Assembly (NCBI RefSeq): GCF_000158175.1
Contig: NZ_DS999411.1
Coordinates: 2,801,446 to 2,865,181, forward strand
Origin: Luminiphilus syltensis NOR5-1B
Lineage (GTDB): Bacteria; Pseudomonadota; Gammaproteobacteria; Pseudomonadales; Halieaceae
Reading direction: 5' to 3'
DNA: 63,736 bases
A program made the position numbers and the translations under genes. How positions within the stretch are numbered: position 1 is the first letter of the stretch; each line of letters starts with the position of its first letter. Shown here piece after piece: positions 1 to 63,736 of the stretch. The notes under the pieces are model-generated. The model did not search any database. It saw nothing but the letters and a program-made list of their open reading frames with translations, and was not told where the DNA came from.

Positions 1-1275
1 GCCCTCTCGATACTGAATCAGTGCCAGTTCGAGCGAGCGCTCCGCTGCATGCAAGGCCTCGACCAGTAATTCGGTGCGTTCTCGGGTTTTGACCATTGCC
101 AATGCCGCGTTATCCATCTCCCGGGCCGCATTGAGCACCACGCTGCGATAGGACTCAATGGCTTGCTGCAGGCGGACATCCTGAACCTGAACATTGCTCT
201 GAATAAGACCCCAGTCAAAAATATTCCATCTCAGCGATGATCCCAACGTGAGGCTGGTCGCGGAACCCGTGCCGGGCAAGCCACTGTCTGACCAGCCAAA
301 ACCGCCGAGCAGGGCCACCGAAGGATAGAAATCCGCCTCGGCAACCCCAATTTGGGCCGACTGCGCAGCGGCTTGCCATAGGGCAGAACGCACATCGGGT
401 CGCCGGCGCAGTAACTCTGCCGGAACACCTGCAAGGCTGTCCGGCTTCACGGCAGGTAGCCGTTGGTCACGACTATTGAGCTCGGGTAAGTCATCGGGGG
501 AACGGCCCAGCAGTGCCGCCAGCGCGTTCTCGATTTGCCCAAGCGCCTGCTCCAAAGCCGGTATCGACGCCAAAGTGGCAAAATAACTCGCCCTCGCCTG
601 CTGCAAATCCAATTCGGAGTTTTCACCGTTGGAGAACAGGGCCGATGCAATATCCAGACTCCTTTGCTGTATCGCCGCGTTTTCCTTGGCGATGCTGATT
701 CGGCGCTCGGCCGTGCGGTAGGCATAATAGGTATCGGCCACCGCAGCGCTCAATAAAACCTGGGCATCCTGCTGATTGGCAACCGACGCAAAAAAAACGC
801 TATCCGCAGACTCTATTCCCCGTGCAAACCGACCCCAGAAATCCAACTCCCAGGCCGCCGACAAACCGATATCGGTCTGCGTAAAATCGAGATCTCCACC
901 GCCTGATTGATCCTGGACAACATAGTTTGCACCACCAGTGACCAGTTGCTGTTGTGGCAGACGTGCAGCGCCCGCGCCCTGGAGCACGGCTCTGCTCTCG
1001 ATCACCCGCAATCCGGCGATACGAAGCGACGGATTATCCGCCCTGGCGGCCCGCTGTAACACATCAAGTTCGGGATCACCGAACAGCGACCACCAAAATG
1101 TTAAATCGGTGGCCTCACGATCAGCGGCAGTGACATTGCCGTAGAGGCTACTCTGCCACCGATCCAACCAGGGCACCGCTGGCTCTGAAAAATCAGGCCC
1201 CACACTCGCACAGCCCTGCAAGACACACAGTATTCCTGCGGCTGTTGAATTACGCCAACGCAATAGCAGCGACAT
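1..1275 (-). CDS. RND efflux outer-membrane factor, NodT/OprM family lipoprotein (C-terminus beyond window)
   Basis: The minus strand is open without a stop from an ATG at 1275 to the window edge, 425 codons. The protein would be the TolC-like trimeric outer-membrane channel of a tripartite RND or MFS pump. The N-terminus is a lipoprotein signal (MSLLLRWRN, then a hydrophobic stretch ending in lipobox LQGC, Cys at about residue 24), followed by GPDF, the usual start of mature NodT-type factors. Family-typical segments follow: DLxxxxxDAEL-like 'WWSLFGDPELDVL' near residue 65, 'WELDFWGRF' near 150, 'RRPDVRSALWQAAAQSAQIGVAEADFYPS' context near 310 and 'WNIFDWG' near 365. About 40-60 C-terminal residues are missing at the left edge. 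Adaptor and inner-membrane pump genes are not in view and may lie further left. The family call is confident; the substrate cannot be predicted. Confidence 0.9.
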   Translation of the reverse strand, partial: MSLLLRWRNSTAAGILCVLQGCASVGPDFSEPAVPWLDRWQSSLYGNVTAADREATDLTFWWSLFGDPELDVLQRAARADNPSLRIAGLRVIESRAVLQGAGAARLPQQQLVTGGANYVVQDQSGGGDLDFTQTDIGLSAAWELDFWGRFARGIESADSVFFASVANQQDAQVLLSAAVADTYYAYRTAERRISIAKENAAIQQRSLDIASALFSNGENSELDLQQARASYFATLASIPALEQALGQIENALAALLGRSPDDLPELNSRDQRLPAVKPDSLAGVPAELLRRRPDVRSALWQAAAQSAQIGVAEADFYPSVALLGGFGWSDSGLPGTGSATSLTLGSSLRWNIFDWGLIQSNVQVQDVRLQQAIESYRSVVLNAAREMDNAALAMVKTRERTELLVEALHAAERSLELALIQYREG

Positions 1276-1311
1276 CGGTTATGCGATCACAAGCACAATG
1301 AACCCGCGCGG

Positions 1312-2433
1312 TCAGGAGTCGGGGGTTTGCGAAGTAAGGGGCTCTCTGCCGTCGCAGACAAAGTCCACCCATGCCATAAAAATCTGGTAGCCCACGGCAA
1401 GCACGACGGCGCCGACAAACAGCCCCAGCATACCCATCGATACCATGCCACCTAATGCGCCAAGCAATATGACCGGCATAGGCGCATCAACACCGCGACC
1501 GAGCAGCATGGGCTTGAGAAACCCATCGGCGGTTCCAGCGACGATGAAATAAACCGACGCGATCGAGTTCGCCAGCGTAGAGCCATCACCCACACCCCAA
1601 AGATAGGCGATTATGGGCAGCGTAATGAGTAGCGCCGGCAATTGTAGAATTCCCAAAAAGAATACCGCGAAGGTGAGTAAACCGGCGGCCGGAATGCCTG
1701 CCAGCAGGAAACCAACGCCGAGGAGCAGTGCCTGAATCAGCGCCACCCCGATAACACCCACAGCTACTGATCTGACAGTCGCCGTGGACAACCGCAACAC
1801 CTGTTGCCCTCGATTATTACCGGCGTCTCCAACCAGGGCGTGCAACACCCGCTCCATCGCCGCTGCGCCCGCATGGCCATAAGCCATCATCACCCCGGCA
1901 ATAATCATCGAACCCATGGATAGCAAGACAGCACCCAGCATACTGGTCGCTGAGTTCAGCAGCACTGACGCGTAGTGGGACACCTGATCTTTGTGATCCC
2001 GCAATGTTCCCGCGAAATCCTCAGAGGCGGACTCCCACAACGCGATCAGATTTTCGCCGACAATAGGGATTTTTCCAACCGCAGGATTTACCGGAGGCAC
2101 CTCAAATTCACCGCTTTTCATATTCGAGAGCACGTCAGTCGTATGATCGACCGCCGAAATACCCAGCGTCACCATCGGTACACCCAGTATCAACAGGATC
2201 GCGAGTACCATAAGTGTCGATGCTCGTCCGGCGCGCCCATCGAACTTCGGCACCAGTTTTTGGTGCAGCGGAAACAGCGTCACCGCCAGGATTACTGCCC
2301 ACAACATAATGCCGAAAAACGGGGCGAAAATACGGGCACAGGCGACGACGACCAGAGCTATCAGGCCGACGCGAATCAATGCATGAACTAGATGGCGAGA
2401 GAGCTCTTCACCGGGGTTGGTTTCATCATTCAA
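1312..2433 (-). CDS. AI-2E family (PerM/YdiK-type) transporter
   Basis: About 373 residues, close to the normal 350-370 of the AI-2E/UPF0118 permeases, predicted inner-membrane proteins with about eight transmembrane helices. Hydrophobic segments are evident, for example HALIRVGLIALVVV near the N-terminus, LMVLAILLILGVPMVTLGI near residue 85, and the late glycine-rich VILLGALGGMVSMGMLGLFVGA block that is a family hallmark. The reading frame stays open upstream to 2664, but that extension runs through the next gene and has no membrane-protein character. I therefore place the start at the in-frame TTG at 2433, giving MNDETNPGEEL with a weak AGTGAG upstream. Some family members export AI-2 or act as Na+/H+ antiporters; the substrate here is unknown. 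It lies 36 bp upstream of the efflux channel gene in the same direction. Confidence 0.85.
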   Translation of the reverse strand: MNDETNPGEELSRHLVHALIRVGLIALVVVACARIFAPFFGIMLWAVILAVTLFPLHQKLVPKFDGRAGRASTLMVLAILLILGVPMVTLGISAVDHTTDVLSNMKSGEFEVPPVNPAVGKIPIVGENLIALWESASEDFAGTLRDHKDQVSHYASVLLNSATSMLGAVLLSMGSMIIAGVMMAYGHAGAAAMERVLHALVGDAGNNRGQQVLRLSTATVRSVAVGVIGVALIQALLLGVGFLLAGIPAAGLLTFAVFFLGILQLPALLITLPIIAYLWGVGDGSTLANSIASVYFIVAGTADGFLKPMLLGRGVDAPMPVILLGALGGMVSMGMLGLFVGAVVLAVGYQIFMAWVDFVCDGREPLTSQTPDS

Positions 2434-2537
2434 AACTGTGCACTCACTGTATGATTTTGTTTCAGGCTTGCAACTGACGCGACACCAAGCGTACACGAAA
2501 ACCCCGTCATTCTGCCCGGGAATCCGGCCCCATACAC

Positions 2538-2945
2538 CTAACCAACACCCGACAGCTCTCTGGATTGCGCCAGCATTGTCGCCATTTTTTCCTGCACGAC
2601 ACCGATAGCCTTGAGCGGGCGGATCATTACCTTGAACTCTGTGACCAACCCCGCCTCGTTCCAATGGATCATATCCACGCCATTAACGATGACGTCGTCG
2701 ACCTGCGTCTCGAACTCGAGCACCGCATCGCTCGGGCCAACCCATTCACGAACATATCGCAACTTTGGTCCTAAAACGCCAAATGCCGCCGACAGGTAAA
2801 ACATCGTTATCGCTCGACCCTGTTGCGGCGTGTGTATCACAGGAGACCAAAAGCAGCAGTCCTCGGCGAGCCAGTCGTGCAGTTTGGAGGGATCTTTAGC
2901 CGCAACAATCTCGTGCCAGCGCTGAATCACGGCATGGGATGTCAT
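2538..2945 (-). CDS. NTF2-like / SnoaL-fold protein
   Basis: A 135-residue protein starting at the ATG at 2945 (MTSHAVIQRW). The open frame extends 48 bp further, but the ATG gives the standard family N-terminus. The pattern is that of the NTF2-like cone-barrel superfamily: an amphipathic N-terminal helix, 'DWLAEDCCFWSPV' (early acidic/aromatic pocket segment), 'GRAITMFYL', then beta strands ending in 'WNEAGLVTEFKVMIRPLKAI'. Members include polyketide cyclases, limonene epoxide hydrolase-like enzymes and non-enzymatic ligand binders; nothing here decides between them. It reads toward the AI-2E transporter with about 100 bp between and may share its transcript. Fold call good, function unknown. 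Confidence 0.75.
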   Translation of the reverse strand: MTSHAVIQRWHEIVAAKDPSKLHDWLAEDCCFWSPVIHTPQQGRAITMFYLSAAFGVLGPKLRYVREWVGPSDAVLEFETQVDDVIVNGVDMIHWNEAGLVTEFKVMIRPLKAIGVVQEKMATMLAQSRELSGVG

Positions 2946-3071
2946 AATGCTGCGCAGTCCTGTGCCATCGTTGCAATGCGCCCATTTAACCAACTGGCAT
3001 TAGCGTCCCCGCCCGGCGTCCGTTGCTGTAACCGGCAAGCCGTTATTTCCCTCGGAACGAAACCGAACGCA

Positions 3072-4055
3072 CTAGCGGTTAACATCGACAAGGAATCTGC
3101 CCCGGTGCGCCCCTGACAAAACATCACCCGCCTTGCGAATGGACTCCGCGAGTGAAATTTCGCTGATGACGGCGTCCAAATGTCGAATATCGAGATCACG
3201 GGCCAATCGCGCCCAGGCGAGTTCACGCACGCGCATTGGCGCCATAACACTGTCGATGCCGTACAGGGTGACGCCGCGCAGAATAAAGGGCATCACCGTC
3301 GACGGGAATTTCATACTCTGCGCCAAACCACAGGCAGCGACGGCACCCCGATAACTCGTCTGGGCGCAGGCATTGGCGAGTGTCGCCCCACCTACCGCAT
3401 CAACCACACCCGACCACCGTTCTTTCTGTAGGGGCTTTCCAAGCTCGCCCAGCTCAGCCCGATCGAGAATTTCCCTGGCCCCCAGCGCTCGGAGATAACT
3501 CTCCTCAGCGGTCTTCCCTGTCACTGCCGTCACGGTATACCCCGCCGCGCTGAGTAGCGCGATCGCCAGACTACCCACACCACCGCTGGCGCCCGTGACA
3601 AGCACGGGGCCGCTATCGGGCTCTAAACCATGATTGACCAGGGCATCGACGCAAAGACTCGCGGTATAACCCGCCGTTCCGATCGCCATAGCACTGCGGC
3701 TGTCAAAAGCATCGGGGATCGACTGTAACCAGTCGCCACTAACACAGGCCTGCTGGGCCAGCCCTCCATTATGGGCCTCGCCGACTCCCCAACCGTTGAG
3801 CAGCACTCGATCCCCTCGCTGCCATTTTTCATGGGCGCTATCCGTCACCGTGCCTGCGAAATCGATGCCCGGTATAAGTGGGAACGATCGCACTACGGGT
3901 GAGGCTCCAGAAATCGCCAATGCATCCTTGTAATTAATTGTGGAATACTCGACTGCGACGCAAACCTGCCCGTCACCGGGAGCACCGAAACCTTCATGCT
4001 CTTTGAGCGATACCCGTTGGGCGTCTTCGGTTTTATCGATAACAATGGCTTTCAT
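3072..4055 (-). CDS. acuI: acryloyl-CoA reductase AcuI/YhdH (MDR superfamily)
   Basis: A 327-residue zinc-less medium-chain oxidoreductase beginning MKAIVIDKT at 4055; the frame is open 14 codons further but this is the standard family start. AcuI/YhdH enzymes reduce acryloyl-CoA to propionyl-CoA with NADPH, detoxifying acrylate formed from DMSP cleavage or 3-hydroxypropionate metabolism. Recognisable segments: 'EYSTINYKDALAI' (substrate domain), 'PGIDFAGTV', 'GWGVGEAHNGGLAQ', the nucleotide-binding 'VTGASGGVGSLAIALL' around residue 150, and the family-specific 'VDAVGGATLANA' and 'FILRGVTLYGIDSV'. No DMSP lyase is visible in the window, so a DMSP role is inference. It is divergent from the EamA exporter at 4131. 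Confidence 0.9.
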   Translation of the reverse strand: MKAIVIDKTEDAQRVSLKEHEGFGAPGDGQVCVAVEYSTINYKDALAISGASPVVRSFPLIPGIDFAGTVTDSAHEKWQRGDRVLLNGWGVGEAHNGGLAQQACVSGDWLQSIPDAFDSRSAMAIGTAGYTASLCVDALVNHGLEPDSGPVLVTGASGGVGSLAIALLSAAGYTVTAVTGKTAEESYLRALGAREILDRAELGELGKPLQKERWSGVVDAVGGATLANACAQTSYRGAVAACGLAQSMKFPSTVMPFILRGVTLYGIDSVMAPMRVRELAWARLARDLDIRHLDAVISEISLAESIRKAGDVLSGAHRGRFLVDVNR

Positions 4056-4130
4056 TGAAGTGACCTTATTCGAAGTCGGGGCGAACCGCGATCGCATCGT
4101 AATGGTAACCTGCTCCGGAGCAAAGCATTT

Positions 4131-4997
4131 GTGACGCTAACTGGCCCCTATTTCATGATTCTCAGCGCCCTTGGCTTTGCCTTGATGGGTGCACTTGTAA
4201 AAACAGCCGGTGATCTCGGCATTCCATTGATGCAGATTATTTTCGCCCGCGCGCTGGTGTCGGTGTTGCTAAGCCTTTTCGATATCCGCCGTGTGTCGAT
4301 ACACCCGCTGGGGACACAGAGGGGTTTGCTCCTGATACGCGGACTGGTGGGATTTGCGTCGCTGAGCTGCGTTTATTACGCCGTTCTGACCCTCTCCTAC
4401 GCAGAGGCGACGGTGCTGCAATATATGCATCCTTTGTTCACCACGGTGCTCGCACTGCTACTGCTCGGAGAATACCCGACACGCCGGACCCTGACCTGCG
4501 TGGTGTTTAGTTTTGCGGGGTTGCTGGTTATGGCGCTTCCCGGTCTATCTTTCGGGGGCGTTGGCGGCCTGCCGCCCTGGGGTGTCGCCGCCGGTCTCGC
4601 CGGCGCAGCTGGTAGCGGTTTGGCCTACACCATTGTGCGCAAACTTGCCCGATCCGAACACCCATCGGTCATCGTGCTTTATTTTCCGATGGTCTGTATT
4701 CCCGGCAGTCTGATCCTGGGATGGAACGCGTTCGTCCTTCCAGACACAACCGGACTGCTGGTTTTACTCGGTGTAGGCTGCTTCACACAATTGGGGCAGG
4801 TGGCACTGACCCGGGCAATGCAAGTCGAAACCGCAAGCCGAAACACCAGCTTGAGTTACATCCAGATTGTGTTCGCGGCATTGCTGGGCTTCTGGTTTTT
4901 CGGAGAAACACCCAATTACGAGACTATGGCGGGAATCGTGTTAATTCTCGCGGGTGCAGGCATCAGCCTCCGTGCACCACCGGAGGCACCCGCCTGA
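4131..4997 (+). CDS. DMT superfamily EamA exporter
   Basis: 288 residues with ten predicted hydrophobic helices arranged as two EamA repeats, the normal plan for inner-membrane drug/metabolite exporters. The first repeat holds 'MILSALGFALMGALVKTAGDLGIP', 'QIIFARALVSVLL' and 'LQYMHPLFTTVLALLLLGE'; the second ends with 'YIQIVFAALLGFWFFGETPNYETMAG', the classic end-of-repeat motif. The first start is GTG at 4131; an in-frame ATG at 4155 (MILSALGF) is an equally plausible start. The gene is divergent from acuI with only 75 bp between, so promoters overlap there. Substrate unknown. Confidence 0.88.
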   Translation: MTLTGPYFMILSALGFALMGALVKTAGDLGIPLMQIIFARALVSVLLSLFDIRRVSIHPLGTQRGLLLIRGLVGFASLSCVYYAVLTLSYAEATVLQYMHPLFTTVLALLLLGEYPTRRTLTCVVFSFAGLLVMALPGLSFGGVGGLPPWGVAAGLAGAAGSGLAYTIVRKLARSEHPSVIVLYFPMVCIPGSLILGWNAFVLPDTTGLLVLLGVGCFTQLGQVALTRAMQVETASRNTSLSYIQIVFAALLGFWFFGETPNYETMAGIVLILAGAGISLRAPPEAPA

Positions 4998-5031
4998 GTT
5001 TACTGCAGTGCCGGTTGCTCGCAGCCGATAA

Positions 5032-5874
5032 TCAGGCCAGGTTGCCCGCGTGAAAGCGCAGGTGCGACTCAATAAACGACGCGATAAAAAAATAACTGTG
5101 GTCATAGCCTGCCTGCAGTCGAATGGTCATCGGGTAAGCTGCACCTTCGCTCGCCTCCATCAGACGTCGAGTGCGCAACTGCTCGGCGAGAAAGTCATCC
5201 GCCGATCCCTGATCCACGAGCACGGGCAAGTGCTGTTTCGCCGCCTTCACAACTTCACAGGCATCGTGAGCCTGCCAGGCCGACCGATCGTCGCCGAGAT
5301 AATGTGTTAACGCCTTTTCACCCCAGGGACACTCAGTCGGCGCGCAAATCGGCGCAAATGCAGATACCGAAGCGTAACGATCGGGATTAGCCAGGCCGAT
5401 GGTCAGAGCACCATGCCCCCCCATGGAGTGTCCGGAAATAGCGGCTCGGGACACATCAACAGGGCAGGTTTCGCCAACCACCGCGGGCAACTCATCGAGC
5501 ACATAATCGTACATTCGATAATGGGTGCTCCAGGGCGCCTGGGTTGCATTGACATAGAATCCCGCACCGAGCCCAAAATCGTAGGCGCCCTCAGGGTCAT
5601 CCGGCACATCGTCGCCGCGGGGGCTGGTATCCGGCGCAACAATCGCGATACCGAGCGCTTCAGCCGCCGCCTGGGCGCCGGCCTTGGTAACAAAATTTTC
5701 GTCCGTACAGGTGAGCCCCGACAGCCAGTACATCACGGGAACCTTCTGATGGCGGCTGCTCGACGGCAGAAACACCGAGAACACCATCTCACAATTCACA
5801 CTTTCCGCGCGATGTCTGAAACGCACCTGACGACCACCGAAACACCGATTTTCGGCAATGATTTCTGCCATCAT
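5032..5874 (-). CDS. fghA: S-formylglutathione hydrolase
   Basis: 280 residues, normal for the FGH/esterase D family. It hydrolyses S-formylglutathione to formate and glutathione, the second step of glutathione-dependent formaldehyde detoxification. The alpha/beta-hydrolase nucleophile is Ser150 in GHSMGG; the acid is Asp226 or 227 in 'DQGSADDFL' and the base His259 in 'YDHSYFF'. The oxyanion/entry segment '[13 protein letters not shown]' is diagnostic. Its ATG overlaps the stop of frmA by one base (TGATG), so the two are translationally coupled. Two consecutive ATGs make the start ambiguous by one codon. Confidence 0.96.
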
Positions 5875-6980
5875 CAGTACAACACCACCGAGCGGATGCT
5901 CTCACCCGAATGCATCAGGTCAAACGCCTTGTTGATGTCATCAAGCGGCATCGTATGGGTGATCATATCGTCGATATTGATCTTGCCTTCCATGTACCAG
6001 TCGACGATTTTCGGGACATCGGTTCTGCCCCGTGCGCCGCCGAAAGCGGTACCACGCCATGAGCGTCCGGTCACCAGCTGGAAAGGCCGGGTGGATATTT
6101 CCTGACCTGCGCCGGCAACGCCGATGATGCAGCTCTGGCCCCATCCCTTGTGGCAGCACTCCAGTGCCTGGCGCATCACCTGCACGTTGCCGATACATTC
6201 AAAGCTGTAATCAACGCCACCGCCGGTCATCTGTATCAAATGGTCAACGACATCATCGACCTCTTTGGGGTTGACGAAATCCGTCATACCGAACTGACGA
6301 CCCAAAGCCTCTTTCGCAGGATTCATATCGATGCCGATAATGCGTGTGGCGCCGACCATTCGGGCGCCCTGAAGCACATTGAGTCCGATTCCACCCAGAC
6401 CAAAAACGGCCACCGTTGAACCCGGCTCCACATTCATGGTGAAAGCGACGGCACCGATGCCCGTGGTCACCCCGCAGCCGATGTAGCAAATCTTGTCAAA
6501 GGGCGCATCCTCGCGCACCTTGGCAACGGCGATTTCTGGCAACACCGTGAAATTGGAGAATGTGGAGCAGCCCATGTAATGCAGCAGGGGCTCACCGTCG
6601 AGGGAGAATCGACTGGTTCGATCCGGCATCAAGCCCTGACCCTGGGTTTCGCGCACCGCCTGGCAAAGGTTGGTTTTGGGATTAAGGCAAAAATCGCACT
6701 GGCGGCATTCGGGGGTATACAAGGGAATAACATGGTCGCCGGGTTTGACACTGGTGACGCCTTCACCGACTTCCACTACCACACCCGCGCCTTCGTGGCC
6801 GAGAATCGTTGGAAAGGCGCCCTCCGGGTCATCCCCTGACAGGGTGAAAGCGTCGGTATGGCAAACACCGGTCGCCTTGATCTCTACCATGACCTCACCG
6901 GCCCTGGGTCCCTGCAGGTCAACCTCCGCAATCTCGAGAGGTTTACCGGCACCAAAGGCAACAGCCGCACGCGTTTTCAT
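5874..6980 (-). CDS. frmA: S-(hydroxymethyl)glutathione dehydrogenase / class III alcohol dehydrogenase
   Basis: 368 residues, the standard length for the class III ADH that oxidises S-hydroxymethylglutathione to S-formylglutathione with NAD+. Catalytic zinc ligands are Cys40 (ATGVCHTD) and His62 (GHEGAG). The structural zinc loop has Cys92, 95, 98 and 106 ([10 protein letters not shown]...LC). The Rossmann motif is '[19 protein letters not shown]', with the class III features '[11 protein letters not shown]' and '[12 protein letters not shown]'. A good AGGGAG ribosome site lies upstream of the ATG. Coupled to fghA downstream and preceded 36 bp upstream by a ferredoxin reductase. This context suggests formaldehyde produced by an oxidative demethylation, but no oxygenase is visible. 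Confidence 0.97.
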
Positions 6981-7016
6981 AAGACAGACTCCCTGGTCGT
7001 TGGAAAAGGTTTCAGT

Positions 7017-8237
7017 TTAAGCATTGATTAAGCTTTTTACATCGACACCATCATCGGCAAGCATCTCTGCCGGCGGTGATATCCCCTGACTGAGCAGGCG
7101 TCGCCCGATCATAAATTCCTGGGGGCGATTAACGGCATCCACCGCGAGCAATTGATCACCGAGCAGGTAGAAAGCAGCGAAACTGCGCCCCGCGTCGATG
7201 TCACCGCGAACAACCACGCGATCGAAACCCTGCGACAGCCCCGCGATTTGCAGCTTGATATCGTATTGATCGGACCAGAACCAGGGCAGCGCGGAGTACG
7301 CATCACGCTTGCCGCAAATTGTCGCGGCCACGACTTTCGCCTGATCAACGGCGTTTTGTACCGATTCAAGCCGAATCTGACGCTGATAGATCGGGTTGAA
7401 ATGGCTCGTGCAATCGCCGCAGGCGAGAATATCCGGGTTACTGGTTTCAGCGAATTCATTAACCAGAATACCGTTGTCGACGTCGACGCCCGCACTCTCC
7501 GCAAGGTCGACCTCGGGGAGAATACCAATGCCCACAACCACCACGTCAGCCGGGTATTCGGCGCCATCGGCGGTGGTCACCGCCGCGACGTTCTTATCGC
7601 CGACAATGGATGAAACCATCGCATCGACATGGATCGACACCCCTTCCTCGGTGTGCACCCTGTGGTAAAACTCGGACAGCTTTGGCGCCGTAACGCGCTG
7701 GAGAATACGCGACATGGCTTCGAGTACCGTCACCTCCATGCCCAGCTTTCGCATTGCTGCGGCGGTTTCCAGACCGATGTAGCCGCCACCGACAATAACT
7801 GCGCGACTACCAGGAGCTACGCGCTGGCGAATAGCCTCGACGTCTTCAATGGTACGAAGATAATGAAGGCCATTTAAATCGCTTCCCGGGAGGGAAACCT
7901 GCCTCGCTTTTGAGCCTGTGGCCAGCACCAGCTTGTCGTAGGGTATGACCTCTCCGTCATCCAGCGTTAGTTCCTTGGCCGTCGCATCAACCGCGATGGC
8001 CCGCCGGCCCAGCTTGAGAGTGACCTCAGCCTTTTCATAGGCTTTTTCGGGCCTGATCAAGATTTGATCGATACTGACATCGCCAGAAAGAAAGGTCTTC
8101 GACAACGGAGGCCGGTTGTAGGGCAGATAGGGTTCGTCGCCGACGAGCACTATTTCGCCCTCGTACTTCAACTGCCGCAGGCTAAAGACGACCTGGGCGG
8201 CGGCGTGGCTCGCGCCCACAATGACACAACGCGCCAT
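7017..8237 (-). CDS. NAD(P)H:ferredoxin/rubredoxin reductase, FAD-dependent
   Basis: A 406-residue two-dinucleotide-domain flavoprotein of the putidaredoxin/BphA4 type, passing electrons from NADH to a [2Fe-2S] ferredoxin or rubredoxin for a P450 or Rieske oxygenase. The start at 8237 (MARCVIVGAS) follows a strong purine-rich AGGAGAGGAAGAG; the frame is open 16 codons further. The FAD motif is an unusual 'VGASHAA' (as in this subfamily), the NAD(P) motif is 'VGGGYIGLETAAAMRKLG' near residue 150, the second FAD contact is 'ILACGDCTSHFN' near 275, and 'LPWFWSDQYDIKLQIAG' is typical of ferredoxin reductases. Its partner ferredoxin and oxygenase are not in the window. Possibly cotranscribed with frmA-fghA. 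Confidence 0.92.
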   Translation of the reverse strand: MARCVIVGASHAAAQVVFSLRQLKYEGEIVLVGDEPYLPYNRPPLSKTFLSGDVSIDQILIRPEKAYEKAEVTLKLGRRAIAVDATAKELTLDDGEVIPYDKLVLATGSKARQVSLPGSDLNGLHYLRTIEDVEAIRQRVAPGSRAVIVGGGYIGLETAAAMRKLGMEVTVLEAMSRILQRVTAPKLSEFYHRVHTEEGVSIHVDAMVSSIVGDKNVAAVTTADGAEYPADVVVVGIGILPEVDLAESAGVDVDNGILVNEFAETSNPDILACGDCTSHFNPIYQRQIRLESVQNAVDQAKVVAATICGKRDAYSALPWFWSDQYDIKLQIAGLSQGFDRVVVRGDIDAGRSFAAFYLLGDQLLAVDAVNRPQEFMIGRRLLSQGISPPAEMLADDGVDVKSLINA

Positions 8238-8861
8238 CTCTTCCTCTCCTTGTAGTGTTCCAAAATGACCGGATCCAACGCGCAATTACCGCGGTCAGCC
8301 GCCCGATTCGAAAAAGTGTAACATTCACCGGGCAGTAAACGCCGCCATTGAGACCGATTTAGAGAAACGTATTTCGCCAGGATAAACCCCGTCATTCAAC
8401 GGTCGAGCATCCGCACAGATTTAGAGGAGTCCGTCTTTTAGTAGGCTCAGGCGCAAGCTAATCCGGGCCTCCGCCAGGTTGGACACGTGACAAACCACCC
8501 GCGCCCCACAGTGTGCAGCGCAACGCCATGCGCCCGATTCAATGGGCAGTGACTGTCACGACCCCAACGAACTCCGGGAATACGACATATTTCCGCTCAG
8601 CGGAGTTGATCCGTACCGGGTAACCGTGGGTATATCTTTGCTAAGCGTAGCCGATTCCCGTCTATATACCTGTGGTGGGCACGCCTAAATGCGGCTCTAT
8701 TAGGCCTTGACCAGCGCCTCCGGTATCGGGATATTTGGTCGGGACCCATCCAGAGCGCATGGCCACGTAAAAATACGTGGCCTGCTCCCGTGGTCAAGCG
8801 TGAAGATAGAGCCGACCCACGGCGAAGTTTCCCAGTAGCGAATACAAAAGGTGACCCACTC
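8238..8861. other. 624 bp intergenic region upstream of the TonB receptor
   Basis: No convincing gene; the only long frame is a minus-strand shadow. The segment holds several dyads: GTGACTGTCAC at 8549-8559, the arms AACTCCG (8570-8576) and CGGAGTT (8601-8607), and a strong hairpin at 8761-8782. It must contain the promoter and leader of the receptor and the promoter of the ferredoxin reductase operon on the other strand. I compared it by eye with known cobalamin and other riboswitch cores and found none. Confidence 0.6.
8761..8782 (+). promoter_or_regulatory. perfect hairpin in the leader of the TonB receptor gene
   Basis: The arms GGCCACGTA and TACGTGGCC pair perfectly around a loop of four A residues, or act as a 22 bp DNA palindrome. 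It lies about 80 bp before the receptor ATG. No U-tract follows, so it is not a standard terminator. It could be an operator or a leader RNA stem; function is inferred from position only. Confidence 0.45.
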
Positions 8862-11426
8862 ATGAAATCCCAGAACGCGAACCTCCAGCGCCCGGCCAGC
8901 AAGCCGCGCTTACTCACAGCGGCGATTTGTGCACTCGCCTCCTCGTCAGGCTCACTACTACTTCCCGCGGCGGCGCAGGCCCAGCTTGAGGAAGTCGTGG
9001 TTACCGCACGTGCGCGATCAGAATCCCTGCAGGACGTACCGAGCACGGTTACCGCGTTCACCGCGGGCCAGATTGATGACATGGGTATCCAGCGCGCCGA
9101 GGATTTCATCTCGCAAACAGCGGGCGTGAGCATGATCAACACGGTTGAGACCGGCGATTCTTCGCTGTCCATTCGCGGCCTCAATGGCGCGCGGGACGCC
9201 GAAACCAACTTCGCGCTGATCATCGATGGCATTCTTTACGTCAACACCTACGCCTTCAACCGCGAATATGCGGATCTCGAGCAGATCGAAATCCTCAAGG
9301 GCCCACAGGGCGCTCAATACGGTCGATCTGCAGCCGCAGGTGCCGTCATCATGTCAACCAAGCGCCCGACGCAGGAAACCGAAGGCGAGTTGAAATTCAG
9401 TTTTGCTGAAGACAACACCTACACTGGCCTCGCGACAATAGCCGGTGGACTCAGCGAGAACGTCGCCGGTCGCCTCACCGTGGATTACCGCACCTCCGAT
9501 GGCTTTTACAGCAACTCCTTCCTGAATGACGATGTGGTTGATAATCAGGAAAACTATGCGATTCAGGGACGTTTGGTGTTTGACCCCACTGACACCCTGT
9601 CGATCGATACCAAACTGCGATATGGCAAGTCCGAATCGGCAGCGATTGCCTTTAACGCGGGCTTTGCGATTCCCAGCTTTCAGGCCTTTGGCACCCCGGG
9701 CTCTGAAGCGTTTTACCAGGACGTCAACGATCACGACTTTATTTTCTCGAACAACGTAAAGCCCGACAACCAGCAGGACGTCTGGGAATTCTCAATCAAA
9801 GCGGATTGGCAGTTCGACTGGGCCAGCATGACCACCTGGATGGCCTACAGCGACACCGAGGACTCCTTTATCGCTGATGGCACCTCCGGCGCCTTCGGCT
9901 TCTACAACGGCACTGAAGCTTGTCAGAACACTCTCGATGCGCTTGCGCCCTCTTACACGCCGGATGTACCGGGTGGTGTTACAGCGCTACCCGCGCCTAC
10001 GTTCATATTTGGTTCCGCTCCCGGTGCTGCAGTCCTTCCGCCCTACAGCCCGACCACCTGCGATGGCTACCAGTATCAGGAGCGCTTCCAGGAAGACATC
10101 AGCTTCCAGATTCAGTTTGACTCACCCGCCGATCAAGCCCTCCGGTGGCAGGCCGGTGCGTATTTCCTCGATATCGAGCGCTACCAGGCGGTCAGCCAGG
10201 CCCTGGATGACGGTACCAACTGGCCGAACCCCTCGGGCAATACACCCCAGGAAATCTTCAGCCCGCTCACCGATGCCATGGTGAACGATACTTTTGACAC
10301 CACGGTATTGGCGGTGTTCGGTTCGTTTGCCTACGACATCAGCGATCGTATCGAGCTTTCAGTCGCTGCGCGCTACGACCGGGAAAAAAGAGAAGCCACC
10401 AACAATGTGCCCTCGCCGGCCGATGGCAACTTCTCCAACTTCATCGACTTCTGCGGTGGCCAATGTACGCTCGACGGCGAGACGCTCCCGGCATCACCAC
10501 TCAACCCGGGCTTTGTTAACTTCGACGACTTCACCGTCGCCTCTGAGATTGGCAAGCGCAGTGAAACCTTTGACCAGATTCAGCCCAAAGTCAGCCTGAC
10601 CTGGGATGTCACCGACGACACAACCGTGTACACCAGCTGGGGCGTAGGCTTCAAGGCGGGTGGCTTCAACAACGCGGGCTCTACCGAAATCGTTGATTTT
10701 TATCTGGTGCAAAATGGCGGCGCGCTGGTCGCACCGCCGGTGCTATTCGAGGAAGAAACCTCCAGTGCGTTCGAACTCGGTTTCCGTTCAGCGCTGCTCG
10801 ACAATACGCTTAACCTAAATGGTGCGGTGTTCTACACCGAAGTCGACGACATGCAGTTCTTCGAATTTTTTGTCGGTCCGTTCGGTCTGTTGAGAACCGC
10901 CTCCAACATCGACGAAGTGACGCTGCAGGGCTTCGAGTTGAGCGCCCAGTGGGCCATGACGGATGCCTTGCGTCTTGACGTGGGCTACTCTCAGGTCGAC
11001 GGTGAGATCGACAAGAACTCACTGCGTGATTACACCGTGGGTAACGAAGTGCCCAACAACCCCGAGTTCACAGCCAACGCCGCATTGCAGTACACCCAGC
11101 CTATTGGCGACTGGGAGATGTTCGGTCGGTTCGAGTACTCCTACAAGGGCGATACGTACTACCACACCGTGCAGGATGACATTGTCCCCGCGACGCTGTT
11201 TGGTGGTCCGCCTGCCAACTACGACGTGACCAAAGTCGACGGCTTTGGCCTGGCTAACGTGCGTCTGGGGCTGCGTTCCATGAACTGGAGCATCACAGCC
11301 TTCGCCCAGAACGTCTTCGATGAGGAGTTCATCGCGGAAGTGATTCTCGCCCCCGAGTTTGGTGGCGGCTTCATCAGCCCGGGAACCCAGCGTCGTATGG
11401 GTCTTGAAGTGTCCTACAACTTCTAA
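8862..11426 (+). CDS. TonB-dependent outer-membrane receptor
   Basis: 854 residues, a full-length TonB-dependent transporter importing an unidentified ligand across the outer membrane. The start is the ATG at 8862 behind AAAGGTGA; the frame is open 24 codons further. Features in order: signal peptide ending PAAAQAQ, TonB box 'LEEVVVTAR', plug domain with 'DVPSTVTAFTAGQIDDMG' and 'LIIDGILYVNTYA...EQIEILKGPQGAQYGRSAAAGAV', then a 22-strand barrel with 'SWGVGFKAGGFN', ending 'QRRMGLEVSYNF' with the terminal aromatic required by the BAM complex. The subtype resembles proteobacterial receptors linked to aromatic, terpenoid or steroid-like substrates. Neighbouring dehydrogenases fit a catabolic setting, but the ligand is not deducible. 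A terminator follows directly. Confidence 0.95.
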   Translation: MKSQNANLQRPASKPRLLTAAICALASSSGSLLLPAAAQAQLEEVVVTARARSESLQDVPSTVTAFTAGQIDDMGIQRAEDFISQTAGVSMINTVETGDSSLSIRGLNGARDAETNFALIIDGILYVNTYAFNREYADLEQIEILKGPQGAQYGRSAAAGAVIMSTKRPTQETEGELKFSFAEDNTYTGLATIAGGLSENVAGRLTVDYRTSDGFYSNSFLNDDVVDNQENYAIQGRLVFDPTDTLSIDTKLRYGKSESAAIAFNAGFAIPSFQAFGTPGSEAFYQDVNDHDFIFSNNVKPDNQQDVWEFSIKADWQFDWASMTTWMAYSDTEDSFIADGTSGAFGFYNGTEACQNTLDALAPSYTPDVPGGVTALPAPTFIFGSAPGAAVLPPYSPTTCDGYQYQERFQEDISFQIQFDSPADQALRWQAGAYFLDIERYQAVSQALDDGTNWPNPSGNTPQEIFSPLTDAMVNDTFDTTVLAVFGSFAYDISDRIELSVAARYDREKREATNNVPSPADGNFSNFIDFCGGQCTLDGETLPASPLNPGFVNFDDFTVASEIGKRSETFDQIQPKVSLTWDVTDDTTVYTSWGVGFKAGGFNNAGSTEIVDFYLVQNGGALVAPPVLFEEETSSAFELGFRSALLDNTLNLNGAVFYTEVDDMQFFEFFVGPFGLLRTASNIDEVTLQGFELSAQWAMTDALRLDVGYSQVDGEIDKNSLRDYTVGNEVPNNPEFTANAALQYTQPIGDWEMFGRFEYSYKGDTYYHTVQDDIVPATLFGGPPANYDVTKVDGFGLANVRLGLRSMNWSITAFAQNVFDEEFIAEVILAPEFGGGFISPGTQRRMGLEVSYNF

Positions 11427-11439
11427 GCGACCATCGACG

Positions 11440-11476
11440 AAAAAGCCGGCCCGGGTAACCGAGGCCGGCTTTTTTA
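11440..11476 (+). terminator. rho-independent terminator after the TonB receptor
   Basis: AAAAAGCCGGCC pairs with GGCCGGCTTTTTT around a ten-base loop. The GC stem followed by six T and preceded by five A lies 13 bp after the receptor stop. The A/T symmetry means it may also serve the convergent dehydrogenase gene. Confidence 0.92.
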
Positions 11477-11511
11477 TGTTTCATCGCCGATTTCAGGGAT
11501 CGCCTTTAATA

Positions 11512-12267
11512 CTAGAGGCTGATAGTGGAACCCCCATCGACAGCAATAACCTGCCCAGTCAGGTATCGGGCCTTATCGGACAGCAGGAACACAACGACAT
11601 CGGCAATATCCCGTGGATCGCCGACACGGCCCAATGGCACGGTGCCCGCAAACGCTTTTAAACCCTCCTCGCCCAGCGAATTTACCGGATCCAGGGTTTG
11701 CGCACTGCGAATCACACCCGGAGCAATGCCGTTGACACGTACCTGATGCGGCGCTAACTCAAGGGCAGCGGCGCGAACCAACCCCGCCACGCCACCTTTG
11801 CTCGACGAATAGGGAATATGCTCCGACCAGCCCAGCAGAGCGCCTACGATTGAAGATAAACAAACCACAGCGCCCTCTCCCGCCCGCTTCATTCCCGGCG
11901 CTGCGGCTCTCAGCACACGCATCATGCCCTTCAGATTGATATCGAGGGTCACATCCCATTGGTCATCGGTCAGCGTATCGAGCGGTAATGTTTTGGCAAT
12001 ACCGGCGTTGAGTACCAGTGCCGATAGCGATCCGTGCTCCGCGTCGATCTCAGACACCAGGCGGGTGACGGCATCCGAGTCGGTCACATCCAGAAAACGA
12101 AACTCGGCGTCCCCGCCTGCCTCACGTATCGCAGCAGCGGTCTCCTCTCCCTCGGATGTGAGGACATCGGTCACATAGACGGTGTAGCCCTGCTCCGCGA
12201 GCGCTACGGCCGAGGCCTTTCCAAGACCGATACCACCACCGGTGATCAGCGCGGTTTTTTTGCTCAT
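11512..12267 (-). CDS. short-chain dehydrogenase/reductase (NAD-type)
   Basis: 251 residues, classical SDR. Motifs: 'TGGGIGLG' cofactor loop at residues 9-16, Asp34 after the second strand (VTDV), which favours NAD over NADP, 'NAG' near 87, Ser139, and catalytic Tyr153/Lys157 in YSSSK. The C-terminus 'YLTGQVIAVDGGSTISL' is typical. A GAGGAAGGA ribosome site precedes the ATG. It converges on the TonB receptor across the terminator and sits 84 bp downstream of a second SDR on the same strand, probably in one transcript. Substrate unknown. Confidence 0.9.
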   Translation of the reverse strand: MSKKTALITGGGIGLGKASAVALAEQGYTVYVTDVLTSEGEETAAAIREAGGDAEFRFLDVTDSDAVTRLVSEIDAEHGSLSALVLNAGIAKTLPLDTLTDDQWDVTLDINLKGMMRVLRAAAPGMKRAGEGAVVCLSSIVGALLGWSEHIPYSSSKGGVAGLVRAAALELAPHQVRVNGIAPGVIRSAQTLDPVNSLGEEGLKAFAGTVPLGRVGDPRDIADVVVFLLSDKARYLTGQVIAVDGGSTISL

Positions 12268-12351
12268 AGTCCTTCCTCTGTTGCGTTATGTAATGACAAA
12301 TAAGTGGGCTTATCTATTGTTCATACCGCCGTCCTTCAACGCGCGCTCTCG

Positions 12352-13119
12352 CTACAGAAACGCATCACCGCCGTTCGGGCTCAGGCATTGGCCTCTAAAG
12401 TGGGCCGCAGCGTCGCTGGCCAGGAACAAATAAGCACCGACGATATCGTCGACCTCGGCCAGACGGCCTGCAGGAATTTTGGCGCGGATAGCAGAAATCA
12501 CTTCTTCCGGCACATCGGCAAGCATGGGTGTCATCGTGGCGCCAGGGGCGACGCAGTTTGCCGTAACCTGGCGATCACCAATCTCCAGCGTAAGACTGCG
12601 TGTGAATGACAGTATCCCGCCTTTCGCCGCCGTGTAATGGGCAAAGCCCGGTGCACCGATGTACGCCAATTGGGAAGCGGTGTTGATAATTCGACCGCTG
12701 TTGCGCGCATAAAAATGGGGCAACACCGCACGCGTGCACAAAAACGTCCCCACCAGATGGACATTCAGCACCTGCTGGAACTGCTCAAGGGAAATCGACT
12801 CTATGGGTGCGCTGTGTGCAATACCGGCGTTGTTGACCAGAATATCGAGGTGGCCACACTGCTCGATGACCTGCTTGAACATCCCGTCAACCTGGGATTC
12901 GTTGGTCACATCAGCGGCGATAGCATGGGCGCTGCCGCCGGCGTGCTCCACGGCATTTACCACCGACAGCGCCGCCTCACGGTCGGCCTCCCCCCTGTAG
13001 TTAACAAATACCGTCGCGCCCGCCGCTGCGAGAGCTGCCGCCACAGTGGCACCAATCCCCGAACTTGCCCCCGTTACTACAGCGACTTTTCCGGCAAGAT
13101 CAACTATCAAATCACCCAT
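12352..13119 (-). CDS. short-chain dehydrogenase, FabG-like (NADP-type)
   Basis: 255 residues from the ATG at 13119, which follows GGAGAGGGG; the frame is open 17 codons further. Classical SDR motifs: 'TGASSGIG' at 16-23, Arg42 after strand 2 (NYRGE), which favours NADP, NNAG at 96-99, Ser149, catalytic Tyr162 and Lys166 (YTAAK). The close resemblance is to 3-oxoacyl-ACP reductase-like enzymes, but there are no fatty-acid synthesis neighbours. It ends 'FRGQCLSPNGGDAFL' rather than the usual VDGG. Divergent from the methyltransferase at 13279. Role probably in the same unknown catabolic route as the adjacent SDR. Confidence 0.88.
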   Translation of the reverse strand: MGDLIVDLAGKVAVVTGASSGIGATVAAALAAAGATVFVNYRGEADREAALSVVNAVEHAGGSAHAIAADVTNESQVDGMFKQVIEQCGHLDILVNNAGIAHSAPIESISLEQFQQVLNVHLVGTFLCTRAVLPHFYARNSGRIINTASQLAYIGAPGFAHYTAAKGGILSFTRSLTLEIGDRQVTANCVAPGATMTPMLADVPEEVISAIRAKIPAGRLAEVDDIVGAYLFLASDAAAHFRGQCLSPNGGDAFL

Positions 13120-13278
13120 GGAACCCCTCTCCGAATTAGCGATAGAAAGACCAGCAGAACACTGCGGCATCGAGTAAAACCGTGTTTCTGCAACAGATTT
13201 TAACTTGCGTTATCACTGGGTTATAGTCAATCAAATAGTTCCCCTACTCCGCACCTGAACCACTCGAGGATGACGACG

Positions 13279-14436
13279 ATGTCTGCGACTTACAAAGAGC
13301 AAGCCCGACATGGCGCACTGCCGGAAACCACTCACGACGAACTCGCGCGACAACACTTTGTTCGCTCCTTCAAGGAGTATTTGGTCGGCGCCATCCACCC
13401 GGGACTCGAGACCGCCTACGAAAAACGCGCCAAGCCCACATTCGAGGCTGAGCATCAGCGCGAGCCGGAAACCATGCAGGAAGTCGGCACGGTAATGAAA
13501 CAGGACAGCCACTATCAGGCCTGGAGTTCACTGCTGCGCACCAGTCAGGAAATGATGTGGTCCTCAGCCCAGATTCCTGTAGAGCGAACCCTACCCTCGC
13601 TGGTGGGGAATGCTCGCAACACCCCACCCTGCGGCTCGCTGACCCTCGACCCCAAGCTCATGACACCCGCGTATCACACTGCGGTCGATATTCACTGCCA
13701 ACCCGGCGGTTACCACACCGAATACACGGAGGATGACGTCGCCCAGGGCGCGATTTATGACCGCGCCGTTTATCTGTATGCGATGGGACAAATGGGCGTG
13801 AACAACGCGGATATGGGTGACAGCACGGTCGCCTGGCTGCAATCCGAATACCCGGACTTTGTTCCCGAGAAAATCCTCGATATGGGCTGCGCGGTGGGTC
13901 ACAGCACCCTGCCCTACGCCAGCAGCTTCCCCGATGCCGAAGTCCACGCTATCGACGTGGCCGCCCCGATGTTGCGACATGCCCACGCCCGCGCCTCCGC
14001 AATGCAGCTACCCGTGCACTTTTCTCAGCAAAACGCCGAGTCCACACATTACGCCGACAACTCCTTTGACCTGGTGGTCTCGCATATTCTGTTGCACGAA
14101 ACCTCGTCGGCTGCGATTAAAAATATTATTGGCGAGTGTTATCGTGTGTTGAAGCCCGGCGGTCTTATGCTGCATGTTGAAACGCCTCCCTATGAGGGGA
14201 TGTCGCCCTTCGAAACCTTCCTGTTTGATTGGGACAGCGAAAACAACAACGAGCCCTTTTGGCGCAAGAGCCACCAGCTGGATCTCGATGCCCTGGCGAG
14301 TAATGCCGGTTTTGAAAAGCCCATCATCAAGGTTATGGCACCGAGTGCCTTCCAGGAAACCCAGCGGTCGATGACGTTTCAGGGGGGTGACTTTGGTGGC
14401 GGTGGTGTCTGGTTTATCTACGGATGCCAAAAATGA
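13279..14436 (+). CDS. class I SAM-dependent methyltransferase with long N-terminal extension
   Basis: 385 residues. Of the two in-frame ATGs (13270, 13279) the second has GAGG at proper spacing. Residues about 195-300 form a Rossmann-like methyltransferase domain: motif I 'ILDMGCAVGHSTL', motif II acidic 'VHAIDVAAPML', and 'SFDLVVSHILLHE', then 'IGECYRVLKPGGLMLHVE'. The first 180 or so residues are unlike a standard methyltransferase and of unknown function. The gene begins a tight plus-strand run: its stop overlaps the next start (ATGA), followed by an isochorismatase-like hydrolase and an exporter. Acceptor unknown; a ubiquinone/biotin-type or small-molecule methyltransferase is possible. 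Confidence 0.82.
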   Translation: MSATYKEQARHGALPETTHDELARQHFVRSFKEYLVGAIHPGLETAYEKRAKPTFEAEHQREPETMQEVGTVMKQDSHYQAWSSLLRTSQEMMWSSAQIPVERTLPSLVGNARNTPPCGSLTLDPKLMTPAYHTAVDIHCQPGGYHTEYTEDDVAQGAIYDRAVYLYAMGQMGVNNADMGDSTVAWLQSEYPDFVPEKILDMGCAVGHSTLPYASSFPDAEVHAIDVAAPMLRHAHARASAMQLPVHFSQQNAESTHYADNSFDLVVSHILLHETSSAAIKNIIGECYRVLKPGGLMLHVETPPYEGMSPFETFLFDWDSENNNEPFWRKSHQLDLDALASNAGFEKPIIKVMAPSAFQETQRSMTFQGGDFGGGGVWFIYGCQK

Positions 14437-14792
14437 GTGGCGAAGGCGTTACGCTAAAGCGTCGCGCAAAAGGGAAACGGCCGTTCTATTTTTCCGATCC
14501 CGACGTCGATCGACTGTTGTCAATGATCATGGCGCTTGCAGGAGAACTGTCGGTAACGCGGGATCGGCTCGATACGCTCGAGCGAGTTGCCCAGGAAAAG
14601 GGATTGTTCTCACAGGTCGACATCGAGACCTTCGCGCTCGATGAGGAAGCGCTCAGCGACCGATCAGCACGCCATCAGACACTATTCAAGGAGGTCACCC
14701 GCATTATCTCGGCAGAGCTCGAGGGCCTTGACGATACCGATGCCAGTGACTACAGCGCGGTCGTCGCCCAGGTCGAGAACGACGACGCCTGA
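14433..14792 (+). CDS. hypothetical protein, 119 residues
   Basis: No family recognised. The start is the ATG at 14433, which overlaps the methyltransferase stop as ATGA, indicating translational coupling. The protein opens with a short basic stretch (TLKRRAKGKRPFYFSDPDVDRLLSM), then a helical region 'LAGELSVTRDRLDTLERVAQEKGLF' likely to be a short coiled coil, and ends strongly acidic (DDTDASDYSAVVAQVENDDA). It looks soluble, with no signal peptide. Its position between a methyltransferase and a cysteine hydrolase suggests an accessory or assembly role in the same pathway. Confidence 0.7.
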   Translation: MSGEGVTLKRRAKGKRPFYFSDPDVDRLLSMIMALAGELSVTRDRLDTLERVAQEKGLFSQVDIETFALDEEALSDRSARHQTLFKEVTRIISAELEGLDDTDASDYSAVVAQVENDDA

Positions 14793-14819
14793 TCCTGTCC
14801 ACCCTACCGGTAATCGGTT

Positions 14820-15500
14820 ATGACCAATCCCAGTTTTATCGACGCCTTCAGTCAGGCCTTCACACCCGATATTGAGAGCAGCGCGCTGATCGTCATCGAC
14901 ATGCAGAATGCTACCGGTAACCGCGGGATGGGACTGGGCAAGCTATTAACTGAACGCGGCGAAGACGCCCGCGCCACCTATCGCTACGATCGTATCGAAA
15001 CGGTTCTCGAACCCAATATCGGAACCTTGCTCGATTATTTCAGAGCGGCGGGCGGGCACATTATTTACATTACCTACGGGGCCAATCGCGCCGACGGTGA
15101 AGACGCGCCAGCGCATATGGCGCCCATCATACGCGCGACCAACAATATTGCCGGTCAGCCAGAACACGAGATCGTTGACGCTCTGAAGCCCAAGACAGGG
15201 GAACTTGTGCTCAATAAAATTACCCAGGGCGCGTTTCGCTCTACTGCGCTGGACAGCACCCTTCGGGCGCTTGGCGTCAGGACCGTTATAGCCACAGGAG
15301 TTTCGACCAACAACTGCGTCGCCATGACGGCGATGGAGGCCTGTGATCTGCAATACCAGGTGGTCGTGGTCGAGGACGCCACGGGTACTGATAGCGACGA
15401 GATGCAGCAAGCGACGCTCACCATGCTGCGCCGCCTATGGTCACGGGTGATGAGTACCCAGGAGTTAATCGCAGAACTGAACGCCGCGTCAGGAGCCTGA
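14820..15500 (+). CDS. isochorismatase-family cysteine hydrolase
   Basis: 226 residues with the complete catalytic triad of the isochorismatase-like fold: Asp27 in VIDMQN, Lys133 in 'NKITQGAF', and Cys166 in 'STNNCVAMT', with the cis-peptide element 'GVST' just before it. Members hydrolyse nicotinamide, N-carbamoylsarcosine, ureidoacrylate or biuret. 'SAF/GAFRST.LD..LR..G' and 'TNNCV..T...A' place it with N-carbamoylsarcosine/ureidoacrylate amidase-like enzymes rather than true isochorismatases, but the substrate is not certain. It lies 27 bp after the unknown gene and overlaps the predicted start of the exporter. Confidence 0.85.
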   Translation: MTNPSFIDAFSQAFTPDIESSALIVIDMQNATGNRGMGLGKLLTERGEDARATYRYDRIETVLEPNIGTLLDYFRAAGGHIIYITYGANRADGEDAPAHMAPIIRATNNIAGQPEHEIVDALKPKTGELVLNKITQGAFRSTALDSTLRALGVRTVIATGVSTNNCVAMTAMEACDLQYQVVVVEDATGTDSDEMQQATLTMLRRLWSRVMSTQELIAELNAASGA

Positions 15501-16468
15501 GCATCCTACCTCGGGGGACCTTACTGGGCGCGTTACTGATCGCGGCAAGCGCCGTCATGCTGGCCAGCAAGGGCCTGTTCGCCAAGGCGCTTTATACTCA
15601 AGGGCTCAATTACCATGACGTCGCAGCGATTCGTTCGGTCCTCGCCGTGCCCGGCTTTGTGCTTATCGCCGTTATCAACGGACAACGCACCCGCAGGAGT
15701 CAGTCCTTTTTTACGCCCTGGGCCATCGTAGCTGCCGCAGCTTCGGGGCTGCTGTGCTACTACCTTGGGTCGCTGATGGACTTTTACGCGTTGACCCTGA
15801 TCCAGGCGAACGTAGAACGCGCGCTGCTGTTCTCTTACCCCGCTATGGTGGTTGCACTGCAAGCCGTGCTTACACGACGTTGGCCACCCCTGTCGACACT
15901 GGGCGCGCTGTGCGCAACCACCGTCGGCATTGTCCTGGTCACGGGCGCTGCCGATACCACATTAACTGCCGAAGAGATCGAGGGCGTCGCCTGGGTCCTG
16001 TTCTGCTCAATGACGATCGCGATTTACTTTCTGGTCAGCGCCCGCCTGACCCTCTCAATGGGGTCCGCCAACTTCACGGCCATTGCGATGACCGCGGCCG
16101 GGGTCGCCTTTCTCGTACATTATCAGCTCACCACACCGGGGTGGCTGGCCATCGATCTCAACGCGGGAAGTGCACTCACCATGCTGGGACTGGTCGTTTT
16201 TGCCACCATCCTGCCGCTTTTTTTTATGGCCGAAGGCGTGCGACGTATCGGGGCCTCCCGCGGCGCACTGATCAGCACTTTGGGCCCGCCAGCAACCGCC
16301 ATCATGGCTTATGAATTTTACGGTGAAATCCTCACCCCGGCACAGATCATCGGCACCCTGTTAGTTGTGCTGGCGGTCGCCTTCCTCGAACTGCGATCGC
16401 GACAGCGCCAGAAAACGGCGAACGCGGCAGCCGAGCACGCACACAATACAACGGAAAAACCCGCCTAG
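15437..16468 (+). CDS. DMT superfamily EamA exporter
   Basis: Ten hydrophobic helices in two EamA repeats. Segments include 'GALLIAASAVMLASKGLFAKALY', 'LTLIQANVERALLFSYPAMVVAL' closing the first repeat, and 'GASRGALISTLGPPATAIMAYEFYGEILTPAQIIG' closing the second, followed by a charged tail. The start is uncertain: the ATG at 15437 overlaps the hydrolase gene by 64 bp and has no good ribosome site, while the next ATG (15558) would cut the first helix. A non-ATG start near 15500 may be used. Probably in the operon beginning at 13279, exporting a product or analogue; substrate unknown. Confidence 0.8.
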   Translation: MVTGDEYPGVNRRTERRVRSLSILPRGTLLGALLIAASAVMLASKGLFAKALYTQGLNYHDVAAIRSVLAVPGFVLIAVINGQRTRRSQSFFTPWAIVAAAASGLLCYYLGSLMDFYALTLIQANVERALLFSYPAMVVALQAVLTRRWPPLSTLGALCATTVGIVLVTGAADTTLTAEEIEGVAWVLFCSMTIAIYFLVSARLTLSMGSANFTAIAMTAAGVAFLVHYQLTTPGWLAIDLNAGSALTMLGLVVFATILPLFFMAEGVRRIGASRGALISTLGPPATAIMAYEFYGEILTPAQIIGTLLVVLAVAFLELRSRQRQKTANAAAEHAHNTTEKPA

Positions 16469-16497
16469 TACTCCTACACCCAGCAGGGGTGAACGCT

Positions 16498-16615
16498 CGG
16501 CGCTTTCCTCATAAACGGCGCTTTCCTCATAAACGGCACTTTCCCCATAAACGGCACTTTCTATAAACACCTCTTTCTGTGAACGGCGTTTTCTATAAAC
16601 GTCAGTTTGTATAAA
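16498..16615. repeat. degenerate 16-18 bp tandem repeat array, seven units
   Basis: Units 1-3 are 18 bp (CGGCGCTTTCCTCATAAA, identical in units 1 and 2 and two mismatches in unit 3). Units 4-7 are 16 bp (CGGCACTTTCTATAAA and variants CACCTCTTTCTGTGAA, CGGCGTTTTCTATAAA, CGTCAGTTTGTATAAA), and a partial eighth follows. The conserved core is CGGC-N-(C/T)TTTC-N-TAAA. The array fills most of the gap between the convergent exporter and nitroreductase genes. The left units are identical and divergence increases to the right, the pattern of recent duplication at one end. No spacers, so it is not CRISPR. Confidence 0.85.
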
Positions 16616-16661
16616 GGCCGGTTTGCTACCGGCACGTCTACCACGACACGGTCACTGGTTT

Positions 16662-17330
16662 TCAAGAAGGGAAATGAGTAAACGCGTCCGCGGTCAGGCG
16701 AGAGGTGCGATAGGTATTGATCAGCGAGCCTGCAACGGGATAGCCCATCGACATTCCGCAAACCAGCATTTCCTGCTCGGGGGCGTTGATTAACGGCGTG
16801 ATGCTGTCGTGATAGGGGCAGAAGGCCGCCTGGGCACAGGTCTCCAGGCCTCGGGCTCGCGCGGTAAGCATCAACGACTGGAGAAACATACCGTAATCGA
16901 GCCAGCTTCCCGGCTCCATGTCGCGATCAATGGTAAAGAAAAACCCTACCGGCGCACCGAAAAACTGGTAATTGCGTATCCGGTAACCCTGCACCGCCGC
17001 TTTATCGCTTTTATCGATACCCAATAAACCGTAGAGGCCAAAACCGGTTTCGCGCCGACGACCAATATACGGCTGGCGCCACGAGCGAGGATAATAGTGA
17101 TACTCCGCCTCGCCCTCGTCACCGCTCAAAAAGCGCTCGACACAGGCGTCGGTAATCTTTCGCTGCAGCTCGTCTCTGACCACGTAAACGTGCCAGGGCT
17201 GAATATTCGAGCCCGAGGGCGCTCGTGCCGCGGTACCCAGCATGGATTTTATAAGGTCATCGGACACCGCCCGACTCGCGTCAAAATCGCGAATACTCTG
17301 CCGGCCCTCGATCGCGGTGATCACATCCAT
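16662..17330 (-). CDS. nitroreductase-family FMN oxidoreductase
   Basis: 222 residues of the nitroreductase fold, a homodimeric FMN enzyme using NAD(P)H. Diagnostic segments: 'IEGRQSIRDFD' (phosphate-binding RxSxRxF variant) at residues 7-17, 'AARAPSGSNIQPWHVYVV' at 34-51, and 'GLETCAQAAFCPYHD' plus 'VCGMSMGYP' near the C-terminus. The substrate could be a nitroaromatic, quinone or enone; family resemblance does not decide. Monocistronic, converging on the exporter across the tandem repeat array. Confidence 0.9.
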   Translation of the reverse strand: MDVITAIEGRQSIRDFDASRAVSDDLIKSMLGTAARAPSGSNIQPWHVYVVRDELQRKITDACVERFLSGDEGEAEYHYYPRSWRQPYIGRRRETGFGLYGLLGIDKSDKAAVQGYRIRNYQFFGAPVGFFFTIDRDMEPGSWLDYGMFLQSLMLTARARGLETCAQAAFCPYHDSITPLINAPEQEMLVCGMSMGYPVAGSLINTYRTSRLTADAFTHFPS

Positions 17331-17643
17331 TGACTGTCCTGCTCATTTGGCTTGGTTTGGGAATAAACGGGTATACGCGGACAAGGGGGTTGCAATCAAG
17401 TCGGGAGGCTCCAGCGCTGACTCCTGCGTCCAACCAGCGCCTAACCGGCATTCACCCCACACTGCCCGGCGCGGTAGTAGACGGCACCACCCGTGCCTGT
17501 TTTCGTGCGATTACGCTTTGGGCAAGCCCATTACCGCGTCGCACAAAACAACCGAACATTGTTAGGGCGAGGCGCTGCTTGCGAGCGTAATCGGTGTCCT
17601 CACTTAGGGATGTAGCGTCTTGTTTGGGGGAGTGATAGAGATC
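17331..17643. other. 313 bp non-coding stretch
   Basis: Between the nitroreductase start and the 3' end of tRNA-Arg. Short frames here run into the tRNA and have no coding character. No integrase remnant, direct repeat of the tRNA end or terminator was recognised. It must carry the nitroreductase promoter. Confidence 0.5.
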
Positions 17644-17720
17644 TGGCCCGCCCGGAGAGATTCGAACTCCCGACACCCAGGTTCGAAGCCTGGTGCTCTA
17701 TCCAGCTGAGCTACGGGCGG
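17644..17720 (-). tRNA. tRNA-Arg, anticodon TCG
   Basis: A 77-base cloverleaf read on the minus strand. Acceptor arms CCGCCCG and CGGGCGG pair, the discriminator is G, and CCA is encoded. The D stem GCTC/GAGC, anticodon stem CCAGG/CCTGG around loop CTTCGAA (anticodon TCG, reading CGA), and T arm GGGAG-TTCGAAT-CTCTC are all intact. No tandem tRNA neighbours. Confidence 0.97.
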
Positions 17721-17754
17721 AGGACGGCAAGGTTAGGTAGCCTTGGCCGTCGCG

Positions 17755-18798
17755 TCAAGTCTTATCGGGCAAACCCCGTAGCATCGACATAAAAAGCGCT
17801 GTCTTTGATTCGTCGACTTCCCGGGTGCTGATAAACGCCGCGTGGGTATCCGCAGCGGCATTGGGATTGAGCTCGATACCCCACAGCCCCCGCACGCGAT
17901 TGGGGAGTATCGAATAGCGAATATCGGTGATTCGATACTCCCCGCGTGGGTCCATTGCCAGATAGCCCGCAGAGAACCATCGAAAACGCTCGATATCCTG
18001 CGCCTGCTGGCTCTTGGGGTCCAGCCAGGGGATATCTTTGGAGATATTGAGTTTGGCCACGGATTCACCGGGATAAACCGAGGGCTGCCAGCCGACGCGC
18101 ACAGCATCGACGTAATACCGGTCGTCGTACTCATAGATCGTCTTGAATAAAAGAAGGTTGCCAAAACTGGGTTTCGCATCAACCGCAGCCGGCGTATGCC
18201 CTCGGGACAGGGCAAGTTCAGCACCACGGGCGACGGCGCGCTCGTGCTGCCACACACCCAGCGACAAATAGACCAGTGCCCATGCGAAACCCATACGGGC
18301 CCATAGCGGTTGTTTTTTCAGCAGCGCCATAACCACCAGCACAAACAGCGGCACCGTAAACAACGGATCGATCACCGATACATTGTTCCAGGCGATGCGA
18401 GCATCGCTAAAGGGCCAAAACAGTAAAGTCCCATAGCTGGTACAGGCATCAAGTAGACCATGGGTGGCATAGGCAATGCCTGCAATGAGCACAGTGTCCC
18501 GATAGCGCATTTGGCGTCGCACAAACGCATAAAACACGGTGCCAAGCATTAGGGCGGCGATCGGAATAAAGACCAGCGAGTGGGTAAATTGACGGTGGTA
18601 TTCGAGAAACAAAAGCGGATCAACATCAGACCGGATCAATATGTCGAGGTCCGCTGCCATACCCGCCAGCACACCCATCGCGGCGACATCAAGCCTGTGC
18701 GTCGGTGGTGCTGCGGAAGCTGACCCAGTGGGTGCCAGGGGGGTAGGTATAGAGAGTGCCGCTGAGGCACCCAGGGCACCTTGGCTCAAAGGGTCCAT
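17755..18798 (-). CDS. YdjM-like membrane-bound metal-dependent hydrolase family protein
   Basis: 347 residues from the ATG at 18798 (MDPLSQGALGAS) behind AGGACT; the frame is open 22 codons further. The N-terminal half is the YdjM/LexA-binding inner-membrane family (PF04307): 'LSQGALGA', 'GVLAGMAADLD', 'EYHRQFTHSLVFIP' and 'YATHGLLDACTSYGT', the conserved His/Asp set thought to bind metal. Four to five hydrophobic helices follow. The C-terminal 150 residues are soluble and probably periplasmic, with no recognised domain. Molecular activity of the family is unproven. Adjacent to tRNA-Arg, same strand. Confidence 0.8.
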   Translation of the reverse strand: MDPLSQGALGASAALSIPTPLAPTGSASAAPPTHRLDVAAMGVLAGMAADLDILIRSDVDPLLFLEYHRQFTHSLVFIPIAALMLGTVFYAFVRRQMRYRDTVLIAGIAYATHGLLDACTSYGTLLFWPFSDARIAWNNVSVIDPLFTVPLFVLVVMALLKKQPLWARMGFAWALVYLSLGVWQHERAVARGAELALSRGHTPAAVDAKPSFGNLLLFKTIYEYDDRYYVDAVRVGWQPSVYPGESVAKLNISKDIPWLDPKSQQAQDIERFRWFSAGYLAMDPRGEYRITDIRYSILPNRVRGLWGIELNPNAAADTHAAFISTREVDESKTALFMSMLRGLPDKT

Positions 18799-18965
18799 AT
18801 CAAGTCCTGTTAAGAATCCGTGACCGGTTGCGCATCGCTTTTGTGCGTGGCCAGCAGCTGTCACGACGCAGTGTTATAATAACTGGGTTGGGCGACGCGC
18901 TGCACGTGCCATCGCCTCAGCGCTGAAACCGCCCTTCAAATACCCAACACAATCAAGGCAAGTCG

Positions 18966-19319
18966 ATGACACAACTCGATGAAATCGCGGGTGCAATCCT
19001 GTTTTCCGATCAAAACAAAGCCCTGCTCGCCCACATGCTGGAACAGGCATTGCGACAGCCAATGACTCCCATGGAACCTGCTGCCGCTCAAAAATATATG
19101 GAGCAGGTTGCTGTTCACGTTGCCAAGGACGAAGAAACCACTATTCGTTTACTCCAGGTCGTCGAGCTTAAAAGCAGTGAGTCGCGGTACCTGATGCGGG
19201 TTGCTCTCATGGAAAACGATCGCGCCATCGGTCTCGACATCATGGATGTTGAGAACGGTCAGTTTTTTGTGCCGGAGAGCTGTCCCGTGGTCGTTCTTGC
19301 ACCAATGACGGTAAACTGA
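18966..19319 (+). CDS. hypothetical protein, 117 residues
   Basis: No family recognised. The ATG at 18966 follows AAGG. A helical N-terminal half (DEIAGAILFSDQNKALLAHMLEQAL) is followed by alternating strand-like segments (TTIRLLQVVELKSSESRYLMRVALME, GLDIMDVENGQFFVPE). Soluble, slightly acidic, no signal peptide. Its TGA is immediately followed by the GTG of the MFS transporter with no spacer, so the two are coupled. Confidence 0.7.
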   Translation: MTQLDEIAGAILFSDQNKALLAHMLEQALRQPMTPMEPAAAQKYMEQVAVHVAKDEETTIRLLQVVELKSSESRYLMRVALMENDRAIGLDIMDVENGQFFVPESCPVVVLAPMTVN

Positions 19320-20519
19320 GTGCGCGAACGCGTCGCCTCGGTAACATTGGTCGCGCTGGTTGCCTACTCGGCGATCGCAACCGATCTTTACCTTCCGGCC
19401 ATTCCCGATATGGCAGCGGAATTTGGCACCGACGCCGGTGCCGGACAATTCACACTCAGCATTTTTATGATTGGCATTGCTGTGGGTCAGCTGTTGTTCG
19501 GACCCCTATCGGATTATTTCGGCAGGCTCCCCGTCGCCACAGCAGGCACCGTGCTGTTTCTCGTGACCTCTATCGCCTGTGGTCTTGCGCAATCCATCGA
19601 GATGATGTGGTTGTCCCGCGGACTACAGGGTTTCTCAGCGGCCAGCGGGTTGGTCATTGCCCGAGCCATCGTCCACGATCGCTACCACGGCAACCGCGCC
19701 GCACAAGTGATGTCGACGCTGGGCGCCGCCATGGCGCTAGTGCCTTTGGTAGCACCAATCATCGGCAGTTGGCTATTGGTCTTTGTCGGCTGGCGCGCGA
19801 CTTTCGGAGCACTGGCCGTGTTTGCCGTGCTCGTGCTCTTGGGATTGCGGACTTTCGACGAGACGGCGCCCGCCATCGGTCAGGGACCGTTTGGGCTGAA
19901 ATCAGTGCTCCGCCAATTTGCGGCTTGCCTGCGCAACCGCCAGTTCATCGGTTACCAACTTTGCGGAGCTGCGTCTTTCTCCGCCATATTTGCCTATTTA
20001 TCGACCGTCTCATTCATCATGTACGACGTCTTTGCTGTGCAGCCCATTAATTTTGGCTACGCGTTCCTGATCACGGTCGGCGGGTTTATGTCGGGCAGTC
20101 TGCTCAGTTCCCGAGTGGTGATTCGATTGGGCCTCGACCGCACCCTGTCGATGGGTTGCATCCTGGCATTGATCGCTGCGCTTTTTCAGTTCTGGTTTGC
20201 GCTGCAAACCCCGGTTTCAGCGCTCGTGATGGTCATTACAACGTTCTCTATTTTTCTGGGGATCGGGCTTACTTTCGCCAATGCCTCCATGGGCGCCGTC
20301 GCGCTGTTTCCCAGGAATGCGGGCGCCGCCTCGGCGGTGTACGGCTTTATCCATGCCCTATCGGCATCGGCTGCCGGTTATCTCGCGGGCGCCGCGTATG
20401 ACGGCACCGTGGTCCCAACAGCGGCGGCCATATTGATCGGTACAGCGATCGCTGGAATTGGGCTGTTACTGGTAAGAAGCAGTACGAATACCGACACAAG
20501 TGCAGCTATAACCGGTTGA
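19320..20519 (+). CDS. MFS multidrug transporter, Bcr/CflA family
   Basis: 399 residues, twelve predicted helices, normal for Bcr/CflA drug:H+ antiporters. The N-terminus 'ATDLYLPAIPDMAAEFGTDAG' and loop 2-3 'GQLLFGPLSDYFGRLPV' are diagnostic. Motif C-like 'ALVPLVAPIIGSWLL' lies in helix 5. The start is GTG at 19320, directly abutting the stop of the unknown gene. Substrate unknown; the family includes bicyclomycin, sulfonamide and cysteine exporters. Confidence 0.9.
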   Translation: MRERVASVTLVALVAYSAIATDLYLPAIPDMAAEFGTDAGAGQFTLSIFMIGIAVGQLLFGPLSDYFGRLPVATAGTVLFLVTSIACGLAQSIEMMWLSRGLQGFSAASGLVIARAIVHDRYHGNRAAQVMSTLGAAMALVPLVAPIIGSWLLVFVGWRATFGALAVFAVLVLLGLRTFDETAPAIGQGPFGLKSVLRQFAACLRNRQFIGYQLCGAASFSAIFAYLSTVSFIMYDVFAVQPINFGYAFLITVGGFMSGSLLSSRVVIRLGLDRTLSMGCILALIAALFQFWFALQTPVSALVMVITTFSIFLGIGLTFANASMGAVALFPRNAGAASAVYGFIHALSASAAGYLAGAAYDGTVVPTAAAILIGTAIAGIGLLLVRSSTNTDTSAAITG

Positions 20520-20597
20520 TGGCCAAATATAGTGCTGGTTTGCCTCTAGCTTCGCGGCATAATTAGACCCATCAAACAATGCCCACAGGAGCGGTCT

Positions 20598-21944
20598 GTG
20601 CATAGTTTCAATGACGACATGGAAACCTTGGCCAAGGCCGTCATGCAGTATTCATTGGATAGAATGCGAATGGACCCTCCACCAATGGATGCGCCGGCTA
20701 CCGAGGTAGAACTGGAGAGTAAGGCCGGGCAGACAGTGACCGAAGCCGGACTGGGTGGTACTGAGGCGTTACGCGTGTTTTCCGATGTGCTCGCCCCTGC
20801 CTGCCTGTCTGTGGATCATCCGCGACTACTCGCCTTTGTTCCCGCCGCACCCACCGAGGCATCAATACTTTTTGACCTGGTAGTGGGCGCCTCGAGCATT
20901 TACGCCGGCTCATGGCTGGAGGGCGCAGGCGCGGTGTATGCCGAGAATCAGGCCCTGCGATGGATTGCCGATCTGGCGGGTTTTCCCACTGGAGCGGGTG
21001 GCGTGTTTGTCGCCGGAGGGACCGCCGGAAACCTGAGCGCACTGGTCGCGGCCCGCCACCAGTGGCGGGATCGAAGCGGACTGGGAAAGACGCGCGGATT
21101 GGTCATTTCATCCGCAGGGGCCCACGCCTCCATCGCCCAGGCAACCCGGGTAATGGATGCTGACATCGTTACCGTACCGGGACACCGACTGACCGGTGCG
21201 GGTGTGGCCGAGACCATCGCGCAGTTAGACCCCGATGATCGGGCACGATTGTTCGCGGTGGCATCGACCGCAGGAACCACCAACATCGGCATCATTGATG
21301 ACCTTGAAGGAATCGCCGATGTTTGCGAAAGGGAATCACTCTGGTTCCACGTGGACGGCGCCTACGGCGGCGCCGGTTTGGCCGCACCCAGCGTCCGAGC
21401 CCAGTTCAATGGCATCGAACGCGCGGACAGTTTTATCGTTGACCCCCATAAGTGGCTGTTTGCCCCCTTCGACTGCTGCGCACTGATTTACCGTGATCCG
21501 GAAACCGGGCGCCGCGCCCACCGCCAGCACGGCGATTATCTGGAAGTGCTCTACGGTGGCATCTGGAATCCCTCCGATTATGCGCATCACCTGTCGCGCC
21601 GGGCCCGGGGGCTCCCTTTATGGTTCAGCTTGGCCACCCACGGCACGAAAGCCTATAGCGATGCGGTCGAAACCACCCTTTCTGTGGCGCGTGCGGCGGC
21701 ATCGTTGGTGCAGGATCACCCAAATCTTGAGCTCGTTGTCGAGCAATGCCTGTCGATTGTGATGTTTCGGCGAAAGGGTTGGACCCCTGAAGACTATCAG
21801 GCCTGGAGCAATGACCTGATGCGGCGCGGGGAGGCCTTCGTCACACCCACCAAGCATGAAGGAGAAACCGTTCTGCGTTTCTGTGTGGTCAACCCCAGAA
21901 CCCGTGTCGAGGATATTGAGTTCATTCTCGACTCACTCCGATGA
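20598..21944 (+). CDS. PLP-dependent group II amino-acid decarboxylase
   Basis: 448 residues of the aromatic-L-amino-acid/glutamate decarboxylase family (fold I). GTG start with AGGAG eight bases upstream. Seen: 'HPRLLAFVPA' near 75, 'AGGTAGNLSALVAAR' near 139-153, the ring-stacking His176 in SAGAHASIA, 'WFHVDGAYGG' at 249-258 with Asp253 for the PLP nitrogen, and Lys285 in 'VDPHKWLFAPFDC' forming the Schiff base. The substrate could be an aromatic amino acid, glutamate/aspartate or a diamino acid; the sequence does not decide. The stop overlaps the ATG of the WYL regulator (ATGA), so enzyme and regulator are coupled. Confidence 0.9.
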   Translation: MHSFNDDMETLAKAVMQYSLDRMRMDPPPMDAPATEVELESKAGQTVTEAGLGGTEALRVFSDVLAPACLSVDHPRLLAFVPAAPTEASILFDLVVGASSIYAGSWLEGAGAVYAENQALRWIADLAGFPTGAGGVFVAGGTAGNLSALVAARHQWRDRSGLGKTRGLVISSAGAHASIAQATRVMDADIVTVPGHRLTGAGVAETIAQLDPDDRARLFAVASTAGTTNIGIIDDLEGIADVCERESLWFHVDGAYGGAGLAAPSVRAQFNGIERADSFIVDPHKWLFAPFDCCALIYRDPETGRRAHRQHGDYLEVLYGGIWNPSDYAHHLSRRARGLPLWFSLATHGTKAYSDAVETTLSVARAAASLVQDHPNLELVVEQCLSIVMFRRKGWTPEDYQAWSNDLMRRGEAFVTPTKHEGETVLRFCVVNPRTRVEDIEFILDSLR

Positions 21945-22807
21945 GTGGTACGGATACAAGCCAGCGCTGGGAGGTTCTGGTCCGCTACCGGTTTATCGAG
22001 ATCATCGCACTGTGGGAGGGTCGGTTGACCACCCGACATCTCTGCGAGGCGTTCGGGATCGGCCGTCAGCAAGCCAGTAAAGATATCAATTGCTATAACC
22101 GGGTTATCGGTCCTGGCAACCTCTACTATGACAAATACCAAAAAGGTTACCTCCCGAGCGACGATTTCGTCCCGACGGTAAGCCGCGGCGACGCCGATGA
22201 TTACTTGCTACTGCTTGCCAGTACCAGCGAACTGACCCGGGCTGCCGGCGGCCTGCCCCTTGCAGGCACCAACACGGAGGTACTGGCCGCGCCCAATCGT
22301 GCGGTAAGCCCGTCCATTCTCCGCCCACTGGTGCAGGCTGCCCGGGGCCAACGGCGGGTCGAGGTGGATTACGTCTCGCTCAACAACCCCGACCGAGAGG
22401 GAAGAATTATCGTTCCACACACCCTGGTCTGGACCGGCTTAAGGTGGCATGTTCGCGCCTGGTGTGAGAAAAACCGGGATTATCGCGACTTTGTCCTCAG
22501 CCGGTTCCGAGGGGATCCCGAGTTGCTTGATGCTTCACCTCAAGGTGTTGAGGGCGATGACACATGGAACACTTACCTCGAGATCGTCATCGAACCGGAC
22601 CCCGACCTGACCGCAGCCCAGGCCGAGGTCGTGGCCCACGACCACCAGATGCAGGCGGGTCAGCTCAAACTGACGGTTCGCGCACGATTGTTACCCTATT
22701 TATTACAGCTATTGAGACTGGATAACGTCGACCCGTCAGCCAGTCCATTGGCGCAGCAGATTGTGGTTGCCAATCGGGAAGAGTTGGCACCCTGGCTGCT
22801 GGGATAA
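21941..22807 (+). CDS. WYL-domain transcriptional regulator resembling BrxR/CapW
   Basis: 288 residues. The N-terminal winged helix (about 15-60) reads 'RYRFIEIIALWEGRLTT' then 'FGIGRQQASKDIN', a combination I know from BrxR/CapW regulators of BREX and CBASS loci. Around 120-190 is a WYL ligand-binding domain ('VEVDYVSLNNPDREGRIIVPHTLVWTGLRWHVRAWCEKN...FVLSRF'), followed by a C-terminal WCX-like dimer domain. Proteins of this kind are dimeric repressors. No phage-defence gene lies nearby; instead it is translationally coupled to a PLP decarboxylase. Whether it controls that operon or something distant is unknown. Confidence 0.82.
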   Translation: MSGTDTSQRWEVLVRYRFIEIIALWEGRLTTRHLCEAFGIGRQQASKDINCYNRVIGPGNLYYDKYQKGYLPSDDFVPTVSRGDADDYLLLLASTSELTRAAGGLPLAGTNTEVLAAPNRAVSPSILRPLVQAARGQRRVEVDYVSLNNPDREGRIIVPHTLVWTGLRWHVRAWCEKNRDYRDFVLSRFRGDPELLDASPQGVEGDDTWNTYLEIVIEPDPDLTAAQAEVVAHDHQMQAGQLKLTVRARLLPYLLQLLRLDNVDPSASPLAQQIVVANREELAPWLLG

Positions 22808-22860
22808 TCGACTGGAACACGCCGCACCTTTAAACCACCGCATTTTAATAACTTTATATT

Positions 22861-22889
22861 CTAACGTAATAACCAAAAGTAGTTATAAT
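22861..22889 (+). promoter_or_regulatory. probable promoter of the sulfide-oxidation genes
   Basis: A perfect -10 hexamer TATAAT at 22884-22889 sits in an unusually AT-rich 70 bp stretch about 65 bp before the persulfide dioxygenase start. The -35 side is poor (CTAACG), so activation or a different sigma contact is likely. Confidence 0.4.
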
Positions 22890-22953
22890 AGAAATCTGCG
22901 GGATACCTGATCGGACCTGTTAAGCACTTGAACACATCGATGGAGACGATACC

Positions 22954-23871
22954 GTGAATGATCATCGAACACCCCACAACGCCGTTGTTAAGCACTTTTT
23001 CGACCCCCGCACCTGGACCCTGACCTACATCGTTACGGATCCCGAAACCCGGCACTGCGCTATCGTCGACCCGGTACTGGATCTCGATTACGCGTCGGGT
23101 ACTCTGACCACAGAATCTGCGGACGAAGTCATCGCCTATGTCACCGCCGAGGGACTCACAGTCGATTACATTCTTGAGACCCACGTGCACGCGGACCATT
23201 TAACATCAGCGCCTTATCTAAAAGAAAAACTGGGCGGGAAAATCGCTATCGGCAGTGCCATCACCACCGTACAAAGCACGTTTGCACAGGTCTACAACGA
23301 GACTGATGCGTTCCCGACCGATGGCAGCCAGTTCGACGTCACACTCAGCGACAACGACAGCTTCAAAGTGGGTAATTTGGTGGCGTGTGCACTGCATGTG
23401 CCCGGACATACACCAGCCTGCATGGCTTATCGCATCGATGATGCCCTGTTTGTGGGCGACACCTTGTTTATGCCCGACGCCGGCACCGCGCGCTGTGACT
23501 TCCCCGGCGGAGACGCAAAAACCCTTTATCGGTCGATCAAAAAACTGCTTAACCTGCCCGCGGAAACCCGGGTGTTTGTCTGCCACGATTATCAACCCAA
23601 TGGTCGGCAACTGGCTTACGAGACCACCATAGGCGATCAGCGCAAGAGCAACATCCATGTCAAAGAGGGCGTCACTGAAGAAGAGTTTGTCACCATGCGG
23701 GAAACCAGGGACAACACACTGGCGATGCCGACGCTGATATTACCCTCGCTTCAGGTGAACATGCGTGCAGGACATCTGCCACCCGCCGAAGCCAATGGCC
23801 GCCTGTTCCTGAGCTTGCCCATCAATGTATTCGGTGGCGACGACGTTGCCCGCTTCGCCGACAAGATCTGA
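22954..23871 (+). CDS. persulfide dioxygenase-like MBL-fold protein (ETHE1/Blh type)
   Basis: 305 residues of the metallo-beta-lactamase fold, starting with GTG. It would oxidise glutathione persulfide to sulfite and glutathione with O2. Metal-site residues visible: His77, His79, Asp81 and His82 in 'THVHADH', His152 in 'HVPGHTPA', Asp169 in FVGDT, and His211 in FVCHDY. 'GTARCDFPGGDAKTLY' is characteristic of persulfide dioxygenase and related Blh proteins, not of glyoxalase II or beta-lactamase. It is followed 42 bp later by sulfide:quinone oxidoreductase. The C-terminal 60 residues exceed ETHE1 length, as in bacterial Blh-type members. Confidence 0.9.
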   Translation: MNDHRTPHNAVVKHFFDPRTWTLTYIVTDPETRHCAIVDPVLDLDYASGTLTTESADEVIAYVTAEGLTVDYILETHVHADHLTSAPYLKEKLGGKIAIGSAITTVQSTFAQVYNETDAFPTDGSQFDVTLSDNDSFKVGNLVACALHVPGHTPACMAYRIDDALFVGDTLFMPDAGTARCDFPGGDAKTLYRSIKKLLNLPAETRVFVCHDYQPNGRQLAYETTIGDQRKSNIHVKEGVTEEEFVTMRETRDNTLAMPTLILPSLQVNMRAGHLPPAEANGRLFLSLPINVFGGDDVARFADKI

Positions 23872-23913
23872 AACGCGAACGGGACTACTACAGCAACCTA
23901 CGGGGGAATAACC

Positions 23914-25149
23914 ATGAAGAACTCGACAGTGTCGCGACATTTTGACGTGGCGGTGGTGGGTGCTGGCGCCGGTGGAATTGCAGTCTGCGCCAGCTTGCTC
24001 AACCGTGAACCGAGGATGACCATAGCGCTGATCGATCCTGCCACTATGCACTACTACCAGCCGGGCTGGACAATGGTGGGCGGCGGTATCTTCAATCCAG
24101 AATCCACCGGTCGCCCAATGGCCAGCGTCATCCCCCCCAGGGCCACATGGATTCAGCAGTCGGTTTCCGGGTTTGATCCCGATAACAACCGGGTGGTGCT
24201 CGATGATGACAGCGAAATCGCCTACGACCGGCTCGTCGTCAGTGCGGGTTTAACCCTTAACTGGTCGGGTATCGACGGCCTGGAGGAAACCCTCGGTCGC
24301 AATGGCGTCACCTCCAATTATCGCTACGACATGGCTCCCTATACCTGGCAGCTGGTGCAGGGTATGAAGACGGGCAAGGCCCTGTTCACGCAACCGCCCA
24401 TGCCCATCAAGTGCGCCGGTGCACCCCAAAAAGCCATGTATCTGTCGTCGGATCACTGGACGCGAACCGGCGTGATCAACACTATCGATGTACAGTTCTA
24501 CACCGCCACTCCCGGCCTTTTTGGCGTGCAGGCTTACGTACCCGCATTGATGAAGTACATCGAGCGCTACGGCGCGACGCTCAATTTCCAACATACGCTC
24601 ACCCGTATCGACGGGGAGCGCAAGATCGCGACGTTTAGTACCGCGTCCGGAGAAACCATCGAGTCAGACTTTGACATGATTCATGTCTGCCCGCCCCAAT
24701 GCGCACCGGCGTTTGTCGCCCAGTCACCGCTGTCCGATGACGCAGGTTGGGTCGATGTCGATCAAAATACCCTTCAGCACAAGCACTATGACAATATTTG
24801 GGCGTTGGGTGATTGCATCAGTGCGCCCAATGCGAAGACCGCGGCGGCGGCGCGAGCGCAGGCACCCGTGGTCGCATTGAACCTGCTTCAACATGCGGGC
24901 AAGGCGCCCAACATCGCCCATTACGATGGCTACGGTTCGTGCCCCCTGACGGTCGAACGGGGAAAAATTGTGCTTGCGGAGTTTGGCTACGGTGGAAAAC
25001 TGCTACCGAGTTTCCCGAAATGGATTATCAATGGCGAAGAGCCGTCCCGCCTTGCCTGGCTTTTAAAGTCCCGCGCCCTGCCCTGGATCTACTGGAACGC
25101 AATGCTAAAGGGTCGGGAGTGGATGGCCGCACCGGTTCAGCAGGTTTGA
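23914..25149 (+). CDS. sqr: sulfide:quinone oxidoreductase, type II
   Basis: 411 residues, a membrane-peripheral FAD enzyme oxidising sulfide and passing electrons to quinone. FAD motif 'VGAGAGGIAVCASLL' at 15-29, active-site 'YYQPGWTMVGGGIF' at 47-60 as in mitochondrial-type SQR, second FAD contact 'IWALGDCISAPNAKTAAAARAQAP' at 295-318. The redox pair is probably Cys167 (PIKCAGAPQKA) and Cys343 (YGSCPLTVERGK). The PIKCAGAPQK string is diagnostic of type II SQR. The C-terminal 'SRLAWLLKSRALPWIYWNAMLKG' forms the amphipathic membrane anchor. The persulfide produced would feed the dioxygenase upstream. Confidence 0.95.
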   Translation: MKNSTVSRHFDVAVVGAGAGGIAVCASLLNREPRMTIALIDPATMHYYQPGWTMVGGGIFNPESTGRPMASVIPPRATWIQQSVSGFDPDNNRVVLDDDSEIAYDRLVVSAGLTLNWSGIDGLEETLGRNGVTSNYRYDMAPYTWQLVQGMKTGKALFTQPPMPIKCAGAPQKAMYLSSDHWTRTGVINTIDVQFYTATPGLFGVQAYVPALMKYIERYGATLNFQHTLTRIDGERKIATFSTASGETIESDFDMIHVCPPQCAPAFVAQSPLSDDAGWVDVDQNTLQHKHYDNIWALGDCISAPNAKTAAAARAQAPVVALNLLQHAGKAPNIAHYDGYGSCPLTVERGKIVLAEFGYGGKLLPSFPKWIINGEEPSRLAWLLKSRALPWIYWNAMLKGREWMAAPVQQV

Positions 25150-25162
25150 AACACACCTCCTG

Positions 25163-26869
25163 ATGTCCCATTTCATACCCATGTTCAATTGGGGTCGGCG
25201 TTATACCTCGCGGCAATTTACGGGGGATATCACCGCCGCAATTATCGTAACGGTAATGCTCATCCCGCAATCCCTCGCCTATGCACTGTTGGCGGGGCTG
25301 CCTGCAGAAATGGGGCTCTATGCGTCGATTCTGCCGCTCATAGCCTACGCCATCTTCGGCACCAGTCGCACCCTGTCAGTAGGCCCGGTCGCCGTAGTCT
25401 CACTGATGACGGCAGCCTCTGTGGGAACGGTTGCTCAGCAGGGAACCGCGGACTATGCCAGCGCCGCAATCACCCTCGCGGGTATCAGTGGCGTCCTGTT
25501 GATGGCGCTGGGTCTACTGCGCTTTGGCTTTGTCAGTAATTTCCTGTCACACCCGGTGGTGTCCGGGTTTATTACGGCTTCCGGAATTATTATTGCGCTG
25601 AGTCAGATGCGCCACATTCTGGGCATCTCGGCCCATGGCGAAACGCTACCGACACTACTTATGAGCCTCGGTGACAGCATCACCGATCTCAATTGGGCAA
25701 CAACAGCAGTGGGTATCTTCGCCCTGCTCTTCTTATTGGGCTGCCGCAACTATCTGAGCCCTGCACTGGTCCTGATGGGGATCTCCAAAACCAGCGCTGA
25801 CGTGGCCGCACGAGCGGCGCCCGTGATGGCCATTGTGCTCACGATTCTGGCAGTGCTCCAGTTTGACCTCGAGGCCCGTGGCGTTGCGCTGGTGGGCCAC
25901 GTGCCCAGCGGTCTACCCGCCTTCAGCACACCACCATTCGATCTCGACCTGATCAAGGCACTGTTGGTACCCGGCTTCCTGATCGCACTAATCGGCTTTG
26001 TGGAATCGGTGTCGGTCGGCCGAACGCTGGGAGCCAAACGGCGCGAGCGCATCGATCCCAATCAGGAACTTATCGCGCTTGGGGGTGCCAATATCGCGGC
26101 CGCGGTATCCGGCGGCTTCCCGGTTACTGGGGGCTTCTCGCGCTCAGTCGTTAATTTCGATGCAGGGGCCCAGACTCAGGCCGCATCGGTCATGACCGCG
26201 GGCGGTATTACTCTGGCGGCGCTATTTCTGACGCCGGCACTGTACTACCTGCCAAAGGCAACCCTGGCGGCGACCATTATCATTGCCGTCACCTCATTGA
26301 TCGACTGGAAGATCATAAGACACGCGTGGCAATTTTCCCGAAACGACTTCATCGCAGTAATGGCAACGGTCCTACTGACCCTCGGCTTCGGCGTTGAAAT
26401 AGGCGTGCTATCGGGAGTGTTGGCCTCCATCGGCATGCACCTTTACAAAACAAGCAAACCCCACTTCGCAGTCGTTGGCACGATTCCCGGTACGCAGCAC
26501 TATCGCAATATCGATCGCCACGACGTCGTCACCTATCCCAATGTGGTATCAATCAGAATTGATGAGAGCCTTTATTTTGCCAATGCGCATTACCTGCACG
26601 ATGTCATCATGGGTCAACTCGCCAACAATACGCAGGTGCGACACGTGGTCTTGATGTGTCCGGCGGTAAATGAGATCGACCTGAGCGCTTTGGAGGCGCT
26701 TACAGAGATCCATGAACAACTTCACGAACGAGGCATCCAGCTGCACTTCAGCGAGATCAAGGGCCCGGTAATGGATGCGCTGAAAAACACCGACTTTCTG
26801 AAGAATCTGGATGGCAACGTCTATCTATGCCATCAAGACGCGATCGATGACCTCGCGATCAAATCCTGA
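25163..26869 (+). CDS. SulP family anion transporter with STAS domain
   Basis: 568 residues. The N-terminal 420 residues form the 14-helix SLC26/SulP carrier: 'ITAAIIVTVMLIPQSLAYALLAGLPAEMGLYASILPLIAYAIFGTSRTLSVGPVAVVSLM' covers helix 1 to the substrate site, and 'NIAAAVSGGFPVTGGFSRSVVNFDAGAQT' is the second conserved region. A STAS domain occupies about 450-565 ('HVVLMCPAVNEIDLSALEAL'). In this position, after SQR and persulfide dioxygenase, export of sulfite or sulfate is the likely job (inference). There is no Shine-Dalgarno at the first ATG, so the start could be 25181 (MFNWGRRYTS). Confidence 0.93.
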   Translation: MSHFIPMFNWGRRYTSRQFTGDITAAIIVTVMLIPQSLAYALLAGLPAEMGLYASILPLIAYAIFGTSRTLSVGPVAVVSLMTAASVGTVAQQGTADYASAAITLAGISGVLLMALGLLRFGFVSNFLSHPVVSGFITASGIIIALSQMRHILGISAHGETLPTLLMSLGDSITDLNWATTAVGIFALLFLLGCRNYLSPALVLMGISKTSADVAARAAPVMAIVLTILAVLQFDLEARGVALVGHVPSGLPAFSTPPFDLDLIKALLVPGFLIALIGFVESVSVGRTLGAKRRERIDPNQELIALGGANIAAAVSGGFPVTGGFSRSVVNFDAGAQTQAASVMTAGGITLAALFLTPALYYLPKATLAATIIIAVTSLIDWKIIRHAWQFSRNDFIAVMATVLLTLGFGVEIGVLSGVLASIGMHLYKTSKPHFAVVGTIPGTQHYRNIDRHDVVTYPNVVSIRIDESLYFANAHYLHDVIMGQLANNTQVRHVVLMCPAVNEIDLSALEALTEIHEQLHERGIQLHFSEIKGPVMDALKNTDFLKNLDGNVYLCHQDAIDDLAIKS

Positions 26870-26878
26870 CGCTAAGGC

Positions 26879-27922
26879 TTAGTGAAGGCGTCGTTGGGTT
26901 GCCTGTTGCCACACTTTGAGTAGAGCCCGTTCGATGGCACTCTCGGCCGCCAATCCCAACTTCTCCTGCCAATGACGTTTACCGACGTAGCGAACCTCAA
27001 TAATATCTCGCTCATCGAGCTGTTTCTGAAGATACTCGTCTGACGTGCATAGTTGATCGACCAGCTGTACGTCGAGGGCACGCTGCCCGAACCACACTTC
27101 ACCGGTAGCCACCTGCTCGATAGCCACCTGTTTACGATTTTCAGCGACGAACTGCTTGAACAGTGCGTGGGTATCCTCCAGTTCTTCAAGAAACTTTTGC
27201 CGGCCTTTGTCGGTGTTTTCCCCGAACATTGTCAGGGTGCGCTTGTATTCACCCGCCGTGAGAAGCTCAAAATCGATGTCATTTTTCTTCAGCACTTTAT
27301 GAAAATTAGGCAGCTGCGCGATCACTCCGATAGAGCCAATAACCGCAAACGGCGCCGCGATTATTTTATCGGCCACGCATGCCATCATGTACCCGCCACT
27401 GGCGGCAACCTTGTCGACCGCGACCGTTAGCGGAATCTCCGCGTCGACGACGCGACGCAGCTGGCTGGCGGCGAGCCCATAGCTGTGGACCATACCGCCC
27501 GGACTCTCAAGCCGAACGAGTACCTCGTCCTCCTTTCGCGCCTCGGGAAGAATGGCGGACAGCTCCTCGCGCAACTGCTCAACCTGCGCGGCGCGCAAAT
27601 CGCCATCAAAGTTGAGAACGAACAATCGAGGCCGCCGGGCGTCTTCTGCAGACTTTTTCTTCGCCGCTTTTCGCTCGACCTTACGTTGCTTTTTCTCTTC
27701 CTTTTTTCGCCGCTTGGCGCTGGCCTCGTCTTCCGTCACCGAACGTACGGTGTCACGGAAATTCGTGTAACGCTCATTAACCTCGCGCACCTCGATATAG
27801 CCGTCTTCCGACCCACGTCGACGCTGAGTCAGAGCCACAACACCGGCGACCACCAGTAAAATAGCCACAACCAGAATAATGGCTTCAAAAAAGAACACTG
27901 CGATTTCCGAAAATAATTCCAT
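26879..27922 (-). CDS. sohB: SohB-type S49 protease
   Basis: 347 residues, the length of E. coli SohB, an inner-membrane serine peptidase of the signal-peptide-peptidase family. One N-terminal transmembrane helix (about 8-32) is followed by a highly charged Lys/Arg/Glu linker (about 66-97). The S49 domain has Ser175 in 'KVAASGGYMM' and Lys227 in 'TAGEYKRTLTMFGENTDKG', a Ser-Lys dyad. A CGGAG site precedes the ATG. It is 11 bp downstream of nudC on the same strand, so probably cotranscribed. It ends nine bases from the convergent SulP gene. Confidence 0.94.
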   Translation of the reverse strand: MELFSEIAVFFFEAIILVVAILLVVAGVVALTQRRRGSEDGYIEVREVNERYTNFRDTVRSVTEDEASAKRRKKEEKKQRKVERKAAKKKSAEDARRPRLFVLNFDGDLRAAQVEQLREELSAILPEARKEDEVLVRLESPGGMVHSYGLAASQLRRVVDAEIPLTVAVDKVAASGGYMMACVADKIIAAPFAVIGSIGVIAQLPNFHKVLKKNDIDFELLTAGEYKRTLTMFGENTDKGRQKFLEELEDTHALFKQFVAENRKQVAIEQVATGEVWFGQRALDVQLVDQLCTSDEYLQKQLDERDIIEVRYVGKRHWQEKLGLAAESAIERALLKVWQQATQRRLH

Positions 27923-27933
27923 AACGGCTCCGT

Positions 27934-28743
27934 TTAGGCCTGGTCGTTCACCAAGCCGTGCGATATGAGTTGGCCACTGATCGATGTCATTGGCGGTAGT
28001 GGTGGCAGGTTATGGGCGTCAAACCACCCGGCCTCGAGGATTTCATCGCCATCCGGCCGCAGTTCACCGCCCGCGTACTGGGCGAAAAACCCCAGCATTA
28101 GCTGGCCGGGAAAGGGCCACGCCTGGGATCGGAAATACTGGATATCGGATACCTGCACACCGACCTCCTCGTACGCCTCACGCTCGATGGCCTGCTCAGC
28201 GCTTTCGCCGGGCTCCACGAATCCAGCCAGCGTACTGTAAAAAGTAGCGCGTCGATGATTCGCCTGGGCGAGCAGTATCTGCTCCCCGCGCTGAATCAGG
28301 AAAATGACACACGGCGCGAGTCGCGGATACTGCATCAACTCGCACCGGGCGCATGCAAGACCCCGCCCCGAATCCCCCAGTTCAGTTTTGCTGCCGCAGC
28401 GCCCGCAAAATTGATGATCGCGTTGCCACTTAAGGAGTTGGAAGGCCCGACCCTGCGCCGAGAACAAGGCGTCGTCAATGCGCCCCAGCAAGCTATACAG
28501 ACTGCTCGGGATGTGCCTCAGAGGATCTACCTTCTCCGGCTCCAGATCCACCGCGAAGGCGGGTTGCTGCTGCCAGTAACCCACGGGTACAACGTCGCGT
28601 TCACCGAACACGCGTACCACCTCATTCCAGCGCCAGGGGCTACCGGGGGATGCCATGAGATCGCCAATGCAATCCTGACCCGCAAATACAAATACAACGT
28701 CCTCGGGTCCGGGCGGACCCGAAGGACTGTCAAACGACAACAT
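27934..28743 (-). CDS. nudC: NADH pyrophosphatase NudC
   Basis: 269 residues. NudC hydrolyses NADH to NMNH and AMP and removes NAD caps from RNA. A zinc ribbon has Cys113, 116, 131 and 134 ('FCGRCG', 'CARCE'). The Nudix box occupies 174-196, 'GFVEPGESAEQAIE' continuing REAYEEVG. The NudC signature that follows (normally SQPWPFPxS) reads SQAWPFPGQ at 206-214, with Pro and Ser both replaced. An AGGAGG ribosome site lies seven bases before the ATG. Cotranscribed with sohB. Confidence 0.94.
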   Translation of the reverse strand: MLSFDSPSGPPGPEDVVFVFAGQDCIGDLMASPGSPWRWNEVVRVFGERDVVPVGYWQQQPAFAVDLEPEKVDPLRHIPSSLYSLLGRIDDALFSAQGRAFQLLKWQRDHQFCGRCGSKTELGDSGRGLACARCELMQYPRLAPCVIFLIQRGEQILLAQANHRRATFYSTLAGFVEPGESAEQAIEREAYEEVGVQVSDIQYFRSQAWPFPGQLMLGFFAQYAGGELRPDGDEILEAGWFDAHNLPPLPPMTSISGQLISHGLVNDQA

Positions 28744-28910
28744 GACGCCTCCTGATTTCGGCGGGCATTGTACCCGAACCCGTAGCGCGGCCCTAAAGCG
28801 ACACCAATTTGCGCTACATCGCCTAGAATAGTCGGGTCGTGATTTATTTCTGAATCAACGGTGTGGCCGTTGGCGCGGTATCACCCGTTAACAATAAGGC
28901 GAAGTTCACA

Positions 28911-30416
28911 ATGAGCGAGACCTCTTCCCAGGCGTTATGGCACAACTTTCTTGGACCCTCACCGACGTGGTACAAGCAAACGATTATTGCCTTTTTGGTA
29001 ATCAATCCCCTGCTGCTACTCGTAGCGGGCCCTTTTATTACCGGCTGGGTATTGATCGGCGAATTTATTTTTACCCTAGCATTGGCGTTGCGCTGCTACC
29101 CGCTGCAGCCCGGCGGCCTTCTGGCGATTGAAGCCATCGTTATTGGCTTGGCAGAGCCCCACACTGTCTACGATGAAGCTCTGGCTAATTTTGAAGTCAT
29201 CCTTCTGCTGATGTTTATGGTAGCGGGAATTTACTTCATGAAAGACTTGCTACTTGTTGTTTTTACAAAGATTTTATTAAACGTCAAATCCAAAAAAATG
29301 CTTTCGCTGCTGTTTTCACTGGTAGCGGCAGTGTTGTCAGCCTTCCTCGACGCGCTAACAGTAACCGCGGTGTTAATCACCATTGGCGTCGGGTTTTATG
29401 CGGTGTATCACAAGGTAGCATCCGGCAAAGGCATCCATCACGAGGACCACGACCACGGGAACGACGCCGAAGTACGGGATACGCATCACGAGGAACTGGA
29501 GCAATTCCGGGCCTTTCTGCGCAGCCTGCTGATGCATGGCGCGGTCGGAACCGCACTCGGCGGGGTATGCACCCTGGTCGGCGAGCCACAGAATCTTCTG
29601 ATCGCGACCGTAGCCGGTTGGGACTTCATCACCTTCTTTAAGCTGATGGCCCCCGTCACCATGCCAGTACTGGCCTGCGGCCTGGTAACTTGCCTGCTAT
29701 TGGAGACCACGGGCTGGTTTGGCTACGGCGCTCAGCTGCCCGAGAACGTGCGGCGGGTGCTGGAGGAGTTTCAGGAACGCGAAGCGAGCCGCGCCAATTC
29801 CCGAAGCCGGGCCAAACTGGTTGTTCAGGGGATCGTCGCGGCCATCCTGGTAATTGGCCTGGCCTTCCACCTTGCCGCGGTGGGCTTGATTGGACTGATG
29901 GTTATTGTATTACTCACCGCCTTTAACGGCATCACCGAGGAGCACCAGTTAGGTCACGCCTTTGAAGAGGCACTCCCCTTCACCGCGTTACTTGTGGTCT
30001 TTTTTGCCATTGTGGCGGTTATTCATGAGCAGCACCTGTTCACTCCGGTTATTGATGCGGTACTGGCGATGGAATCCAATGTCCGACCGATCATGTTCTT
30101 CGCGGCCAATGGCATTCTGTCGATGATCAGTGACAACGTGTTCGTGGCGACCGTTTATATCAGCGAGGTCAAGAGTGCATTGGATGCCGGTGAGATTACC
30201 CGGGCGGAATTTGATCAGCTGGCAATCGCCATCAATACAGGTACCAACCTGCCCAGCGTGGCAACCCCGAACGGTCAGGCCGCCTTCCTGTTCCTGCTGA
30301 CCTCAGCGCTGGCACCCCTGATTCGCCTGTCCTACGGCAGAATGGTCATCATGGCTGTGCCTTATACGCTGGTTCTCGGTGGGGTAGGCGCGGCAGCAGT
30401 AGCGGCCTTTATTTGA
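28911..30416 (+). CDS. nhaB: Na+/H+ antiporter NhaB
   Basis: 501 residues, near the usual 500-530 of NhaB, an inner-membrane electrogenic Na+/H+ exchanger. The start is the ATG at 28911 ([22 protein letters not shown], the standard N-terminus) with AAGGCG upstream; the frame is open 16 codons further. About twelve helices are visible. Diagnostic segments: '[25 protein letters not shown]', '[20 protein letters not shown]' and '[37 protein letters not shown]'. A His/Asp-rich cytoplasmic loop ([10 protein letters not shown] near residue 180) stands out. Sodium extrusion fits a marine or saline habitat. Confidence 0.96.
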
Positions 30417-30444
30417 CAGGAGCCATCCAACCGCGGTGGTGAAT

Positions 30445-31179
30445 TTACTCCGCCGCGGATTGCTGCTCCCGCCAGATCACCGGGCCGCCGCTGGCGGCGG
30501 CAATGGCATCGAGCCTTTGCTCGTGCCGGGCAAGCTCTTCCGCTGACGCTCGCATCACCCGTAAGGGCGGACGCGAAGTGGGTAGCCTGCGGATGCCACC
30601 GTCGGGGTTATCCGCGGTATCCAAAGACCCCTCCTCATCATCCGACAACCCCAGGCTGGTCTGTCCGCCGGTCATCAGCAGGAAGACATCGGCGAGAATC
30701 TCCGCATCCAGCAGTGCCCCGTGCAGGGTCCGGGTGGAGTTATCCACACCGTAGCGCTGGCACAAGGCGTCGAGACTATTGCGCTGGCCGGGGTGTTTGC
30801 GTCGGGCGAGCACCAACGAGTCGGTTACGCGACAGTGATCTGCCACCGCAGTGCGCCGGGCACCGAGTCGATCCAGCTCGGCATCGATGAAACCAACATC
30901 GAAGGGGGCGTTATGAATAATCAGTTCCGCACCATCAATAAAGGCCAAAAACTCGTCTGCAACACGATCAAATGTGGGTTTATCGGCAAGAAAGTCGGGG
31001 GTGATGCCGTGGACTTCCATCGCCCCCGGATCGATCTCGCGTTGGGGCTGCACGTATTGGTGGTAATGATTTCCCGTGAGCTTGCGATTCACCAGCTCCA
31101 CACAGCCAATTTCGATAATACGATGCCCCTGAGTGACTTCGAGACCCGTCGTTTCCGTATCCAGTACCACATGGCGCAT
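30445..31179 (-). CDS. dnaQ: DNA polymerase III epsilon subunit (3'-5' proofreading exonuclease)
   Basis: 244 residues. ExoI motif 'VLDTETTGLE' (Asp7, Glu9), ExoII 'IIHNAPFDVGFID' near 88-100, ExoIII 'HGALLDAEILADV' near 152-164, a full DEDDh exonuclease. The C-terminal 60 residues are the polymerase-binding tail, acidic then proline-rich. It lies five bases after rnhA, the conserved gammaproteobacterial rnhA-dnaQ pair. An AAGGGA site overlapping the rnhA end serves as ribosome site. Confidence 0.96.
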   Translation of the reverse strand: MRHVVLDTETTGLEVTQGHRIIEIGCVELVNRKLTGNHYHQYVQPQREIDPGAMEVHGITPDFLADKPTFDRVADEFLAFIDGAELIIHNAPFDVGFIDAELDRLGARRTAVADHCRVTDSLVLARRKHPGQRNSLDALCQRYGVDNSTRTLHGALLDAEILADVFLLMTGGQTSLGLSDDEEGSLDTADNPDGGIRRLPTSRPPLRVMRASAEELARHEQRLDAIAAASGGPVIWREQQSAAE

Positions 31180-31184
31180 GCTAT

Positions 31185-31625
31185 CTATCCCTTAAGCTCA
31201 TCAATGCCGCGGTTGGCGAGTGCATCGGCCCTGTCATTCTCTGCATGCCCACTGTGGCCCTTAACCCAATGCCAGCGCACCTCATGGCGGGCACACTGCT
31301 CATCAAGCGACTGCCAAAGATCCTGGTTCTTGACCGGTTTGCGCGCAGCAGTACGCCAGCCGTTACGCTTCCAACCGGCAACCCATCGGGTAATGCCGTC
31401 ACGCACGTACACCGAATCCGTCGTGAGATCGACGGTAGAGCCGTCCTTCAGGGAGCGAAGCGCTTCTATTGCTGCTGTCAACTCCATGCGGTTGTTGGTG
31501 GTCTGCGCCTCGCCTCCCCACAGCTCCCGCTCACGATCGCCTCGCCGCAACAGCACTCCCCAGCCGCCGGGTCCCGGATTGCCGCGGCAGGCACCATCGG
31601 TGAAAGCCTCTACGCTGGTAGTCAT
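31185..31625 (-). CDS. rnhA: ribonuclease HI
   Basis: 146 residues from the ATG at 31625 ([21 protein letters not shown]); the frame is open much further upstream but that extension lies in the methyltransferase gene. Catalytic carboxylates are in order: Asp in FTDGACRGN (about residue 10), Glu in '[13 protein letters not shown]' (about 47), Asp in 'LTTDSVYV' (about 69), Asp in '[10 protein letters not shown]' (about 133), with the His of '[10 protein letters not shown]'. It degrades the RNA strand of RNA-DNA hybrids. Located 11 bp after the frameshifted methyltransferase and 5 bp before dnaQ. Confidence 0.97.
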
Positions 31626-31636
31626 GCGAATGTCGC

Positions 31637-32463
31637 TTATTTGACGGGACGCAGGCGCGGGCCTGGGCGGTAGCGTTGCTGCGTGGGCAATCGAGCGCCC
31701 GCCACCGGCCTGCTGACCGGGATGGAGATCAGCCGCGCACGAACGCGACGACTTTCGACCTCGATCAGGTGTGCCCTTACCATTTTTTGCGCATGAATCA
31801 CGTAGCGCTACCCAGGGGGACATTGTGCCTGACCAGCCGCTCATCAAGCCGCTGCAATACGCCCCGCAGGCGTCCCCGAGTCGAAGTTGGCACTACAAGT
31901 TTGTGGCGGGCATGATCACTGTTGAAATCCAGAAGCGAGAGCCAGTCCTGCGCCTTGTGCGGACTAACAGGGCTGATGCCTCGCCAGGGTGACTGGGATC
32001 GAGCCGACTGCAGGCGGCGCAGGCCACCCAGCAGGGATCGCGGGTTCATTCCCACAAGAATCAGGTGTCCGTGCGGCGTGAGCACCCGGCGGATTTCGCG
32101 CAGTGCCTGATGCGGGTCCTCGCTTACATCCAGCGCGTGTAATGCCACGACAACGTCCACCGACTCGGTTTCAAAAGGCAATTCTTCATCGAGGGCATAC
32201 ACACTCAACGCCCCGGTGCCAACCGGGCCAGCGCCGGGCCTGCTGCGTATCACCTGCTGTACCCGTGTCATGGAGGGTATATCGATCGCGGGGTCTGTTC
32301 CCAAAAGCACCATGTGGTAGCCGAACAGTTCGTCGAGTGCTATGGAAAGGTCATCCACAAGTTGCTCCCGAAGGCGCTGGCCAACGCCACTGGTGGCATA
32401 CCAGGTTTCCAGTGCCTCGCGGGGATCGTTAGAATACGATGTATCATGCGAAAGTGTTGTCAT
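31637..32463 (-). pseudogene. SAM-dependent methyltransferase interrupted by a frameshift
   Basis: The gene conserved between gloB and rnhA in gammaproteobacteria. Frame 1 starts with the ATG at 32463 and encodes 221 residues to a TGA near 31798: a short-motif methyltransferase ('LLGTDPAIDI' region, 'LPFETESVDVVVALHALDVSEDPHQALREIRRVLTPHGHLILVGMNPRSLLG'). The reading ends abruptly after '[11 protein letters not shown]'. One base further on, a second frame continues with the expected C-terminus '[18 protein letters not shown]' and about 45 more basic residues (including [14 protein letters not shown]) to a TAA at 31637-31639, just before rnhA. A single missing base at about 31805-31809 explains both. 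It may be a genuine mutation, a programmed shift or a sequencing error; the truncated 221-residue form retains the whole catalytic domain. Confidence 0.8.
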
Positions 32464-32513
32464 TGGGGGACTGTAGCGCCGCTACCTCCCAACAGGCAAG
32501 TGGAGTCAAAACA

Positions 32514-33287
32514 ATGTCTGTTTCAATCAGCCCCATTCCAGCATTTCAGGACAATTACATCTGGTTACTGGAAGACACTCAACATCGTGCGGTTGTGGTG
32601 GATCCCGGCGATGCGGAACCCGTGCAGGCGGTACTCGCCGAGCGTGGACTGGATCTCCACGCCATTCTGATCACCCATCATCATCCCGATCATGTGGGTG
32701 GGGTGCTCACCCTGAAGACGGCTACCGGATGCAAAGTCTACGGACCCCGCAACCCCGAGATCGAAGGTATCGATCATCCGTTGAAAGACGGGGATCAGAT
32801 CGACGTCCTCGGAGAATCATTCGAAGTGCTCGAGGTCGGGGGCCACACCCTCGATCACATTGCGTATCTCTCGCACACCAGTGAGCCTGCGCTTTTCTGC
32901 GGCGACACCCTGTTTGTTGCAGGCTGCGGTCGAATGTTCGAGGGTACGCCGCCGCTCATGTACCAATCGCTGGCCAGACTCGCCGCATTACCGCCGCAAA
33001 CCGCTGTGTATTGTGCTCACGAATACACCCTCGCGAATCTTGCTTTTGCCCGCGCGGCAGAACCTGGAAATAGCGCCATTACTGCGCGTATCGAAGACCT
33101 TGAAACGGTGCGGGCAGCGGGCGAACCCACAGTACCCTCCTCGATTGCCTGGGAACTCAAAACCAATCCCTTTCTTCGATGCGGAGAGCCGACGATAGTC
33201 GAGCAGCTGCAGCGAGAGGATCGATTAACAGGAGACGCGCCCCACGAAATATTTGCCGCACTGAGGCGCTGGAAAGACAACTTTTAA
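32514..33287 (+). CDS. gloB: hydroxyacylglutathione hydrolase (glyoxalase II)
   Basis: 257 residues starting at the ATG at 32514 (MSVSISPIPAFQDNYIWLL) behind GGAG; the frame is open 25 codons further. It hydrolyses S-lactoylglutathione to D-lactate. Binuclear metal site: THHHPDH at 54-60, then 'GGHTLDHIAYL', 'FCGDTLFVAGCGRMFEGTP' and 'YCAHEYTLANLAFA'; 'NPFLR' near the C-terminus is the glutathione-binding end of GloB. Divergent from the methyltransferase with 50 bp between; the stop overlaps the mltD ATG by one base (TAATG). Confidence 0.96.
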   Translation: MSVSISPIPAFQDNYIWLLEDTQHRAVVVDPGDAEPVQAVLAERGLDLHAILITHHHPDHVGGVLTLKTATGCKVYGPRNPEIEGIDHPLKDGDQIDVLGESFEVLEVGGHTLDHIAYLSHTSEPALFCGDTLFVAGCGRMFEGTPPLMYQSLARLAALPPQTAVYCAHEYTLANLAFARAAEPGNSAITARIEDLETVRAAGEPTVPSSIAWELKTNPFLRCGEPTIVEQLQREDRLTGDAPHEIFAALRRWKDNF

Positions 33288-34627
33288 TGGGACCTGCACC
33301 TCGCTTTCTCACCCTGGCGGTGCTGACGTCCGTGCTGGCAGGATGTGGCGCGCTGATGCCGTCAGACACGGGGCAAGGGACAGCAGATACAGAGCTTGGT
33401 GACGCGGGCCCGGCCACCGAGGTCGTTGAAACCGTCGTCGCTGAACCAATAGCACCTATCGACCTCTGGTCGCTCATCGCCCGGGATTCAACCTGGCGGG
33501 CGCCCGATAAAGACCCAGAAATCGCCAGCGCGCGCGATCGCTACCTGCAACAGCCCCAGCTCAGCGAGGTGATCTCAGAGCGCGCAGAGCCCCACCTGCA
33601 AACCGTGGTAGCCGCCGTCAGAGCGCGGGGCCTCCCCATCGAGCTGGCATTGGTTCCCGTCATCGAGAGCATGCTGGACCCCTGGGCGTACTCTAGCGCC
33701 CACGCCGCCGGGCTTTGGCAAATCACCTCTGGCACTGCCAGTCACTATGGTTTGAGACGAACATGGTGGTACGACGCACGTTACGATGTCGCTGAGGCGA
33801 CCGAATTTGCACTCGACTACCTGGAAGCGCTCAACGCCCGCTTTGATGGTGACTGGTTTTTAACCCTGGCCGCCTACAATAGTGGCCCGGGACGCGTGTC
33901 TCGCGCCATCACCCGCGCCGAGGAGAACGGATTGGAAGCCACCTACTGGTCCCTGGATCTGCCCCGTGAAACGCGACGGTATGTGCCACGCCTACTGGCC
34001 ATGGCAGAAATTATCCGGGAGCGCGCAACGCTCGGAATCGCTCTTCCCTCCGTGCCGATTGATGCCCGCCTTGTGCCTGTCGCCGTCGCGGGTCAAATCG
34101 AAATGGAACGGGCAGCGCAACTGGCGGGACTGCCCCTTGAGGAGCTGCGGCGTCTCAATCCGGGGCAACTGCGTTGGGCGACCGCGCGAGGCCCGGACCA
34201 GGTATTGTGGCTTCCGGAATCGCTCGCCAAACCTTTTGCCCGCAAACTGGCACAACTCGCCCCCGAAGATCGAGTGCAATGGGTACGCTATACCATTGAA
34301 CCGGGAGACACCTTGACGAAGATATCCCGGCGTATGGGCGCGCCCGTAACACTGATTCGCGAGATCAACGACATCGAGGGACACCTGATTCGTGCCGGCG
34401 ACAGCCTGATGATCCCAGGTTCGCTGCAGGGTGAGAATGCACTCGCGCTTGCCCGTATCGGGCCGGAACGTGGACGACGCCCGGGTCGATATGAAGTCAA
34501 GTCCGGCGACTCCCTGTGGAGCATTTCTCGCCGATTCGGCCTCGATCTCGACGCGCTGCAACAGTGGAACCAACTCGCCCCCGACCGCTACCTGCAACCG
34601 GGGCAGACTCTGCGCCTACGGCCATGA
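33287..34627 (+). CDS. mltD: membrane-bound lytic murein transglycosylase D
   Basis: 446 residues, a lipoprotein that cleaves peptidoglycan glycan strands to 1,6-anhydro-muropeptides. The start at 33287 overlaps the gloB stop. Signal with lipobox LAGC (Cys20). SLT domain about 110-225: 'LPIELALVPVIESMLDPWAYS' contains the catalytic Glu127, then 'HAAGLWQITSGTASHYGL' and 'LTLAAYNSGPGRVSRAI'. Two LysM domains follow, about 334-378 ('YTIEPGDTLTKISRRMG') and 401-446 ('YEVKSGDSLWSISRRFG'). The last bases overlap the copA start (ATGA). Confidence 0.95.
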   Translation: MGPAPRFLTLAVLTSVLAGCGALMPSDTGQGTADTELGDAGPATEVVETVVAEPIAPIDLWSLIARDSTWRAPDKDPEIASARDRYLQQPQLSEVISERAEPHLQTVVAAVRARGLPIELALVPVIESMLDPWAYSSAHAAGLWQITSGTASHYGLRRTWWYDARYDVAEATEFALDYLEALNARFDGDWFLTLAAYNSGPGRVSRAITRAEENGLEATYWSLDLPRETRRYVPRLLAMAEIIRERATLGIALPSVPIDARLVPVAVAGQIEMERAAQLAGLPLEELRRLNPGQLRWATARGPDQVLWLPESLAKPFARKLAQLAPEDRVQWVRYTIEPGDTLTKISRRMGAPVTLIREINDIEGHLIRAGDSLMIPGSLQGENALALARIGPERGRRPGRYEVKSGDSLWSISRRFGLDLDALQQWNQLAPDRYLQPGQTLRLRP

Positions 34628-36906
34628 CAACGACGCCGGCAAGCGAAGAAGGCCTGCAGCAGCGCCACCTTCTCGCCATCGATGGTGCACATTGCGCCAG
34701 TTGTGTGGGAAAAATAGAGCGCGCGCTGCAAGCCGTGCCCGCGGTCGAACAGGCCAGCATGAACCTTGCAGAGCACACCGCCAGCGTTATTGGGCAGGTC
34801 AACAACGAACGCTTGCTCGATGCGGTGCAAAATGCGGGATACCGCGCCCGTTTACTTGATGAGGCGGATCTCTCCGCCGTTATCGAAGAGCAGCAGGAAG
34901 CAACCCATAACGCACGCCGGCGCGCATGGCGTTCTACTGTGTTTGCACTGGGTCTCGGGCTACCGGTTATGGCCTACGGCTGGCTGGGCGGCTCAATGCT
35001 GATCACATCGCCGTCGCAACAGCTGGGCTGGGGCGCTATCGGGCTGCTCACGCTGACATTAATGCTGACCACGGGCCGCCATTTTTATAGCGATGGGCTT
35101 AGAGCTTTATTTCACGGCAATGCCACCATGGACAGTTTGATCGCCATTGGCACCTTTAGCGCCTGGTTCTATTCGATGCTGGTCGTGGTTTTTCCTTCGC
35201 TTTTCCCCGTCGTGTCGCGATACGTTTATTTCGAAGCATCTGCAATGATTCTCGGCCTGATCAGCCTTGGACAGGCGCTCGAAGCCAATGCAAAGGCACA
35301 CAGTACCGACGCGCTGAAACGGTTGTTGTCGCTGCAGCCCGACACCGCCCACAAAATTGACGGCGACACCGAGACCGACGTGCCGGTCAGGGGCCTGAAG
35401 CGTCATGACGAGGTCCGGGTCAAACCGGGGGAGCGGATGCCGGTTGATGGCAGCATCATCGAAGGTACCGCCTATGTCGATGAATCGATGCTCACCGGGG
35501 AGCCGATGCCGCGCCTGAAAAACGCCGGAGATACTGTGACGGCAGGCACGGTGAACGGTTCGAGCTCTATTCGTGTCAGGGTAGCCAGCCACAGTGCGGG
35601 CACGACGCTCGCGCGAATTACCCGGCTGGTTCGCGAAGCCCAGTCGAGCAAGCCGGCGATAAGCCGATTGGCGGACGATATCGCCGCATGGTTCGTACCC
35701 GCCGTGATGGCGACAGCCCTGATCAGCGCGCTCGCCTGGTTGTCCTTCGGGCCCGACCCGTCGATAACTCTCGCCTTCGTGGTATTTACCTCGGTTTTGA
35801 TTATTGCCTGCCCATGCGCGCTCGGACTGGCCACGCCAATGGCGGTCATTATGGGTGTCGGCAAGGCCGCCGAGTTTGGTGCGCTTATCCGGCGTGGGGA
35901 CGCACTGCAGACAGCTGCCAAAATCACTCATCTGGTCATCGACAAGACCGGGACCCTTACCGCGGGCCGGCCCAGGATCACGCAGGTTGACGCTACCGGG
36001 ACCCACAGTATTCCCGACGTGATGGCGCTTCTGGCCAGTGTCGAAACACACTCAGAGCACCCCATTGCCCGCGCCGTTGTCGACTATGCGTCGCAGGAAA
36101 ACCTGCAGCCAATTGCCGCAAAAGGCTTTAAGGCCCATGTTGGCCAGGGTGTCGAAGCGATGGTCGACGAATGGCGGATCCTGGCGGGCAATCAGCAATT
36201 CCTTCAACACCATGGCGTTGACACTGGACAGGCATCGGTGGCCGCTGTGCCCGGCCAGACTGTCGTTTTCGTGGCTATCGACGAAACGCTCGCCGCCACC
36301 GTTTGCATCGACGACCCCCTAAGACACGACGCCAAACAAGCCGTTGAGCGCATCAAATCAATGGGCATCAAGGTCGCCATCTTCACGGGTGATGCCGCAC
36401 CGGCAGCAACAAGAATCGCCCATGATGTGGGGATTGAGCGCGTAGAAAACACCCTTCTACCGCAAGATAAAGCCGCGCTGATTTCTGCCATGCGGCACCC
36501 GGGTGCGGTGATTGCGATGGCGGGTGACGGTATTAACGACGCCCCGGCTCTGGCCTCAGCCGATATTGGATTTGCCATGGGTTCGGGCACCGATATCGCC
36601 ATCGAAAGTGCCGATATCACACTACTCAGCGATTCATTGACGGGGGTGGCCGATACCATCGCACTGAGCCGCGCAACGATTCGAACCATCAAGCAGAATC
36701 TCTTCGCCGCTTTCATCTACAACGCGGTCGGTATTCCGATTGCTGCTGGCGCGCTCTACCCTTTCACGGGCTCGCTACTGAGCCCAGTCGTCGCCGGAGG
36801 AGCGATGGCGCTAAGCTCGCTGAGTGTTGTCACCAATGCCACCCGACTCCGTTTCTTCAAAGCCGGCGGATCTGCGCCATCGTTTAGCAACGACCGAGCG
36901 GCCTGA
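34624..36906 (+). CDS. copA: P1B-type copper-translocating ATPase
   Basis: 760 residues, an ATP-driven Cu(I) exporter of the inner membrane. The start at 34624 forms ATGA with the mltD stop; the frame is open 36 codons further. One N-terminal heavy-metal domain has Cys24/Cys27 in 'GAHCASCVGKIE' (the usual GMTC is changed to GAHC). Then eight helices, A-domain 'DESMLTGEPMP', the CPC metal site at 396-398 in 'IIACPCALGLATP', phosphorylation Asp440 in DKTGTLT, 'SEHPIARAV' (HP motif) and 'GDGINDAPALASADIGFAMGSGTDIAIESADI' at 634 on. The last helices carry 'YNAVGIPIAAGALYP' and 'MALSSLSVVTNATRLR', diagnostic for Cu+ specificity. Confidence 0.95.
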   Translation: MTTTPASEEGLQQRHLLAIDGAHCASCVGKIERALQAVPAVEQASMNLAEHTASVIGQVNNERLLDAVQNAGYRARLLDEADLSAVIEEQQEATHNARRRAWRSTVFALGLGLPVMAYGWLGGSMLITSPSQQLGWGAIGLLTLTLMLTTGRHFYSDGLRALFHGNATMDSLIAIGTFSAWFYSMLVVVFPSLFPVVSRYVYFEASAMILGLISLGQALEANAKAHSTDALKRLLSLQPDTAHKIDGDTETDVPVRGLKRHDEVRVKPGERMPVDGSIIEGTAYVDESMLTGEPMPRLKNAGDTVTAGTVNGSSSIRVRVASHSAGTTLARITRLVREAQSSKPAISRLADDIAAWFVPAVMATALISALAWLSFGPDPSITLAFVVFTSVLIIACPCALGLATPMAVIMGVGKAAEFGALIRRGDALQTAAKITHLVIDKTGTLTAGRPRITQVDATGTHSIPDVMALLASVETHSEHPIARAVVDYASQENLQPIAAKGFKAHVGQGVEAMVDEWRILAGNQQFLQHHGVDTGQASVAAVPGQTVVFVAIDETLAATVCIDDPLRHDAKQAVERIKSMGIKVAIFTGDAAPAATRIAHDVGIERVENTLLPQDKAALISAMRHPGAVIAMAGDGINDAPALASADIGFAMGSGTDIAIESADITLLSDSLTGVADTIALSRATIRTIKQNLFAAFIYNAVGIPIAAGALYPFTGSLLSPVVAGGAMALSSLSVVTNATRLRFFKAGGSAPSFSNDRAA

Positions 36907-36916
36907 TGTTACGACC

Positions 36917-38452
36917 TCAATCCGAGTCCTTGCGAGCGGCTTCCATCATGGACCGCTTGTGCAACTTGCCATCTTCCTGTCTCGGCAAACGGTCATGAAA
37001 CACGAGAGAACTCGGCACCTGAATGTGCGAGAGACGCTCGCGCAGCCACTCCAATAATTCGAACGCGGTCTCATCCGTGGCGTCCGCCCAGTTCTCCGGC
37101 TCCACGACCACTCTGACAGACTCACCATGCTCATCACTGGGGACACCAAAAACGGCAACATCGGCCACTTTATCGTGGGTAATCAGTACGTTTTCGATCT
37201 CAGCCGGAAAAACATCAACACCCCCGCTGGTCACAGTGAACTCGGCACGATCCGTCAAATAGAGAAAACCCTCCTCATCAAGGTATCCCACATCACCGAC
37301 CGTTACCCAACCGTGTTCATTCGTCGCCGCCAGTGATTTTTCCCGGTCGCCGTGATAATCGAATGGGTGCTGAGGGTCGGCGAAAAAAACCTTTCCAATC
37401 TGCCCCGGCGGCAATTCTCTACCGTCAATCGAGACAATTTTGGGCTCGCCGAACAGGGGCTTACCCACCGAGCCTTTGTGGGCCATCCACTCTTCAGAAT
37501 CAATCACCGAGAAGCCAGCACCCTCACTCGCCGAGTAGTATTCGTAAATAATCGGGCCCCACCAGGCAATCATCGCCTCCTTTACCGCAATCGGGCACGG
37601 GGCGCCGGCGTGAATCGCCACCTGCATACTGCCGAGATCGAATTGGCCACTAACCTCTGCGGGCAGCTTGAGCATCTGCATGAACATCATCGGTACCCAC
37701 TGGCTATGGGTCACCCGATGGGTCTCGATCAAGGCAAGCGCCGCTTCAGCGTCGAAACGCTCCATAACAACCGAGGTGCCACCGGTGGCCAGTACCAGTA
37801 AGTTGTAATGAATCGGTGCCGCCTGGTAAAGCGGCGCCGTAGACAAATAAGTCGTTTCCGCGCCGAAGCCGAAAGCCGATCCCACAGAAACTTCCAAGGG
37901 GTGCGGCGCGTCATAATCCTTCGATACCCGAGGTGGTAATACCGCTTTGGGTCGGCCGGTGGTGCCCGCCGTATAAATCAGCGGCGCCCCCAGGGCCTGA
38001 TCATCAATCGCGCATTCGGGCATTTGATCGATGACCTCCTCAAAGGAATCCCAACCGTCGACCACACCATCCATCAGGTAACGCTGCGTGAGCCCGGTTA
38101 GTCCGGCCGCCGCCGCCTGCGCGATATCGACCCACTCGAGAGCCGCAAAAAACAAGGTGGCGCCGGAATTTTCCAGAATATGGCGTATATCCTCCTCCCC
38201 GAGGTGCGTTGGGATCGGGGAAAAAATGACTCCCGCTCGCTCAGCGGCGCAGGCAATTTCGATAAGCTCGCGTCGATTACCCATCAGTAGCGCGATATGA
38301 TCGCCCGTGTGAACACCCGCGGTGCGCAGTAGCTGCGCAATTTGATTGCTTCTCCGATCGAGGTCCCCGTAATCAACGACCTCGCCACTCGGGGCGAGAA
38401 TGAGGGCGGGTTTTGCGGGGGTTTCAGCGGCGGTAGCCGAGATATGCGGCAT
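36917..38452 (-). CDS. AMP-binding acyl-CoA synthetase (class I adenylate-forming)
   Basis: 511 residues. ATP-binding loop 'LIYTAGTTGRPKAV' near 160, A4-A5 region 'IIYEYYSASEGAGFSVI' near 300, 'WVTVGDVGYLDEEGFLYLTDRAEFTVTSGGVDVFPAEIENVL' near 385-425, and the catalytic lysine region 'PRQEDGKLHKRSM' near the C-terminus. It activates a carboxylic acid as acyl-AMP and transfers it to CoA; it resembles FadD4-type enzymes acting on bulky or medium/long acids, but the acid is unknown. Convergent with copA (11 bp) and divergent from the D-glutamate cyclase operon (78 bp), whose promoter region it shares. Confidence 0.9.
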   Translation of the reverse strand: MPHISATAAETPAKPALILAPSGEVVDYGDLDRRSNQIAQLLRTAGVHTGDHIALLMGNRRELIEIACAAERAGVIFSPIPTHLGEEDIRHILENSGATLFFAALEWVDIAQAAAAGLTGLTQRYLMDGVVDGWDSFEEVIDQMPECAIDDQALGAPLIYTAGTTGRPKAVLPPRVSKDYDAPHPLEVSVGSAFGFGAETTYLSTAPLYQAAPIHYNLLVLATGGTSVVMERFDAEAALALIETHRVTHSQWVPMMFMQMLKLPAEVSGQFDLGSMQVAIHAGAPCPIAVKEAMIAWWGPIIYEYYSASEGAGFSVIDSEEWMAHKGSVGKPLFGEPKIVSIDGRELPPGQIGKVFFADPQHPFDYHGDREKSLAATNEHGWVTVGDVGYLDEEGFLYLTDRAEFTVTSGGVDVFPAEIENVLITHDKVADVAVFGVPSDEHGESVRVVVEPENWADATDETAFELLEWLRERLSHIQVPSSLVFHDRLPRQEDGKLHKRSMMEAARKDSD

Positions 38453-38530
38453 GGAGTGTGCTCCTGATTATTTCCCAGCTACTATACAAGAGACCCGCAC
38501 ACACAATCATCAACAAGAGTAGGGATCGAT

Positions 38531-39325
38531 TTGAAAGATCACTGTCCTGACACCGGCGCTGCGGCACGCGCCGACATTCGACAAGGGTTATGGCGCAAGC
38601 CCACCAGCGGCATCGCGCCCGGATTCGTACAGTGTAATCTCGTGATTTTAGACACCGGGGCGGCCTCGGATTTTCTTCGCTTCTGCCAAACCAACCCAAA
38701 GCCCTGCCCCTTGCTCGCCATGAGCCCCGAACCTGGCGATCCCACATTACCGGCGCTTGGCGCATCGATTGATGTGCGGACGGACTGCCCGAGCTATCGT
38801 ATCTGGACACAGGGAGCGCTAACCACCGAGTGCGATAATCTCCTCGATCACTGGCAATCCGACCATGTCGCCTTTGCATTGGGTTGTTCATTTTCTTTCG
38901 AGGAGGCCCTCATCGCCGCGGGGGTTGAAGTGCGCCATATCACGGAGGGCGTTAACGTACCCATGTACCGAACCCATTTGCCCTGCGAGTCGTCCGGAGT
39001 GTTCCGCGGTACGATGGTCGTCAGCATGCGACCAATGAAACCCGCACAGGCGATTCGCGCAATACAGATCTGCGCGCGCTTCCCAACGGTGCACGGTGCT
39101 CCGATACATTTTGGGCAGCCCGAGGCAATTGGTATTAACGATCTTACGGCCCCTGATTTTGGTGAGGCCGTCTCCATAAGAGAAGGGGAAGTTCCCGTGT
39201 TCTGGGCCTGCGGGGTAACGCCTCAGGTTGCTTTGGAAAATGCGAAGCTACCCCTTGCATTTACCCACACTCCGGGGCACATGCTGATCACAGATTTACG
39301 TAATGCAGAACTGGCGGTAAATTGA
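38531..39325 (+). CDS. D-glutamate cyclase N-domain homologue (DUF1445, PF07286)
   Basis: 264 residues, the full length of the DUF1445/YcsI family once called putative hydro-lyase. In vertebrate D-glutamate cyclase (DGLUCY) this domain forms the N-terminal half, and the enzyme converts D-glutamate to 5-oxo-D-proline. Conserved segments: '[14 protein letters not shown]' near 27, '[15 protein letters not shown]' near 81, '[14 protein letters not shown]' near 116, 'NVPMYRT' near 142, '[10 protein letters not shown]' near 160, '[10 protein letters not shown]' near 248. TTG start with AGGGAT upstream. First gene of a seven-gene run: one base before pxpA. The partner half (DUF4392) is the fifth gene. 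Activity of bacterial stand-alone members is not established to my knowledge. Confidence 0.9.
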
Positions 39326-39326
39326 T

Positions 39327-40067
39327 ATGGCTAAGGCAATAACCCTCAATTGTGATCTCGGCGAGGGATTTGGCAAATGGAAGATGGGGCTCGACGAAGA
39401 AATGATGCCGCTGATCGACTGTGCCAATATCGCCTGCGGCTTTCACGCGGGTGATCCCTGCACGATCGAACGAACCCTCGAACTGGCGCGTCGACACAAA
39501 GTGGAAATTGGTGCCCACGTATCCTATCCGGATCTGCAGGGCTTCGGCCGCCGATCAATGGCGATACGGGGCCACGAGCTGGTCAATTTGATTCACTACC
39601 AAATGTCGGCGCTCGATGGCATGGCCCGTGTACACAATAAAAAGCTCGATTACGTTAAGCCCCACGGTGCGCTCTACAACGACATGATGAAAGATCTCGG
39701 CCTACTCAACGATGTGATGTCGGCCGTATCCAGCTGGCACAAGTCGGTGGATCTCGTGGTAATGGCGACCCCGAGAGATAAAAAATCGGTCGAGCTGGCG
39801 GTGGAGCACGGCCTCAACCTGCGCTTTGAGGCGTTCTGTGATCGCGGCTACACCAACGCCGGATATCTTATTGAACGGGGTAAACCTGGAGCATTACTGA
39901 GCACCGAGCAGGCCGTCGATCAGGCGCTGGCGGTCGCGAAGGGTGAGCTGCGTAGCAGCAAAGGTAAAAAACTGTCGATTACCGCCGACACACTGTGCCT
40001 GCATGGCGACACGCCGAATGCGGTGGCCGTGGCGACGGCGATTCGCGAAGCCCTCCAAGGGTATTAA
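39327..40067 (+). CDS. pxpA: 5-oxoprolinase subunit A (LamB/YcsF family)
   Basis: 246 residues, the usual size. PxpA with PxpB and PxpC forms the prokaryotic ATP-dependent 5-oxoprolinase that opens L-5-oxoproline to L-glutamate. Signature segments: 'LNCDLGEGFGKWKMG' at the N-terminus, 'ANIACGFHAGDP' near 33-44, 'IGAHVSYPDLQGFGRR' near 61-76, 'DYVKPHGALYNDM' near 108-120, 'EAFCDRGYTNAGYLIER' near 169, and 'LCLHGDTPNAVAVA' at the C-terminus. One base after the DUF1445 gene, six before pxpB, so part of one transcript. Confidence 0.96.
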   Translation: MAKAITLNCDLGEGFGKWKMGLDEEMMPLIDCANIACGFHAGDPCTIERTLELARRHKVEIGAHVSYPDLQGFGRRSMAIRGHELVNLIHYQMSALDGMARVHNKKLDYVKPHGALYNDMMKDLGLLNDVMSAVSSWHKSVDLVVMATPRDKKSVELAVEHGLNLRFEAFCDRGYTNAGYLIERGKPGALLSTEQAVDQALAVAKGELRSSKGKKLSITADTLCLHGDTPNAVAVATAIREALQGY

Positions 40068-40073
40068 ACCCCC

Positions 40074-40757
40074 GTGGCTGATATCACCCTGGCGGGTGAA
40101 CAGGGTTTACTGGTCACGTTCACCGGGGCACCCACACCCGAGACCAGCCGCCGTATCATAGCGCTCGCTGATTTTATTGAAGCCCGCTTTCCGACAGGCA
40201 TCAATGATGTTGTGCCCAGCTACACGACCCTCGGTGTCTTTTTTGAACCCGCAGCGCTGACCCGACCAACCGTCATGCACGAAATCCGGGAGTGGCTGGA
40301 ACGACCCCTATCAACAGGTTCCAGTCCCGCTATTGAGACCACACTACCCGTTTATTACGGCACCGAGGTCGCTCCTGATCTCGTGACGATTGCTGAAAGA
40401 ACCGGTCTCACCCCAGACGAAATTGTTCAATTACACACCCGTGAACGCTACCACGCGTATGCCAACGGATTTGCACCCGGTTTTTGCTATCTGGGACATC
40501 TCAATCCGCGGCTGTCCCAGCCCAGACGTTCCACACCCCGCGCCCGGGTACCCAAGGGATCTGTCGCCATCGCAGACCGCCAGACCGCCGTGTACCCCGT
40601 TGACTCTCCGGGTGGATGGCATCTCATCGGACGCTGCCCCCTACCCCTTTTCAACCCGGAATCTCGCACACCCAACCTGATATCGGTCGGCACCTTCGTA
40701 CGCTTCAAAGCGATAGAGCGAAGCGAATTCCTCGATCTCGGTGGTTCGCTTGAGTGA
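40074..40757 (+). CDS. pxpB: 5-oxoprolinase subunit B (KipI family)
   Basis: 227 residues beginning with GTG. Family marks: 'PTGINDVVPSYTTLGVFFEP' near 42-60, 'LPVYYGTEVAPDL' near 93, 'YANGFAPGFCYLGHL' near 128-142, 'PKGSVAIADRQTAVYPVDSPGGWHLIGRC' near 162-190, and 'PNLISVGTFVRF'. Works as a complex with PxpC; B. subtilis KipI also inhibits kinase KinA, but that role is not expected here. The start of pxpC overlaps its end. Confidence 0.95.
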   Translation: MADITLAGEQGLLVTFTGAPTPETSRRIIALADFIEARFPTGINDVVPSYTTLGVFFEPAALTRPTVMHEIREWLERPLSTGSSPAIETTLPVYYGTEVAPDLVTIAERTGLTPDEIVQLHTRERYHAYANGFAPGFCYLGHLNPRLSQPRRSTPRARVPKGSVAIADRQTAVYPVDSPGGWHLIGRCPLPLFNPESRTPNLISVGTFVRFKAIERSEFLDLGGSLE

Positions 40758-41715
40758 GTGGTTGATCGAGACCGTGTCCACACCCTGCACACTGCAGGAT
40801 GCGGGGCGCCAACACTCATTACGACTGGGGCTGAGCCCGGGAGGTGCGGTGGACCCTCCGGCCTACCGCTTGGGTCAGCGCCTGGTCGGAAACTCAAAAG
40901 ACGAAGCGGCCCTGGAAACCTGCTACGGATCTATCGCGCTCACAGCGGATGGACCCTGTACTGTGGCGGTAACCGGGCCTGACACCCCGGTACTGGTCGA
41001 TGGCGATAACATCGGTATCAATCGGGGGTTCCAGCTCGAAGCGGGCCAGCGACTGGAGCTACCGCCGCCGAGTCGGGGGGTCTACCACTATATCGCGGTC
41101 AAAGACGGATTCGATGTACCCGCGGTTTTTGGCAGCCACAGTACAGTTGTCCGCGAGGGTCTGGGCGGGCTTGCCGGTCGAGCGCTGGTCGCCGGCGATC
41201 GATTGATCCTGCGAACCGGATCTCCCGCCCCATTGCTGTGCTACCCGACCGTATCGCGCCGTGACGAATCACGGATACTCACGCTGCGATTTATCCCCTG
41301 CTTTCAGTTCGACCAGTTTCCAGAAGCGACCCGCAGACTGTTCAATACTGGATCCTTCAGCGTGACCGCCAGTGCCAATAGAATGGGAATAAAGCTCAGC
41401 GGAGACCCGCTCATAACCGGTATCGAAAAGTTATACTCCGAAACCACCTGTCTTGGCGCCATACAAATCCCGCCCGAGGGGAATCCTATTGTTCTTCTCA
41501 ATGACCGACAGACTGTGGGCGGCTATCCCAAGGCGGGGGCAGTAATCTCATCCGACTGTGTTCGGCTGGCGCAGGCCCGGCCGGGGCAGCAGGTTCGCTT
41601 CCAGCCCGTCACAGAGACCGAAGCTGATAGGATTCGCTGGTTGAACGATAACTTTGAGAGAGAGCGCATGCTCAAACCCGTAACGACACCGGGGCAAACC
41701 ATTGCCCATGACTGA
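40741..41715 (+). CDS. pxpC: 5-oxoprolinase subunit C (KipA / biotin-dependent carboxyltransferase-like)
   Basis: 324 residues, normal. 'TLQDAGRQHSLRLGLSPGGAVDPPAYRLGQRLVGN' near 17-50 is the family start; 'LETCYGSIALTADGPCTVAVTGPD', 'YHYIAVKDGFDVPAVFGSHSTV', 'ANRMGIKLSG' and 'PIVLLNDRQTVGGYPKAGAVISSD' follow in order. The first start is GTG at 40741 (17-base overlap with pxpB); an in-frame TTG at 40750 would leave an 8-base overlap. The stop overlaps the DUF4392 gene. Confidence 0.95.
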   Translation: MVRLSEWLIETVSTPCTLQDAGRQHSLRLGLSPGGAVDPPAYRLGQRLVGNSKDEAALETCYGSIALTADGPCTVAVTGPDTPVLVDGDNIGINRGFQLEAGQRLELPPPSRGVYHYIAVKDGFDVPAVFGSHSTVVREGLGGLAGRALVAGDRLILRTGSPAPLLCYPTVSRRDESRILTLRFIPCFQFDQFPEATRRLFNTGSFSVTASANRMGIKLSGDPLITGIEKLYSETTCLGAIQIPPEGNPIVLLNDRQTVGGYPKAGAVISSDCVRLAQARPGQQVRFQPVTETEADRIRWLNDNFERERMLKPVTTPGQTIAHD

Positions 41716-42568
41716 CGCCGAAATCAGTCGATTCAGTGACCAGATCGAAGCGCTACTGGTTAATCGAAATCCGCGCGGAATGTCGGGCGTCCGCGATGCG
41801 CTGAAACCGGGTTACGTCGCCCGTGCGGCCCGTCGTCTGCTCGATGCAGACAAGGAAATACTCATTGCAACCGGCTTTCCCGTAGCCAACACCTTCGAAA
41901 CCGATGGCCCCGCGGGGGCCATTGCGCTTTACGATTTCTGCCTGCAAGGTGGCGGGAGACCCGTACTCATGGCCGGTGCGCCACTCATCAACGCGATTGG
42001 TGCGGACCGGGCAACCCACATCATCAACGGTTTTTCGCAAGCCGACGCCGATCGCGAGGCCGAACGCTTTTTTGCAAAACATTCACCCTCGCTAATGATT
42101 GTTATCGAGCGACCCGGCGCCGCTGCTGACGGCCATTACTACAATATTACGGGCAAAGACATCAGCGCGGAGGTGCGTCCTTTTGAGCCCTGGGTCGACC
42201 GCGCGCCCTGCCCCGTTATTGCTATCGGCGATGGCGGTAACGAAATTGGTATGGGTAGCGCAGGAAAGGTCCTCGAAACCCTCAATATTCGGCCGGCGGT
42301 TTCCACCTGTGATGAGCTGGTGGTCGCCGACGTATCCAACTGGGGCGCGTATGCAATCATCGCCATGGCGCAGAAACTCAGTGACATTGAGCATCATTGG
42401 AGCATTCAACCGCGACGATTGCTCGGCATGTTGAGCGCTGCCGGGAGCGTTGACGGTGTCACCCACCAAAATACGCTGACCGAGGACGGACTTGATTGCA
42501 GCGAATGTGAAGACCTTCTGGATAAAATTCATCACGTGCTTTTTGCACCAACACCGACGGACGGGTAG
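41708..42568 (+). CDS. D-glutamate cyclase C-domain homologue (DUF4392, PF14336)
   Basis: 286 residues; the ATG at 41708 overlaps the pxpC stop by eight bases, and an upstream TTG at 41702 is also in frame. The domain forms the C-terminal half of DGLUCY. Visible family marks: 'LIATGFPVANTFETDGPAGAIALYDFCLQ' near 50-78, 'VIERPGAAADGHYYNITGKDIS' near 130, 'VIAIGDGGNEIGMGSAGKV' near 175-193 and 'DELVVADVSNWGAYAI' near 208. With the DUF1445 gene at the operon head, the operon encodes both halves of the cyclase as separate chains. In other bacteria either domain can occur alone, so joint action is inferred from operon membership. Confidence 0.9.
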   Translation: MTDAEISRFSDQIEALLVNRNPRGMSGVRDALKPGYVARAARRLLDADKEILIATGFPVANTFETDGPAGAIALYDFCLQGGGRPVLMAGAPLINAIGADRATHIINGFSQADADREAERFFAKHSPSLMIVIERPGAAADGHYYNITGKDISAEVRPFEPWVDRAPCPVIAIGDGGNEIGMGSAGKVLETLNIRPAVSTCDELVVADVSNWGAYAIIAMAQKLSDIEHHWSIQPRRLLGMLSAAGSVDGVTHQNTLTEDGLDCSECEDLLDKIHHVLFAPTPTDG

Positions 42569-42573
42569 CACCA

Positions 42574-43434
42574 GTGACAACCGCTTTTGTAAATGGGGAT
42601 TTTTTACCGCTCGAGTCAGCGGCCATCTCGCCGATGGACCGGGGTTTCCTGTTTGGTGATGGTATCTATGAGGTCATTCCCTGCCGCGAGGGCCGCATGA
42701 TGGCATTTACGCGGCATATGTCTCGATTACAGGACGGTCTCGATGCCATAAACATCGATAACCCCATGACAACCGACGACTGGCATACCTGCCTCGAAAA
42801 ACTTCGAAGATCAGCTGCCGCCGATGACTGCGCCATCTATTTGCAGGTCACTCGCGGGCCCGCCTCTACCCGTAACCACAAGTATCCGGCCACATCCGAG
42901 CCAACTGTCTTCGCCTATAGCTATTCGATACCGGCTGCCAGCGACGGCGCCCCCTCGACTGCCACCGGCTTACGGGTGATCACCGGCCGGGATCGTCGCT
43001 GGCAGCGCTGCAACATAAAATCAGTTTCCCTGCTGGGTAATGTGCTACACCTCATGGAGGGTGTTGAGGCCGGTGTCGAGGAAATCCTTTTGTTCAACGA
43101 CAGAGACGAACTCACAGAAGCCGCCGCGTGCAATGTGTTCATCACTGATGGCGATCGAGTCATCACACCACCCCTGGACCACCAAAAGTTACCGGGAATT
43201 ACACGCAGCGTATTAATTGATCTTATGCGTCGAGACGGCGGGTGGAACATCGAGGAAGCCATTATCACCCGCCAACAGGTGCGACGAGCAGACGAGGTAT
43301 GGCTGACCAGTGCCACAAAAGATATTGCACCCGTGATAGAGGTCGACAATCGATCTGTGGGTGACGGCACCCCCGGGCCACTCTGGTCAAAGGCCCAGAC
43401 GCTGTTGTATCGGCATCGCTTCGATCTGGATTAG
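42574..43434 (+). CDS. D-amino-acid transaminase (class IV, fold IV PLP enzyme)
   Basis: 286 residues, the size of Bacillus D-alanine aminotransferase. GTG start five bases after the DUF4392 stop. Seen: 'MDRGFLFGDGIYEVIP' near 21-36, 'LQVTRGPASTRNHKYPAT' near 90-107 (the RG-x-RxH-x-P stretch shared by D-transaminases), PLP-lysine Lys149 in CNIKSVSLLGNVL, and Glu182 in 'DELTEAAACNVFI'. It would exchange D-alanine plus 2-oxoglutarate with pyruvate plus D-glutamate. Branched-chain aminotransferase and aminodeoxychorismate lyase share the fold but lack that RG...H segment. Alanine racemase follows, which supports the D-alanine link. Confidence 0.88.
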   Translation: MTTAFVNGDFLPLESAAISPMDRGFLFGDGIYEVIPCREGRMMAFTRHMSRLQDGLDAINIDNPMTTDDWHTCLEKLRRSAAADDCAIYLQVTRGPASTRNHKYPATSEPTVFAYSYSIPAASDGAPSTATGLRVITGRDRRWQRCNIKSVSLLGNVLHLMEGVEAGVEEILLFNDRDELTEAAACNVFITDGDRVITPPLDHQKLPGITRSVLIDLMRRDGGWNIEEAIITRQQVRRADEVWLTSATKDIAPVIEVDNRSVGDGTPGPLWSKAQTLLYRHRFDLD

Positions 43435-43448
43435 GCAAACGGAAAATC

Positions 43449-44504
43449 ATGTCAAGACCCACCCTGTTATCGATAGATCTCGATGCCCTGGTTCACAACG
43501 CGAAATTGTGTCAATCGCTGGCGGCCCCCAGTCGCTTCATGGCGGTGATCAAAGCGGATGCCTATGGGCATGGCGCCGTACCGTGCGCACGGGCACTACG
43601 CGGCATTGCCGACGCCTTCGCGGTCGCCCTTGTTGAGGAAGCGGTAGAACTGCGCGCGGCAGGAATATCCGAACCTATCCTGGTGATGGAAGGCCTGTTC
43701 TCTGCCGACGATATGCGCCACATTGTTGAGCATAAGCTGTGGCCGGTTATCCATAGCCGGCATCAATTGGACTACCTATCACCTGAACACCATGGCACGC
43801 CGCTGTGGCTGAAAATTGATACCGGTATGCATCGCCTTGGTATAGAGCCCGAAAAGTTACCTCAGATGCTGAGCCGGATTCGCGAGCTGGGTTTCTCGGA
43901 TATCACTCTCATGTCCCATCTCGGGGATGCAGAGAATCCGGATACGGCATTAAGCCAGCGTCAGATCGACGCCTGGCAGAACATCACCGGCCAACATTCC
44001 AGCGTCACCAGCCTGTGTAACTCAGCGGCGGTCGCGCAGCGGTCGGTGCCGGAGTCCAGCTGGGTTCGTGCCGGCTACATGCTCTATGGTGGGCAGACCA
44101 CTCCGAATCCACTGCCTCTAAAGCCGGTCATGTCTTTCCAGTCGGCGGTTATGGCCCTGAGGACAATCGCTGCGGGCGAGACCGTGGGCTATGGGGGACG
44201 CTGGTGTGCACAGAGACCCAGCGTTATCGCCACCGTCGCTGCGGGCTATGCCGATGGATACCCGCGATCCGCCGAGGATGGTACGCCGGTTAACATCGGC
44301 GGAGAAATAGCGCCCCTGGTCGGCCGCGTTTCCATGGATATGGTCACCGTAGATGTCACCGACCTCCCCGGGGTAAAGATAGGTACCCCGGCCCTATTGT
44401 GGGGGGCAAGTCCTACCATCGATGATGTCGCCAATAGGGCCGGTACCATCGGCTATGAGCTGACTGCGAGGATGCCGCCACGAACCCCGCGGACCTACGG
44501 GTAA
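43449..44504 (+). CDS. alr: alanine racemase
   Basis: 351 residues, typical of gammaproteobacterial Alr/DadX. PLP Lys35 in 'AVIKADAYGHGAVP', the second base Tyr248 in 'GETVGYGGRW', 'AAGYADGYPRSAEDGTPV' and 'GRVSMDMVTVDVTDLPGVK'. Interconverts L- and D-alanine. Fourteen bases after the transaminase gene, last member of the seven-gene run. Whether this is the housekeeping or a catabolic (DadX-like) copy cannot be told; operon context favours a catabolic or balancing role. Confidence 0.95.
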   Translation: MSRPTLLSIDLDALVHNAKLCQSLAAPSRFMAVIKADAYGHGAVPCARALRGIADAFAVALVEEAVELRAAGISEPILVMEGLFSADDMRHIVEHKLWPVIHSRHQLDYLSPEHHGTPLWLKIDTGMHRLGIEPEKLPQMLSRIRELGFSDITLMSHLGDAENPDTALSQRQIDAWQNITGQHSSVTSLCNSAAVAQRSVPESSWVRAGYMLYGGQTTPNPLPLKPVMSFQSAVMALRTIAAGETVGYGGRWCAQRPSVIATVAAGYADGYPRSAEDGTPVNIGGEIAPLVGRVSMDMVTVDVTDLPGVKIGTPALLWGASPTIDDVANRAGTIGYELTARMPPRTPRTYG

Positions 44505-44630
44505 ACGACCGCACTCGTGCGCCGAGGCCACAATCACCGTGATAAAGTGGCTACCGGGGATTGCAGAGCCGTAATTCGAGGCACGGTATGTGGCTGTTTA
44601 TTTACTACTCAATTCAAGGGATGACCCATT

Positions 44631-46139
44631 GTGGCGCCATATCGATCGAAACCCCTCGCTGAAGGCGACTTACTTGCCGCCATCGATCTTGGCAGTAACT
44701 CCTTTCACCTCATTGTTGCCCGTGTTGAGCACGGGGAAGTTCGTCCGGTGCATACCCTCGCCGAGCGCGTCCAACTCGGTGCGGGGCTAAAGAAATCGAA
44801 ACTCGATTCTGATGCCATAGCCCGGGGACTCGCCTGTCTCGCGCGATTCGGCCAATTGCTGGACAGTGTCGAGCCGCGACGTATCAGAGTGGTCGGTACC
44901 AATGCCCTGCGTCAGGCGAAAAACTATCGATCGTTTACCGAGCCCGCCGCCAAACTACTGGGGGTTCCTGTCGATGTTGTCTACGGTCGCGAAGAAGCGC
45001 GCCTGGTCTATCTGGGCGTCGCCCATACCCTCGCCGATGACGAACATTCGCGGCTTGTTATTGATATTGGTGGTGGTAGTACGGAATTCATCGTTGGGCA
45101 GCGATTTGAACCCATTCGTTTGCAAAGTCTGCAACTCGGTTGCGTCAGCTATACCCAGCGTTTTTTCCCCAAGGGCGTCATCAGCAAACAACACTTCAAA
45201 AACGCCTATGACCAGGCGCGCCTCGAGGTTTCTCATATCAGAAAGCAATTCGACGCGCGGCACTGGAAAGAGTGCGTAGGTTCGTCGGGAACACTGCAGG
45301 CGATCGAGGCGCTCGCAAAGAGCTCCGGGCTGACCAGCGGAGGAATCGACAGCGCGGCACTGAAGGCGTTGCGAAAGGCCCTGTTGGGTTTTGAAACCAT
45401 GGCCGACATAAAGCTTGAAGGGTTGAGTGAAAAACGCAGGGATGTCATTGCCGCCGGTGTCGCCATCACTCAGGCAATATTTGACGGACTGGATATTGAT
45501 CAGATGCGTACGTCAAGTGGCGCACTTCGTGAGGGCGTCATCTACGATCTCATGGGGAGATTAAGCCACGAAGATGTGCGTGAACGCTCGATAGCAGCAA
45601 TGCTGCAACGCTATAAATCCGACGAAACGGTCGCGGAGCTGGTCTCGCGACGGGTGGGCTATCTTGCCGAGCGCGTACAGGACGCCTGGAAACTCAGTGA
45701 TGCCAATATCGAGCTACTGCGCTGGGCGGGTCGTAGCCATGAGATTGGGATTGCGATTGCACAGAAACACTATCATCGGCACTCGGCTTATTTGCTGCTG
45801 AACTCAGATCTGCCCGGTTTCTCACAGAATGAGCAGGAGATAATGGCGACGCTCGTAAAGGGACTCCAGGGAAAAATTCGGGACGATCTGCTGGAAGACA
45901 TTCCGAAGAATGAGCGCGAAAAAATATCGCGCATGATTGCGCTCCTGCGATTGGCGGTGGTTTTCAAATATGTTGAATCCCTGGTGACGCTACCCGACTT
46001 TTCCGTTGAGGTCAGCGATAATACACTGACCCTCACCTTCCCTGACGGCTGGCACGATCTGCACCCGCTGACCACCTGGGAGATCAAGGAGAGCGAAGCG
46101 GCAATGAAAAAGCTAGGCGTTAAATTAAAATTGGCCTAA
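44631..46139 (+). CDS. ppx: exopolyphosphatase
   Basis: 502 residues with GTG start at 44631 and AAGGGA nine bases upstream. Ppx/GppA family: ASKHA phosphatase domain with 'AAIDLGSNSFHLIVARVEHG' near 15-35, 'VVGTNALRQAKN' near 86, 'VVYGREEARLVYLGVAHTL' near 115 (catalytic Glu in GREEARL), 'VIDIGGGSTEFIVG' near 143 and 'GSSGTLQAIEAL' near 218. A C-terminal HD-like helical domain (about 310-500) distinguishes full-length Ppx. It removes terminal phosphate from polyphosphate. The next gene is an alkaline phosphatase. Confidence 0.96.
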   Translation: MAPYRSKPLAEGDLLAAIDLGSNSFHLIVARVEHGEVRPVHTLAERVQLGAGLKKSKLDSDAIARGLACLARFGQLLDSVEPRRIRVVGTNALRQAKNYRSFTEPAAKLLGVPVDVVYGREEARLVYLGVAHTLADDEHSRLVIDIGGGSTEFIVGQRFEPIRLQSLQLGCVSYTQRFFPKGVISKQHFKNAYDQARLEVSHIRKQFDARHWKECVGSSGTLQAIEALAKSSGLTSGGIDSAALKALRKALLGFETMADIKLEGLSEKRRDVIAAGVAITQAIFDGLDIDQMRTSSGALREGVIYDLMGRLSHEDVRERSIAAMLQRYKSDETVAELVSRRVGYLAERVQDAWKLSDANIELLRWAGRSHEIGIAIAQKHYHRHSAYLLLNSDLPGFSQNEQEIMATLVKGLQGKIRDDLLEDIPKNEREKISRMIALLRLAVVFKYVESLVTLPDFSVEVSDNTLTLTFPDGWHDLHPLTTWEIKESEAAMKKLGVKLKLA

Positions 46140-46224
46140 TGACAGCGAACCTTCCCCGTACCACAATCACCGTCACCAATACCCTCGAATGTCCTGTAGC
46201 CACCGATTGCGACTGGAACTGGAA

Positions 46225-47634
46225 ATGAAGTATCGGCCTTTTTTTATGTTGCTCACCGCTCTACTTGCATCTTTGGTGCAGGCAGAGTCCAGCAATTCTG
46301 AAGAGCCACGGGCAGTTATCCTGCTCATCGGTGATGGCCTGGGGCCCCAGCAACTCACCATGGCCCGCAATTACCTCACCGGGAGTGCCGGACAGCTACT
46401 GGTGGATACCGCACCGGTCTATGCCTCCATTCAGATTGAGACCGAGGCAGCCGATGGCACGCCGCTCTATGTTCCCGACTCCGCCAATACCGGCACCGCC
46501 ATGGCCTCGGGTGTTGTGACCAATATCAACCATGTGGGCGTAAGACCCGACGGCACCCCGGTCACCTCGATTATTGAGGCCGCCTCACGTGCCGGTTATC
46601 GCACCGGCATCATTACCACCGCCGCAGTGACCGATGCCACCCCGGCGACTTTCCTCGCTCACATCTCGCATGACGACTGTGAAAATCCAGCGGTCATTCT
46701 TGGCGGCACTGTCTATGGAAGGCACTTCCCGGGCTGCCCCGAAGAAGCCACCGAAAATGGCGGGCCGGGGTCAACCGCGGAGCAAATCGCAAAGTCCCCG
46801 GTTGACCTGTTGCTTGGCGGTGGACGAGTGCATTTTTTACCCACCATTGCCGGTAGTAACCAGCGCGTGAGGGATGCAGCCTCCGAAAATGGCTTTCTGG
46901 TAGTCGACCGACTTGGGCAGTTGGACGCGCTCACCCCGGGACAACGTGCACTGGGCTTATTGGCAAAGGAAAATCTAAAGGTCCGAATGCGCGGCTCCGG
47001 TAGCCGCAAGGCCGAACCCGTGACACTCACGGATCCGTCCAATCCTAATGCGCCTGTTATTCTTCCACCGCCGATGAGCTGCGAACCCAATCCCGAATTT
47101 GGTGATACACCCACACTACGGCAAATGACCGCAACAGCGTTGCGACTGCTCTCGGCCGAGAATCCAAAAGGCTTTTTCCTCATGGTGGAATCCGCCTCAA
47201 TCGACAAACAAAGCCATCAACGTAATCCCTGCGGCGCCATCGGCGAAGTCCAGCAGCTCGAAGAGGCACTGGCTGAGGCTCTGAAGTTTACCGAGTCCCA
47301 TCCTCGAACCTTGATACTGGTCACAGCCGACCACTCCCACGGCGTACAAATCGTGCCCGAACCGAGTGCCTACGGTGGTGGCGCCGCAGAGGGCGTGCAT
47401 TCCCCCGGGAAAATTGCCCGTCTCAAGACCCCGGAAGGCGGGCTGATGCGGCTCAACTATGGCGTCAATAATTATGCGGTGACCGAACACACGGGAGCCA
47501 ACGTAGCCCTTTTCGGTAATGCCGAGGCCAAGGGCCTCGTAACACCGTATATGCGCCAACGTGAGATTCACACGGTCATGATGCGTTATCTGTCGCTGGC
47601 CCCTCAACCGACATCGTCAAATACCCATGAGTAA
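46225..47634 (+). CDS. alkaline phosphatase (PhoA-like), secreted
   Basis: 469 residues starting at the ATG at 46225, which gives a clean signal peptide (MKYRPFFMLLTALLASLVQA); the frame is open 12 codons further. Metal site 'VILLIGDGLGPQQ' near 31-43, nucleophile Ser86 in 'VPDSANTGTAMASG', then 'ITTAAVTDATPATFLAH', 'GFFLMVESASIDKQSHQRN' and 'ILVTADHSHGVQIV' giving the Asp/His zinc ligands, and 'VTEHTGANVALF' with the last His. Periplasmic phosphomonoesterase. No Pho box was recognised in the 85 bp before it; location after ppx suggests phosphate metabolism. Confidence 0.92.
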   Translation: MKYRPFFMLLTALLASLVQAESSNSEEPRAVILLIGDGLGPQQLTMARNYLTGSAGQLLVDTAPVYASIQIETEAADGTPLYVPDSANTGTAMASGVVTNINHVGVRPDGTPVTSIIEAASRAGYRTGIITTAAVTDATPATFLAHISHDDCENPAVILGGTVYGRHFPGCPEEATENGGPGSTAEQIAKSPVDLLLGGGRVHFLPTIAGSNQRVRDAASENGFLVVDRLGQLDALTPGQRALGLLAKENLKVRMRGSGSRKAEPVTLTDPSNPNAPVILPPPMSCEPNPEFGDTPTLRQMTATALRLLSAENPKGFFLMVESASIDKQSHQRNPCGAIGEVQQLEEALAEALKFTESHPRTLILVTADHSHGVQIVPEPSAYGGGAAEGVHSPGKIARLKTPEGGLMRLNYGVNNYAVTEHTGANVALFGNAEAKGLVTPYMRQREIHTVMMRYLSLAPQPTSSNTHE

Positions 47635-48667
47635 TCCCATGCAACTGAACAGTATTAATGGCAGGACCGTTTCAAAGCTGTGCCTCGGCACCATGACCTG
47701 GGGCCAGCAAAACTCCGAGGCAGACGCCCACGCGCAAATTGAATACGCGCTCGACAATGGCATCAATTTTATGGATACCGCAGAGATGTATGCGGTACCA
47801 CCGACTCCGGAAACACAGGGACTGACCGAGCAGTACATTGGAACCTGGTTTAAAAAAACGGGCCGGCGGGACGACTGGATACTCGCCACCAAAGCCGCGG
47901 GGCCGAGTGAGCATATGGCTTATCTTCGGGGCGGTCCTCGCCATACCCGTGAGCATCTTGAGGCGGCTGTCGATGCCTCACTGCAACGCCTGCAAACCGA
48001 GACCATCGACCTTTATCAACTGCACTGGCCCGATCGACATACCAATACCTTCGGACAGCTCGAGTATGTTCACCAGGAGGCAGATGAGACCCCTGTTGAG
48101 GATACGCTGCGCGCACTGGAGTCATTGGTTAACGCCGGAAAAATTCGTGCCGTAGGACTTTCGAACGAGACGCCGTGGGGCATCATGTCGTTTTTGCGAG
48201 AGTCCGAGAAGCACGGCTTGCCACATGTGCAAAGCGTACAGAACGCCTACTCCCTGCTCAATCGAGTCTTTGAAATCGGTCACGCGGAGATTGCACACCG
48301 AGAAAACGTGGGGCTACTGGCCTATTCCCCCCTGGCCATGGGCCTGCTAACCGGCAAGTACCGCAACGGCGCCAAACCGGAAGGGTCGAGGCTCGCGTTA
48401 TTCGAGCGCTTCGTCCGCTACGGCAGCGAGCAGGCCATGGAAGCCGCGGACGCCTATTGTGATTTGGCGGAGCAACATGGGCTGCTGCCCGAACAAATGG
48501 CCCTCGCCTTCGTCAGTTCGCGACCTTTTGTTCTCTCCAATATTATTGGCGCCACCACGCTGGATCAGCTGGCGAGAAACATCGGCAGCAGTACCCTAAG
48601 TTTGGACGACGAGGTCATCAACGGTATCGAAGCCATCCACCGCAGGTTGACCAATCCAGCCCCCTGA
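47627..48667 (+). CDS. aldo/keto reductase, Tas-like
   Basis: 346 residues, TIM-barrel AKR of the Tas/YajO group. 'LCLGTMTWGQQNSEADAHAQIEYALDNGINFMDTAEMYAVPPTPETQGLTEQYIG' holds the Tas signature and catalytic Asp/Tyr; 'ILATKAAGPSEHMAYLRGG' gives the Lys; 'QLHWPDRHTN' the His; 'VGLLAYSPLAMGLLTGKY' and 'NIIGATTLDQL' bind NADP. Overlaps the phosphatase gene by eight bases, so likely cotranscribed although a functional link is not obvious. Confidence 0.93.
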   Translation: MSNPMQLNSINGRTVSKLCLGTMTWGQQNSEADAHAQIEYALDNGINFMDTAEMYAVPPTPETQGLTEQYIGTWFKKTGRRDDWILATKAAGPSEHMAYLRGGPRHTREHLEAAVDASLQRLQTETIDLYQLHWPDRHTNTFGQLEYVHQEADETPVEDTLRALESLVNAGKIRAVGLSNETPWGIMSFLRESEKHGLPHVQSVQNAYSLLNRVFEIGHAEIAHRENVGLLAYSPLAMGLLTGKYRNGAKPEGSRLALFERFVRYGSEQAMEAADAYCDLAEQHGLLPEQMALAFVSSRPFVLSNIIGATTLDQLARNIGSSTLSLDDEVINGIEAIHRRLTNPAP

Positions 48668-48686
48668 TGGGCTGGAGCGCCATGTG

Positions 48687-49613
48687 CTACAGATTGACCC
48701 AGCTGTTTAAGGAACGAAGCCTGAAGTCAACGCCGCCCCAGTTCAATATCGCGCTGTCGGTTAGAATTTCCTTGACCAGAAAGCCCTTCACCCGCTGTCC
48801 TTCAGCAACCGTTTGTCCGTTAATAACCAGCGAGGAGGTACCATCGGACCGGTAGTCATGAAGCGTGTATAGCACTGAAGGTATCTTGTCTTTCTGTTGC
48901 TGCGAGAGATCCTCAAGTAAGGGAACGGGATGCGGGGCCAGTGTGGGTCTGCCGAGCTCGCCCTGCGCTTTTCGCAGTATCGCCTCAAGGTCTATGGGCG
49001 ATTCCTCGGTCTCACCGCTTGGCGGGGATGTGTCGCCGGCGACCTGAGCGACGTCTCTGCCCGTTAACTCCTCATCGGGCGTATCGACGACGCGCCCGGC
49101 AGTTGATGCCACCGTTTCACCCGCCTCGATTGATCCCTCCTCCCGATACAGCGCAGCAATCGCAGACGAGTTGCCGGTGCGTTCCGAGGAGTCCGGCGTG
49201 GGTAGCACCGGCGCTATTGCTTTCGGGATTACCTCAGGGGTATTCGCGTTATCCGCACCGGGATCCCGGGCATTGCGATCCAACCCGGGCGCCTGACCCT
49301 GTGCTGTGCCTGCCGATAGAGCCGGCTGAATTGATGAGGATGGCGAAGTTGACTGCGGTAGTACAGCGGGCGGCCTACTCGCCGACTCACTGGAGACCAA
49401 AGGTACCGGTGCGACACTCCGGGAAGACCAAAACACCCAGACGCCCAACGCCAGTAACAGCACGACCAGAATCGCGATGAGCCACAGGGGTACCTGAACC
49501 CCCGCGGGCGATAATCGGGGTACCTGATGCTCGGTATCCACAGAGGGCATGAGTTCATTGTTGTTGGCATCCTGACGGCGCTTACGCTGCAGTGCATCGA
49601 GAATCATTGACAC
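48687..49613 (-). CDS. gspB: general secretion pathway protein B (GspB)
   Basis: 308 residues. Canonical GspB N-terminus MSMILDALQRKRRQ (cytoplasmic), one transmembrane helix about 43-64, a long Pro/Ser/Glu-rich periplasmic linker about 68-220, and a C-terminal GspB domain ('SVLYTLHDYRSDGTSSLVINGQTVAEGQRVKGFLVKEILTDSAILNWGGVDFRL'). GspB with GspA helps insert the type II secretin through peptidoglycan. It lies four bases after gspA; no other type II secretion gene is in the window. Confidence 0.9.
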   Translation of the reverse strand: MSMILDALQRKRRQDANNNELMPSVDTEHQVPRLSPAGVQVPLWLIAILVVLLLALGVWVFWSSRSVAPVPLVSSESASRPPAVLPQSTSPSSSIQPALSAGTAQGQAPGLDRNARDPGADNANTPEVIPKAIAPVLPTPDSSERTGNSSAIAALYREEGSIEAGETVASTAGRVVDTPDEELTGRDVAQVAGDTSPPSGETEESPIDLEAILRKAQGELGRPTLAPHPVPLLEDLSQQQKDKIPSVLYTLHDYRSDGTSSLVINGQTVAEGQRVKGFLVKEILTDSAILNWGGVDFRLRSLNSWVNL

Positions 49614-49617
49614 AGGC

Positions 49618-51261
49618 CTACCCCTCGCCCTTTACGCGTTCAAAACGCGCTCTGGCAAGATCGCCAGTGGCCATACGGCCCAGCCGCTGGTTGAGTCGCA
49701 TCATCGTTGCCGCCCCAACCACACCGTCGGCAGCGAGGCCCTCACTGCGCTGGAAAAGCCTCACCCTCGCTTCAAGTCGTTGATTGAAACGCGTCTCCGC
49801 AAGCGGGGTCGCCTGATCGTCGAGCTCAGCGAAATCCCGAGCGACGAGCGTCACCACCGGCGATTCATCCCCGAGACCCACAGGGCCTGACCAGTCCTCG
49901 GGGGGCTGCCATAACCAGAGATAACCGCCCTGCCAGCGTGATGCGAGCGAAACCAATGCCACGCGCACAAGAGCATCACCGGCAACCACCGTTGCCTGAT
50001 CATCATGAAAGGCCAGGACAACCGTTGCTGCACTGAATCGATCCGGGGTCTGCATGTCGAGCAGAACCGGCCGGTTGGCACCTCGCAGAGCATCCCAGGT
50101 AGACGCACGATCTCTGACACACTGCATACCCGTGGTGATCCGCTCGCTACAGACATCCTGCACCGGAGGCGCGTCGGTGTGCAGTTGCCAGAAAATGGAC
50201 TCGGCTTGTGCACGCGGGAGTAACCAGGGCTCGATCGAGGGGCCCACTGTCGCCGCATCGGCTGCTATCGAGGATGTCTGGGGTGCAACAACGACAGGGT
50301 TGGAATTACCCGGACTGGATACCGGTGGCGACTCCGAAACCATGCGTCGATCCTGAGTATAAAAGAGCCCGACAAGAACGAGCCCCAGCAGCACCATGAT
50401 CGTGACCGCCAACATCGCAGTCCCCGGGAGTCTTCCACTTCGTTGCGCCGCTCCAAAAGCCTCGTTTGCCGCATCAGTCACAAGACGCTTATCGACCCGT
50501 GAGGCTCCCCGGCCATAGGCGCCAAGCAAGGCCCGGTCGCACAGCAGGTTGATGCGACGGGGAATACCGTCGGTTTGCCTGTGAATCTGACGAACCACCG
50601 ATGGCGGGAACAATGCCTCGCCACCCGAAAGCCCGGCGACGCTCAGTCTGTGCGCAATGTAGGCTCCGGTTTCATCAGGATTCAATGGCCTGAGTTCGTA
50701 ACGCGCCGTAATACGCTGGTTCAGTTGCCGCAGCTCCGGGCGACCCAGTTTCGCCGTCAGCTCGGGCTGCCCGATAAGAATAATCTGCAGTAACTTCTGC
50801 TCGTCGGTCTCGAGATTCGTGAGCAGGCGAATCTGCTCGAGCACGTCGAAATCGAGGTGTTGCGCCTCATCGATCATTAACACCGTGCGCCGACCGGCAC
50901 TGTGATTTTGCAGCAGGAAATGATGCAGGGCATCGGTCAACTGCTTGAGACTGGGCGCGCTCGAGGGGTAGTCGACATCAAGCTCATCGCAGACCGTGGC
51001 CAATAGTTCCACCGCACTTAATGCGGGATTGAGTACGATAGCGAGGTCGGTATTCTCCGGCAGTTGCGCGATCAGGCAGCGATTAATCGTCGTCTTGCCC
51101 GTACCGACTTCACCGGTCAGCAGAATAAAGCCGCCGCCGCTGCCAACGCCATACAACAGGTGCGCGAGAGCGTCACGATGTCGTGGACTCATAAACAGGT
51201 ATTTCGGATTTACCGAGATTGAAAACGGCGCTTCCGCAAGCCCGAAGTGCTGGTAATACAT
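49618..51261 (-). CDS. gspA: GspA/ExeA-type AAA ATPase with peptidoglycan-binding domain
   Basis: 547 residues from the ATG at 51261 (MYYQHFGLAEAPFSISVNP, the conserved ExeA start); the frame is open 20 codons further. Walker A 'TGEVGTGKTT' at 49-58, Walker B 'VLMIDEAQHLD' near 125-135, sensor 'LIGQPEL', arginine-finger region 'ITARYELRPL'. One transmembrane helix near 285-305 (AMLAVTIMVLLGLVLVGLFY). The periplasmic part ends in a peptidoglycan-binding type 1 domain ('RVRLFQRSEGLAADGVVGAATMMRLNQRL'). Acts with GspB in secretin assembly. Confidence 0.93.
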   Translation of the reverse strand: MYYQHFGLAEAPFSISVNPKYLFMSPRHRDALAHLLYGVGSGGGFILLTGEVGTGKTTINRCLIAQLPENTDLAIVLNPALSAVELLATVCDELDVDYPSSAPSLKQLTDALHHFLLQNHSAGRRTVLMIDEAQHLDFDVLEQIRLLTNLETDEQKLLQIILIGQPELTAKLGRPELRQLNQRITARYELRPLNPDETGAYIAHRLSVAGLSGGEALFPPSVVRQIHRQTDGIPRRINLLCDRALLGAYGRGASRVDKRLVTDAANEAFGAAQRSGRLPGTAMLAVTIMVLLGLVLVGLFYTQDRRMVSESPPVSSPGNSNPVVVAPQTSSIAADAATVGPSIEPWLLPRAQAESIFWQLHTDAPPVQDVCSERITTGMQCVRDRASTWDALRGANRPVLLDMQTPDRFSAATVVLAFHDDQATVVAGDALVRVALVSLASRWQGGYLWLWQPPEDWSGPVGLGDESPVVTLVARDFAELDDQATPLAETRFNQRLEARVRLFQRSEGLAADGVVGAATMMRLNQRLGRMATGDLARARFERVKGEG

Positions 51262-51340
51262 TGGCGGCTCATCAATAGCGTTGCCCGGATTATGCACTGT
51301 CGCCGACAGCGGAGCTATCAAGGCTTACGTATACTCCGAC

Positions 51341-51376
51341 AACATACTTGAGCGAACAAAAAACATACTGTATGTT
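51341..51376. promoter_or_regulatory. palindromic operator between gspA and the nitronate monooxygenase
   Basis: A perfect 7-1-7 palindrome AACATACTGTATGTT at 51362-51376, plus a half-site AACATACT at 51341-51348 exactly 21 bp upstream, two helical turns. The palindrome ends 45 bp before the monooxygenase ATG and 101 bp from the gspA start. The form is typical of a dimeric regulator such as TetR; no such regulator gene is adjacent, so the binder is unknown. Confidence 0.6.
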
Positions 51377-51421
51377 CAAATTTAATTGTATCCAGTTCAT
51401 CGCTCATTTCGGAGATGTTTC

Positions 51422-52387
51422 ATGGCGTTGCCCCCCGTACTCAGCCAGAACCTGCGGCTGCCCGTTGTCGGGTCACCACTGTTCATTATTTCCAATCCTG
51501 ACCTTGTTATCGCCCAGTGCAAGGCGGGCATTGTCGGCGCCTTCCCCGCATTAAACGCCCGGCCGGAGCCTGTGCTCGAAGAATGGCTGGTGCGCATTAC
51601 CACCGAGCTCGATGCCTACAATCAGGCAAACCCCAACCAACCCGCGGCACCCTTTGCGGTCAACCAGATCGTGCATGGCTCCAATCAACGGCTCCAGCAT
51701 GACCTCGAAATGTGTGTGAAATACAAAGTGCCGATTGTTATCACCTCCCTGGGGGCCAAAGAATTTGTGAATGAGGCCATTCACAGTTACGGGGGGATTG
51801 TTCTTCACGACATCATCAACAATCGATTCGCTAAAAAGGCCATCGAGAAAGGCGCCGATGGGCTGATCGCTGTTGCCGCCGGCGCCGGCGGTCATGCGGG
51901 GACACAATCCCCTTTCGCGCTGATTCAGGAGATTCGCGAGTGGTTCGACGGCCCGGTGCTACTGTCCGGATCGATCGCCAATGGCGCAGCCGTACTCGCC
52001 GCGCAAGCCATGGGGGCGGATCTGGCCTACATCGGCTCTGCCTTTATCGCCACCGACGAGGCGAACGCGGACGCCGCCTACAAACAGGCTATCGTCGACT
52101 ACAACGCCGACGATATTATTTACAGCAGCCTCTTCACCGGTGTGCACGGGAATTATCTCAAGCCCTCGATCATTGCAGCCGGTCTCGACCCTGACAACCT
52201 GCCTGAAAGCGACCCCACGAAAATGGATTTCGGCTCCGGTGGTGATACCGATTCGAAAGCCTGGAAGGATATTTGGGGCTGCGGCCAGGGCATCGGTGCG
52301 GTCCACAAAACGGGCCCTGCTGCCGAATACATCGCCCGCCTGAAGAGCGAATATGCGGCGGCTCGAGACCGCTTAATGGCCTCCTAA
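51422..52387 (+). CDS. nitronate monooxygenase family FMN enzyme
   Basis: 321 residues starting at the ATG at 51422 behind GGAGATG; the frame is open 12 codons further. TIM-barrel of the 2-nitropropane dioxygenase family: 'LRLPVVGSPLFIISNPDLVIAQCKAGIVGAFPALNARP' at the N-terminus, 'GADGLIAVAAGAGGHAGTQSP' near 150-170 (FMN and catalytic His), 'VLLSGSIANGAAVLAAQAMGADLAYIGSAF' near 180-210. Some family members instead are enoyl-ACP reductases (FabK) or trans-acting ER components; the nitronate-type His is present. Under the palindromic operator. Confidence 0.9.
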   Translation: MALPPVLSQNLRLPVVGSPLFIISNPDLVIAQCKAGIVGAFPALNARPEPVLEEWLVRITTELDAYNQANPNQPAAPFAVNQIVHGSNQRLQHDLEMCVKYKVPIVITSLGAKEFVNEAIHSYGGIVLHDIINNRFAKKAIEKGADGLIAVAAGAGGHAGTQSPFALIQEIREWFDGPVLLSGSIANGAAVLAAQAMGADLAYIGSAFIATDEANADAAYKQAIVDYNADDIIYSSLFTGVHGNYLKPSIIAAGLDPDNLPESDPTKMDFGSGGDTDSKAWKDIWGCGQGIGAVHKTGPAAEYIARLKSEYAAARDRLMAS

Positions 52388-52451
52388 CCAGCGACTAATC
52401 TCTCCGCCGCGGCTTTGCGTATAGAGGGGGCTTATTCACAAAAGGTCCACA

Positions 52452-52988
52452 ATGAATCCCTTCTTTTGCAGTATCGCCATCGCAGTGGTCACCCTGATCC
52501 TGGCAGCACCGGTTTCGTTGGCCGATGGGGTCGATGAGGCCGATCGGCCGGTGCTCCCTCTTTTCGAGCTACCCACCCTCACCAACTCATCGGCAACCAC
52601 GATAGGCAGCGAAGATCTCAGCGGCAAAGTGGTCTACATCGACTTCTGGGCCTCCTGGTGCGGCCCCTGTCGACTGTCGCTACCGGCGTTGGACGCGCTC
52701 TACCGCGAACTCAAGGATCAGGGCTTCGAAGCGCTCGCCATAAGCGTCGATGTCGTCGAAGAGGACGCCCTCGACTTTTTCGAACGCTACCCCATCTCCT
52801 ATCCGGCAGTGATCGATAAATCGGGTGATGTCGCCAAACGCTTTGCCGTCAACGGTATGCCTTCGGGCTATCTTGTGGATCGCGACGGCCGCGTGGTGTC
52901 GGTGCATGTCGGTTTCCGCAGGGGTGACGAAGCGGCGCTTCGGGAAGAGATTCTTGGTGTGTTGGCGACACCGCCATCAAAGCACTAG
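52452..52988 (+). CDS. periplasmic TlpA-like thioredoxin-family protein
   Basis: 178 residues with a cleavable signal peptide (about 1-24, ending VSLADG) and an AhpC/TSA-Redoxin type thioredoxin fold: 'KVVYIDFWASWCGPCRLSLPAL' with Cys70/Cys73, 'ALAISVDVVEEDALDFFERYPISYPAVIDKSGDVAKRFAVNGMPSGYLVDRDGRVV' including the cis-Pro (MPSG). Likely a periplasmic thiol-disulfide reductant, for cytochrome c or copper-site maturation or peroxide defence. Two further redox genes follow. Confidence 0.9.
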   Translation: MNPFFCSIAIAVVTLILAAPVSLADGVDEADRPVLPLFELPTLTNSSATTIGSEDLSGKVVYIDFWASWCGPCRLSLPALDALYRELKDQGFEALAISVDVVEEDALDFFERYPISYPAVIDKSGDVAKRFAVNGMPSGYLVDRDGRVVSVHVGFRRGDEAALREEILGVLATPPSKH

Positions 52989-53034
52989 CCTGTACCGCTT
53001 CACTCCACCCGAGCAAAACGAGTCTCTGAATATC

Positions 53035-53394
53035 ATGGCCGACATTCTTTATTTTGATGGGCAGTGTCCGTTGTGCAAGCGCGAGATGGCAAAACTCGCC
53101 AGCGTAAAAGATGATCAATTGATACTGCAGGATATCCACGCACTATCTGACTCCGCTGGTTTACCCGACAAAGACACCCTGCTTAAAGTGCTGCATATGA
53201 AACGCGGTGACGCCTTCCTGACCGGCATCGATGCCAATCTGGCCGCCTGGGAGCACACGTCCTGGCTGCCAATTTGGCGGCTTCTGAAACTGCCGCTGAT
53301 TTATTCGTTCACGCGATGGGTTTACGACGTCTGGGCCCGACAGCGCTTCAGCCGACTCTACGGCACTTCCTGCCAGCTTGATAACAACCGCTGA
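53035..53394 (+). CDS. DCC-family thiol-disulfide oxidoreductase (DUF393)
   Basis: 119 residues starting at the ATG at 53035 (MADILYFDGQCPLCKREM). The DGxCPLC motif (Cys11, Cys14) is the hallmark of DCC proteins, predicted thioredoxin-like redox proteins; the C-terminal 'RLLKLPLIYSFTRWVYDVWARQRFSRLYG' is also typical. The frame is open further upstream within the TlpA gene but has no coding support there. Its stop overlaps the flavin reductase start by one base (TGATG). Confidence 0.88.
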   Translation: MADILYFDGQCPLCKREMAKLASVKDDQLILQDIHALSDSAGLPDKDTLLKVLHMKRGDAFLTGIDANLAAWEHTSWLPIWRLLKLPLIYSFTRWVYDVWARQRFSRLYGTSCQLDNNR

Positions 53395-54029
53395 TGCACC
53401 TTGATAAAGAAGCGCTGGACGCCCATGAGTCCCGATGGCGCGCGCAGTTGATTAACGCGGTGGCCGGCTTCAAACCAGTCAATCTGATCGGCACGATTGA
53501 CGATCAGGGTCGGACCAACCTCGCCATCATTACCTCGGTCGTCCACCTCGGCGCCAACCCTCCGCTATTGGGCATGGTTATTCGTCCCAGCCCAAAAGGC
53601 GTTGAACGGCACACCCTGAACAATATTCTCGATACCGGGGCATTCAGCGTCAATGCCGTTACCGAGGACATGGTTCCACAGGCGCACCAGACCTCGGCAC
53701 GGTATTCCGGCGAGACCTCTGAATTTGAGGCCACGGGATTGACACCCCGCTGGATCGACGGACGTAGAGAGCCTTTTGTCGCCGAGTCGCCGCTGCAGAT
53801 AGGTCTGTCGTTGCTTGAGCACCTGCCTTTAAAACACAATGGCACCCACTTTATTATTGGCAACATCGACTGCATCGACATTCCCGATAACGCTGTCGCT
53901 GACGATGGAACCGTAGATCTTGGCGCGCTTCGACTCGTCACCGCCTGCGGGCTGGATACTTATCATTCGGTGGGTTCGGGTACACGCTTTGCCTATGCCA
54001 AACCCGACCAACCTCCAAGACCTATTTGA
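53394..54029 (+). CDS. flavin reductase-like FMN-binding protein
   Basis: 211 residues of the split-barrel flavin reductase family. 'VNLIGTIDDQGRTNLAIITSVVHLGANPPLLGMVIRPSPKGVERHTLNNILDTGAFSVNAV' holds the FMN-binding core; 'AHQTSARYSGETSEFEATGLTP' is characteristic. Probably supplies reduced flavin or acts as an FMN-dependent reductase; substrate unknown. Translationally coupled to the DCC gene. Confidence 0.9.
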   Translation: MHLDKEALDAHESRWRAQLINAVAGFKPVNLIGTIDDQGRTNLAIITSVVHLGANPPLLGMVIRPSPKGVERHTLNNILDTGAFSVNAVTEDMVPQAHQTSARYSGETSEFEATGLTPRWIDGRREPFVAESPLQIGLSLLEHLPLKHNGTHFIIGNIDCIDIPDNAVADDGTVDLGALRLVTACGLDTYHSVGSGTRFAYAKPDQPPRPI

Positions 54030-54431
54030 AAGATGCGCTACTTGGAACTTCAACCTCAAGGGTTGCGACAGTTGCCCAACCCTCTCTGTTCCCATCGTTG
54101 ATCTTCTCTGACACGCCCCGCTTTACCCTCTACACCAACCGCCTCAAAACCGAACACTCCGCAGGGGTGACAATCCCTGATTGCATGGCCTCCTACCCAC
54201 GCAGCTACCTTGAGTATCGAAAAATCCACAGGTTGTACTCGATGCATCGTTGGCTCAGGCGGCTCCAACCCACACGCGGTACTGTAATTGCTTTGAATCT
54301 GTTGCAATTAAGCAGTAGCTGGAGCCCCAATGGGTGGTCATCGACAGGGGCTAAACGTCGCTAACCGAGGTATGAGAAGATAGTCGGTCAATCGGGCTTG
54401 AATGAACCGCAGTTGCAGAGGAGATTACGCC
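54030..54431. other. 402 bp region without a convincing gene
   Basis: A plus-strand frame of 112 codons (54026-54364) overlaps the previous gene's end but has no ribosome site, an unusual composition rich in Ser, Arg and Trp, and no family features, so I leave it out. ATTGC...GCAAT half-sites occur near 54288. It should contain the promoter of the DUF3014 gene. Confidence 0.5.
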
Positions 54432-55340
54432 ATGAATTACTCCATGAATAAGACCATCTTGCATCGAAGACACCCCACCTTTAACCGGGGATTGGCCCGG
54501 CAATCGGGTCGTACGCTGCTACCAGCCATCATTGGCATTGTTTTGATCGGTGGCGCACTGATTTGGGGATTTACCCAGGACGAACCTGTGGTCTCAGAAC
54601 CAGCCGAGGTTTCAGTAGCCGAACCGATCACTGCCACTGACATTACACCCGCCGCCCCCGCAGAACCCGAAGATACAGCGGCAGAAGCGTCTGTACCCAT
54701 GACGCCCGCTATCCCGCCGACTGAGGGACCCGTGGAAGAAGAGGCCGATAGCGGCCCGCTGCCCCCAGAAGCCGCTGAAGTGGCGATCAAGGAAGCCTAT
54801 GCCGCGCTCTCGGCACCACCGGCGGTGGATCAGTTTATGGCTTCCGATTTTGCCATCGACCGCGGTGTCGCTGTTATCGATAATCTGCGGATTGGCAATG
54901 TGCCTTACAAACTCATTCCCATCGGTCGACCCAAAGCCGCTTTTCCGATCGAGGAATCTAACGGCGTCACCACTATGGATCCCGAAGGCTTTTCCCGCTA
55001 TCAGAACCTCGCGGGGCTTATTGAGAATATTGATACCGAAGCCTTTGTCGACCTCTATCGACAATTTGAGGCCGAAATTGGGCAGGCCTATGGACTGCTT
55101 GGTTATCAACCCGAGGATCTGGAGAACTCGATTCTCTACGCCCTCGAGTTGATCATTAGCGCCCCGGCCGCTCGACCCAATGCTGAGTTGGTCAAGCGGG
55201 AAGCGGTCTACGTTTATGTCGATGAAACCCTGGAAAACTTACCGCCGCTGCAAAAACAGATCATGCGAATGGGCGATGACAACGCTGAAGTGATCAAACA
55301 AAAAGCGGAAGCGTTCCGGGAAGCGCTTTCTACGCCCTGA
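54432..55340 (+). CDS. DUF3014 family membrane-anchored protein
   Basis: 302 residues from the ATG at 54432, with GGAG eight bases upstream; the frame is open ten codons further. A short cytoplasmic start is followed by one transmembrane helix (about 30-48, LLPAIIGIVLIGGALIWGF), a Pro/Ala/Glu-rich linker to about 110, and the DUF3014 globular domain, recognisable by 'DRGVAVIDNLRIGNVPYKLIPIGRPKAAFPI' and 'YQNLAGLIENIDTEAFVDLYRQFEAEIGQAYGLLGYQPEDLENSILYAL'. Type II topology, periplasmic domain; function unknown in the literature I know. Convergent with recX. Confidence 0.85.
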   Translation: MNYSMNKTILHRRHPTFNRGLARQSGRTLLPAIIGIVLIGGALIWGFTQDEPVVSEPAEVSVAEPITATDITPAAPAEPEDTAAEASVPMTPAIPPTEGPVEEEADSGPLPPEAAEVAIKEAYAALSAPPAVDQFMASDFAIDRGVAVIDNLRIGNVPYKLIPIGRPKAAFPIEESNGVTTMDPEGFSRYQNLAGLIENIDTEAFVDLYRQFEAEIGQAYGLLGYQPEDLENSILYALELIISAPAARPNAELVKREAVYVYVDETLENLPPLQKQIMRMGDDNAEVIKQKAEAFREALSTP

Positions 55341-55359
55341 TCGGGTGGGCGATCCCACA

Positions 55360-55380
55360 GAAGCAGCCCTTTACTGCTTC
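55360..55380. terminator. possible bidirectional hairpin between DUF3014 gene and recX
   Basis: GAAGCAG and CTGCTTC pair around CCCTTTA, 20 bp after the DUF3014 stop and 80 bp beyond the recX end. There is no T tract on either side, so termination would be weak or factor-assisted. Confidence 0.35.
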
Positions 55381-55460
55381 AGGTACTGAGTGGGTAGCAG
55401 ATATTGATTAGGGACTGACCGCGGTGATCGATCTCTGTTACGGGGAACGCTCCGGCTCCA

Positions 55461-55949
55461 TCAATCGACGTCGAGCAATGACATGAAGTGCTCCGCTTCA
55501 AATCCGCGGTACTGCATGAACCGAGCCCGACGGCCCCGCTCCTTGAACGTGGCTTCGGGTTCATCCCTGTGAAGCGGTTCGTCGCGATACTTTTTTTTGT
55601 AGACCGTGAATGCCTGATCGAACCAATCGACATCGATCTGGGCTCGCTCAAGTACGCTGTCAAGTTCGGCATCAACCCCACGCGCCTGCAACTCCTGGAC
55701 GATTCGCCGGGGGCCCATGCCCCGTTCGATCATCTGACGGGTCAGAGATTCTGCAAAGCGCGTATCACTCAGTAAATCCTCGGAGACCAATCGCTCAAGC
55801 GCCTCATCGATGAGGCCCGCATCCAGCAAGCGACGGGCATAGCGACGATGCAGCTTGCGCCTCAGCTCATCGACGCCATGTTCCCGTCTGGCGAGCAGGT
55901 CCATGGCTGAACGACGGACATCGGCGCCGGTAATCCGCTTTTCTTCCAT
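55461..55949 (-). CDS. recX: RecX, regulator of RecA
   Basis: 162 residues, the usual 150-165. Three-helix RecX repeats: 'DVRRSAMDLLARREHGVDELRRKLHRR' near 10-36, 'LIDEALERLVSEDLLSDTRFAESLTRQMIERGMGPRRIVQELQARGV' near 46-92, and the last repeat with 'FMQYRGFEAEHFMSLL'. It modulates RecA filament growth. Lies 15 bp downstream of recA on the same strand and is expected to be expressed by read-through under SOS control. Confidence 0.95.
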   Translation of the reverse strand: MEEKRITGADVRRSAMDLLARREHGVDELRRKLHRRYARRLLDAGLIDEALERLVSEDLLSDTRFAESLTRQMIERGMGPRRIVQELQARGVDAELDSVLERAQIDVDWFDQAFTVYKKKYRDEPLHRDEPEATFKERGRRARFMQYRGFEAEHFMSLLDVD

Positions 55950-55964
55950 AAGCCAGCGCGGAGG

Positions 55965-57029
55965 TTACTCCCCGGCAGCAGCCTCTTTGGTCTCCACTTC
56001 GCCGGCGTCCTCGGACTCGGATTCCGGTACGACTGCGAGAGGCACACCCATCATTTGATGGCGAATCTGGTTTTCAATCTCGTCGCCAATACGGGGGTTC
56101 TCCTGTAAAAAGCGCGCTGCATTGGCCTTACCCTGGCCAATCTTGTCGCCCTTGTAGGCATACCACGCCCCTGATTTATCCACCAGGTTCAGCTTCACGC
56201 CCCAATCGATCACCTCGCCCAGGCGATAAATACCCGCGCCATACATGATTTGGAACTCCGCCTGCTTGAAGGGTGGCGACACCTTGTTCTTCACCACTTT
56301 CACCCGGGTCTCATTGCCGATGACTTCGTCACCGTCCTTGACCGCGCCAATGCGACGGATATCCAACCGTACCGAGGAGTAAAACTTGAGCGCATTACCA
56401 CCGGTCGTGGTCTCGGGGCTGCCGAACATAACGCCGATTTTCATGCGGATCTGGTTGATGAAAATTACCAGGCAGTTGGTCTGCTTGATCGCCCCGGTCA
56501 GTTTGCGCATTGCCTGACTCAGTAGACGCGCCTGAAGGCCGACGTGGGAATCGCCCATCTCGCCCTCGATTTCGGCTTTTGGCGTGAGTGCGGCGACCGA
56601 ATCGATCACCAATACATCGACGGCACCGGAGCGCACCAGCATCTCGGACACCTCCAGTGCCTGCTCTCCCGTATCCGGCTGCGACATGATCAGGTCATCG
56701 ACCTGAACCCCCAGCTTTTCGGCGTACTGAGGGTCAAGCGCGTGCTCGGCGTCGACGAAGGCCGCTGTACCCCCCGCTTTTTGCGCCTCGGCAATCACCT
56801 GCAGTGTCAGTGTGGTCTTGCCGGAGGACTCGGGTCCATAAATCTCACAAATCCGACCCTTGGGCAGGCCGCCAATGCCGAGTGCAATGTCCAGCCCCAG
56901 GGAACCGGTCGAGATCGAGGGAATGGCGACGCGCTCCTGATCCCCCATGCGCATCACGGTGCCTTTACCGAATTGACGCTCTATCTGGGAAAGTGCGGCA
57001 TCGAGTGCCTTCTGCTTGTTCGGGTCCAT
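55965..57029 (-). CDS. recA: recombinase RecA
   Basis: 354 residues, essentially identical in architecture to E. coli RecA. N-terminal '[24 protein letters not shown]', Walker A '[24 protein letters not shown]' near 64-87, '[15 protein letters not shown]', Walker B '[39 protein letters not shown]', DNA loop '[26 protein letters not shown]', and an acidic tail ([14 protein letters not shown]). AGGAG lies seven bases before the ATG. LexA-type box and promoter directly upstream. Confidence 0.99.
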
Positions 57030-57057
57030 GATTGGGCTCCTGCGGGTGGTTGAAAAG

Positions 57058-57077
57058 TACTGTATGGATGATCAGTA
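57058..57077 (-). promoter_or_regulatory. LexA-type SOS box of recA
   Basis: TACTG-ATCATCCATA-CAGTA read on the minus strand, a match to the CTG-N10-CAG consensus with the flanking TA bases also symmetric. It lies 28 bp before the recA ATG and overlaps the predicted -10, the standard arrangement for LexA repression. Confidence 0.92.
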
Positions 57078-57096
57078 AAAATCGATCGCGATGCAA
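57068..57096 (-). promoter_or_regulatory. predicted sigma70 promoter of recA
   Basis: On the minus strand, TTGCAT (57096-57091) as -35, a 17 bp spacer, and GATCAT (57073-57068) as -10. The -10 lies inside the SOS box. The -10 match is only four of six, so the exact hexamers are uncertain. Confidence 0.55.
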
Positions 57097-57203
57097 GTGA
57101 TTCTAGCCTTCAAAACCGACTATTTGTGATCGGAAGGAGATGGTATGTCGCATGAGACGACATGTTTTACCGCCGGCGGCGCCCTGACGCCGTCAAACCG
57201 ACG

Positions 57204-57635
57204 CTAACCGGCGGCGATGACGTTGGGGTCGCTGGTGGGCAACTCGGAACTGTCGCGGTTGCGCACCGCTTCAGCAATCCGGTAGAGCGGGTCTTTAAGC
57301 ATCTCGCGGAGAACGTCGGACGCCTTGATGGTGTCCAGTGCTTTCTCCATACACAGCAGCCACTGGTCACGCTCGTCCGGTCCAATCCGGTAGGCCGCGT
57401 GGGGTTCGGTCAGGCAAACCGTGCCGGTAATCTGGTGATACACCGGCGGACCGCCCAGCCAACCCGTGAGATAAGCGCAGAACTTGGAACGAATCTTGGT
57501 CAGGTCATCGCCGTGCATGGCGCGTATACCCTCTGCTTCGGGCAGTGACTCCATCGCATCGTAGAATGCGTCCGCCAGCGCCCGGATACCGTCATCACCC
57601 AAAATTTCATAAGGGGTATTGGGGACGTCAGACAT
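57204..57635 (-). CDS. group II truncated haemoglobin
   Basis: 143 residues with the 2-on-2 globin pattern of trHb2. 'YEILGDDGIRALADAFYDAMESLPEAEGIRAMHGDDLTKIRSKFCAYLTGWLGGPPVYH' covers helices A-E; Tyr25 is B10, 'GWLGGPP' is diagnostic of the group, His79 (EPHAAYRIG) is the proximal F8 ligand, and Trp92 in 'ERDQWLLCM' is G8. Such globins bind O2 or NO and are linked to NO or peroxide stress. Own small transcription unit upstream of recA on the same strand. Confidence 0.92.
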   Translation of the reverse strand: MSDVPNTPYEILGDDGIRALADAFYDAMESLPEAEGIRAMHGDDLTKIRSKFCAYLTGWLGGPPVYHQITGTVCLTEPHAAYRIGPDERDQWLLCMEKALDTIKASDVLREMLKDPLYRIAEAVRNRDSSELPTSDPNVIAAG

Positions 57636-57733
57636 AAATGGGGCCTCTAAAAATAAACATCAACAATCGATAGTGTACATCCTGCCAGGCCTATCCCGTC
57701 AGTAAATGGCGGTTTAAACCGTGCCCAGTAGGT

Positions 57734-58867
57734 TTATAAACGACACGGCGAAATCGCATCGCCCTCGAAACCCGCATCGCTCAAGTACGGCGGGATCGAT
57801 TCGCCGAGCACGAGAGCAGCCGCGAGGTCGGCGAGCGCGGGCGCGGTCTGAATACCGTGCCCACCCTGCCCGGCCATCCAGAAAAAGCCCTCAACCTGCG
57901 GATCAAAGCCCACTACTGGAGTGCGATCCGCCACAAAACTGCGCAGCCCCGCCCAGCTGTGTGACACCGCCCTGACGTCAAGGTCAAGCGCCTGTTGCAG
58001 GTAATCCACCGCGATGGCGATGTCGAGCTCGTCGGGCTGTGCGTCACAGGGCGGGCCGGGAATCTCGTCCGCGGGGGACACCATGATCTTGCCGGCTTCG
58101 GGTTTGAAATAAAAACCCGCGTCCTGCACCAGGACCATTGGCCAGTCAGCAACATCGCAGTTATCTGGGGGGTCGACCAGCACGGCGGTTCGACGCAGCG
58201 GATTCAGACCGATCGGATCACACCCCGCCATGGCGCCCAGTTGATCCGCCCAGGCACCGGCGGCATTGACGATCACACGCGCGGTAATGGATCCGGTTGC
58301 GGTCTCGATTTCCCATAGCTCGTTTATTCGTCGCAGGTTACTGACACCGGCCCCGGTGCGCACCACACCATTGTGCGCCTTCAGAAGTCGTAAATACCCC
58401 TGATGCAGCGCGTGAACATCAATATCGTGGGCGTCGCTCTCGTAGAGTGCAGCGCTCGTGTAAGGCTCACGAACCATCGGTATCCGACCTGTAATAAAGT
58501 CTTGGCCGACCCGGGAAACATCAAAGCCATAATGTTGTAGATGGCTGTAGGTGGTCTCCAGCGACGCGTATGCGTCTTCGTTGTATAGAGTCAGCACTCC
58601 ACGCTGATTCAGTAGAGAGGGCACTTCAAACACCTCGGGGGGGCTACAAAGAAAATCCCGACTGGTTTGCGTCAGGATCCTGAGCACATCGTTTTCTGCA
58701 CTCAGCGAGGCCACAAAGGCCGCAGCGGAACGCCCTGTCGAGTGATACCCCGGATGATCCTCTGACTCCAACAGCACCACGCGGGCATTTTCACTGCAGC
58801 GGCTGGCAACCGACGCACCGGCCATGCCACCACCGATGACAGCGATATCAAACACCCCGTTGGTCAA
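57734..58867 (-). CDS. D-amino-acid dehydrogenase, DauA (D-arginine dehydrogenase)-like, DAO family
   Basis: 377 residues. FAD motif 'IAVIGGGMAGASVASR' at 8-23, then 'LLESEDHPGYHSTGRSAAAFVA', 'DIDVHALHQGYLRLLKAHNG', 'VIVNAAGAWADQLGAMAGCDPIGLNPLRRTAVLVDPP', 'DWPMVLVQDAGFYFKPEAGKIMVSPADE' and 'SHSWAGLRSFVADRTPVVGFDPQVEGFFWMAGQGGHGIQTAPA'. From memory this runs closely parallel to Pseudomonas DauA along its full length, including the substrate loop. That enzyme deaminates many D-amino acids, D-arginine best, passing electrons to the respiratory chain. The exact substrate here is not proven. No DauB lies beside it. Confidence 0.85.
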   Translation of the reverse strand: MTNGVFDIAVIGGGMAGASVASRCSENARVVLLESEDHPGYHSTGRSAAAFVASLSAENDVLRILTQTSRDFLCSPPEVFEVPSLLNQRGVLTLYNEDAYASLETTYSHLQHYGFDVSRVGQDFITGRIPMVREPYTSAALYESDAHDIDVHALHQGYLRLLKAHNGVVRTGAGVSNLRRINELWEIETATGSITARVIVNAAGAWADQLGAMAGCDPIGLNPLRRTAVLVDPPDNCDVADWPMVLVQDAGFYFKPEAGKIMVSPADEIPGPPCDAQPDELDIAIAVDYLQQALDLDVRAVSHSWAGLRSFVADRTPVVGFDPQVEGFFWMAGQGGHGIQTAPALADLAAALVLGESIPPYLSDAGFEGDAISPCRL

Positions 58868-58998
58868 ACCGGGCGTACTCCCTTAGCATTTGTGAAAAAA
58901 GACATGTCACGTTCCCCCGATCGTTGATCGTTGAACCTATAACCTGCTGCCCGTCGAAACCAGCGCTCGTCTGCACCAACAGCACGCTTGATCAAAGG

Positions 58999-60042
58999 CT
59001 ACGCCGCCTGATCGCCATCCTGCTGTTCATCAATCACGGCGTAAAACAGACAGTCGCTCTCGGCAATCGCCGCATTGGTCGTGATCATAAACAGTCTCAG
59101 GGTGCTGGCCGGAAACAACTGCCCACCCTCGTCGCGAACCAATCGGGCCACTGCACAGCTACCGGCAGCATCCTGGGCTCGAAACACGGACTCTGGGGTA
59201 CCTGCAAGCCATCCCAATGGCGTATCCGGGGATACGGTACCAAAGTTATGGTGCTCAATATCGGCGCGCAGCGTCACATCGTAGCCGGGCTTTGGCGATT
59301 CATGGTAGGCCACGGTAACTCCGCTCTGCAGCTCCAGTCGGATGGGCGCCCCAAATACCTCCAGGCCCCAGTCGGTTTTCCCTTCGGGCGCCAACACGCG
59401 ATCGGCGGTCGCGAACCGGAACAAGCCCTCAATCGCCAATGCATGGGCTTCATCATCGAGCCGGCCGCCGACTTCAACGGTCACGGTGGGGCAGCTATCG
59501 TCACTGATCTCCATCAGCGCCCCCAGATTGAGGTGCGACAACACGAGACGGCGGGTAAAAATAGAAATCAGGGCATCATGCTGGCGGTCGAGATGGGTGC
59601 AGACACCGAAGGCCGGCCCAGAACCGGACGTATTGTGGATATCGATGACCGCTTCGGGCGAGTACACTTCAAGTAGTGACAGAATATCCTGCGCCAGCAG
59701 GCCCTGCTCGTCATCAAAAGGACCCTTGAAGCAGCGATTAAGATCACGCGCTCTGGGTAGCATGCGATGACTGAACTGGGGTGGTGTCAGGGCCGCATGC
59801 ACCGACGCCACAATGAAGAGCAGATTGACCGCGGGTCGCTTTCCACTCAGCAACCACTCGCGCAACGCGAAGACCCCTGAGGGCTCATTACCATGGAGCA
59901 AGGTCACGACGGCGCGTGTCCGCCGGGCATCGACACCGGAAAAAAATAAGGCCGTAGGTCCGCCCAGGGCCTCCAGCATGGCGACCGCATCCTGCCCCGC
60001 TATCGATTCATCCGGGTCACTGATTAGACGAAAACGCTGCAC
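58999..60042 (-). CDS. succinylglutamate desuccinylase/aspartoacylase family hydrolase
   Basis: 347 residues, zinc carboxypeptidase-like fold (M14 family AstE/AspA). Zinc ligands His50 and Glu53 in 'TLLHGNEPSG' and His136 in 'VIDIHNTSGSGPAFG'; substrate-carboxylate binders Arg99-Asp100-Asn102-Arg103 in 'RARDLNRCF'; catalytic Glu in 'TVTVEVGG' near 210. It removes an acyl group from an N-acyl amino acid or similar amide. There is no astABCD arginine operon here, so a true AstE role is unlikely. Twelve bases after the GCS2 ligase gene, suggesting a pair that makes and breaks an amide. Confidence 0.85.
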   Translation of the reverse strand: MQRFRLISDPDESIAGQDAVAMLEALGGPTALFFSGVDARRTRAVVTLLHGNEPSGVFALREWLLSGKRPAVNLLFIVASVHAALTPPQFSHRMLPRARDLNRCFKGPFDDEQGLLAQDILSLLEVYSPEAVIDIHNTSGSGPAFGVCTHLDRQHDALISIFTRRLVLSHLNLGALMEISDDSCPTVTVEVGGRLDDEAHALAIEGLFRFATADRVLAPEGKTDWGLEVFGAPIRLELQSGVTVAYHESPKPGYDVTLRADIEHHNFGTVSPDTPLGWLAGTPESVFRAQDAAGSCAVARLVRDEGGQLFPASTLRLFMITTNAAIAESDCLFYAVIDEQQDGDQAA

Positions 60043-60054
60043 GCGGATTGCCCC

Positions 60055-61569
60055 CTAGGATTGATGGTTGGGTAGCGGCCATTCGGCCACCGGTGTATTG
60101 CTGGCGCTGAGTTCACGATAGCGCTCCAGCATGGATTTCAATGCCCGCGTTTTACTGTAGCGCTTACCCATGAGTTGGCCCAGGCATTGTCGCTGCCAGT
60201 CGGCACCATTCATGCGGGCAGCAAGTCGGCGCTCTATCACACCGAGGTAGCGATCCCGTTCCGATTGCGAAACACCCAGAGCAGCCAGCCCGTCATCAGC
60301 ACTGGGTAGCAGCTGCGCTATGACGTCGACCACCGAGGCCTCCTCGAGTCCGTATTGTCCCCGACGCGGCCACACCAGCCGGGAGGACAATCCGTATTGT
60401 GCCGCTCTGTAAAAATTGTACTCGGCGTAATGGAACGGAATGGCGGGTAGCAGCGACTCCATCTCATCAGCCAGGCTGGTGGAAACACCGATCAAAAAGG
60501 CGGCACCGGCCACCATATCGATCGCCGTGGGTCCGGCAGGCATGGCGCGCATTTCGATCCGTAAGTGTCCGCCCGCCACATGATCATAAACTGGCCGATT
60601 CCATAGCCAGACGGTACTGAGATGCAATCGAAGCTCGGCAAGCTCGGGGGCTTCTGCGGCACCAGCACGCTCGCTGCTCGGCTCGCAAACCGGCAGCAGC
60701 GGCGAATACAGGCGTACCATCTGCTCAAACAATTCGTGGGGATCGCCGCGACACCAACCGTGCCCAAAGCTCACCCGAGCAGGCTCATGCCAGCCATAGG
60801 GATCAACATGACGCGTATCAATGGACTGCTTAAATAGTGGTATGCGGGTCTCGTCCCAGAGCTGATGCCCGAACAGGCCGGGGCTATTGGCGCCGATGGC
60901 CAACGCGAGGGGCGTCGCCAACTGAATGGCATTAAAACGGTTCGCGTAGTCCTCGGGCGCCACCCGCTGATGGACCTGAAAAGAGGTATTCGCGCCCTCC
61001 AGCGTAATATTATCAACCTTCATCTTCAGCGGCTCGGCGCCGTCAATATCGATTTCAAACTGCCCGCCCCGCAATCGGACGAGCTCGCCCAGAAGCGCGT
61101 AATAGCGCTCCTTTGGCGTAATGCAGGCCTCGGTGAGATCGTCCATGGTCAGGGTAGGCAGGATTCCGATCGGCACAATGCGCGCGTCGGCCGCAGCAGC
61201 ACACCGGTCGAGCTGATGCACCTTTTTAAGCATTTCCTGCTCGGTCGCCCGAAAGGCGCTTTCAGCCAGAAGGTGCGGCGTTAAATTGTATTCGAGGTTG
61301 TATTTATTGAGCTCGAGAGTCAATTGCGGATCCGCGGCCGCCTCGAGTAAGCGCTGATTGATATGCGAGGGATTGCCCTCGGCATCGATAATATAAAGCT
61401 CGAGCTCGGCGCCAATACTCTGGGGACCCACGCCAAATTCGGGTTGCGCCAGCAAATCGCTCAGATCATCGAGCTGTGTCTGTAAGCGTTCACGAAATAG
61501 CGCGGCATCGCGTTGATCGCGATGAGACTCGCTGATGTCTCTACCCACAGACTGGCCCCGACTGTTCAT
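60055..61569 (-). CDS. GCS2-family glutamate-cysteine ligase-like carboxylate-amine ligase
   Basis: 504 residues, longer than E. coli YbdK (about 370). The ligase core is visible: 'SIGAELELYIIDAEGNPSHINQRLLE' near 52-77, 'LELNKYNLEYNLTPHLL' near 85-101, 'NTSFQVHQRVAPEDYANRFNAIQLATPLALAIGANSP' near 195-230, 'AGGHLRIEMRAMPAGPTAIDMVA' near 330-352. It joins a glutamate-like carboxylate to an amine using ATP; the amine is unknown, and it is not necessarily gamma-glutamylcysteine synthesis. Paired with the AstE-like gene downstream, and followed by the DauA-like dehydrogenase on the same strand. Confidence 0.82.
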   Translation of the reverse strand: MNSRGQSVGRDISESHRDQRDAALFRERLQTQLDDLSDLLAQPEFGVGPQSIGAELELYIIDAEGNPSHINQRLLEAAADPQLTLELNKYNLEYNLTPHLLAESAFRATEQEMLKKVHQLDRCAAAADARIVPIGILPTLTMDDLTEACITPKERYYALLGELVRLRGGQFEIDIDGAEPLKMKVDNITLEGANTSFQVHQRVAPEDYANRFNAIQLATPLALAIGANSPGLFGHQLWDETRIPLFKQSIDTRHVDPYGWHEPARVSFGHGWCRGDPHELFEQMVRLYSPLLPVCEPSSERAGAAEAPELAELRLHLSTVWLWNRPVYDHVAGGHLRIEMRAMPAGPTAIDMVAGAAFLIGVSTSLADEMESLLPAIPFHYAEYNFYRAAQYGLSSRLVWPRRGQYGLEEASVVDVIAQLLPSADDGLAALGVSQSERDRYLGVIERRLAARMNGADWQRQCLGQLMGKRYSKTRALKSMLERYRELSASNTPVAEWPLPNHQS

Positions 61570-61879
61570 GCTACCCAGCCATCATAAACCTCACGTTTTA
61601 TCGGTAACAAATGATTTGTGGCTGCACGCCGAAGCACGTCAATCAGAAGGTTAGTTTCGATCAATCACGGTGTTGCCTATAACCGGATCGCGCACAACCG
61701 AGACTGGTGGTGCAAAAAGATGGCATTTAGCCAGTGGCCGCTTCGGGACCACGAAGCGAAACGCCATGTCAGTGATAAAAACCGCGGGGCAACCAAGGAT
61801 CGAGAGGCGTTTTAGCGTTAGTATAGATCGCTGCAACTTTGGACCGACATCACTTCTTATTACAGCCAGAGGAAAATAC
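61570..61879. other. 310 bp divergent promoter region
   Basis: Between the GCS2 ligase (minus) and the MetE-like gene (plus). It has a dyad CGCTTCG/CGAAGCG at 61739-61758 and a -10-like TATAGA near 61820. No gene is evident; the 70-codon upstream extension of the MetE-like frame lacks coding character. Confidence 0.5.
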
Positions 61880-63016
61880 ATGGCAGCCATCAACATACCG
61901 TGTACCCATACCGGAAGCCTGCCCCGCACCGATCAACTGATTCAACTGATGTTTGCCGCGGCCGACGGTATTCCGGTGGATCCGAACGCCATGGATAGCG
62001 CCATCCATGATGCTATTACCAGCGTCGTCCAGCGACAGGTCGATGCCGGGGTGAGCATTATCAATGACGGAGAAATGTCCAAGCCCTCCTATGCAACCTA
62101 TGTCCAGGATCGGCTTGCCGGCTTTAACGGCGAAGCGGTACAAAACTACTTTTTTGAAGACCTGCAGGACTTTCCGAGAAGCGCCGAGGCGGTTGCGGGA
62201 AACCCGGGCCGCCGCAAACGAAAGGCCCCGAGCTGTACCGGCGAAATCACCGTGGTCAATGGCCAGGCCGCAATCGATGACATGGTCGCCCTGCGCAAGG
62301 CGGCGAGCGATTGTGGTCACGACGAGATATTCACCAGTGCCGCTTCACCCGGAGTTATATCGCTGTTTTTTTTCAATGAGTACTACGACAGTCATGAAGC
62401 CTACGTCTTCGCCATTGCCGAAGCCATGCGCCATGAATATGAAGCCATCGCCAACGCGGGCGCCACCGTTCAGCTCGACTGCCCCGATCTCGCTATGGGA
62501 CGCCACTCCGCGTATGCCGAGATGGACCTCGATACCTTCCGCAAGACAATTGCCATCAATATCGAGGCCTTGAACCACGCCGTCAGAAACATCCCGGAAG
62601 ATCAGCTGCGTATGCATCTCTGCTGGGGTAACTACCCCGGCCCGCACAATCACGACGTTCCCATTAGCGACATTATTGATCTGGTCTGGACCGCCAAACC
62701 CCAGACTGTTCTGATCGAGGGCGCCAACTCCCGACACGCCCACGAATGGGCTGTGCTTGAGGAACTCGGCGTGCCCTCCAACAAAAAACTCTGCCCAGGC
62801 GTTATCGAGCCCCAGTCAAACTACATCGAGCACCCCGAGTTGATAGCGCAACGCCTCGAGCGATGGGCTCGGGTGGTCGACCCGGATCGTTTGATGGCCG
62901 GGGTCGATTGCGGCTTCTCGGTTCACGTGGGAAGCCACAGTATCGACCCGGACGTGGCATTCGCCAAACTGGCCTCACTGGCCGAAGGGTGCGAATTGGT
63001 ATCGAAGCGGCTTTGA
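61880..63016 (+). CDS. MetE C-terminal-like cobalamin-independent methyltransferase family protein
   Basis: 378 residues from the ATG at 61880, with AGAGGAAA upstream; the frame is open 70 codons further. TIM-barrel of the UROD/MetE superfamily: 'CTHTGSLPRTDQLIQLM' at the N-terminus, 'DAGVSIINDGEMSKPSYATYVQDRLAGF' near 55-82, 'LDCPDLAMGRHSAY', 'MHLCWGNYPGPHNHDVPI' and 'VIEPQSNYIEHPELIAQRLERWARVV...MAGVDCGFSV'. The His/Cys in LHLCWGN-like and the Cys in GVDCGF are the zinc ligands of thiol methyltransferases. It lacks the MetE N-terminal domain, so methionine synthesis with folate is unlikely; epoxyalkane:thiol transferase or demethylase activity are alternatives. An IclR regulator follows. 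Confidence 0.85.
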   Translation: MAAINIPCTHTGSLPRTDQLIQLMFAAADGIPVDPNAMDSAIHDAITSVVQRQVDAGVSIINDGEMSKPSYATYVQDRLAGFNGEAVQNYFFEDLQDFPRSAEAVAGNPGRRKRKAPSCTGEITVVNGQAAIDDMVALRKAASDCGHDEIFTSAASPGVISLFFFNEYYDSHEAYVFAIAEAMRHEYEAIANAGATVQLDCPDLAMGRHSAYAEMDLDTFRKTIAINIEALNHAVRNIPEDQLRMHLCWGNYPGPHNHDVPISDIIDLVWTAKPQTVLIEGANSRHAHEWAVLEELGVPSNKKLCPGVIEPQSNYIEHPELIAQRLERWARVVDPDRLMAGVDCGFSVHVGSHSIDPDVAFAKLASLAEGCELVSKRL

Positions 63017-63047
63017 AGCGGTCTTTACTAGCGCAAAGTGATACCCC

Positions 63048-63736
63048 ATGAAGTCTTCCGAGTACCTCAGCACACTGGAAAAAGGCCTTCGAGTCCTGAC
63101 CTGCTTTTCCCGGGAACAACCGCAGATGTCACTCACTGAGGTGGCCAGGGCGACCGACCTGAGCCCGGCGGTTGCCCGCCGGTGCCTGATTACATTGAAT
63201 GAACTCGGGTATGTCGGAAAGGATGGCAACCAGTATTTGCTGAAACCCCGGGTACTGGAAATTTCGACAGCCTTCACCGAAAGCTTCAATATCGACAACA
63301 TTGTTCGGCCAGCACTGCAGACCCTGCGAGAGGAAACCGGTGACAGCGCCTCACTGGCAACGCTTCAGGGCAGCGACGTGCTTTATATCTGCCACGCATC
63401 GGCCTATAGGGTGATTCGCCTGCAAGCCACCACTGGCACCCGGTTTCCCGCGCTGGTGACTTCCCTGGGGCGCGCCATTCTTTCCGCCAAGACGCCGGGA
63501 GAGATCGACGCCCATATCTACAAGCATCCCGTGACAAAGCGAACCGACAAGACCATTACCGACAGCACAGCGCTGAAAGCGGAAATCACCAAAGCCCAGG
63601 TCAACGGATACGCCGTAGTCAGTGACGAGCTGGATTACGGCATCACGTCAATCGCGTGTCCGGTCGTCCTGAGCGGAGGACGAGTCGTCGGGGCCGTTAA
63701 CTGTTCAGCCGCTACCGGCAGGGTCGATCCGGCGAC
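63048..63736 (+). CDS. IclR-family transcriptional regulator (C-terminus beyond window)
   Basis: Open from the ATG at 63048 to the right edge, 229 codons with no stop. Winged helix at about 8-65 ('STLEKGLRVLTCF', 'MSLTEVARATDLSPAVARRCLITLNELGYVGKDGNQYLLKPRVLEI'), then the IclR effector domain ('IVRPALQTLREETGDSASLATLQGSDVLYICHASAYRVIRLQATTGTRFPALVTSLGRAILSA' and 'GITSIACPVVLSGGRVVGAVNCSA'). It resembles PcaR/PobR-type activators of aromatic catabolism. About 30 residues are missing. It lies 31 bp after the MetE-like gene and may control it or genes further right. Confidence 0.93.
   Translation, partial: MKSSEYLSTLEKGLRVLTCFSREQPQMSLTEVARATDLSPAVARRCLITLNELGYVGKDGNQYLLKPRVLEISTAFTESFNIDNIVRPALQTLREETGDSASLATLQGSDVLYICHASAYRVIRLQATTGTRFPALVTSLGRAILSAKTPGEIDAHIYKHPVTKRTDKTITDSTALKAEITKAQVNGYAVVSDELDYGITSIACPVVLSGGRVVGAVNCSAATGRVDPA

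Follow-up and report, generated by a model that had tools for sequence, protein, structure and literature searches.

A conserved operon of marine Gammaproteobacteria that may supply and drain D-glutamate in bacteria lacking glutamate racemase

D-glutamate (D-Glu) is required by nearly all bacterial cell walls and is normally made by the glutamate racemase MurI, a drug target. In Bacillus subtilis the pxp genes of 5-oxoproline metabolism stand in the order ycsF, ycsG, ycsI, kipI, kipA, and the DUF1445 member is presumably ycsI. A pxp operon of that bacterium has been described (PMC10448178), and growth on 5-oxo-L-proline is reported to require pxp genes (PMC13274462). The mouse D-glutamate cyclase, a fusion of DUF1445 and DUF4392, is reported to convert D-Glu to 5-oxo-D-proline and to yield no L-Glu (PMC5339696). 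Cyclisation is favoured, the glutamate/5-oxoproline equilibrium being approximately 0.035 as cited in PMC13274462. The D-amino-acid transaminase Dat is described as connecting the D-Ala and D-Glu pools (PMC5458566, PMC8105722), and S. aureus Dat (beside MurI) and mycobacterial Rv0812/MSMEG_5795 represent D-Glu supply independent of MurI.

Here we analyze a locus of Luminiphilus syltensis NOR5-1B (NZ_DS999411.1, positions 38531-44504 of a window of 63,736 nt, the whole stretch of DNA studied) in which the parts of these systems appear together. No published bacterial operon of this kind was found among the matches listed in the open-licence literature, as represented by titles and abstract openings, in agreement with a preliminary description of the locus that knew of none with all its parts.

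Layout and gene identities

The locus is a plus-strand run of seven genes (Table 1) with successive spacings of 1, 6, -17, -14, 5 and 14 bp at its six junctions. The ATG at 41708 is a likelier start for the DUF4392 gene than 41702, judging from the sequence, and would shorten its overlap with pxpC from -14 to -8 bp. The preliminary description had read the genes as an operon, and they lie where it placed them, with gaps of 1-14 bp and overlaps of 14-17 bp (8 bp with the later start); we likewise infer one co-transcribed unit. A consensus scan found no sigma-70-like site in the 78-bp gap upstream. Across the region it returned one promoter-like site (minus strand; 4.3 expected) and 12 terminator-like sites (5.9 expected), matches which are not functional evidence. 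The plus-strand terminator-like sites past the operon start sit inside DUF1445 and pxpA (38655, 39212 and 39570), and the scan placed none in any intergenic gap of the operon. Neither a transporter nor a hydrolase gene is present within it.

Table 1. Features of the L. syltensis locus, in window coordinates.
Feature	Coordinates	Strand	Family evidence or remark
Gap to divergent acyl-CoA synthetase gene, 78 bp	38453..38530	.	Presumed operon promoter region
Putative hydro-lyase of the DUF1445 family; counterpart of the first half of the vertebrate D-glutamate cyclase	38531..39325	+	PF07286 3e-67, 225 bits; NF003969 392.7 vs cut-off 324
PxpA, 5-oxoprolinase subunit A	39327..40067	+	PF03746 (LamB_YcsF) 1.4e-87, 294 bits; NF003816 319.8 vs cut-off 213
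PxpB, 5-oxoprolinase subunit B	40074..40757	+	PF02682 (CT_C_D) 1.1e-66, 225 bits; TIGR00370 159 vs cut-off 145.55
PxpC-like subunit, divergent	40741..41715	+	PF02626 (CT_A_B) 3.2e-78, 263 bits
DUF4392 protein; counterpart of the second vertebrate cyclase half	41702..42568	+	PF14336 (GLUCM-like_C) 4.8e-58, 197 bits
Dat, class IV aminotransferase of D-amino-acid transaminase type	42574..43434	+	PF01063 (Aminotran_4) 2.4e-47, 162 bits
Alanine racemase Alr	43449..44504	+	TIGR00492 303 vs cut-off 168; Ala_racemase_N 201, _C 142 bits

Pfam scores of all seven proteins are far above the gathering scores, and the identities first assigned to them were borne out by family scores and residues. The DUF1445 protein (relatives 3db9 and 2pif) and the DUF4392 protein (relatives 4fc5 and 4dwz, TON_0340) are each the sole match to their family in the genome, and six acidic metal ligands of the latter (E66, D68, E136, D177, E181, D251) are invariant in 23/23 sequences from the window and its order relatives. 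PxpA exceeds the cut-offs of two NCBIfam subfamily models (319.8 vs 213 and 284.9 vs 226) and falls below those of three equivalogs. The PxpC-like protein is below cut-off both for the NCBIfam PxpC equivalog (202 vs 500 bits) and for TIGR00724 (213.8 vs 230.2), and has an end branch of 3.45 in the PxpC tree. The nine solved sequences closest to Dat are all D-amino-acid or D-alanine aminotransferases, some being variants of one enzyme, and its two top NCBIfam models are D-transaminases, both below cut-off (236.3 vs 320; 209.5 vs 277.45). Dat residues Y32, R51, R100, H102, K149 and E182 are invariant (22/22, window plus order relatives); we take K149 to be the PLP lysine, E182 the corresponding Glu, and Y32, R100 and H102 the Tyr/Arg/His carboxylate trap. 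The catalytic K35 and Y248 of Alr are equally invariant (20/20, same scope).

Conservation of the cluster and occurrence of MurI

The preliminary description had named conservation in relatives as a test of its reading. Among 145 genomes of the host's order, 23 are DUF4392-positive (a 19.6-bit match in G093, below cut-off, was counted as negative), and 17 of these, from eight families, contain all seven genes, as do 38 of the best 80 named loci. Gene order and strand are retained over the eight families at 35-66% protein identity, and the cluster is therefore more than chance. DUF1445 and Dat are both present in 23/23. Departures from the full set include relatives in which PxpA lacks adjoining PxpB and PxpC, and 9 of the best 80 named loci with DUF1445-pxpABC-DUF4392 but neither Dat nor Alr (two of the nine are cut by a contig end). 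Cultured carriers include Chromatocurvus halotolerans, Pseudohalioglobus sediminis and Pseudoalteromonas CF6-2. Class-wide, DUF4392 was found in 3/370 genomes, that of L. syltensis included. In L027, L029, L033 and L034 a LysR regulator separates DUF4392 from Dat; similar proteins occur in 10/105 neighbourhoods, each between these two genes by coordinates, the match in L062 being on the opposite strand and that in L075 partial. No match to this regulator was obtained in the remaining 95, which include those of the window's family group, and the window, which lay outside that search, has no room for a gene at this position.

Could the locus be ordinary 5-oxoproline housekeeping, that is PxpABC with its usual neighbour DUF1445, followed by dat and alr by chance and with no metabolic link? 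DUF1445 does lie within about 7 kb of pxp genes in 12/18 genomes lacking DUF4392, and has a match in the B. subtilis control genome. Furthermore, the DUF1445 tree does not unite the operon rows: L150 and L151, both without DUF4392, fall among them. Against this, the seven-gene order recurs across eight families, and in each of the PxpA and PxpC trees (40 and 34 rows) a branch separates the operon rows from the DUF1445-only rows and from E. coli PxpABC, with moderate support (59/99 and 81/68; recovered in 58% and 86% of bootstrap replicates). The operon of G133, moreover, clusters with Marinomonas and not with its own family in three trees (PxpA, PxpC and DUF1445), as if it had moved as a unit. 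We regard housekeeping as an unlikely explanation.

A profile search found no MurI match in the L. syltensis genome (99.8% complete, single contig), using a model that matches 10/14 control genomes, eight of them above cut-off. No alanine racemase other than the operon's Alr was found there (one match at E <= 1e-20), and taken together these results make Alr and Dat the likely source of both D-Ala and D-Glu for the wall. Their two genes are thus probably an essential supply and more than a salvage branch. At E <= 1e-40 the genome contains a single further class IV match (L128:3326-4207, 148.7 bits), which was considered as a second Dat and rejected. It scores highest as a branched-chain aminotransferase (256.7 bits, cut-off 363) and contains no Arg-x-His motif when its sequence is read by eye, and so was not counted as a D-Glu source.

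Within the order, MurI is missing from 17/23 DUF4392-positive and 25/122 other genomes (Fisher P 1.3e-6; n=145), where seven genomes with weak racemase-like matches (G008, G012, G041, G072, G116, G122, G144) count as lacking it and one with a partial match at a contig edge (G076) as bearing it. Dat is present in 36/42 MurI-lacking and 18/103 MurI-bearing genomes. MurI is missing in 17/20 genomes with Dat and Alr both in the cluster, in 0/3 with DUF4392 but no adjoining Alr, and is present in 18/18 DUF1445-only genomes; G001, G061 and G069 combine the complete cluster with MurI. Three genomes (G009, G038, G120) are without MurI, DUF1445 and DUF4392 yet keep an adjacent Dat-Alr pair, which in G009 adjoins pxpABC. 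Tested within families, the link between DUF4392 and MurI loss is weak (P 0.079), and that for the Dat-Alr pair, which was picked after inspection of the data, gives P 0.005.

The idea that loss of MurI cleanly marks the operon throughout the class was rejected. Absence of MurI is common, since 251/370 class genomes lack it, and a second DUF4392 set (n=42; 40 of the best 80 named loci, picked for diversity, plus G377 and G454) does not exceed this background (33/42, P 0.16). That set partly repeats order genomes (L059 = G095; L065 = G037). MurI is missing there in 14/16 genomes with Alr in the cluster and 19/26 without, and Dat is found at E <= 1e-40 in 42/42, including genomes where it is non-adjacent, although in G521, G527, G541 and G542 the match is a more distant one (205-219 bits). 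MurL is one known substitute for MurI. Another, in Chlamydia, is a bifunctional DapF, as reported in PMC5885031.

Proposed supply and drain roles and alternative uses of the route

In a bacterium with no MurI match, what would such an operon do? Our favoured explanation, which we hold to be somewhat better than evenly probable, is that it runs both the supply and the drain of D-Glu. On the supply side, Alr would convert L-Ala to D-Ala, whose amino group Dat would transfer to 2-oxoglutarate, giving D-Glu. On the drain or salvage side, the DUF1445 and DUF4392 proteins would cyclise D-Glu to 5-oxoproline, a downhill, ATP-free step, and PxpABC would open the ring at the expense of ATP to give glutamate. 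Together these two steps would provide a one-way exit for D-Glu with no need of a reversible racemase, acting on the surplus of a near-equilibrium transaminase or on D-Glu released by wall turnover. The L-Ala/D-Ala/D-Glu/5-oxoproline/Glu route first proposed stands as a prediction from family and residue evidence, and we infer the reaction directions, the drain role and the passage from 5-oxo-D-proline to L-Glu. Transcribing the supply and drain genes together would seem wasteful without regulation, which counts against this explanation.

Operation of the same enzymes in reverse would constitute a new D-Glu route: L-Glu would be cyclised, the resulting 5-oxoproline epimerised by DUF1445 or DUF4392, and the ring reopened. 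DUF4392 accompanies MurI loss within the order, and the two halves are without settled single-domain chemistry; the DUF4392 relative TON_0340 is described as a metalloenzyme of very low phosphatase activity (PMC5132392). However, G009, G038 and G120 manage without either MurI or DUF4392 while keeping Dat-Alr, the mouse enzyme makes 5-oxo-D-proline and no L-Glu from D-Glu (PMC5339696), and the ring is held to be opened by PxpA, PxpB and PxpC acting together, although some loci have no PxpBC beside PxpA. Reverse use seems to us very improbable.

A stronger alternative to supply and drain is catabolic salvage, in which the operon consumes peptidoglycan D-Ala and D-Glu from the cell's own turnover or the environment. 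Dat would pass the nitrogen of D-Ala to D-Glu with release of pyruvate, the cyclase and PxpABC would convert D-Glu to L-Glu, and Alr would be a shared housekeeping gene carried along. A GH3 glycosidase lies upstream of DUF1445-PxpA-DUF4392-Dat in all three Pseudoalteromonas replicons inspected (of five matching); in CF6-2 the glycosidase matches NF003740 beta-N-acetylhexosaminidase best among NCBIfam models (190.6 bits vs cut-off 207), and in one of the three replicons the genes downstream encode an MFS transporter, a dipeptidase and regulators. The loci with the first five genes but neither Dat nor Alr are also in keeping with salvage. GH3 and dipeptidase as general partners were nevertheless rejected, as they occur in Pseudoalteromonas only (3 and 1 of 105 neighbourhoods). 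The MFS protein scores highest as AraJ- or chloramphenicol-efflux-like and not as a muropeptide permease, and the window operon has no transporter or hydrolase. Retention of Dat-Alr where DUF1445 and DUF4392 are absent fits supply better, and the operon alr is the sole one found in the genome. We consider salvage possible but rather doubtful. The preliminary description had left the role as salvage or drain; draining D-Glu is preferred for the first five genes, whereas dat and alr are probably an essential supply and not a salvage branch alone.

Within the supply-and-drain explanation, the product of the mouse cyclase (5-oxo-D-proline) and the described substrate of PxpABC (5-oxo-L-proline) leave a stereochemical gap in the route. 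We tentatively suggest, as a speculative proposal, that DUF1445, DUF4392 and the operon's PxpA(BC) subgroup form a stereo-inverting, ATP-driven, one-way converter of D-Glu to L-Glu via 5-oxoproline, in which one partner epimerises 5-oxoproline or opens its D-form. Such a converter would take over what MurI does in reverse where bacteria have given up glutamate racemase.

Comparison with known systems

This conserved operon of marine Gammaproteobacteria probably makes D-Glu without MurI and may remove it by a split mammalian-type cyclase. If so, DUF1445 and DUF4392 would both gain a bacterial pathway, and marine D-amino acid turnover an extra route. The DgcN/DgcA pathway of marine Proteobacteria, which reportedly acts on D-Glu by N-acetylation and racemisation, is similar in being marine and in converting D-Glu back to L-Glu; no families of this type are among the matches of the seven operon proteins.

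PxpABC is common to the window and the pxp operons of B. subtilis, C. glutamicum (pxpTABC) and E. coli K-12 (pxpBCA), and DUF1445 is often near. The window differs from these in having no YcsG/PxpT-type transporter, in the addition of DUF4392, Dat and Alr, and in PxpA and PxpC rows that cluster apart in trees. Unlike S. aureus and mycobacterial Dat, the window dat shares an operon with alr and a putative D-Glu cyclase, in a genome with no MurI match. The vertebrate D-glutamate cyclase (DGLUCY, mouse 9030617O03Rik) shares with the locus both DUF1445 and DUF4392, and the six metal ligands are kept. Here, however, the putative cyclase halves are two separate genes and are joined to a predicted ATP-driven ring-opening enzyme, an arrangement that, if correctly read, would hint at how DUF1445 and DUF4392 share the work in the human protein.

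Gene layout and family assignment

The seven genes lie at the positions given in the preliminary description, all on one strand. Gaps between the window ORFs are 1, 6, 5 and 14 bp and overlaps are 17 and 14 bp, the latter shrinking to 8 bp if the better ATG of DUF4392, as read from the sequence, is used. Pfam matches bear out the proposed family of every gene, the weakest assignment being PxpC, which has a strong Pfam match yet falls under both NCBIfam cut-offs and forms a very long branch in the PxpC tree. A search of the sequences of solved structures revealed similarity of the DUF1445 protein to the UPF0317 proteins 3db9 and 2pif, and TON_0340 (4dwz) is a solved relative of the DUF4392 protein. 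The solved proteins closest to Dat are D-amino-acid aminotransferases, and the solved relatives of Alr and PxpA are alanine racemases and UPF0271 proteins, respectively. In the window and its order relatives, all six metal ligands reported for TON_0340 are invariant across 23 DUF4392 sequences, as are Y32, R51, R100, H102, K149 and E182 across 22 Dat sequences and K35 and Y248 across 20 Alr sequences, the Dat and Alr positions being ones that we take to be active-site residues. Judged by sequence, DUF4392, Dat and Alr look like working enzymes.

The operon is flanked by an acyl-CoA synthetase and a Ppx/GppA gene, and the same two genes, identified by eye from sequence, apparently lie near the operon in several family-group genomes (clusters c0, 5 loci, and c3, 4 loci). 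A DAO-family oxidoreductase elsewhere in the window is possibly another amino-acid oxidase.

Features in the window and in fetched neighbourhoods (L handles)
Feature	Location	Strand	Remark
Acyl-CoA synthetase	window 36917-38452		divergent, upstream of operon
Ppx/GppA	window 44631-46139		downstream of operon
FAD-dependent DAO-family oxidoreductase	window 57737-58882	-	PF01266; 13 kb from operon
LysR-type regulator between DUF4392 and Dat	L027:7760-8737, L029:10162-11079, L033:10826-11809, L034:8221-9129		four order genomes

Conservation and possible transfer of the cluster

DUF4392 is found above the cut-off in 23 of 145 genomes of the order, spread over 11 family groups. Co-occurrence of the cluster, a check proposed in the preliminary description, is borne out: among 23 order neighbourhoods (22 fetched plus the window) DUF1445-PxpA-B-C-DUF4392-Dat-Alr is complete in 17, from eight family groups. 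In four of these 17 a LysR-type gene sits before Dat, a candidate regulator of the module; such a gene also lies between DUF4392 and Dat in six further named neighbourhoods. In the other six of the 23 the cluster is reduced. Dat is kept in G133, where Alr does not adjoin, and in G123, where neither Alr nor Pxp does; PxpB and PxpC are not beside the cluster in G043; PxpB, PxpC and DUF1445 are all missing beside DUF4392 in G002; DUF1445 is not beside DUF4392 in G119; and DUF4392 stands alone in G092. DUF1445 is encoded elsewhere in the genomes of G119, G002 and G092.

At least 504 candidates among named genomes encode a relative, and the 80 best of these, a non-random sample chosen by similarity, were examined. 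The closest DUF4392 relatives listed are from four Luminiphilus MAGs and one Halieaceae MAG (51-55% identity). All seven genes occur in order in 38 of the 80 loci, and DUF1445 through Dat without Alr in 16, at least three of which (L057, L069, L108) reach a contig end just past Dat. Dat and Alr are both missing in nine, two of them cut by a contig end; six more are cut but finish DUF4392-Dat-Alr, and 11 have other arrangements. PxpA is clustered without adjoining PxpB and PxpC in the Pseudoalteromonas replicons L158, L159 and L160, and in L043, L045 and L127.

In the PxpA and PxpC trees a single branch separates the operon rows (40 and 34, respectively) from the Pxp rows of DUF1445-only loci and of E. 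coli; its support is moderate (59/99 for PxpA, 81/68 for PxpC). The DUF1445 tree shows no such split, and two DUF1445-only rows fall among the operon rows. In each of the three trees the G133 operon clusters with Marinomonas rather than with the family of G133. The grouping of the PxpA and PxpC rows, and of G133 with Marinomonas, suggests that the operon has been inherited, and at least once transferred, as one unit.

Glutamate racemase and the supply of D-glutamate

Profile searches of the host genome (3.26 Mb, single contig, 99.8% completeness) found no MurI, and no alanine racemase other than the operon's Alr. Counting weak racemase-like matches as absence and a partial contig-edge match as presence, MurI is missing in 42/145 order genomes: 17/23 with DUF4392 and 25/122 without. 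The association with Dat is stronger (present in 36/42 MurI-lacking versus 18/103 MurI-bearing genomes), and of the genomes with operon-type Dat (score ≥400 bits) 20/25 lack MurI, versus 22/120 others. Kinship among the genomes inflates the P values of these associations; permutation within families gave P 0.079 for DUF4392 (six mixed families) and P 0.005 for the Dat-Alr pair (four families), the latter test having been picked after looking at the data. Full cluster and MurI occur together in three genomes (G001, G061, G069), and every genome that has DUF1445 without DUF4392 (18 in all) also has MurI.

Three relatives (G009, G038, G120) keep adjacent Dat-Alr without MurI, DUF1445 or DUF4392, among apparent housekeeping genes in G038 and G120 and behind pxpABC and a phosphoribosyltransferase-like gene in G009. 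Because these MurI-lacking genomes retain the pair, Dat-Alr probably provides the essential supply, with the cyclase-Pxp arm as an add-on. For six of the 42 genomes without MurI no Dat match was found either, so further D-Glu sources probably exist within the order. In the class sample MurI is found (E ≤1e-30) in only 119/370 genomes, and its absence is therefore ordinary at this level. In a second DUF4392 set 33/42 genomes lack MurI, which is not above the class background (14/16 with Alr in the cluster, 19/26 without). The 251/370 class genomes that show no MurI may make D-Glu by Dat, MurL or another route.

Five Rheinheimera loci (L078, L092, L099, L109, L126) carry PxpABC-DUF4392-Dat with no DUF1445 in the stretch, and MurI is present in all five genomes; in Rheinheimera D18 (L097) DUF1445 lies upstream and MurI is missing.

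Wall-fragment salvage looks like the role of the Pseudoalteromonas-type cluster: in the three replicons inspected out of five matching ones, the order is GH3-DUF1445-PxpA-DUF4392-Dat, and PxpB, PxpC and Alr do not adjoin. Going by a study's title, strain CF6-2 reportedly metabolises D-Ala via a D-Ala aminotransferase, the gene of which may or may not be the one in this cluster. Supply in cells that lack MurI and salvage elsewhere may be two uses of the same enzymes.

A proposed pathway and its weak joint

How might these enzymes work together? Published work describes a mouse DUF1445-DUF4392 protein that converts D-Glu to 5-oxo-D-proline, with no racemase activity, and whose knockout accumulates D-Glu (PMC5339696). 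It further describes Pxp genes that open 5-oxo-L-proline, with an equilibrium between glutamate and 5-oxoproline that, in work cited there, strongly favours the ring (PMC13274462), and a Dat that converts D-Ala and D-Glu into each other and can make up for a missing MurI (PMC5458566, PMC8105722). For TON_0340 a very low phosphatase activity, dependent on Mn2+, is reported with generic substrates (PMC5132392). Combining the cyclase, Pxp and Dat activities yields a scheme of supply and drain, in which Alr and Dat would provide D-Ala and D-Glu, DUF1445 and DUF4392 would cyclise D-Glu to 5-oxoproline, and PxpABC would open the ring. Stereochemistry is the weak joint of this scheme. The D-ring would have to end as L-Glu, so either PxpABC of the operon subgroup would open the D-form, with inversion later, or one partner would epimerise.

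The wider DUF4392 family may have other substrates, given the neighbours of a distant member (30% identity) on an Agrobacterium tumefaciens plasmid stretch (L161), which lies beside a threonine/serine dehydratase and a RidA protein and a few genes from bhcA and bhcB of the beta-hydroxyaspartate cycle. The Luminiphilus operon is real, conserved and apparently undescribed; it brings known enzyme families together in a new way, and its function is one that we infer.
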